Shown piece after piece: positions 1 through 32,792 of a DNA stretch of 32,792 nucleotides (position 1 is its first letter; every line of letters starts with the position of its first letter). Under the pieces are notes generated by a model. That model saw nothing but the letters and a program-made list of their open reading frames with translations, did not search any database and was not told the DNA's origin. Made by a program: the position numbers and the translations under genes. Source of the stretch: an uncultured Bacteroidales bacterium (GTDB lineage: Bacteria > Bacteroidota > Bacteroidia > Bacteroidales > UBA932); assembly GCA_946616285.1 (NCBI GenBank), contig CAMOIT010000009.1:1-32792 (forward strand), given 5' to 3'.

Positions 1-849
1 CCCGGAAAGCCTTCCGACGACACGCCGGTGGACCCTACGGGCGGGTACACTCCGGCAGGTTATCACCTGGTCTGGAGCGATGAGTTCGACTCGCAGGTGA
101 AGCTGTATTCCAACTGGCACTTCGAAAGCGGCGGTACCGGCTGGGGCAACCAGGAGCTTCAGTATTACTGCGACGGCGGCATCTACGAGCCCACCGGCCA
201 GCAGACGGCTTTGGTGAGCGACGGTACGCTTAAAATCAAGGCCTACAAGATTACGCCGTCCTATGCGTCCGACAATTGCGAATATATTTCGACCCGTATG
301 AATACCAACGAGTACTGGCAGCACGGATACATCGAGATGCGCGCCAAGCTTCCCACCGTCAGGGGGTGCTGGCCGGCTTTCTGGATGCTGCTCAAGGATG
401 GTCCTTACTGGGTTCGCGATCCTTCGCAGACGGGTGCCGAAATCGACCTTATGGAATATGTCCCGGGCGACAGCCCCAACAAGGTATGGTTCTCGGCGCA
501 CAGCTACAACGCCACCGGCGAGGCCGGCCCCAACACCGGGTACGTGGATCCCGCCACGGGCATCAAGCACCCCTATTCGGACTATGCCAAGGTCAGCACC
601 CCTCAGGACTGGCACTGCTACGGAATGGAATGGACCCACGAGTATATCCGTGCCTATTTCGACGGTGAGGAGTACTTCTACGCCCCGAACCCCGTTCCAA
701 ACATTGTGGACCTTGCTACCTGGCCCTTCGACCAGTATTTTAACCTGAAGCTGAACCTGGCCATCGGCGGCACCTGGGGCGGCACCCCCGCTGCCGATTT
801 CAAAGAAGCCACCTACGAAATTGACTGGGTAAGAGTTTATCAGAAATAA
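1..849 (+). CDS. GH16 family glycoside hydrolase (beta-glucanase/laminarinase-like), 5' truncated by window edge
   Basis: Frame is open from base 1 (PGKPSDDTPVDPTGGYTPAGYHLVWSDEF...); GH16 catalytic motif ExDxxE seen as E-I-D-L-M-E; the ORF-track GTG at 28 is internal to a linker, so the true start lies upstream. Confidence 0.93.
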   Translation, partial: PGKPSDDTPVDPTGGYTPAGYHLVWSDEFDSQVKLYSNWHFESGGTGWGNQELQYYCDGGIYEPTGQQTALVSDGTLKIKAYKITPSYASDNCEYISTRMNTNEYWQHGYIEMRAKLPTVRGCWPAFWMLLKDGPYWVRDPSQTGAEIDLMEYVPGDSPNKVWFSAHSYNATGEAGPNTGYVDPATGIKHPYSDYAKVSTPQDWHCYGMEWTHEYIRAYFDGEEYFYAPNPVPNIVDLATWPFDQYFNLKLNLAIGGTWGGTPAADFKEATYEIDWVRVYQK

Positions 850-856
850 CATTACT

Positions 857-991
857 GTGACAAAGAATAATTATACACCCCCCTTTACCGAGGTAGTCAG
901 GCTGCAGATAGAGCAGACTGTAGCAATCTCTTACGACTCTAACGACCGCACGGAGAAAATGACCCGCATAGACGATGATGAGTACCTTTAA
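857..991 (+). CDS. small ORF, 44 aa: VTKNNYTPPFTEVVRLQIEQTVAISYDSNDRTEKMTRIDDDEYL (GTG start)
   Basis: Below the ORF-track size cut-off; ends 3 nt before the ATG of the fimbrillin-like lipoprotein at 995; resembles the short 'Y.tP.tEvv.l..e' peptides common in Bacteroidota. Confidence 0.55.
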   Translation: MTKNNYTPPFTEVVRLQIEQTVAISYDSNDRTEKMTRIDDDEYL

Positions 992-994
992 CAG

Positions 995-2785
995 ATGACA
1001 ACGATGAAACATATTTGGAAATACATGATCGTTGCACTGGCAGGTCTCTCGCTCCTCGCGTGCAACAAAAAAGAAGAAATAGTCCCGGATGAGAAACCGG
1101 CCGGGAAATACACCTACACCATTGCAGTGGCCGGAGATACCAAGTCCCATCTTGCCGGCGATCACATGGCCTGGGATGAAACAGACATGATTGGTTGGTT
1201 TATCAATAACAATGCATTCGATTGTTCGGAGATTGATATAGAAGCCACGCCTCGTACTTTCGAGGTCAGCAGCTCAACGGCTCTCCCCGCCAATTCCATG
1301 GTGTACGCCTTCGCCCCCTGCTATCCTTTAGTGTATGAAACCACTCCGACCAAGACGGCCGCGCCGCTTTCAATACCCGTCAGTCAGAGCGGAACTATTT
1401 CGGATGCGATGCCTATGGTTTCCGTACCAATCGAAATTGCGGATCCGGTTGCAGCTTCCACCGACAAACCCATTGCCGAGGCCAAATTCATCAACCTGGG
1501 TGCTGTGATTGAGTATAACATTTATACCACAAACGCTTCCTACAATGCGGAAAAGGTGCAGAGCGTAAAGTTTACTTCCAATTCCAACATTGCCGGTGAC
1601 TTCTCCGTGAACTTGACCACGGTGGCAGAGAATGCCATTCCCGTTCCTTCTGGCCTCACCGAAGACACGGTCACCTCTACGCTGGCTTCCGCCACCACCG
1701 TCGGTGGCAGCAAGGCCACGGGTATCAAGGTCTATCAGGTCATTGCTCCCGGCACCTGGTCCGGTACTGTTACCGTGACCACGGACGCTGCCGTTTACGA
1801 ATATCCTGTTACCAGCAAGGAATTCAACCGTGCCACCATCAAGACCCTCAATGTGGACCTGGCCAGCGCCAACGCTACGAGGATTTCTTTGGTAGAGTAT
1901 ATGCTTACTGCACATCAGTGGGAGCTGAAGGAAGTTCAGGAAGTCGGCGTTATCTGCACGTCAGCTACAGGAAACAAACTGACATTAAACAGTAATCACA
2001 CAATGGCTTTTGACTGTTCTGCTAACAGTAATCAAACATATGATCATACCTGGTCTGGTGGTTTGATTGCGCCAAACAAATATGGTGAAGTTGCCAATAT
2101 GAGGTGGTCCACGACCTCAAGCGGCGATATGGATTATCTCACTGTTACCGATGGTTTCCTGTTGGTGTTTGCTCAGGCATCTATGACAGGCGAATATGAA
2201 ATTGAAGAATTGACAGATAGTAAACTGAGGGTTAAGATTACTACTTATGACGAGGCGTGGACGCTTAAGTTCGATGCTGTAAATGACTCCCCGACGCCTG
2301 GCGTAGAAACAACTTGGGACCATACAATTGCATCTGGAGATTTTGGCCTTACTGAAACAGTTGAAAATGCTGAGTCAATTACTGCGACAATAAGTGGTAA
2401 AACATGGACTGTTTCCACAGATTCTCATTATTACTGCATCAAGGAACAATGGCCGTGGGCAGGACTTGCCTTATGGTGTGCTAATGGTTGGAATAATAAT
2501 GCCCTCTTGCTTACTCTGGAGAGTTCTGACTTTGATGGCGTTATTTCAAGCGTAGGAATAGACCTGTCATTAGCGGGAAATGAGCACCAACTGGTAAGTT
2601 GTTCTGTGGGTGGAACATCTTACGGCTCGCAAGAAATCAATAACGATGATGAGAAGCATCCCCAACAGACAGTGACATTTACCGGTTCGTCCTCTGGGAC
2701 AATTGTAATTACAGTGGATAATAGCCTTACTTGTGGAATACCTATGATGTTCCGTGGGCTCCACGTAACATATACTCCTGACTGA
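995..2785 (+). CDS. fimbrillin-like lipoprotein with lipocalin-like module and C-terminal beta-sandwich-like module; ends at TGA in frame with downstream GH16
   Basis: Lipobox LSLLACNKK; fimbrillin-like N-terminus (AGDTKSHLAGDHMAWDETDMIGWF); modules shared with 5195 and 6944 ORFs. Confidence 0.88.
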   Translation: MTTMKHIWKYMIVALAGLSLLACNKKEEIVPDEKPAGKYTYTIAVAGDTKSHLAGDHMAWDETDMIGWFINNNAFDCSEIDIEATPRTFEVSSSTALPANSMVYAFAPCYPLVYETTPTKTAAPLSIPVSQSGTISDAMPMVSVPIEIADPVAASTDKPIAEAKFINLGAVIEYNIYTTNASYNAEKVQSVKFTSNSNIAGDFSVNLTTVAENAIPVPSGLTEDTVTSTLASATTVGGSKATGIKVYQVIAPGTWSGTVTVTTDAAVYEYPVTSKEFNRATIKTLNVDLASANATRISLVEYMLTAHQWELKEVQEVGVICTSATGNKLTLNSNHTMAFDCSANSNQTYDHTWSGGLIAPNKYGEVANMRWSTTSSGDMDYLTVTDGFLLVFAQASMTGEYEIEELTDSKLRVKITTYDEAWTLKFDAVNDSPTPGVETTWDHTIASGDFGLTETVENAESITATISGKTWTVSTDSHYYCIKEQWPWAGLALWCANGWNNNALLLTLESSDFDGVISSVGIDLSLAGNEHQLVSCSVGGTSYGSQEINNDDEKHPQQTVTFTGSSSGTIVITVDNSLTCGIPMMFRGLHVTYTPD

Positions 2786-2831
2786 CTGCCGGATTCCGAG
2801 CCCTCCCATTCGGGAGGGTTCCCCCCGGCAG
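2786..2831 (+). promoter_or_regulatory. nested hairpin immediately after the in-frame TGA
   Basis: Outer stem CTGCCGG(2786-2792)/CCGGCAG(2825-2831); inner stem GAGCCCTCCC(2798-2807)/GGGAGGGTTC(2812-2821, one G.U) with 4-nt loop ATTC. Confidence 0.7.
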
Positions 2832-3640
2832 GGTATACCCTGGCATGGAGCGACGAGTTTGATGACGGAGAGGACCTCGCCGACAACTGGACTTTCGAGT
2901 CCGGCGGAACAGGCTGGGGCAACAATGAGCTGCAGTATTACTGCGCAGGCGGGTCATACAACTACAAAGGGACAACATACAACACTGCATCGGTGAGTGA
3001 AGATGGTACACTAAGGATAACGGCATACAAAATATCCGGCGACCAAAAGCCTGACAACCGTTCCTATCTCTCGGCCCGAATGAACACCAAAGAGAGCTGG
3101 CAATACGGCTATTTCGAGATGCGCGCAAAGCTGCCTGTAAAGGCAGGCTGCTGGTCGGCGTTCTGGATGCTACCAAAAGATGGTTCTGCCTATGTGCGGG
3201 ACGCAAGTATGGACGGCGGTGAGCTTGACATACTTGAGCATGTGCCAGGAGAAGATGAAAACGCAATTCACTTCTCGGCCCACAGTTATTATACGACCGG
3301 AGAAGCCGTAGGTGAAGGCGATTATGTCGACTATATCCACCCTGCGAGCGGAGCTCATTATAGCTACACTTCCTATGGCACCGTAGCAGATCCCACTGCG
3401 TGGCACATCTATTCGATGCTTTGGACTGAAACTGAAATCAGGGCATTCATCGACGGCGAGCAGTACTACTACGCTCCCAATCCTTACCCCGGCACGGTCG
3501 ATCTGCCTCACTGGGGTTTCGAGCAGGAGTTCTACATCAAGCTCAATCTCGCAGTCGGCGGAGACTGGGGCGGAACTCCCGCCAATGATTTCAGCGCTGA
3601 AACCTTCGAGATCGACTACGTAAGAGTATACCAGCAATAA
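2786..3640 (+). other. GH16 catalytic domain in the same frame as 995..2785, separated only by TGA 2783-2785 (nonsense-interrupted, or read through)
   Basis: Translation after TGA: LPDSEPSHSGGFPPAGYTLAWSDEFDDGEDLADNWTFESGGTGWGNNELQYYC...; ExDxxE intact (E-L-D-I-L-E); only in-frame canonical-type start is GTG 2993, inside the fold. Confidence 0.85.
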
Positions 3641-3661
3641 CGTTTCAGGTCAGTATTTTTT

Positions 3662-3722
3662 GGCTAAACCGCGACACTTATCGGCCCTTCACGCCCCCGA
3701 GTGTCGCGGTTCAGCCGTTTTT
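3662..3722 (+). terminator. large hairpin followed by T-run downstream of the GH16 domain
   Basis: GGCTaAACCGCGACACT(3662-3678)/AGTGTCGCGGTTcAGCC(3700-3716), then GTTTTT. Confidence 0.65.
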
Positions 3723-3763
3723 CCCGGACCCGCGACGTTTTGAAATAAGGCGGCAGTATTCGT

Positions 3764-4873
3764 TCAATCCGATAGGATGTTCATCAACTCGGTGTTAAAC
3801 CAGATGTATTCCTTTCCAACCTTTTCCTTGCTGAGCATACCCAGAGATTCCAATTCAGCAAGGTATTTCTTGGCGGTGTTTATGCTCTTTATCTTGTCTG
3901 AAAGAAGATTCTTAGGCCGGATGTATGGTTGCTCAAACAGTTTTGGGATATCCATCCTGGCTACAGGAAGCTTGTTATCCAGCATGACCTTGCGTGTCTT
4001 TTCCATCAGGGCTTTTATGCGCAAAATCTTGTCGGTGGTGTATTCGGCAGTCTGGGAAACAGCTTCCAGCATATATATAATCCATGGTTTCCACAGCAAC
4101 GTGCCTGTTATACTGTTGAGCCTGTAATAGTAGTCGTCCTTATTCTGCAGAATGTAGGCACTAAGATACAGAATGGGCAAATCCAGCAACTGCTTTTGAA
4201 TCAGATACAGGATGCATAGTATTCGTCCGGTACGGCCGTTGCCGTCACGAAATGGATGTATCGCCTCGAACTGATAGTGAGCCATGGCCATTTTCAGCAG
4301 AGAATCTAACGGATACTTTGTATCGTCATTCAGAAAATCAATGAGCTCTGCCATTTTCTTCTCGACCACGCCTTTCCCTCTGGGAGGAGTATAAACAGTT
4401 TCAGCTACCATGGACCCCCAACCCCTTTTCTTGATGACTACCTCTGCCTGGTAAGGGCGAATTCCGTCTTTCGTCCGTTTTACTTCACGGTAAACGTCAA
4501 TTATAGTTTCCAGAGTCAAGTTCTTGTCGGCCACGATGTCCTGATAACCCTTCCAAAGAGCTTCCCTGTAGTGAAGAATCTCTTTCGCCGGGCCTTCCAG
4601 ATAATCATCCTCCTGATATGACAGTGAACGGTAGAGTTCGTCATCGGTCGTGAAGATATTTTCTATTGCGCTACTGGCTTTGGCTTCCCTCAGCGCGATG
4701 GTGTTCACAAAGATAGACTGATTGGGGAGCGTGGATGCAAGGCCCTTCAATTCTGCCAAGCGACGACTGGCCTGCATAAGCTTATTGACTACATCCTCGT
4801 CATGATATAATACAGTTGCAGGAGGCAGCGGAGGCAACTGATTGTATGGTATGTTACGGTCGTATGCTTCCAT
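3764..4873 (-). CDS. Fic family protein (probable AMPylating enzyme) with C-terminal winged-HTH-like region
   Basis: Fic motif HPFRDGNGRTGR; N-terminal inhibitory-helix motif (S/T)xxxE(G/N) seen as SSAIEN; C-terminus NTAKKYLAELESLGMLSKEKVGKEYIWFN resembles a wHTH. Start proposed at 4873 (MEAYDRNIPYNQLPPLPP) rather than 4903. Confidence 0.93.
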   Translation of the reverse strand: MEAYDRNIPYNQLPPLPPATVLYHDEDVVNKLMQASRRLAELKGLASTLPNQSIFVNTIALREAKASSAIENIFTTDDELYRSLSYQEDDYLEGPAKEILHYREALWKGYQDIVADKNLTLETIIDVYREVKRTKDGIRPYQAEVVIKKRGWGSMVAETVYTPPRGKGVVEKKMAELIDFLNDDTKYPLDSLLKMAMAHYQFEAIHPFRDGNGRTGRILCILYLIQKQLLDLPILYLSAYILQNKDDYYYRLNSITGTLLWKPWIIYMLEAVSQTAEYTTDKILRIKALMEKTRKVMLDNKLPVARMDIPKLFEQPYIRPKNLLSDKIKSINTAKKYLAELESLGMLSKEKVGKEYIWFNTELMNILSD

Positions 4874-4874
4874 T

Positions 4875-4945
4875 TTTTTGACAGTTTTTCCTTCAAGTGT
4901 CAAAAATAGCGAAATTTTGACAGAAACAAAAAGAATCTGTCAAAA
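4875..4945. promoter_or_regulatory. two inverted repeats of TTTTTGACA/TGTCAAAAA upstream of fic (candidate operators)
   Basis: TTTTTGACA 4875-4883 with TGTCAAAAA 4898-4906; TTTTGACAG 4915-4923 with CTGTCAAAA 4937-4945; centres about 40 bp apart. Confidence 0.55.
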
Positions 4946-4964
4946 ACAAGTGCTAAAAATTTCC

Positions 4965-4992
4965 ACCGGCTTTAAACGCAAGGCCGGTTTTT
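4965..4992 (+). terminator. short intrinsic terminator-like hairpin in the leader of the smORF/lipoprotein unit
   Basis: ACCGGCTT(4965-4972)/AGGCCGGT(4981-4988) with T-run to 4992. Confidence 0.5.
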
Positions 4993-5032
4993 CGTGTATA
5001 TAGGGGTAGAAAAATAATAGCCAATTATAGTC

Positions 5033-5185
5033 ATGACTATGAAACACCCGTACATCTCTCCCGGAACAAGGCTTCGGGAAATGGACTTGGAGGCGCTCCT
5101 GTGCGTCTCCTTCAACAGTCACAACAACACGGAAATCGTGGAGTTTGACGACGAATTCGAAGACGAAATCTTTTCTGACAACTAA
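5033..5185 (+). CDS. small ORF, 50 aa: MTMKHPYISPGTRLREMDLEALLCVSFNSHNNTEIVEFDDEFEDEIFSDN
   Basis: Below ORF-track cut-off; ATG start; ends 9 nt before the ATG of the fimbrillin-like lipoprotein at 5195; same position and general layout as smORF 857..991. Confidence 0.6.
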   Translation: MTMKHPYISPGTRLREMDLEALLCVSFNSHNNTEIVEFDDEFEDEIFSDN

Positions 5186-5194
5186 AAGCCGGCC

Positions 5195-6916
5195 ATGATG
5201 AAACACATTCAGTACTTTGCATTCGTGGCTGTCGCCACAATCGCGCTGGCCGCATGTCGCCAGGAAGAGAAACCTTCCGTAACCCCTACTCCGGAAGGCC
5301 CTTACACTTACGTTCTTGCCATCGACGGCGCCACCAAGGCTGTGTTCGAAGAAGACCACATGGCCTGGGAAGAAGGCGACCTTATCGGCTGGTACACCGA
5401 CAAGGCGGGAAGCTCAGAGGTGGATATGAACACCGATCCCCGCAGCTTTGTCGTCAGCAGCACCGACCCTCTGGCTGCAGGCTCCACCATCTACGCCTAC
5501 GCGCCTTACCAGGACGGTGAGCTGGACATTACCGCCGCTCCGTTCTCCATCCCTGTCACACAGGACGGCAGCACCATCTCGAGCTGCATGCCACTGGCAG
5601 CTATTCCTGTCGTGATTGGTGAGAACCTGGCAGCCGGCGATACACCAATTGCCTCGGCCCAGTTCATTAACCTCGGCGCCCTGGTCCGGTATAACGTATA
5701 CTCATCCGACACAGAGTTCGCCGCCGAAACAGTGGAAAGCGTGGCATTCACCGCAAATTCGCCCATCGCCGGTGACTTCACCATGGATCTCACCGCTTTG
5801 GATATCAACGCCGTGGAGCAGGGAACCCTTCCTGACCCTTATGCCGCTCTTACCGAATCCACCGTAATATCAGTCCTTTCCACTCCAGCAGCAGTCGGTG
5901 GGGCCAAGGAAAACGGCGTAAAACTGTACCAGGTCATCGCCCCCGGCAGCTTCAGCGGCACCATCACGGTTACCACCGACAAGGCCGTGTACACCTACAC
6001 CCTTGCCAGCGCACTTGACTTCGAACGCGGCCATCTGCAGCCTATCAACCTTGACCTCGGCAGCAGCAAGGCTACGCGTATTTCTATGGTAGAGTACCTG
6101 CTGACCTCCCGCAGCTGGAAGCTGACTGGAGTGAAAGAGGTTGGTAACAGTGTGACTACTTCCGTAGGCAATATCCTGACGCTGAACAGCGACGGCACTA
6201 TGGCATTCGACTGCACGGCCAATAACGGACAAACCTACGACCACACCTGGGTGGGCGGGCTTATCGGTCCGGACGACTACGGAAATGTCAGTGATATGGG
6301 CTGGTCGCTCTCTAACGAAAGCGGAACAGACTTTATTACTGTAACCGACGGTTACCTTCTGGTATTTGCCCAGTCAGACATGACTGGCGTCTATGAGATC
6401 AAAGAACTGTCCGAGACCAAGCTGACTGTGGATATCGAAACTTGGGGTGAAGTCTGGACCCTTCAGTTCGATGCAGTAGAAGATACTCCTACGCCCCCCA
6501 CTCCTCCCACTCCCGCGACAACGGAAGAACTTCTGATTGCCCACAGCTGGGTGCTGACAGGAGTGAAAGAAGCCGGTAACAGTGTTACTACTTCCGTGGG
6601 TAACATCCTGACTCTGAGCAGCGGCGGCAGCATGTCATTTGACTGCACGGCCAACAATGGACAAACCTTCGACCACACCTGGGTAGGCGGTCTGATTAAT
6701 CCCGACGACTATGATCCGGTGAGCAGTTTCAGCTGGTCAGTTTCATCCGAAGGAGAGAAGACCTTCCTGAACGTCGAATATGGATACCTGCTGGTATTTG
6801 TCCAGGCAGACATGAATGGCGTCTATGAAATCAAGGAACTGTCCGAGACCAAGCTGACGGTGGATGTCGAAACTTGGGGCGAAGTCTGGACTCTTCTTTT
6901 CGATGCGGCAGAATAA
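5195..6916 (+). CDS. fimbrillin-like lipoprotein with two tandem lipocalin-like modules
   Basis: Lipobox ALAACRQ; two near-copies of 'WxLTGVKEVGNSVTTSVGNILTL...FDCTANNGQT.DHTWVGGLI...GYLLVF.Q.DM.GVYEIKELSETKLTVD.ETWGEVWTL.FDA' joined by a PTPPTPPTP linker. Confidence 0.88.
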   Translation: MMKHIQYFAFVAVATIALAACRQEEKPSVTPTPEGPYTYVLAIDGATKAVFEEDHMAWEEGDLIGWYTDKAGSSEVDMNTDPRSFVVSSTDPLAAGSTIYAYAPYQDGELDITAAPFSIPVTQDGSTISSCMPLAAIPVVIGENLAAGDTPIASAQFINLGALVRYNVYSSDTEFAAETVESVAFTANSPIAGDFTMDLTALDINAVEQGTLPDPYAALTESTVISVLSTPAAVGGAKENGVKLYQVIAPGSFSGTITVTTDKAVYTYTLASALDFERGHLQPINLDLGSSKATRISMVEYLLTSRSWKLTGVKEVGNSVTTSVGNILTLNSDGTMAFDCTANNGQTYDHTWVGGLIGPDDYGNVSDMGWSLSNESGTDFITVTDGYLLVFAQSDMTGVYEIKELSETKLTVDIETWGEVWTLQFDAVEDTPTPPTPPTPATTEELLIAHSWVLTGVKEAGNSVTTSVGNILTLSSGGSMSFDCTANNGQTFDHTWVGGLINPDDYDPVSSFSWSVSSEGEKTFLNVEYGYLLVFVQADMNGVYEIKELSETKLTVDVETWGEVWTLLFDAAE

Positions 6917-6943
6917 TCAATCACACACACATAAACACACACT

Positions 6944-8320
6944 ATGAAAACTAAAAGCATTCTTCTGGCAGCCGTGGCAGTAATGAGCCTGGCAGCATGC
7001 CACAGGGAGCCGGTCGGCCCCGTAGAAAAGGAGTTCACCGCGGGCTTCCAAACCAAGACCTCAGTCGCTTATGACGAGGCCAGCAACAAGTACGCCATCT
7101 CCTGGGAAGCAGGGGACCAGGTGAGCATCTTCGACGGCGAAGCAAACAACGTATTCACCGCCAAGGAAGCCGGCCTGTCCACCACCCTTACCGGTCAGGC
7201 CAAGGACGCCAACACCTACTATGCGCTCTATCCTTACGCAGCAAATGCGGCGCTCAACGGCGCCGTCATTTCCACTGCAATTCCTGCATCGGCAGCATTG
7301 ACGGCCGACGGATCGGCACACTTCGCCAACATTTCCGTCGCCAAGACCAGCGGCACCACCCTCAGCTTCGCAACCGTCGTGGGTATGATCAAATTCACCC
7401 TTGGCGCCGAAGCAACCGGCATCAAAGAGATCCACATCAAGGCCGTTGGCGGTGAAACCCTCGCCGGCAGCGCCTCCATCGACATGAGCGGCAACCCCGT
7501 CCTCAGCATCGCTGACGGCGTAAGTAGCATCACCGTAACCCCTGCCTCCGGCAACGTTTTCGAAACCGGACACAGCTACTATGTGGCAGCTGCCCCTGCG
7601 ACTCTCGCAAGCGGTATCGCCCTTGAATTCGTAACCGCAAACGGCAAGGTGACCAAGACCCAGGAAAAGGCCCTTACCATCAGCGCTGGCAAAGTTATGA
7701 ACATTGGTGTCATCAACAGCATCGACGACGTTCCCGAACCCATAATGGAATGCCCCTACCGGCACGAATTCGCCAACGGTGACTTCGGCATCGGCCCCAT
7801 CTTCGACTGGGGTGGCTGGGAAGACGGCTACTACTTTGACATGCTCACCAACCCGGATGTCCTTTCCGGCGCTACTTGGAACATAACCGATACCGGTTAC
7901 TACGAGTGGGCAGGTACTGAAGGTTGGAGAAAGGGTATCCAGCTTGGTACCGGCAATATGACCGTCTCTAATTTCGCCCTGTCTTCGACTTCCTTCCCTG
8001 GCGTAATCACCAGCATTACCCTTGGCTACAACTCCGGTATTACCGACGGCCAGAGCCTGGTAGCAAGCTGCACGGTGGGCAATGCCGTCTTCGGCGCTCC
8101 CGTGGCACACGGTGACGGTGACTATGAGGCCGTCTTCAATGGCAGCGCATCCGGCGACATCGTGATTACCCTTAACTCTACCACCAAGGGCGCCGTCTAC
8201 CTGTATTATCTGTACGTAGAATACGATCCGGACGGCACTCCCGTGGAGCCCGGCGACGATCGCGAGGAAACCGCAGGATTCCAGGATCTGACTGGTGAAA
8301 ACTATGACGTTCAGTGGTAA
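6944..8320 (+). CDS. fimbrillin-like lipoprotein with C-terminal beta-sandwich-like module
   Basis: Lipobox SLAACHR; C-terminal module ('GVITSITLGYN...LVASCTVGNAVFG...SGDIVITLNS...LYVEYDPD') parallels that of 995..2785. Confidence 0.85.
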   Translation: MKTKSILLAAVAVMSLAACHREPVGPVEKEFTAGFQTKTSVAYDEASNKYAISWEAGDQVSIFDGEANNVFTAKEAGLSTTLTGQAKDANTYYALYPYAANAALNGAVISTAIPASAALTADGSAHFANISVAKTSGTTLSFATVVGMIKFTLGAEATGIKEIHIKAVGGETLAGSASIDMSGNPVLSIADGVSSITVTPASGNVFETGHSYYVAAAPATLASGIALEFVTANGKVTKTQEKALTISAGKVMNIGVINSIDDVPEPIMECPYRHEFANGDFGIGPIFDWGGWEDGYYFDMLTNPDVLSGATWNITDTGYYEWAGTEGWRKGIQLGTGNMTVSNFALSSTSFPGVITSITLGYNSGITDGQSLVASCTVGNAVFGAPVAHGDGDYEAVFNGSASGDIVITLNSTTKGAVYLYYLYVEYDPDGTPVEPGDDREETAGFQDLTGENYDVQW

Positions 8321-9941
8321 AAGAATCCTTGCCGCGCTAACGCTTATTACGGTTTTTGCGGCATGCAGTAAAGAGCAGAGCGTTTCCGTCGTCTCCGCAG
8401 ACGACGGAAACGGCTCACTCGTCTTTACAGCTGGATTCGATACCAAAACGTCCGTTTCCCCTGGCGGAAGCACTTATTCCATAAGCTGGATAAGCGGCGA
8501 CCTGGTGAGCCTTTTCGACGGCGTGTCCAACAACGCCTTCACGGCCCAGAGCACCGGAAGTTCTACAACCCTGAAGGGCAAGGCTGCCAATGCAGGCACC
8601 TACTATGCCCTTTACCCTTATTCGGCAGGGGCGTCGCTTTCCGGGACCGTCATCTCCACGTCTATCCCGTCTTCGGTCAAGGCTTCGGCCGACGGAAGCA
8701 CCGGCTTCGCCAACCTTTCCGTTGCCAAGACCAGCGGCACGAACCTGATCTTCACAACAGTGGCCGGCGTGCTGCGCTTCATCCTGGGCGGCACATTGAT
8801 GAACGTCAGTGAAATCCGCATTTCGGCCCTTGGCGGCGAAGCTATTGCCGGCAGCGTTACCATCGGCATGAGCGGTACTCCCGCACTGACCGTTGCCGCC
8901 GGTGTCAGCACCATCAGCGTTATACCGGCCTCCGGCAGCGTTTTTGCCACCGGGCACAGCTACTACGTGGCGGCAGCGCCTGGAACCCTTGCGAGCGGCA
9001 TAAAGCTGGAGTTCGTCACCCCTTCCGGAACGGTAACGAAGACGCAGAGCAAGGCGCTGACCATCAAGCCCGGCGTGGTGCTTAACCTTGGCACCATCGG
9101 AGACTCGTCCCCTTCTGACGGCTTTGCGCCGGCAGGCTATTCGCTGGTATGGAGCGATGAATTTACGGACGGGGAGGACCTCTCCGACAAGTGGACTTTT
9201 GAAAGCGGCGGCACCGGCTGGGGCAACGACGAACTGCAGTATTACTGCGCCAACGGCGTGTACTCCCGTACCGGGCAGCAGACGGCCTTCGTGAGCGACG
9301 GAACGCTGAAAATCAAGGCCTACAAGGTCACTCCCCGGAGCGACACGGACAACTGCTCCTACATCTCGGCCCGTATGTCCACCAAGGACAGGTGGAAGTA
9401 CGGCTACATAGAGATGAAGGCAAAGCTTCCGGTCGAAGCCGGCACCTGGTCGGCCTTCTGGATGCTTCCCAACCCGAACAAGTATCCTTCCTGGGTGCGG
9501 GACGAATCCTGCAAAGGCGGCGAACTGGACATCATGGAATATGTGCCGAACGACAACCCCGACGTGTACTACTTCTCGGCGCACAGCTACAACGCCACGC
9601 CCGAAGCAGGCAGAAGCAGCGGCTATGATGATCCCACTACCGGCAAGCACTATCCGTACTACGGCCAGACGGACATCAGCAATCCTGGCGGCAAGTGGCA
9701 CTATTTCGGGATGGAATGGACCCACACCTATGTGAAAGCCTTCATGGACGGTCAGCAGTTCTACTATGCTCCCAATCCATTCCCGAATTACCAACCGGCC
9801 GACAGCAACCCCGACTGGGGCTTCGACAAGGATTTCTACATCAAGTTGAACCTTGCCATCGGCGGCAGCTGGGGCGGAGCAGTGGATAAGAATTTCAGCG
9901 AATCTACCTACGAAATCGATTGGATCCGCGTCTACCAATAG
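8304..9941 (+). CDS. fimbrillin-like lipoprotein fused to GH16 catalytic domain
   Basis: Lipobox VFAACSK; GH16 ExDxxE as E-L-D-I-M-E; ATG at 8304 preferred to track GTG 8295; overlaps the previous gene's 3' end. Confidence 0.93.
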   Translation: MTFSGKRILAALTLITVFAACSKEQSVSVVSADDGNGSLVFTAGFDTKTSVSPGGSTYSISWISGDLVSLFDGVSNNAFTAQSTGSSTTLKGKAANAGTYYALYPYSAGASLSGTVISTSIPSSVKASADGSTGFANLSVAKTSGTNLIFTTVAGVLRFILGGTLMNVSEIRISALGGEAIAGSVTIGMSGTPALTVAAGVSTISVIPASGSVFATGHSYYVAAAPGTLASGIKLEFVTPSGTVTKTQSKALTIKPGVVLNLGTIGDSSPSDGFAPAGYSLVWSDEFTDGEDLSDKWTFESGGTGWGNDELQYYCANGVYSRTGQQTAFVSDGTLKIKAYKVTPRSDTDNCSYISARMSTKDRWKYGYIEMKAKLPVEAGTWSAFWMLPNPNKYPSWVRDESCKGGELDIMEYVPNDNPDVYYFSAHSYNATPEAGRSSGYDDPTTGKHYPYYGQTDISNPGGKWHYFGMEWTHTYVKAFMDGQQFYYAPNPFPNYQPADSNPDWGFDKDFYIKLNLAIGGSWGGAVDKNFSESTYEIDWIRVYQ

Positions 9942-9955
9942 GCGCGGATTTTTTT
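9924..9955 (+). terminator. intrinsic terminator overlapping the GH16 stop codon
   Basis: ATCCGCG(9924-9930)/CGCGGAT(9943-9949) followed by a T-run to 9955. Confidence 0.75.
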
Positions 9956-9979
9956 GCGGCAGTGATACTCAATAGTTCG

Positions 9980-10341
9980 TTAATTTGTTCCCAGTCCTAA
10001 GCGGCTCTGGTATGAAATGGCGCATTCTCGCAGGAGTTCCTCACACTCGGCGACAGAAGGAATTCTCCATCCTCCACCAAGAAGAACTCTGGCGGCATCA
10101 TCCTCCATATCAAGAGAATTTTTGTCATCACAAAGACCGCTACCGGACCAATGGTCATTTTCCCCGGCAGGGCAATACTTTGTGACGATATCTTCACCGC
10201 TTCCCGCCCACTTATAGTTTTCCCAGTTGTACTCATACTTGGGGCTTGTCTCTCCCCATGAGAAGTAGGCCCCGTATTCTTCCGGAGATGTGGCACCCAG
10301 ATTGAATTCAGACCATTTAACGGAAAGCCCCAGGTCTACAT
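9980..10341 (-). pseudogene. remnant of a FISUMP-like (Fibrobacter major paralogous domain) lipoprotein
   Basis: HVDLGLSVKWSEFNLGATSPEEYGAYFSWGETSPKYEYNWENYKW...GGGWRIPSVAECEELLREC then abrupt stop; no signal peptide, and upstream residues come from repeat DNA. Confidence 0.65.
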
Positions 10342-10373
10342 GTCCGCATGAAAACGTCCCAGGTCTGGGAGTA

Positions 10374-10516
10374 GAACGTCGCAGGTCCGAAAAAAAACGC
10401 TGAACTGCGACGTTCTGTGCCGTGAGATAACGATTTGCGTCGCAGTTCGGCCTAAAAAAACGGAACTGCGACAGCAAGTGTGTGACCTGCGACGAAATAG
10501 CACAGACCTGCGACGG
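10374..10516. repeat. cluster of inverted and direct GTCGCAG / CTGCGAC repeats (REP-like hairpins with A-run loops)
   Basis: GAACGTCGCAG(10374-10384)/CTGCGACGTTC(10405-10415); GTCGCAGTTC(10439-10448)/GAACTGCGAC(10463-10472); then GACCTGCGACG twice (from 10484 and 10505). Confidence 0.75.
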
Positions 10517-10540
10517 TTTGGCGAGGATGGGCCGTGACAG

Positions 10541-10597
10541 ACAAGGTCCCTGACCGGGCAGCGTTCGCAGGTGGCGCTTGGCCTCATCCTTGCCAAC
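10541..10597 (+). pseudogene. fragment of an ABC transporter ATP-binding subunit
   Basis: Encodes TRSLTGQRSQVALGLILAN; the 39-nt core differs from the intact ABC gene segment (NGQRSQVALGLILAQ, about 16098) at 3 positions, all synonymous third positions. Confidence 0.65.
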
Positions 10598-10748
10598 CAA
10601 CGTACGCGTTCTCCGTGGCGTGGACCCTTCGCTTGACGCAGAGGCAGTCCGCGTAGTTTCCAGCTCCCCCAAGTGGAAGCCCGGACGTCAGCGCGACCGC
10701 GCCGTTAAGGTTACCTACACCTTCCCCGTGATTTTCCAGCTCCGCTAA
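10596..10748 (+). pseudogene. fragment of a TonB C-terminal (energy transducer) domain
   Basis: TNVRVLRGVDPSLDAEAVRVVSSSPKWKPGRQRDRAVKVTYTFPVIFQLR* matches the typical TonB C-terminal pattern (DaEAlrvv...PkWkPGkq.g..V.v.ytfPi.F.l). Confidence 0.75.
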
Positions 10749-10770
10749 GCCACGGTTCATCAGAGATTCT

Positions 10771-10800
10771 AAAATGCCGGTCCGGAAAGGTCGGCATTTT
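10771..10800. terminator. intrinsic terminator between the TonB remnant and the convergent TamB-like gene
   Basis: AAAATGCCG(10771-10779)/CGGCATTTT(10792-10800), further T in 10801. Confidence 0.75.
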
Positions 10801-10818
10801 TCGTTCATGTGTCACTAA

Positions 10819-13800
10819 TCAGAACGGATAGCCCACGCCGAAGTTGAGGCGGAGGGCGTCAAGGACGCTGGGCATGTTGTAATAGGTGGTGATGGGCCGG
10901 GTGTAATCGGGAGTCAGTTCCTTGGTGTACTTGTATGTCTGGTAGGGAGCGTGGATGGCGAAGCCCAGGTCCAGGCGTATGACAAGGCCGTCAAGGTCCA
11001 GGCGGATTCCGGCACCGGTTCCCAGGGCTATTTGGTTGGCAAGGTAGGGGTTGTTGATAATTCCGTCATACAACTTCTCCGTCAGGCCCATAAGCTGCGC
11101 AAACGCCTCATAGTCTTCCGGATCCAGCTGATCCAAGGTATTACGCCAGTTCCACGTGTTGCCTGCATCCACGAAAACTGCGCCGTTGATTTTCCACACA
11201 AGGGGGAAGCGGAGCTCAGCGTTGGCCTCCAGTTTTATGTCACCTGAGTGGAAATAGTTCTGGTTGAATTTGGTGCTGTGGAAATTACCCGGTCCGTAGG
11301 AGTAAGGCTCGGCCGCGCGCATGCTGTTGGTGCCGCCGGCATATAGGGCTTCTGAAAGCGGGGATTCCACAGAGTTTCCAAGCGGCAGGTTGGCACCGGC
11401 GTAAAGGCGCGTTGCAAAGCAAACACGCTCCGTAATATTGAACTTGTTCCACAGTTCCGCCGTCAGCTTAACAAACTGATTGAAGGGTATTTTGCCGAAA
11501 GATTTATCCTTCTCGTTCCACTTGTGCCCGAAAGCGCAATAAATGGCGTTCGTCAGGTTTCCCGCTTCCTTGATTTCCACGTCGATCATGGTATTGACCG
11601 CCCGTCCGGACCGGTAATCGTTATAGGTCACAGCATAGCCGACAGCAGGAACAAGCTCGTTGCTGGCCAGCATCTTGAGGACTTCCGGATTCTCCGTTAT
11701 GGTGTGCATGACATCGTCCGATACCTTGGTCCTGGCTAAGGAAAGAGAGAGAGGCGTGACAGTATGTGTAACAAAGCCACCCGGACGGATGAAATACGAA
11801 AATGCCCCGGATAACTTGTGCACGCCGTACCCGCCGGCCACATTCTCGTACTTATAACCGATACGGTAGCGGGTATCTCCGTCAGGGAGATTATCCCCAA
11901 ACCACTGCAGATAAGGGAATACCAGCGCTGCGTCGACTCCGAATTTGTAGGTGTCGGTTTTTTGCGGGTCTCCGGGCTGCCTGTTACGCAGCGACCAATA
12001 GTAAGCCCCGAAGCCCTTCAAAGAAATGGTTTCCCCGTGTCCCATGAGATTTTTCATGGACTGGGTGAGGGTAAGGTTGGGGCCGAGGCTTTTGTTGGAC
12101 CTATATGCAATATCGGCATCCGTGTTAAACTTGTAAGTGTGTTCACCTTTTTCCCACTGCTTTGTGGCCACCACGCCCAGACCGGACTTCATCAGTTCTC
12201 CTTCAAAGACATTGTCGTAATCCCGCTTCGTGAACAGACGCAGCAATATGTTGCCGTCCTTGTTCAGTTTATAGTCGGCCGATGCCTGGTTCAGAAAGCC
12301 GTTGGCCTTATTTACCTCAGGATTGTCCGAAATGACGGACCCCAAGGTGATGCGCAGCTTGTCTTTGAACAGGGACTTGCTGAGGGAAATATTCATATCG
12401 TTTGTCCGGCCTGAAGCGTGTTCCGTCTGGCCGCTGCTGATATCTACGTCAACTATCTTCCCCATCTTGGAATTGGCCAGAGCGGCATTGATGCGGCTGT
12501 TGATGATGCTGGAGAGGGCATAGCCACCTCTTTGAGCGGCCACATTGCTGTCGCCCATATACATTCCGGTTGCCAGAAGGGCCGCCGCAACGCCTTCCTT
12601 GGTTTCCTGGTCCATGGAAGCAAGTTCGTGCGTAATCGTTTCGTCGTCGGGCGCTTCCAGGAAGAAGCCGATGGCACCGATTCCAAGCGAATCCAGCTCG
12701 CTCTTCACGCGTACGCCCGTGTTGAAGGTCACACGGCGGGTTTCCTCGTCAGCGGACTCGACATCGGCCTTTACCTGCTGCGAAGCAGAGACGTCAATCA
12801 TCGTCCGGCCAAGCGGGCCGTTGAAGTTGACGTGACTTCCGGGATCCACTCGGAAAGGCATCATGGGGTAGAGTTTTGGCGAGTAACGGACCTCTCCGTC
12901 GTCCACGTTGATTGTTCCGCCAAGGTTGATGTCCCCGCCGGCGCTGCTGTACTGCACGTTGACGGTACCGCTTGGCCGCACCTGCGCCAAATTTTTCTGG
13001 TCTATGGGGTAGGTGATGTCAGTCTCTGGAAGGACGGTAATATCGATGTCTGCGAGGATGCCGTCCAGAGGCCCGGTCACGCGGCCGTTTATGTCAGTGG
13101 CCAGATAACCGTAGACGGGTATGGGACCGTCCTTCGGGAGTTTTGCTGGAGAGAAATTGCTGGCGTCAATGCCAATATCCAGCAGCATGGTCTCCAGATT
13201 CATTCCTCCGTTCAGGGCCAGATAAGTGCTGTCCGCGCCATAGATACGCAAACCGCCAAAATCAACAACGTTGTGGGACATCACAACGGGCGTTTCACCA
13301 ATCCTCAGCTTAACGTCGTAGGGCTTGTACAATACGCTTACGTCACGTGGCAGGACTTCGGCCGATAAATCCATATTACCTGGCAGGCCGTCTGCGGCAC
13401 CTTTGGCCTGAATGAATCCGGCCAGATCCACATCGTCCCTATGTAGGATGCCATTGACCAGTTCTGCGGGGATGTCGTCCAGACGGACATCGGCGCGGAT
13501 GGAGTTCTCATACTGCTTAGATGGGGAAATAACGATGTCGGCCGTGCGGTCCCCCAGATTCATATCGTTATAGCGGAGGCTGTTCAGCGCGAGGTGTCCG
13601 GTACCGTTAAGATCCCTGCCAGTGCGCTGCAGGTCAAGCTTGAACGCGGCGTCCGTGCTCAAATTATCCAGATTCATCACGCCGTCCGTGATATTGGAAT
13701 CGGCCCTGAGCGAGGCAGAGGTTTTGCCTTCGGTCATGTTTACACGCACGGAGGCCTTGGCGGCGGGTAAACGCAGGGCAGTACTGTCGGCCGGATTGCC

Positions 13801-15585
13801 GATAACAGGGATGGATGCGTCCAGGGCAAGGTCGGAGCTGACGGGATCGGACTTTATCGACACAGCCAGGTTATCCAAATCCAGTCCTTTACTCTGGAGG
13901 ACGGGGTGAAGCGGGCTGCCTTTTGCCACTTTGATATCTGCCTTCAGGGCCGGGATAAGGTGCCTGAGCGTATCCAACTGAGTGAGGTCATGGAGGGAAG
14001 TTATGGAATTGACGAAGCTTGAGTCCTGAACCACCGCAAGGAGCGGCTTTACTTGGTCCAGAAGCGTGAGCACATGCATGGGACTATGCGTATCCAGGCT
14101 AAGCCCATTAGCGATGGCATGGAGCTCTGTATTTTTATCCGTACTGAAATCCAGGTTCAGGCGGTCTATATCCAGGTCTTCCCCGGCAACGTGCGCAATA
14201 AGGTTGCTTATCTGCGAGTGATAATCGACGCTTATCCGTTTTGGAGTGAGAAAGTCCTTCACTGAGAAGCGGTGCTCTGTCAGGGCCTTCACACGCAGGC
14301 TGTCGCCGGTCATTGAGACTGGCAGATTCAGGTTTCCGTTCACCGTTTTGCCGGAGAGCGTTGCGTCCAGTTCCAGGCCTGAGGCATTGATATCGTCATA
14401 TATGCATTCGGCCAGACGCACGTTCACTTTGCTCCTGATGGCGGAGGAATGGAGGTCTATTCCCTGACCTTGTGCGTGGATGTCGCCGGTCAGATTCACC
14501 TTGTGACTGCCCTCAAGGAAGGGACTGGCGTCCACTTTCAGGACATTAACCTGCATGTCATACGCCTCGTCGTCGATATCGTAGTAACCCTTGAGCCTTG
14601 CCTTGCTGCCGCGATAATCGGCTGCGGCGGCAATATCGGCCCGCATGGTCTCCAGGTCCAGCCTTGTGGCCGAGAGGTCTGCCTTTGCGCCGAATTCATC
14701 GGATTGGACGTACAGGCTGTTGGACTCAATCAGATTGGCAGCCAGATCTACCCTCACATCTCCGTCGATAGCCTCAAAAGGCAGGTACAGGGAGTTGAGG
14801 GCGAGGGATGCATTGCCGATCTTGATGCTTCTTACGTCGTAAAGGCTGTTTCCTACATCTGCCAGGACGTCGGTGCCCAGAGAGCCTGCGCTGATGACCA
14901 GACCCATCGGATTGAGGACGAATCGCACGTTGCTTAGCTCTCCGTCCGGAATGTCGAATGCCATAGGCGTGGATGTGGTGTCTTCAGGCGTGTCGGAGGA
15001 CTTGCCGCGAAGCTCAATCGCCAGATCAACATCGGCCAGCGTAAGGCCGTGCAGCGGATATTCTCCTTTGCCAATGTTCAGGCCGGGGCTCTTTACCTGC
15101 AGGTGGCCTACCAAAGCATCAATTCCAACCGAGCCTATCAGGGTATCAGAATGGACCGTAGCCCTTTCCAGCAGCAACTTGTCCACTACAATGGTACGGT
15201 CCATCAGGGCCGCGTCAGAATCTCCTTTCATAAGTCCCCGCAGACGCAGAGTATGCACAAACAGCAGGGTATCCTGGCCGCGATGACCTATGTACAGGCT
15301 GTCTATATCCACATCAAGCGGCAGGTCTCCCTTCCCTTTGTACGCGTAGTAAAGTATCTTCGGAGAATGATGGAACGGAGACAGATAAAGCCGTCCCAGA
15401 TCTACGTCAAGGTCGGTCCGTTCACTGATTATCGTCACGCACTTCTGAAGTATGGCCGTACGGACTTTTGGAACGGAAATGATAACCGTCACTGCTATTA
15501 CCAGCAACAGTACCAGCCCCAAAACCGCCCCAAGGATGGTGACGGGTATTTTCCAAATCAGTTTTTTGTTACCCACGGCGTGCAA
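10819..15585 (-). CDS. TamB-like translocation/assembly protein fused to C-terminal Omp85/TamA-type beta-barrel
   Basis: N-terminal TM (KLIWKIPVTILGAVLGLVLLLVIAVTVIISV), long TamB-like repeats and TamB C-terminal-like block (GTINVDDGEVRYSPKLYPMMPFRVDPGSHVNFNGPL...), then barrel (PNLTLTQSMKNLMGHGETISLKGFGAYYWSLRN...FVDAGNTWNW...NFGVGYPF). Start probably TTG/GTG near 15576-15585, not 15729. Confidence 0.85.
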   Translation of the reverse strand: MHAVGNKKLIWKIPVTILGAVLGLVLLLVIAVTVIISVPKVRTAILQKCVTIISERTDLDVDLGRLYLSPFHHSPKILYYAYKGKGDLPLDVDIDSLYIGHRGQDTLLFVHTLRLRGLMKGDSDAALMDRTIVVDKLLLERATVHSDTLIGSVGIDALVGHLQVKSPGLNIGKGEYPLHGLTLADVDLAIELRGKSSDTPEDTTSTPMAFDIPDGELSNVRFVLNPMGLVISAGSLGTDVLADVGNSLYDVRSIKIGNASLALNSLYLPFEAIDGDVRVDLAANLIESNSLYVQSDEFGAKADLSATRLDLETMRADIAAAADYRGSKARLKGYYDIDDEAYDMQVNVLKVDASPFLEGSHKVNLTGDIHAQGQGIDLHSSAIRSKVNVRLAECIYDDINASGLELDATLSGKTVNGNLNLPVSMTGDSLRVKALTEHRFSVKDFLTPKRISVDYHSQISNLIAHVAGEDLDIDRLNLDFSTDKNTELHAIANGLSLDTHSPMHVLTLLDQVKPLLAVVQDSSFVNSITSLHDLTQLDTLRHLIPALKADIKVAKGSPLHPVLQSKGLDLDNLAVSIKSDPVSSDLALDASIPVIGNPADSTALRLPAAKASVRVNMTEGKTSASLRADSNITDGVMNLDNLSTDAAFKLDLQRTGRDLNGTGHLALNSLRYNDMNLGDRTADIVISPSKQYENSIRADVRLDDIPAELVNGILHRDDVDLAGFIQAKGAADGLPGNMDLSAEVLPRDVSVLYKPYDVKLRIGETPVVMSHNVVDFGGLRIYGADSTYLALNGGMNLETMLLDIGIDASNFSPAKLPKDGPIPVYGYLATDINGRVTGPLDGILADIDITVLPETDITYPIDQKNLAQVRPSGTVNVQYSSAGGDINLGGTINVDDGEVRYSPKLYPMMPFRVDPGSHVNFNGPLGRTMIDVSASQQVKADVESADEETRRVTFNTGVRVKSELDSLGIGAIGFFLEAPDDETITHELASMDQETKEGVAAALLATGMYMGDSNVAAQRGGYALSSIINSRINAALANSKMGKIVDVDISSGQTEHASGRTNDMNISLSKSLFKDKLRITLGSVISDNPEVNKANGFLNQASADYKLNKDGNILLRLFTKRDYDNVFEGELMKSGLGVVATKQWEKGEHTYKFNTDADIAYRSNKSLGPNLTLTQSMKNLMGHGETISLKGFGAYYWSLRNRQPGDPQKTDTYKFGVDAALVFPYLQWFGDNLPDGDTRYRIGYKYENVAGGYGVHKLSGAFSYFIRPGGFVTHTVTPLSLSLARTKVSDDVMHTITENPEVLKMLASNELVPAVGYAVTYNDYRSGRAVNTMIDVEIKEAGNLTNAIYCAFGHKWNEKDKSFGKIPFNQFVKLTAELWNKFNITERVCFATRLYAGANLPLGNSVESPLSEALYAGGTNSMRAAEPYSYGPGNFHSTKFNQNYFHSGDIKLEANAELRFPLVWKINGAVFVDAGNTWNWRNTLDQLDPEDYEAFAQLMGLTEKLYDGIINNPYLANQIALGTGAGIRLDLDGLVIRLDLGFAIHAPYQTYKYTKELTPDYTRPITTYYNMPSVLDALRLNFGVGYPF

Positions 15586-15667
15586 TAAGTGATAACAAAT
15601 ATACTGAAAAAGAATGGTCCCCGCAAAATCCCCATAAATTGGGATTTCAAGCTCTGTAAACTGGCTG

Positions 15668-15676
15668 TACCTTTGC
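15668..15676 (+). promoter_or_regulatory. Bacteroidota -7 promoter motif TACCTTTGC upstream of ABC operon
   Basis: Exact TAnnTTTGC 18 nt before ATG 15695. Confidence 0.6.
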
Positions 15677-15694
15677 ATACTCAAATATTGCAAA

Positions 15695-16414
15695 ATGGCA
15701 GACAGTGTTATTTCCTGTGAGCATCTCACTCATTATTACGGGAAAAGAAAGATTTACGAGGATTTGAATTTCGAGGTGGCGCCGGGCCGGATAGTGGGCC
15801 TTCTGGGCAAGAACGGCACGGGCAAAACCACTACCATCAATATCCTCATGGGCTATCTGAAGCCCCAGAGCGGCAGCTGCCGAATTTTCGGCGAGGACGT
15901 TCAGCATATTACACCAGCCACAAGGAGCCGTATCGCGCTGCTTCTGGAAGGCCACGTTCAGTACGCCTACATGACTATTTCCCAGATAGAGAAATTCTAT
16001 TCGGCCTTCTATCCCAAGTGGAACCGCGACGCCTATTACGGTCTTATGGAAAAGCTGAAAGTGGCCCCCGGGCAGAAGATTTCCCGCATGTCCAACGGGC
16101 AGCGTTCGCAGGTTGCGCTGGGCCTTATCCTTGCCCAAAACGCCGACCTTCTGGTCCTGGACGACTTCTCTCTTGGCCTTGACCCCGGATATCGCCGCCT
16201 TTTCTGCGAATACCTGAGGGACTACGCCAAGGCCGAAGGAAAGACCGTATTCCTCACCTCCCACATCATCCAGGACCTGGAAAAGCTTGTGGACGAAGTG
16301 ATTGTGATGGACTACGGCAGCATCCTTGTGCAGGAGGAAGCTTCGGCCCTGATGGCCCGCTATCCCGGCCTCACACTGGAAGATATTTTCATAGAACTAA
16401 CCGGAAAGTATTGA
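15695..16414 (+). CDS. ABC transporter ATP-binding protein
   Basis: Walker A GKNGTGKTT, signature-like SNGQRSQVALGLILA, Walker B LLVLDD. Confidence 0.95.
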   Translation: MADSVISCEHLTHYYGKRKIYEDLNFEVAPGRIVGLLGKNGTGKTTTINILMGYLKPQSGSCRIFGEDVQHITPATRSRIALLLEGHVQYAYMTISQIEKFYSAFYPKWNRDAYYGLMEKLKVAPGQKISRMSNGQRSQVALGLILAQNADLLVLDDFSLGLDPGYRRLFCEYLRDYAKAEGKTVFLTSHIIQDLEKLVDEVIVMDYGSILVQEEASALMARYPGLTLEDIFIELTGKY

Positions 16415-16468
16415 TACGGAGCCCAAATGGTGACAAAGTCCGAAGGGATAACGTTAACAAAAATTAAT

Positions 16469-17140
16469 ATGACCAAAATGATAATATACAAGGAATGGCT
16501 AAAGACCCGCTGGCTGCTTCTGGGCATTGCGGTGGTGCTTGCAGGCTTTTCCTTTTACTGTTTCCTGAACCTTTCAAAGGTTGTGGAGTTCCGCGGCGGC
16601 GGAATCCTGTGGGGAACTCTGGTGGCCAAAGACACAGTGCTCCTGGAAATCCTGCGCTATCTTCCTCCCGTAGCCGGCGCAGTCCTTGCTCTGGCGCAGT
16701 TCCTGCCCGAAATCCAGCAGAAGCGCCTGAAACTCACCCTGCACCTGCCATATCCGCAGGGCCGGATGATACTGCTCATCGCCGCCTACGGCCTTGTGTG
16801 CCTGACCACCCTTTTCGCCCTGCAGGCCACTGTATCGGCCCTTGTGCTTAAAAAATGGATAGTGGCCGAACTGGTGAGCCGCATCACCGTAACTACGCTT
16901 GTGTGGTACCTCGCAGGCTGGGCGGCATATCTTTTCACCGCCTCCATTTGCCTTGAGCCCGCATGGGGGATGAGGGTGGTTATTCTGCTCCTTATGGCCG
17001 GGCTTCTGAGGATAATGTATCTTTCTCCGGTCCCGGAGGCCTACAACGGCTTCCTGCCCTGGCTCATAATATATGTACTTTGTTCCGCCGTGCTCCTTTT
17101 CCATGGCACGGCATGCTTCAAGGAGGGGCTTCACGCATGA
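16469..17140 (+). CDS. ABC transporter permease-like membrane protein
   Basis: Multiple hydrophobic segments; directly follows the ATPase; likely start MTKMIIYKEWLKTRW. Confidence 0.75.
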   Translation: MTKMIIYKEWLKTRWLLLGIAVVLAGFSFYCFLNLSKVVEFRGGGILWGTLVAKDTVLLEILRYLPPVAGAVLALAQFLPEIQQKRLKLTLHLPYPQGRMILLIAAYGLVCLTTLFALQATVSALVLKKWIVAELVSRITVTTLVWYLAGWAAYLFTASICLEPAWGMRVVILLLMAGLLRIMYLSPVPEAYNGFLPWLIIYVLCSAVLLFHGTACFKEGLHA

Positions 17141-18153
17141 AACGCTTAGGACAGATATTCATCATAGCTTCGGCGGCAGTACTGCTTTTCTGGGCTCTCC
17201 CGTGGCTTGTTAATCTTATCACGGTAAAGCCCTACGGCACGCCTTTCACCCTTTATAGCTGCACAGTGCACGACTTTACCATGCTGGACAAGAGCGAAGG
17301 CCACGGCTTCCGCTTCCTTGACACCAAAGGCAACGTTTACGGGGACGAAGCCCAGCCCATGTTCTACGCCTCCATCCTGGCTTCGCGAGGGGAACTGCCC
17401 GATACCATCGAAGGCCGTCCAATAACTCTTGCCGAAATAGAACGTAACGCCGTAATCATATCTTCGGACCCTCAGGACGTGAACCGTCCCGCCGCGCCTG
17501 TGTATCTTCTGATGGAATCGGTGCCGGAGCGCCTGGAACTTAAGGATCCCGAAGACGCTATGGTCTCCCGCAAAAACTCCATCGACATATACTGTATGGA
17601 CGAAAACCGGCTCCTGGAAGATAAGACGGCGCAGCTTAACGATGCCCTCAAGGAGCAGGGCTTTGCCTATCCCGCCAAGGTTTTCGCCGGCAATCCTTCG
17701 GACCGCAAGGACCACGACGAAGGCTATCTTGTGGCCGACAGCGAAGACAAGATTTACAAGATCAAACAGGTGAACGGAACCATGGAAGTAAGGCATCTTC
17801 AGCAGGCCGACGGCCTACATACAAAGTGGATGCTCATTACCGAATTCGAGAACAGGGCCACCCTGGGCTGGCTTGTATCGGCCGAAAACCGCCTCTCGAT
17901 TCTTCGCGAAGATGGCTCTGTAGTACCCACGGAGGTGATTTTCGACCCTGGCAGCGAAGACATGCTGGCAGTAGGTGACCTCTTCTATTATACAATTAAA
18001 ACTTCCACCGAAGAAGGTGAACATTTCTATGCCCTCAGAAGCGACGATTTCTCGCTTGTGGATACCATGGACCGTCCTTATCCCAAGGAGTGGAGCATCC
18101 CCGGCATTTCGTTCACCTCAGGAACTGATGCATCTGTAAGACCCCGCCTTTGA
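17137..18153 (+). CDS. DUF4857-like membrane-anchored protein
   Basis: ATGA overlap with permease; MKRLGQIFIIASAAVLLFWALPWLVNLIT then soluble domain; family name assigned from gene context and recall. Confidence 0.6.
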   Translation: MKRLGQIFIIASAAVLLFWALPWLVNLITVKPYGTPFTLYSCTVHDFTMLDKSEGHGFRFLDTKGNVYGDEAQPMFYASILASRGELPDTIEGRPITLAEIERNAVIISSDPQDVNRPAAPVYLLMESVPERLELKDPEDAMVSRKNSIDIYCMDENRLLEDKTAQLNDALKEQGFAYPAKVFAGNPSDRKDHDEGYLVADSEDKIYKIKQVNGTMEVRHLQQADGLHTKWMLITEFENRATLGWLVSAENRLSILREDGSVVPTEVIFDPGSEDMLAVGDLFYYTIKTSTEEGEHFYALRSDDFSLVDTMDRPYPKEWSIPGISFTSGTDASVRPRL

Positions 18154-20672
18154 AACGCCTCCTGACACTATCAGCCATGATTTTCGCGGCCGCGATGACA
18201 GCAGCCGCGCAGGAGGCTGATACTTATCCCGATACCCTGTGGATTAATGAAGCGGTGGTAACGGCGAAAGAAGAAAAAGGCGTTACGGCCACTTCAAAGA
18301 TTGGCAAAGATGCCATATCCCACATCCAGCCCTCAAGCATCGCCGATCTCCTGGAACTGCTTCCGGGCGGACTTTCCCGAGACCCCGTGCTTTCCAGCCC
18401 CCAGGCTATAAACCTGCGTGCGGCGGGCAGCCTGCCGTCGGACTACATATCATCGGCCCTTGGCACCCGCTTCACGATTGACGGAAGGCCGGTTCTGAAC
18501 GATGCCAACCTTCAGTATACGCCGGCTTTCAGCAGCCTCGGCACCGACTATGTGAACCTTGGCACGGACATGCGCACCATATCCACCGAAGATATAGAGT
18601 CGGTGAACGTGGTCAGGGGCATAGCTTCGGTACGGCACGGAGACCTTACCAGCGGCCTGGTGCAAATCCGCCGCATAAAAGGCGGACAGGCCTTCAGGAT
18701 GAGGGCTAAAGCCGACATGCAGTCAAAGCTCATCTTTGCCGGGAAAGGTTGGGAATGGGGCGACAAAGACAAGACCACCCTGAACATCGGCGTAAATTTC
18801 CTGAATTCGCAGGCCGATCCCCGCAATCCACGCCAGAACTACAAGCGCCTGACGGGCAGCGTCCGTGCCGGCCACAATTGGATGGGCGGAGAAAGCTATA
18901 CCCACGCCGTCAATCTGAGCCTGGACTATACCGGCTCCTTCGACAACCGCAAGTCGGACCGCAACATAGACGAAATCGACGGCCTCCCAGTAGAGACCTA
19001 CAAAAGCAGCTACAACCGCTTCGAACTTGGCGGCGACTACACCATAAGGACCAGGGACGAGGATGCGTTTTTCCATTCCTTCGCCCTCACCGGCAGCCTG
19101 AGCTACGAGCAGGACCTTATCGACCGCTGGAAGCAGGTGATTCTTGGGGCCGACGAGCCCATGTCCGTATCTCGCGAGGCAGGGGAGTTTGACTCCATCA
19201 TGATTCCGGCCCGCTACGAGGCCACGCTCCAGGTGGACGGAAAGCCCTTCTACGCGTATCTGCAGGCCGTTTCCGATTTCCGTTTCGGCAGCCAGAAGCT
19301 TATGATTGGCGCCGAATGGACCTTCGACAAAAACTTCGGCGGAGGTTCCATTTTCGACATCTATCATCCTTTCACCACCGGCATGTCGGCACGTCCAAGG
19401 GCCTACAAAGACATTCCGGCCGATAACCAGCTTGCCGTTTTCGCCGAAGAGAGCGGCGCCCTGGAAGCAGGCCGATGGAAATTGGAATGGTCGGCCGGGG
19501 CGCGTCTTTCAGCGCTTTTGGGCCTTCCGGAAGGCTACAGTCTCAGGGAAAGCCCTAACATCGACCCCCGCGCCAATATTCGCGTAAACTTCCCCGAAAC
19601 GGAGCCCGGCGGCCACAGACTGGAAGCGGGACTGTGGGCTGGCGCAGGCCTCCACACCAAGTTCCCCACTATGGACATGCTTTATCCCGAGCTTATTTAC
19701 GGGGACAGGCAGCAGCTGAACTACTGGCCCACGGATAAAAGCCAACGGCGCATAAACTACCTCGTTTACATCATCGACCCCACCAACAAGGCTCTGGAGC
19801 CTGCCCGTAACCTGAAATGGGAAACCGGCATCGACGCAAGCTGGAAAGGTTGGAGCTTTTCGGCCGACTTCTTCGTTGAGGACATGCGCTCCGGCTTCCG
19901 CAGCGGCACGGAGTACATCCAGCTCATTTCCAAGGACTATGACGAAAGCGCCATAGACCGCAGCACCCTTGTGGGGCCGCCTTCCACCGAAGGTCTGCCT
20001 TATCAGCTGGATACCATGCTCATTGGCTACGGACTCACCACCAACGGCAGCCGGACAAAGAAAACAGGCATCGAATATACTCTCACTTCGGAGCGCATTC
20101 CTTACATAAATACGCGCGTGAACGTAAGCGGGGCCTGGTTCCTCACCCGCTACATGAACAGCCAGCCGGAGTACGAGCGCCCTTCGTCGGTTATTGACGG
20201 AAAACCTTATCCTTATATCGGCATATACGAAAAGAACGACAGCTTCCTGCACGAAACTTTCAATACAAGCATACTGCTGGACACCCAGGTCCCAAGCCTC
20301 GGCCTCATATTCACTACTTCCTTCCAGTGCACCTGGTTCACCGGGCAGCAGAGGCTTTCGGACGATTCAGTGCCGGTGGCATATTTGGATAAGGAACTTG
20401 TAAGGCATGCTTTCACGGAAGAATCCAGCGCCGACGGAGTGCTGCACCAGATGGTGCGCCAGTTCTCCGGAGCCCTTCTGGAATACCGCAGGGTGCCGTT
20501 TTACATGAACGTGAACCTTAAGCTCACCAAAATGTTTTTCCGCGACAAGTTCCGTGCATCGCTGTTTGTGAACAGACTATTCACCGTGGCTCCGGACTAT
20601 GAGGTGGACGGTGTGGTAAAACGCCGCTCCAGCACCCCGTACTTCGGAATGGAAATGAGTTTTGCCCTATGA
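18150..20672 (+). CDS. TonB-dependent outer membrane receptor
   Basis: Signal peptide, plug-like region (ADLLELLPGG...INLRAAG...RFTIDGRPVLND...IESVNVVRGIASVRHGDLTSGLVQI), barrel ending FGMEMSFAL; TTG start overlapping previous TGA. Confidence 0.9.
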   Translation: MKRLLTLSAMIFAAAMTAAAQEADTYPDTLWINEAVVTAKEEKGVTATSKIGKDAISHIQPSSIADLLELLPGGLSRDPVLSSPQAINLRAAGSLPSDYISSALGTRFTIDGRPVLNDANLQYTPAFSSLGTDYVNLGTDMRTISTEDIESVNVVRGIASVRHGDLTSGLVQIRRIKGGQAFRMRAKADMQSKLIFAGKGWEWGDKDKTTLNIGVNFLNSQADPRNPRQNYKRLTGSVRAGHNWMGGESYTHAVNLSLDYTGSFDNRKSDRNIDEIDGLPVETYKSSYNRFELGGDYTIRTRDEDAFFHSFALTGSLSYEQDLIDRWKQVILGADEPMSVSREAGEFDSIMIPARYEATLQVDGKPFYAYLQAVSDFRFGSQKLMIGAEWTFDKNFGGGSIFDIYHPFTTGMSARPRAYKDIPADNQLAVFAEESGALEAGRWKLEWSAGARLSALLGLPEGYSLRESPNIDPRANIRVNFPETEPGGHRLEAGLWAGAGLHTKFPTMDMLYPELIYGDRQQLNYWPTDKSQRRINYLVYIIDPTNKALEPARNLKWETGIDASWKGWSFSADFFVEDMRSGFRSGTEYIQLISKDYDESAIDRSTLVGPPSTEGLPYQLDTMLIGYGLTTNGSRTKKTGIEYTLTSERIPYINTRVNVSGAWFLTRYMNSQPEYERPSSVIDGKPYPYIGIYEKNDSFLHETFNTSILLDTQVPSLGLIFTTSFQCTWFTGQQRLSDDSVPVAYLDKELVRHAFTEESSADGVLHQMVRQFSGALLEYRRVPFYMNVNLKLTKMFFRDKFRASLFVNRLFTVAPDYEVDGVVKRRSSTPYFGMEMSFAL

Positions 20673-21055
20673 AAAAGACTGTCATAGCAATACTTCTGCT
20701 GGCCCTTTCCTGCACCCCTCAGGTGGAGGAGAACATACTTTGCAAGGTGACGCTGAACCTTTCCCTTCCCGACGGCCGGAACATGGTTTCCCTTACCATA
20801 GACCCAACCCTGGAGGGCAATATCTTCCAAAACCTCAACACGGGCCGGAACTACCCTTATCCCCTGATAGTGAACAATACAGGGCAGATGACAGTCCTGA
20901 AAGGCGTGTATATGCTTGGCTTCGATGGCGAGGCAGTTTTCGAAGACGGCTCCCGCGTAAAAGTGCGTTTCGTGTCCTGGAATACCCCTTCCACCGCAGT
21001 TGAGCTTCTTGACGACAGCCATACGCTGGAAATCCCCCTGACCATACTGAAATGA
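20669..21055 (+). CDS. small lipoprotein of unknown function
   Basis: MKKTVIAILLLALSCTPQ lipobox; ATGA overlaps at both ends. Confidence 0.75.
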   Translation: MKKTVIAILLLALSCTPQVEENILCKVTLNLSLPDGRNMVSLTIDPTLEGNIFQNLNTGRNYPYPLIVNNTGQMTVLKGVYMLGFDGEAVFEDGSRVKVRFVSWNTPSTAVELLDDSHTLEIPLTILK

Positions 21056-22593
21056 TGCTTTCCCTGCTAATATCGGTATTCATCGCACAGAATGATACGC
21101 TAACGGTGCTTCAAAAGAGCGCCGCAAGGGAAAGCGTGGTGGCAAAGGCTGCGACAGTGGAGGGGAGCGCTGCGAGCTATCTTATGGAGCCCCTGAAGGC
21201 ATATACCTCCATCGCCGCCGCCTGGAACGGGCGCAGGGAGGAAAGCCCGGCCAGGATGGAAGAAGGCGACAGCATGGACGAAGGGCAGCTGAACATATCC
21301 ACGCTGGTGCGTCCTTCGGGAAACAGCGCCGTCCGCGGCTCCATCAATTATGCAAGGGGACTCAAGAGAAATGTAATCTGGAACACATCTTCGGATTACG
21401 ACATTGTATATCCATATACCCTGGCCGATACGGTTGGCGGTAATCTGAACCATGAGAAATACCAGTTCTCCGGCGGCTATTCGGCCCTGAAAGGGAACTT
21501 CCTATGGGGCCTGGAGGGGGCATACAGAGCCTTCCACGAGTACAGGGACGTTGATCCGCGCCCCCGGAATATTGTTTCGGACCTTAACGTACGCGGCACC
21601 GCCGGCCTGCTACTTGGAGGCAGGGTGCTGGAGGGCAGCCTTTTCTACAGGCGATACAGCCAGAGCCAGAACGTGACCTTTGTGAGCGAAAGGGGCAGGA
21701 ACACTTCGGTCTTCCACCTTACCGGCCTGGGCGATTACAACTGGCGCTTCTCCGGCGCGTCGGACGCATACCTTACCACCCGCTACAGCGGCAACGGCGT
21801 GGGCTTTCAGCTTGCTACCTATCCCAAAGCAGTCCAGGGATGGCGGGCCGATGCCTCCTACACCCTCCTGAACATGGCGCACTACCTTCCCAATCAGAAC
21901 GAAGCGCTTTATACTCAGGCGCTTACAAGGGAGATAAGGCTTAACGCCGGCTATATAGGCCGAAGATTCACCGCCGGAGCCCATGCGGCTTACCAGTGGC
22001 GGGAAGGCATAGAGAGCGTTCTGGACAACGGCAAAGCGGGACGGTTCCTGGAGCTGACCAAACTGCCGCTATTCGGCTCCTCAGGACTATCCGCCGGGGC
22101 TGATGCCGCCTGGCAGCTTAAAAACTGGTCTGTCAGCGGCAGCGCCGAATGGTCCAGCCAAAGTGCCACCGGAGCATACCCGGAAAGGGAAATGACGCTG
22201 AGCGCCATCGATGTAAAACTTGGCGGACAGTACCTTTACGAAGGTTCCAAATGGAACTTCCTTGCCGGCGCCGAAATCCAGCGCCATCAGCCCCTCGGCG
22301 GAACTTATTGTCATTCCGAGGGTTATTGTCATTCCGAGGGTTATTGTCATTCCGAGGCCGGTTATTGTCATTCCGAGGCCGAAGGCCGAGAGAATCTCTT
22401 CAGTGCGGAATACGAATCGGCCCGTTTCCAAAGGCTTTGCCAGGGGGATTGGCGGGGGAGTATCCGCATCGGCGCCGAAAGGGCCGTAAACGCCTCAGTT
22501 TCAATATTTGCCAACCTCTGCGGCCAGTTTATAATTCTTCAGGACGGAAAGAAAGCCGCCTTCTATAATATTTCAATAGGATGTCATTTTTAA
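21052..22593 (+). CDS. DUF6850-like outer membrane beta-barrel protein
   Basis: Signal peptide, alternating aromatic/hydrophobic strands; name from recall of the DUF4876/DUF6850 gene context. Confidence 0.65.
   Translation: MMLSLLISVFIAQNDTLTVLQKSAARESVVAKAATVEGSAASYLMEPLKAYTSIAAAWNGRREESPARMEEGDSMDEGQLNISTLVRPSGNSAVRGSINYARGLKRNVIWNTSSDYDIVYPYTLADTVGGNLNHEKYQFSGGYSALKGNFLWGLEGAYRAFHEYRDVDPRPRNIVSDLNVRGTAGLLLGGRVLEGSLFYRRYSQSQNVTFVSERGRNTSVFHLTGLGDYNWRFSGASDAYLTTRYSGNGVGFQLATYPKAVQGWRADASYTLLNMAHYLPNQNEALYTQALTREIRLNAGYIGRRFTAGAHAAYQWREGIESVLDNGKAGRFLELTKLPLFGSSGLSAGADAAWQLKNWSVSGSAEWSSQSATGAYPEREMTLSAIDVKLGGQYLYEGSKWNFLAGAEIQRHQPLGGTYCHSEGYCHSEGYCHSEAGYCHSEAEGRENLFSAEYESARFQRLCQGDWRGSIRIGAERAVNASVSIFANLCGQFIILQDGKKAAFYNISIGCHF
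22305..22398 (+). repeat. in-frame tandem array of 18-nt GGTTATTGTCATTCCGAG (4 copies) ending in an interspersed palindromic repeat
   Basis: Copies at 22305-22320 (partial), 22321-22338, 22339-22356, 22360-22377, followed by GCCGAAGGCCGAGAGAATCTC; encodes YCHSE-GYCHSE-GYCHSE-A-GYCHSE. Confidence 0.9.
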
Positions 22594-22604
22594 ACCATAT
22601 TATC

Positions 22605-24032
22605 ATGAAAAAAGCAGTTTTAGTATTTGCCGCTTTAGCAGCCATGGTGGGTTGCAGCAAAGTAGCTGAACCCACGTTAACAGTTTCCACCAATGCACTT
22701 CTGGTAAGTGCGGCTGGAGGTACATCCAGTTTCGAGATTTCGTCCAACACCAACTGGATGATTTCCACCGACTCCCAGAGCTGGTACACCGTGAGCGTCA
22801 GCAGCGGTAGCGGCAACGCCACCGTCATCGTCGAAGTGGATCCTTACACCGAATCCAAGGCCCGCAGCGGCGAAATTACCGTGTTCGGCCCTAATGTCCG
22901 TGAAGTAATCGGCATTGCCCAGACGAGCCCTGTGGCCCCGGCAAAGGTATCAAACGAATATGTAGTCCCTGCCGCCGGCGGTACCGTGTTCATCCCCGTC
23001 CCCGCCGGATACGATTACGATTACAACTGGGACGAAACCTGGATATGGATTACCAAGACCAAGGAGGGCCTGGAACTGAATGTGGACGAATTCCGTACCG
23101 ACGAGGATGAGTACCGCACTGCAGTAATCCGTGCCAACTTCGGCTCCAATATCCTTGTTGAGGCAACGATTAAGCAGAGCTGGCGCAATGTGGAGCCCGG
23201 CGAGCTTCTGATAGAGGAAATCTACTTCACCGGCACCGCAATCGAAGGCGGCTTCGCCTCCGAGGACGAGTACTTCAAGCTCACCAACAACTCCGACCAT
23301 ACTATTTACGCCGACCGTACTGTCCTTGTGTTCAACTACATTCAGGGCGACAAATCCGAAGTTGGCGCCTATTACGAGTATCCCGAACTGGAAGACGCCC
23401 TTGCTGTTACCACCATGTACGCCATCCCGGGCAGTGGAAAAGATCATCCCGTCGAGCCCGGCAAATCTCTGATTATCGCCATCCATGCCCAGGATTTCTC
23501 GGCCGAGAATCCCGGCGCAATCGACCTGAGCCATGCCGACTTCGAGTTCTATGACGAAAACGAGAACTATCCCGACACCGACAATCCCGACGTGGCGAAC
23601 ATGGACATCTGGTTCAAGCAGTCCCGCACCATCACCCTCCTGAACCGCCACGGCCTTGCCAGCTACGCCATCGTGTCCGTTCCGAAGAACGAGGACGCCG
23701 CTTCCATCATGGAAAACCGTCACTGGAGCGGCACCTATTATTTCCACTTCGATGAATGGAATTTCGACTTCGAGATTGCCGACGACGACGCCTGGCTCAT
23801 CCCCGGCGATTGGGTGCTGGATGCAGTGAACGGTTCCATCCAGGACAGCTTCTACCGCAATCCATGGGGCGCAGCCTTCGACGCAGGCTGGACCCATGCG
23901 GCAGAATACTTCGGTGATATGGAACGCTTCGGCAAGTCCGTACGCCGCAAGGTGCAGGACGGAAAGCTTGTGGACAGCAACAACTCCACCAACGATTTCA
24001 TCCACGGAACAACACCGTCCCTTAAAAAATAA
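22605..24032 (+). CDS. BACON-domain lipoprotein with DUF4876-like C-terminus
   Basis: Lipobox MVGCSK; BACON-like LLVSAAGGTSSFEISSNTNWMISTDSQSWYTVS; LLIEEIYFTGT...DEYFKLTNNSDHTIYADRTVLV; true start ATG 22605. Confidence 0.75.
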   Translation: MKKAVLVFAALAAMVGCSKVAEPTLTVSTNALLVSAAGGTSSFEISSNTNWMISTDSQSWYTVSVSSGSGNATVIVEVDPYTESKARSGEITVFGPNVREVIGIAQTSPVAPAKVSNEYVVPAAGGTVFIPVPAGYDYDYNWDETWIWITKTKEGLELNVDEFRTDEDEYRTAVIRANFGSNILVEATIKQSWRNVEPGELLIEEIYFTGTAIEGGFASEDEYFKLTNNSDHTIYADRTVLVFNYIQGDKSEVGAYYEYPELEDALAVTTMYAIPGSGKDHPVEPGKSLIIAIHAQDFSAENPGAIDLSHADFEFYDENENYPDTDNPDVANMDIWFKQSRTITLLNRHGLASYAIVSVPKNEDAASIMENRHWSGTYYFHFDEWNFDFEIADDDAWLIPGDWVLDAVNGSIQDSFYRNPWGAAFDAGWTHAAEYFGDMERFGKSVRRKVQDGKLVDSNNSTNDFIHGTTPSLKK

Positions 24033-24036
24033 TACG

Positions 24037-24045
24037 TATATTTGC
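24037..24045 (+). promoter_or_regulatory. -7 promoter motif TATATTTGC upstream of ThiL-like gene
   Basis: Exact TAnnTTTGC 22 nt before ATG 24068. Confidence 0.55.
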
Positions 24046-24067
24046 AGAAGTAAATCGCTTCTGACAA

Positions 24068-25078
24068 ATGGCGGAATCATTTTCTGAAATTGGAAAAATC
24101 GAGGCGATAGACCAGCTCTATCGCCTCTCTGCTTATAGCCCGGTGAGCGGGCTCGCGTTCACCTCGGAAAAAGGCGGGCGCATCACTACCGCTTCCAGGA
24201 TGTATCTGGAAGGGATAGACTTCAACCTTGTGTATTTCCCGCTCAAGCACCTGGGATACAAGTGCGTGGTGGGTGTAGTAGGTGAACTTTACGCTGCCCT
24301 TGCGCATCCAAAGACGCTAAACGTGGTGCTTGGAATATCGGCCAAGCTGGACTTCCCACAGGTCAAGGATCTTTGGATGGGAATCACGGTTGCGGCCAAG
24401 GAGCACGGCTTCGAAGCGGTTTCTCTGGACCTCCAGCCTTCGAACAACGGCCTGTACGTGAGCGTTTCCGCAAGCGGCGAAACTTCCCTACTTACCCAGA
24501 AGCGGCGCATGGCGGCAAAGTCGAAGGACCTTATCTGCGTCTCGGGCAGCCTTGGCGCAGCATACCTTGGCCTGCAAGTGTTGGAAAGGGGAGCGCGCAG
24601 TTTCCAGGCCGACGGCCAGCAGCCGGACATGTCGCAATACCGCATGCTGGTGGGTTCGTACCTCCGTCCGGAGCTTGAAGCCTCTACAGTTTCCCGCCTG
24701 GAGGACCTTGAGATTTATCCTCCGTACGGCTATTTCCTTACCCGCGGCCTTTCCGACGGCCTGAAACGCCTTACGCGTGACAGCGGCCTCGGCGCCAAAG
24801 TCTATGCCGACAAAATTCCCTTCGAAGGCAATTCCTTCCAGCTTGGCAAGGAACTTGACATGGATCCCGTGTCGGCGGCCATGAACGGCGGGGACGACAA
24901 CCGCCTGCTTTTCGTGGTCCCGATTTTGCATCTGGAGAAATTCCGCAGGGAATTCCAGACCTTCGACATAATCGGCCACATGGCCCAGGCCGAAGTCGGA
25001 GCAGTCCTGGTAACGCCCGAAGGCGTGGAATTTCCCGTCAAAGCCCAGGGCTGGAGCGAAGAAGAAAGAAACGATTAA
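24068..25078 (+). CDS. AIR synthase-related / ThiL-like protein, divergent
   Basis: Retains LEGIDFNLVYFPLKHLGYK and MNGGDDNRLLFVVP blocks of Bacteroidota ThiL but lacks GIGDDAAV and GGDT-type motifs. Confidence 0.7.
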   Translation: MAESFSEIGKIEAIDQLYRLSAYSPVSGLAFTSEKGGRITTASRMYLEGIDFNLVYFPLKHLGYKCVVGVVGELYAALAHPKTLNVVLGISAKLDFPQVKDLWMGITVAAKEHGFEAVSLDLQPSNNGLYVSVSASGETSLLTQKRRMAAKSKDLICVSGSLGAAYLGLQVLERGARSFQADGQQPDMSQYRMLVGSYLRPELEASTVSRLEDLEIYPPYGYFLTRGLSDGLKRLTRDSGLGAKVYADKIPFEGNSFQLGKELDMDPVSAAMNGGDDNRLLFVVPILHLEKFRREFQTFDIIGHMAQAEVGAVLVTPEGVEFPVKAQGWSEEERND

Positions 25079-25090
25079 AACATAAAAGCA

Positions 25091-25723
25091 ATGAAAAAAC
25101 TCATTTCCATCCTTGCTATCGCCGCTGCCGTTTCGGTATCGGCTAATGCACAGAGCATCCTCGGCGGCCTTCTCGGCGGTAACGCAGGAACCACCCTCAC
25201 CAATGTCATCGACGGTGTAGTCGGCGCAGTTTATTCCGGCCCCATTACCCTCAACGGCACCTATTCCTATAACGGCATCGCCGTATCGGCTACCAGCTCC
25301 GAAGGCGGTATCGTTTCCAACCTCGCCGGCACCGCTGTCACTTCCGGCATCGAGGCCAAGGCCGATGAATACCTCGCGAAAGTTGGCATCAAGCCCGGCG
25401 CAATGTCCTTCACATTCAATTCGTCGGACAACAGCTTCACCCTGAACGTTGCCGGCCTTTCCCTTCCCGGAACCTACAAGGTTGGCGACGGCGAGCGCAC
25501 CGTTACCCTCACCTTCGGCAAAACCATGCAGTATTTCAGCATGACCGGAACCCTTGAGTCCAGCATGAGCGGCGCAAAGATGCTCTTCACCGCCAACAAG
25601 GCCATGGCTTTCCTGAAGAAGATTGCCTCCAAGCTTGGAGAAGGCTCTTCCCAGATAAGCTCAATCGCCAGCCTGGCCGACGGCTACGACAACTTCCGCA
25701 TCGGCTTCAAACTGTCCAAGTAA
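25091..25723 (+). CDS. DUF4923 family secreted protein
   Basis: Signal peptide MKKLISILAIAAAVSVSANAQ; SILGGLLGG...LTNVIDGVVG...GTYSYNGIAVS. Confidence 0.75.
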   Translation: MKKLISILAIAAAVSVSANAQSILGGLLGGNAGTTLTNVIDGVVGAVYSGPITLNGTYSYNGIAVSATSSEGGIVSNLAGTAVTSGIEAKADEYLAKVGIKPGAMSFTFNSSDNSFTLNVAGLSLPGTYKVGDGERTVTLTFGKTMQYFSMTGTLESSMSGAKMLFTANKAMAFLKKIASKLGEGSSQISSIASLADGYDNFRIGFKLSK

Positions 25724-25744
25724 AAATTTCTTTCAAAACAATAT

Positions 25745-25775
25745 TCCGCGACCTTGACCGGGCCGCGGATTTTTT
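25745..25775 (+). terminator. intrinsic terminator after the DUF4923 gene
   Basis: TCCGCG(25745-25750)/CGCGGA(25764-25769) + T6. Confidence 0.75.
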
Positions 25776-25788
25776 ATACCTTTACGCC

Positions 25789-28700
25789 ATGAGTTTTGTA
25801 CACCTTCACGTCCACACCCAGTACTCCATCCTGGACGGGCAAGCCTCCATAGAAAACCTTTTCAACCGGGCCGAAGAACTTGGCATGCCTGCCCTTGCCA
25901 TTACGGACCACGGCAACATGTACGGCGTAATGGAATTCTTCAAATACGCCGGAAAGCACCCCAATATCAAGCCCATAATAGGCTGCGAGATATATGTGTC
26001 CAAAGGGGACCACAGGGTAAAGGAAAAAGGCTATTATCACCTCATCCTTCTGGCAAAGAACTACCAGGGATACCTCAACCTTGTCAAAATAGTGTCGGAG
26101 GGGCACGTGAACGGCATGTACTACAGGCCCCGCGTAAGCCATGAAGTAATAGAAAAGTACCACGAAGGGCTTATCTGTTCTTCGGCCTGCATAGCCGGCG
26201 AGGTGCCGCGCGCCATACTGGCCCGCGACGAAAAAGCCATCGAAAACGCCATCCTGTGGCATAAAAGGGTCTTCGGCGATGACTATTACCTGGAGGTGAT
26301 GAAGCACAAGACGGAGGTCCCCGGCCTTTCCAATGACCTTTACCAGCAGCAGTGCTTCTATACGGACGAAATCTTCCGCCTCGGGGAAAAGTACGGCGTA
26401 AAGGTCATTGCCACCAACGACGCCCACTTCGTCCGCAAGGAGGACGGTCCCGTGCATGACAGGCTCATCTGCCTCACTACCAACGCCAATATTGACGATC
26501 CCGGCCGCCTGCGCTACACCCAGCAGGAATACCTGAAGAGCGAGGAAGAGATGCTGGCACTGTTCCCGGACCATCCTGAATGCCTTGAAAACACACTGGA
26601 GGTGGCCTCGAAGGTAGAAAGTTACTCCATCAAGCGGGATCCTGTGCTCCCTGTCTTCGAGATTGATCCCGCCTTCATGGCCGATATCGACACATACCTG
26701 GAGAAATACAAGGATATCATCGACGCCGGGCGCTGCGACAAGCACGGCACATACCGCGGGGACGGCTTCTGCCATTCCGTGGCCTACCTGTGCCACCTTA
26801 CGTATAAAGGCGCGCACGAGCGTTACGGCGAAACCCTTAACCAGGAGCAGGAGGAGCGCATAGACTTTGAGCTCAAGACAATATGCCGAATGGGCTTCCC
26901 GGACTACTTCCTTATTGTCCAGGACTATATCGCCGCCTCGCGTGCTATGGGGTCGATGGTGGGCCCCGGCCGTGGCAGCGCTGCAGGCTCTGTTGTGGCC
27001 TACTGCCTCCGTATCACCAATCTGGACCCCATCAAGTACCAGCTCCTGTTCGAGCGTTTCCTTAATCCGGACCGTATCTCCATGCCGGATATAGACGTGG
27101 ACTTCGAAGACCTTACGAAAGCCCACGAATACGTGGAGAAAAAGTACGGCGCGGACCATGTGTCCAGGGTTATCACCTTCGGCACCATGGCGGCGAAAAG
27201 TGCCATCAAGGACGTTGCGCGCATAAGCCAGGTCTCGATCGACGAGAGCAACCGCCTCACCAAGATGGTGCCGGACCGCCTGAGCGAGAAAAAGGAGAAA
27301 GAGTATCCCTTCAACCCCAAACTGGACGAGCTTAAACCCGGTTTCAAGGTGGTTGAAAAGGAAGTCGAAGAAGAAAGGGACGGAGAGAAGGTACTTGTAA
27401 AGAAGACCTTCCAGAAGGGTATGGAGGACGTGGACGTAAAGATTACGCTGAAAAACTGCTACCGTCTGGTGCCGGAGTTCATCGAGGAGCTGAAAAACGG
27501 TCCGGAAATAAATAAAGAGGTCCTGAAATACGCCCAGGCGCTGGAGGGCTGTGTCAGGCAGACTGGCATGCATGCCTGCGCCACTATCATCGGCAGGGGA
27601 GACCTTACCGACTATCTGCCGATGTGCCTTTCCAAGGATAAGGATACCGGCCTGGACGTACGCACCTCGCAGTACGACGGCCACTACATCGAGGACGTGG
27701 GCATGCTCAAGATGGACTTCCTTGGCCTCATTACGCTCCAGATTATCCATAACTGCCTTGACCTTATCAAAGAGCACCACGGGGAAGATATAGACATCGA
27801 GGCCATCCCCATCGACGACAAGCCCACCTTCGAGCTGTATGGACGTGGCGATACAACCGCAGTGTTCCAGTTCGAATCGGACGGCATGCGAAAGTACCTG
27901 CAGCAGCTTCGGCCGGAGCGTTTCGAAGACCTCATCGCTATGAATGCCCTCTACAGGCCCGGCCCCATGGACTACATTCCCAGTTTCATCGCCCGCAAGC
28001 AGGGGGAAGAACCCATCGAGTACGACCTGCCGGAAATGGCCGAATACCTGAAGGATACATACGGCGTAACCGTGTACCAGGAGCAGGTGATGCTTCTGTC
28101 CCAAAAACTGGCCGGCTTCACAAAAGGCGAAGCTGACAAGCTCCGCAAGGCCATGGGCAAGAAGCAGATCGATATACTGAACTCCCTCAAGGACAAGTTC
28201 ATGACCGGCGGCATGGCGAACGGCCATCCGGAAAAGGTCCTGGACAAGATATGGAAAGACTGGGAGAAGTTCGCCCAGTACGCCTTCAACAAGTCCCATT
28301 CTACCTGCTATGCATGGGTCAGTTACCAGACTGGCTGGCTCAAGTGCCACTATCCGTCGGAATTCTTCGCAAGCTGCCTGGACTGTGCCAAGAGCATGGA
28401 CGAAATAGTGAAGATAATGGACGACTGCAAGGGCCACGGCATCAAGGTCCTGAATCCGGACGTGAACGAGAGCGCGGCGCATTTCACCGTGAACAAGGAT
28501 GGAAACGTGCGTTTCGCCCTCGGTTCAATAAAAGGTTTCGGCGCCAATGTTGTGGACGCTATCATTAAGGAAAGGGACGAAAACGGCCTGTTCACGGACA
28601 TTTACGACTTCGTGGAAAGGATGGCCGGCAGCGTCAACCGCAAGAGCTTCGAAAACCTGGTGAATTCCGGCGCCTTCGACAGCTTCGGCCATAAGCGCAG

Positions 28701-29562
28701 TATGTTCTTCCAACCCGGACGCGGCGGGGAGATGTTCCTGGACCTCATCACCCGCTACGGTGACCTTTACAGGCAAGATGCCGATTCAAGCGTCTCGTCC
28801 CTTTTCGGCGAAATGGAGGAGATGAAGCCGGAGCGTCCGCCCGTGCCGGACAACGAAGGGGACATGGACATAATGGAGGTGCTCCAGAGGGAGAAAGACC
28901 TTGTGGGCATGTACCTGAGCTCCCATCCGCTGGACCGCTACGAGTTCGAGATAAAGAACTTCACCACCTGCCAGATGGCCGGCCTGTCGGCCCTTGTGGC
29001 CGATTGCGAGGCCAAGAAAACGCCAACTAAAGTGTATGCGGCCGGCATAGTGACGGATTTCAAGCAGCTCACCACCAAAACCGGCAAGCCGTACTCCAGG
29101 ACAGTGCTTGAAGACTACAGCGGCTCATACGAGCTCACGCTTTTCAGCAAAGAGCACGAGCAGTTCATGCAATACATGCAGCCCAAGGCGGCACTGTTTC
29201 TGGAAGGCGTAATCGAGGAAAAATTCTTCGTCAAGCAGGAAGAAAGGGCACAGGGGAAAACTTCGCCCTATGCCTTCAAGCTCAAGAAAGTTACGCTTCT
29301 GGGCAATGTTTCGGACGATATACTCACGGGTTTCAGCATGAACCTCACCACTCCAATGCTCACCCAGAAGTTCAGGGAAGACCTTGTCCGCGTAGTCAAA
29401 AAGCACAAAGGGAACATTCCCCTGAACCTTTTTCTCTACGACCCCAAGACCAATTACCGCATCCAGTTCTATTCCAAGAAGTTCCAGGTGGCGGTAACGT
29501 CGGATTTCATCCGCGAACTCCGCCAGATAGGCATAGACAGCTACGAAGTCACCCGACGGTAG
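25789..29562 (+). CDS. dnaE: DNA polymerase III subunit alpha
   Basis: PHP start VHLHVHTQYSILDG, polymerase motifs PGRGSAAGSVVAYCL and PDIDVDFED, YRPGPMDYIP, NKSHSTCYAWVSYQTGWLK. Confidence 0.97.
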   Translation: MSFVHLHVHTQYSILDGQASIENLFNRAEELGMPALAITDHGNMYGVMEFFKYAGKHPNIKPIIGCEIYVSKGDHRVKEKGYYHLILLAKNYQGYLNLVKIVSEGHVNGMYYRPRVSHEVIEKYHEGLICSSACIAGEVPRAILARDEKAIENAILWHKRVFGDDYYLEVMKHKTEVPGLSNDLYQQQCFYTDEIFRLGEKYGVKVIATNDAHFVRKEDGPVHDRLICLTTNANIDDPGRLRYTQQEYLKSEEEMLALFPDHPECLENTLEVASKVESYSIKRDPVLPVFEIDPAFMADIDTYLEKYKDIIDAGRCDKHGTYRGDGFCHSVAYLCHLTYKGAHERYGETLNQEQEERIDFELKTICRMGFPDYFLIVQDYIAASRAMGSMVGPGRGSAAGSVVAYCLRITNLDPIKYQLLFERFLNPDRISMPDIDVDFEDLTKAHEYVEKKYGADHVSRVITFGTMAAKSAIKDVARISQVSIDESNRLTKMVPDRLSEKKEKEYPFNPKLDELKPGFKVVEKEVEEERDGEKVLVKKTFQKGMEDVDVKITLKNCYRLVPEFIEELKNGPEINKEVLKYAQALEGCVRQTGMHACATIIGRGDLTDYLPMCLSKDKDTGLDVRTSQYDGHYIEDVGMLKMDFLGLITLQIIHNCLDLIKEHHGEDIDIEAIPIDDKPTFELYGRGDTTAVFQFESDGMRKYLQQLRPERFEDLIAMNALYRPGPMDYIPSFIARKQGEEPIEYDLPEMAEYLKDTYGVTVYQEQVMLLSQKLAGFTKGEADKLRKAMGKKQIDILNSLKDKFMTGGMANGHPEKVLDKIWKDWEKFAQYAFNKSHSTCYAWVSYQTGWLKCHYPSEFFASCLDCAKSMDEIVKIMDDCKGHGIKVLNPDVNESAAHFTVNKDGNVRFALGSIKGFGANVVDAIIKERDENGLFTDIYDFVERMAGSVNRKSFENLVNSGAFDSFGHKRSMFFQPGRGGEMFLDLITRYGDLYRQDADSSVSSLFGEMEEMKPERPPVPDNEGDMDIMEVLQREKDLVGMYLSSHPLDRYEFEIKNFTTCQMAGLSALVADCEAKKTPTKVYAAGIVTDFKQLTTKTGKPYSRTVLEDYSGSYELTLFSKEHEQFMQYMQPKAALFLEGVIEEKFFVKQEERAQGKTSPYAFKLKKVTLLGNVSDDILTGFSMNLTTPMLTQKFREDLVRVVKKHKGNIPLNLFLYDPKTNYRIQFYSKKFQVAVTSDFIRELRQIGIDSYEVTRR

Positions 29563-29574
29563 GAGATTCCGTCA

Positions 29575-29671
29575 GTCCCTGAGCCTGTCGTCGGTCCCTG
29601 AGCCTGTCGTCGGTCCCTGAGCTTGTCGTCGGTCCCTGAGCCTGTCGTCGGTCCCTGAGCCTGTCGAAGGG
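29575..29671. repeat. tandem array of 19-nt GTCCCTGAGCCTGTCGTCG (4 copies) ending in GTCCCTGAGCCTGTCGAAGGG
   Basis: Units at 29575, 29594, 29613 (one C to T), 29632, 29651; between convergent dnaE and the PD40 gene. Confidence 0.92.
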
Positions 29672-31246
29672 CTACTCCTCCTGCCTTGCAGTCCTCACCG
29701 GAATGCCCCTGCCATCCCTGTAGGCCACTATCCTGGCCTCCGGGAAGCCCAGGCAGCGCACTGTGTTCAGGTCTTCCAGGGCGTCGGCATAGCGGGAATA
29801 AGTGCCCACGAAGTAGGTGTAGCGAAGTTGCGTGGAAAGGCGTTCCATCACTGGATTAAGGCCGTTCAGGTCCTCCACTGACGCATGCCGGGGCGAAGAA
29901 AACACTTCAATCTGGTACACCAGGCCGGGAGGAAGGGCATTGTCGGTGGCGAATTTCCCAATCGGCGCAACGCGGAACGACGGCGTATGTGAAGGGCGGG
30001 CCAGTTTTATCTTCAGTTTTCCGCCCATCGGCTTTTTGGAGAAGGTATAACTTAGGCCTGCACCCACGACTTCGCGGTCTCCGCCGCCCGCGCCGGAAAC
30101 AACCCCTGTCTGCAGGAAACTCTGTTCCACCAGACGGATTTCGAGGTTAGTCTCTTCCAGCAGTGCCCGCAGCGGTTTCAGTGCCTCTTCCTTTTTACTT
30201 ATGGCCGATGTAAGGACGGGCAGCTCTTCGGCCGTGGCCTCGGAAAGACTGCTTCTGAGCGCGTCCAGCACCTTTTCGTGCCTGTAGATTGAGTCTCTGA
30301 GGGCCCTCGCTTCCTCCATCTTCCGTACGTAAAGCCGGGTGTTGGCGTTGCCTGGCCGCCCCTCCGACAGGGCCGAAGCGTTGTCTATACGGGAAGGGTC
30401 GTTCATCGGCATAAGGGAAACGATCCGGTCCAGTTCCTTGTAGTCCCGGACCCTTTTCCTGCCCCAGTTCGGCTCTTTTTCAAGGACGTATATGTACACG
30501 CTGTCGGCCGAACAGTCGCGGTTGGACGCAAATAGCGTGTATTCCCCGTCTTCCGTGTCCATCATCAGGAAGTCGTCGGCGGGGGAGTTGAAGGGAAAGC
30601 CAAGGTTAACTGGAGCGCCCCAGGATGCGGTTTCGTCGTCCCAGGGCGATGCGTAAATGTCGAAGCCTCCCATGCCGAAAAGCCCGTCCGATGCGAAGTA
30701 AAGCGTTTTCCCGTCGGGGGAGAGCATGGGAAAAATCTCGCTGCCTGTGGAAAGGATTGCTTCGCCGGCAAGACGCGGCGCTCTCCAAAGGCTGTCAAGG
30801 TCTTCAGTGACGAAAATGCTCAGCGAACCCGCCTTGTCCCTGGCGGTGTAGTAGATTATGTCGCTTTCCTTGGGACAGTAAAGCGGATATCCGGACAGTG
30901 AGTCCAGGGGATTGGGCGAAGTGCGCCACGCCTGGGTTTTCAGCGGATAGAACTGGAAGAAGTCCTTGCGCGAAAAACGCTCCCGGGCCACTACTGTGGG
31001 GTCCGCGCAGAATTCTGTCATGTTCAGTCCGTTCTGCGAAAGGGCGATTTTCCTGTCCAGGGATTCTCTCTCGGCTTCGTTCATTCCGGCTCCGGAGACG
31101 CTCAGATAAAGGTTCATGGCTTCCTGGAAGCGGCATGCGCGGTGCAGGCTGTCGGCCCGGGATATCATCCGCGTATTATCCTGGGCCTGCAGGAGAGTCC
31201 CCGCAGCCCCGAAAAGAAGAAAAAATGCCAGAATAAGCCGCTTCAT
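29672..31246 (-). CDS. PD40 (WD40-like) beta-propeller protein with SPOR-like C-terminus
   Basis: Signal peptide; FPMLSPDGKTLYFASDGLFGMGGFDIYAS; C-terminal YQIEVFSSPRHASVEDLNGL...YFVGTYSRYADALEDLNTVRCLGFPEARIVAY. Confidence 0.75.
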   Translation of the reverse strand: MKRLILAFFLLFGAAGTLLQAQDNTRMISRADSLHRACRFQEAMNLYLSVSGAGMNEAERESLDRKIALSQNGLNMTEFCADPTVVARERFSRKDFFQFYPLKTQAWRTSPNPLDSLSGYPLYCPKESDIIYYTARDKAGSLSIFVTEDLDSLWRAPRLAGEAILSTGSEIFPMLSPDGKTLYFASDGLFGMGGFDIYASPWDDETASWGAPVNLGFPFNSPADDFLMMDTEDGEYTLFASNRDCSADSVYIYVLEKEPNWGRKRVRDYKELDRIVSLMPMNDPSRIDNASALSEGRPGNANTRLYVRKMEEARALRDSIYRHEKVLDALRSSLSEATAEELPVLTSAISKKEEALKPLRALLEETNLEIRLVEQSFLQTGVVSGAGGGDREVVGAGLSYTFSKKPMGGKLKIKLARPSHTPSFRVAPIGKFATDNALPPGLVYQIEVFSSPRHASVEDLNGLNPVMERLSTQLRYTYFVGTYSRYADALEDLNTVRCLGFPEARIVAYRDGRGIPVRTARQEE

Positions 31247-31261
31247 GCCAGGTAATAGACT

Positions 31262-31270
31262 GCAAAATTA
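31262..31270 (-). promoter_or_regulatory. -7 promoter motif TAATTTTGC (minus strand) for the PD40 gene
   Basis: Reverse complement of GCAAAATTA; 15 nt upstream of ATG. Confidence 0.5.
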
Positions 31271-31311
31271 AGAAATACTTCGGAGAAAGTTCGTATATCA
31301 GAAAAAAATTG

Positions 31312-31320
31312 TAACTTTGC
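31312..31320 (+). promoter_or_regulatory. -7 promoter motif TAACTTTGC for secDF
   Basis: Exact TAnnTTTGC upstream of ATG 31390. Confidence 0.6.
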
Positions 31321-31389
31321 AAGCTAATTTCCGGTGTTGTCTACAGACGCGCCGACGCATGGAAATATTAATTTTAAACTATAATAACA

Positions 31390-32792
31390 ATGCAAAGCAA
31401 AGCTTGGATTCGATTCGTAGCAATTCTGCTCGCACTGGCCAGCATCTGGCAGCTCTCCTTTACCGCAATTACGCGTATCCAGGAGAGCAAGGCTGCCAAA
31501 TACGCCGAGGCCCAGGCCCAGCAGTTTGTTGAATCAAACAACGTGCCCGCCGAAATCCGTGAATACGTACAGGATTCCGTGGCCAACATCAGGAACAGAG
31601 CCTACATCGACTCTATCAGCACAGAAAAAGTATTCCTTGGTTACACCTATCAGAGCGTAAAGGAAAAGGAAATCAACCTCGGTCTGGACCTCAAGGGCGG
31701 TATGAACGTCATGCTGCAGGTTCAGCTGGAAGACCTTGTGAAGGCCCTTTCCGGCAACAGCACGGACCCCGATTTCGTCGCAGCTCTCGCACAGGCAAAA
31801 GCCAATAACGTAAACTCCAGCGCAGACTTCATCGGCCTGTTCGCCGAAGCTTGGGAGCAGGTAGCCCCCGGCCGCCGTCTGGCCGAAATCTTCGCCACCT
31901 ACGAACTCCGCGACAAAGTGGCCAACGACGCCACCAACGCACAGGTCGTCAGCGTCATCCGTTCGGAGGCAAAGAGCGCAGTTGACAACTCCTTCAACGT
32001 TCTGCGTAACCGTATCGACCGTTTCGGCGTAACCCAGCCCAATATCCAGCAGGTCGGCAACTCCGGCAAGATCCTCATTGAACTTCCCGGCGTCAAGGAC
32101 CCCGAGCGTGTGCGCAAACTCCTCCAGGGCACCGCATCCCTCGAGTTCTGGCCCACCTTCCAGGGTAACGAAGTAGACCTTTATGCAGTAGACGCACGCG
32201 TAAGCGAGGTTCTTGCAAACCTTGGCGACAGCACCGCCGTTGCAAATCCCCTCTTCCGCGTATTCTCGCCTTCAGGCTGGAACAGCGCCTGCCTCGGCTT
32301 CGCCCAGGGCGTTGATACCGTCACCGTGAACCGTTACCTGGCCATGGCCGCCGACGTCCTTCCCCAGGGCTTCCGCGGCATGTGGTCCGTAAAACCCACC
32401 GACCTGGTAAATGGCAGCAACCTGTACGAACTGGTTGCTATCAAGTCCACCTCCCGTGACGGCAAGGCTCCCCTTGACGGCGGTGTCGTGACCGACGCCC
32501 GCGTCAACTTCAACGGCGCACAGAACGGCGGCAACGGCGCTCCTTCCGTATCCATGACCATGAACGCCGAAGGCGCCTCCATCTGGGCCCGCCTCACCAA
32601 GGACAACATCGGCAAGCAGGTTGCCATCGTCCTGGACGGCCTCGTATATTCCTATCCTACCGTAAACACAGAAATCACCGGCGGCTCTTCCGAAATCACC
32701 GGTAACTTCGACGTTCAGGAAGCCGAAGACCTTGCCAACGTGCTCAAGTCCGGTAAGCTTCCCGCCCCTGCCACCATCATCCAGGAGCAGGT
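31390..32792 (+). CDS. secDF: protein translocase subunit SecDF (3' truncated by window edge)
   Basis: MQSKAWIRFVAILLALASIWQLSFTAITRI...INLGLDLKGGMNVMLQV...LRNRIDRFGVTQPNIQQVGNSGKILIELPGVKDPERVRKLLQGTASLEFW; open to the window end. Confidence 0.95.
   Translation, partial: MQSKAWIRFVAILLALASIWQLSFTAITRIQESKAAKYAEAQAQQFVESNNVPAEIREYVQDSVANIRNRAYIDSISTEKVFLGYTYQSVKEKEINLGLDLKGGMNVMLQVQLEDLVKALSGNSTDPDFVAALAQAKANNVNSSADFIGLFAEAWEQVAPGRRLAEIFATYELRDKVANDATNAQVVSVIRSEAKSAVDNSFNVLRNRIDRFGVTQPNIQQVGNSGKILIELPGVKDPERVRKLLQGTASLEFWPTFQGNEVDLYAVDARVSEVLANLGDSTAVANPLFRVFSPSGWNSACLGFAQGVDTVTVNRYLAMAADVLPQGFRGMWSVKPTDLVNGSNLYELVAIKSTSRDGKAPLDGGVVTDARVNFNGAQNGGNGAPSVSMTMNAEGASIWARLTKDNIGKQVAIVLDGLVYSYPTVNTEITGGSSEITGNFDVQEAEDLANVLKSGKLPAPATIIQEQ

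What the first reader, a model, noticed from the sequence alone, without database searches (positions are those of the whole stretch)
2783..2831. In-frame TGA at a domain boundary, immediately followed by a strong nested hairpin: candidate programmed stop-codon readthrough making lipoprotein and lipoprotein-GH16 isoforms
Seen: 995..2785 and the GH16 sequence up to 3640 are one continuous frame broken only by TGA 2783-2785. The next base begins a 7-bp stem (CTGCCGG/CCGGCAG) enclosing a 10-bp stem (GAGCCCTCCC/GGGAGGGTTC) with a tetraloop. The downstream GH16 has no further stop for 285 codons, keeps ExDxxE, and has no good internal start (only GTG 2993, inside the fold). The paralogue 8304..9941 is an uninterrupted fimbrillin-GH16 fusion. 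Inference: readthrough would yield two surface products, one with the catalytic domain. Alternatives are a recent nonsense mutation, a sequencing error, or recombination that placed an old terminator-like hairpin as linker.
Basis: partly seen in the sequence, partly recalled or inferred. Interest (0 to 1): 0.78.

Follow-up and report, generated by a model that had tools for sequence, protein, structure and literature searches.

The report
Leaky UGA adds enzyme domain
A gut-type bacterium appears to use a deliberately leaky UGA stop codon, followed by an RNA hairpin, to make some copies of a surface binding protein with an extra sugar-cutting enzyme attached, and about forty other genes in its genus carry the same kind of switch, mostly with a nuclease as the extra part.

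Summary
In detail: one open frame 995-3640 is broken only by TGA 2783-2785, and a nested hairpin follows that is stronger than any of 14,163 background windows (-29.7 kcal/mol, 0/3000 synonymous recodings). Alone this could be a nonsense mutation or a natural gene end. It is not alone. I found 41 loci in 38 genomes of the same genus, including a second one in this genome, where a multidomain surface-type protein ends at an in-frame TGA and a start-less ORF continues in frame (40 with nuclease-type cargo, this one with GH16). The stop is always TGA. The codon before it is always NAN (baseline 42-55%). The next base is never U (baseline 30%). A stem-loop follows, with compensatory changes in both main classes. 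The downstream proteins are under purifying selection (dN/dS 0.13-0.26). In a set not chosen for continuation, start-less continuation follows 13 of 17 TGA ends and 0 of 30 TAA/TAG ends. SelB is absent, so this is not selenocysteine. Best reading: programmed UGA readthrough giving a binding lipoprotein and a rarer lipoprotein-enzyme isoform. This locus is an outlier: GH16 cargo, its own hairpin sequence, no orthologue in hand. No expression data exist.

The parts
995..2782 (+). Lipoprotein ORF (596 aa), predicted short isoform: signal peptide with lipobox LSLLAC, fimbrillin/lipocalin-like regions, C-terminal domain X
   Evidence: ORF; no Pfam family; 52% identical to paralogue 5195-6508; lipobox read from the sequence
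2321..2782 (+). Domain X: all-beta sandwich resembling carbohydrate-binding modules; last strand ends one residue before the stop
   Evidence: AlphaFold2 pLDDT 85.5, last strand residues 142-153 of 154; Foldseek PDB best hits CBM4/CBM36/CBM35/CBM61, E 2e-4 to 1e-3, TM 0.4-0.53; profile A1 finds it next to stops in other genomes
2780..2785 (+). Codon GAC (an NAN codon) followed by the recoded UGA; +4 base is C
   Evidence: Sequence; NAN in 41/41 loci versus 42-55% baseline, +4 never U in 41 versus about 30%
2786..2831 (+). Nested stem-loop: outer 2786-2792/2825-2831, inner 2798-2807/2812-2821, loop 2808-2811
   Evidence: -29.7 kcal/mol in 45 nt, 0/14163 background, 0/3000 synonymous; two-stem layout as in the class II elements
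2786..3640 (+). Start-less in-frame extension (284 aa): linker plus GH16 domain, present only in the readthrough isoform
   Evidence: Pfam GH16 2981-3583; no start before GTG 2993; 44/45 near-invariant columns kept
3221..3238 (+). Catalytic motif ELDILE (ExDxxE) of GH16
   Evidence: and sequence
8304..9941 (+). Paralogue with a continuous N-domain-GH16 fusion and no stop (comparison, not part of the switch)
   Evidence: 59% identity to the post-UGA GH16

Best explanation
Programmed UGA readthrough. Most ribosomes stop at UGA 2783-2785 and release a complete surface lipoprotein that ends with a carbohydrate-binding-like beta-sandwich (shown: domain boundary, homology and predicted fold; inferred: release). 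A minority insert an amino acid at UGA, probably with a near-cognate tRNA such as tRNA-Trp (inferred), helped by the upstream NAN codon, a +4 base other than U, and the stem-loop pausing or remodelling the ribosome (shown: these features are strongly constrained over 41 loci; inferred: their action). They continue in frame through a linker into a GH16 glucanase domain, giving a rarer binding-protein-plus-enzyme isoform anchored at the cell surface. The same switch serves about 40 other genes of the genus, where the added part is an Endonuclease_NS-type nuclease, often behind Fn3-like repeats.
For: (1) One frame, one TGA, intact start-less GH16. (2) 41 loci in 38 genomes with in-frame continuation after TGA, 41/41 TGA against a 28-34% TGA baseline. 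(3) Set not selected for continuation: among 47 domain-X proteins with a readable stop, start-less in-frame continuation follows 13 of 17 TGA and 0 of 30 TAA/TAG (Fisher 1.7e-8). The two long frames after TAA/TAG start with their own Met and lipobox. (4) Where an adjacent nuclease gene has its own signal peptide the stop is usually TAA or TAG; start-less ones follow only TGA. (5) Codon -1 is NAN in 41/41, +4 is never U. (6) Class I stem-loop, 7-nt spacer: 97.8% of cells paired, 4 of 6 pairs with double changes, covariation 0.289 vs 0.068 shuffled (0/500) and at most 0.068 when slid. Class II nested stem-loop: 100% paired, 4 double changes in 5 sequences. Hairpins beat the synonymous null: mean z -2.0 vs -0.63 in Gly/Ser/Pro-rich control windows and -0.09 in random windows. 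(7) Post-UGA dN/dS 0.135-0.263 among the three closest loci (dS 0.77-1.05) while N-terminal parts differ. (8) UGA is the leakiest stop and +4U lowers readthrough in bacteria (PMC5289835).
Against: No transcript, ribosome-profiling or peptide data. The focal gene has no orthologue to show its own TGA is conserved. Its hairpin sequence is not the class I consensus and model R1 did not find it. It is the only GH16 cargo. Its stem starts at once after UGA instead of after about 7 nt. The 41 loci are related modules, so the chance figures overstate independence, and most were found by criteria that require continuation. R1 was built with the TGA columns included. Stem arms were assigned sequence by sequence before pair counting.
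Confidence: 0.77

Rival explanations
1. Recent private nonsense mutation (or assembly error) in a continuous lipoprotein-GH16 fusion; the hairpin is incidental.
For: No orthologue with TGA; a continuous paralogue exists at 8304-9941; GH16 intact, as it would be just after a mutation; single low-completeness assembly.
Against: TGA falls exactly at the end of domain X at a position where the same domain is followed by TGA plus in-frame cargo in ten or so other genomes and in contig C18 of this genome; context matches the family (NAN, +4 C); the hairpin is exceptional.
Confidence: 0.13
2. Natural end of the lipoprotein gene; the GH16 segment is an unexpressed or separately expressed remnant placed behind a REP-like or terminator-like hairpin.
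For: Domain X homologues often end here with TAA; this genome has 7 other intergenic CCCTCCC/GGGAGGG hairpins with similar flanks.
Against: GH16 is in frame, start-less and intact; the 3' arm encodes the GG[FY]-x-PAGY linker typical of this GH16 subfamily, so it is coding; no T-run follows, so it is not an intrinsic terminator (sequence).
Confidence: 0.06
3. UGA is decoded as selenocysteine (the hairpin is a bacterial SECIS) or reassigned to a sense codon.
For: UGA followed directly by a hairpin is the layout of bacterial SECIS elements (PMC8211752).
Against: No SelB over cut-off in 61 relatives or in the 18 case genomes, while 2 of the 14 control genomes pass; TGA is an ordinary stop in 28% of genes; the position is a linker, not a redox site.
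Confidence: 0.01
4. Termination-reinitiation or ribosome bypassing: the ribosome stops or hops at UGA and resumes downstream.
For: Hairpins and stops also mark bypass sites; coupled reinitiation is common in bacteria (general knowledge).
Against: First ATG is 23-229 codons downstream, mostly inside the folds; a reinitiated product would lack a signal peptide; every linker is open and in frame from the codon after UGA with conserved codons, which bypassing does not need.
Confidence: 0.03

Closest known systems
Moloney murine leukaemia virus gag-pol readthrough signal (PMC4178896)
   Same: Stop codon, short unpaired spacer (8 nt there, 7 nt in class I here), then a stem structure; the readthrough product carries the enzymatic part in the same frame
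   Different: Virus in eukaryotic cells, UAG, a pseudoknot; here UGA, bacterial chromosome, simple or nested stem-loops, surface proteins
Q-beta phage coat-A1 UGA readthrough in E. coli (from general knowledge)
   Same: Leaky UGA in a bacterium adds a C-terminal domain to a fraction of a surface protein
   Different: RNA phage; a chromosomal family of many genes with a covarying stem-loop is not described there
Bacterial selenocysteine UGA with SECIS (PMC8211752)
   Same: UGA followed at once by a hairpin inside the coding region
   Different: Needs SelB, which was not found here; the residue is not catalytic
GH16 glucanases and Endonuclease_NS nucleases of Bacteroidales
   Same: Same catalytic families, usually lipoproteins with their own signal peptide (L037-L041)
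   Different: Here reached only by reading through UGA behind a binding protein

Membership tests
Programmed stop-codon readthrough | In-frame stop followed by a conserved, purifying-selected coding extension | tested here: met
   Family: dN/dS 0.135-0.263, UGA kept. Focal: GH16 family columns kept 44/45, but no orthologue for dN/dS
Programmed stop-codon readthrough | Leaky stop identity and context | tested here: met
   41/41 UGA, NAN before, never +4 U; focal GAC-UGA-C
Programmed stop-codon readthrough | Cis-acting RNA structure with covariation | tested here: met
   Class I, class II; focal has a strong hairpin but its own covariation cannot be tested
Programmed stop-codon readthrough | Both isoforms are made at a regulated ratio | not testable with these tools
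   No expression data
UGA-nuclease module of this genus (described here) | Class I element TGA-N6-TCCGG...CCGG | tested here: not met
   Focal not matched by model R1; its nested two-stem layout is closer to class II
UGA-nuclease module of this genus (described here) | Endonuclease_NS-type cargo | tested here: not met
   Focal cargo is GH16
UGA-nuclease module of this genus (described here) | Domain X or similar beta domain ends just before UGA | tested here: met
Selenoprotein | SelB elongation factor present | tested here: not met
   0 of 61 and 0 of 18 genomes over cut-off; this genome is only 70.6% complete
Genetic code reassignment of UGA | UGA not used as an ordinary stop | tested here: not met
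   40 of 142 long ORFs end in TGA in this genome
GH16 | Pfam PF00722 above cut-off and ExDxxE | tested here: met
   61 bits vs cut-off 22; ELDILE
Rfam families | Element matches a described RNA family | tested here: not met
   15 loci, only two tRNAs matched

The most novel reading that the evidence does not exclude
A genus-wide programmed UGA readthrough system in bacterial chromosomes: a cis module (NAN-UGA-[A/C/G], about 7-nt spacer or none, covarying stem-loop) precedes start-less enzyme cargo and makes a small fraction of surface proteins carry a nuclease or glucanase. The module has been joined to many unrelated N-terminal proteins.
Probability: 0.8. Interest if true: 0.92.

Novelty: new variant of a known kind. 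Interest (0 to 1): 0.86.

Why it matters
Programmed stop readthrough is well known in viruses and some eukaryotes. My literature searches found no bacterial chromosomal family that uses one UGA signal with a conserved hairpin in dozens of genes (PubMed Central open-licence papers only). If true, standard annotation cuts these proteins in two and calls the enzyme half a start-less fragment; the genus sets the ratio of binding to catalytic surface proteins at translation; and the roughly 40 natural variants, with compensatory stems and an invariant NAN codon, make bacterial readthrough signals directly testable.

Tried and rejected
Gly/Pro-rich coding as the cause of the hairpin: rejected by synonymous recoding. 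Intrinsic terminator: no T-run. REP-like repeat: the genome has 7 similar intergenic hairpins, but the 3' arm here is ancestral GH16 linker; the origin of the 5' arm stays open. A hairpin conserved across ordinary GH16 linkers: not seen, the other 43 linkers fold at -6.9 to -23.4. Orthologues of the focal gene: none; nearest GH16s are 53-59% identical and mostly have their own signal peptide. Genome-contig scan: one distant hit. Selenocysteine: rejected. Reference errors. One search was a placeholder sent by mistake and is void.

Full report
1. What was checked. Window 995-3640 is one reading frame with a single TGA at 2783-2785. The first part is a 596-aa ORF with a lipoprotein signal (LSLLAC, read from the sequence). 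The second is 284 codons with a GH16 domain (Pfam E 1.2e-16), ELDILE at 3221-3238, and 44 of the 45 near-invariant columns of 40 related GH16 domains. Its first GTG is at 2993 and its first ATG at 3080, so it has no start or signal of its own. The hairpin folds at -29.7 kcal/mol in 45 nt. None of 14,163 windows from about 213 kb of the same genome and none of 3000 synonymous recodings reach that.

2. No orthologue of this exact gene. Searches of 149 relatives and 400 genus genomes found no other GH16 behind domain X and a stop. The nearest GH16s (53-59% identity; L036-L041) are mostly stand-alone lipoproteins in SusC/SusD-type clusters.

3. The turn in the case. Domain X (2321-2782) was modelled as a beta-sandwich (pLDDT 85.5) whose last strand ends one residue before the stop. 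Its nearest solved folds are carbohydrate-binding modules (CBM4, CBM36, CBM35, CBM61; modest TM 0.4-0.53). A profile of domain X run over 400 genus genomes showed two kinds of ending. Most end in TAA or TAG and stop for good. Most TGA enders run on in frame for 276-535 codons with no start. Among 47 domain-X proteins with a readable stop, collected without regard to what follows, start-less continuation follows 13 of 17 TGA and 0 of 30 TAA/TAG (Fisher 1.7e-8). One of the 13 is in contig C18 of this same genome.

4. Size of the family. An Endonuclease_NS survey and a 42-nt sequence model of the junction raised the total to 41 loci in 38 genomes, plus one with a second TGA inside the hairpin (L258). 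In 40 the cargo is the nuclease type, often behind Fn3-like repeats (Pfam PF01223 E 2.3e-37 for L093; recognised by similarity and motif in the others; L128 is only 73 aa long). The focal gene is the only GH16 cargo. No model hit of 20 bits or more lacked the UGA columns, although the model does contain them. Outside the genus, among the best 30 order-wide nuclease homologues, none was split this way; those with a complete upstream view had their own start.

5. Signals around the stop. All 41 stops are TGA; the baseline is 28-34%. The preceding codon is NAN in 41 of 41; the baseline is 42-55%. The next base is A 23, C 9, G 9, never U; the baseline U is about 30%. Published work says UGA is the leakiest bacterial stop, +4U lowers readthrough, and UGA-A and UGA-C favour misreading (PMC5289835). 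The loci are related, so these counts are not independent.

6. The RNA element. Class I: UGA, 7 unpaired nt, then a 6-7 bp stem. 31 distinct sequences pair in 97.8% of cells; covariation is 0.289, shuffles 0.068 (0/500), slid versions at most 0.068. Some compensations change the protein: the Ser codon TCC becomes Pro CCC when its partner GGA becomes GGG (L139). Class II (L117, L137, L141, L193, L135): a nested two-stem hairpin, 100% paired, four compensatory pairs in five sequences. The focal hairpin is also nested and two-stemmed, but its sequence is its own and its outer stem starts right after UGA. Over the first 21 loci the hairpin beats the synonymous null (mean z -2.0; control Gly/Ser/Pro-rich windows -0.63, random windows -0.09). 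Caveat: 3' arms were chosen per sequence because loop length varies. No Rfam family matches.

7. Is the extension translated? Post-UGA dN/dS is 0.135, 0.177 and 0.263 for the three closest loci at dS 0.77-1.05. Their N-terminal parts are 33-56% identical, so UGA, hairpin and nuclease look like one heritable module joined to different N-terminal proteins. Where the adjacent nuclease has its own signal peptide the preceding stop is free to be TAA or TAG.

8. Mechanism. Shown: position, context, structure, covariation, selection, absence of SelB over cut-off. Inferred: a near-cognate tRNA reads UGA, the stem-loop and the NAN codon raise the chance, and two isoforms result, one a binding lipoprotein and one the same protein with an enzyme. 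The layout resembles the viral stop, spacer and structure signal of MuLV (8-nt spacer; PMC4178896). It works like such a signal on paper; whether it does so in cells needs a reporter.

9. How far the focal gene is covered. It shares the UGA, the NAN codon, the non-U +4 base, domain X, a strong hairpin and an in-frame start-less enzyme with the family. It differs in hairpin sequence, spacer and cargo and has no orthologue. I put programmed readthrough at 0.77 for this gene and about 0.8-0.85 for the family.

10. Literature. Searches of the open PubMed Central library found no report of such a family. Subscription journals and preprints were not covered. The genus is unnamed in the tools; Bacteroidales is an inference from SusC/SusD-type and fimbrillin-like genes.

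Noticed in passing
L137 (G000:C18:11000-15400, minus strand, TGA at locus 2446): Second UGA-readthrough candidate in the same genome: a long Ig-like/CHB_HEX_C protein, TGA, then 501 aa ending in a nuclease, with a class II nested hairpin.
   Followed up: yes
L086-L092 (contigs C15, C17, C32, C38, C48, C91 of this genome): Dispersed intergenic palindrome AAG-CCCTCCCC..GGGGAGGG-TTTGGGAGGGGGTAACG, 7 copies, REP-like, sometimes 5 nt after a stop codon; the reversed-pattern control gives 0.
   Followed up: partly
L258 (G032:C12, about 100934): A member of the family with a second in-frame TGA inside the hairpin; either a decayed copy or a double stop.
   Followed up: no
L124 (G062:C179): Domain X fused to the nuclease with no stop at all, so separate, UGA-joined and continuous forms coexist in the genus.
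   Followed up: partly
window 6944-8320 and 8295-9941: A paralogue with domain X followed by a sense codon and a 29-aa tail; its end overlaps the start of the continuous GH16 fusion gene.
   Followed up: no
window 1-849: The contig starts inside the linker of another GH16 gene, so whether that gene also has a UGA junction cannot be seen.
   Followed up: no
window 3662-3716 and 10373-10451: Inverted repeats with the core GCGACACT or CTGCGACG, probably terminators or small repeats.
   Followed up: no
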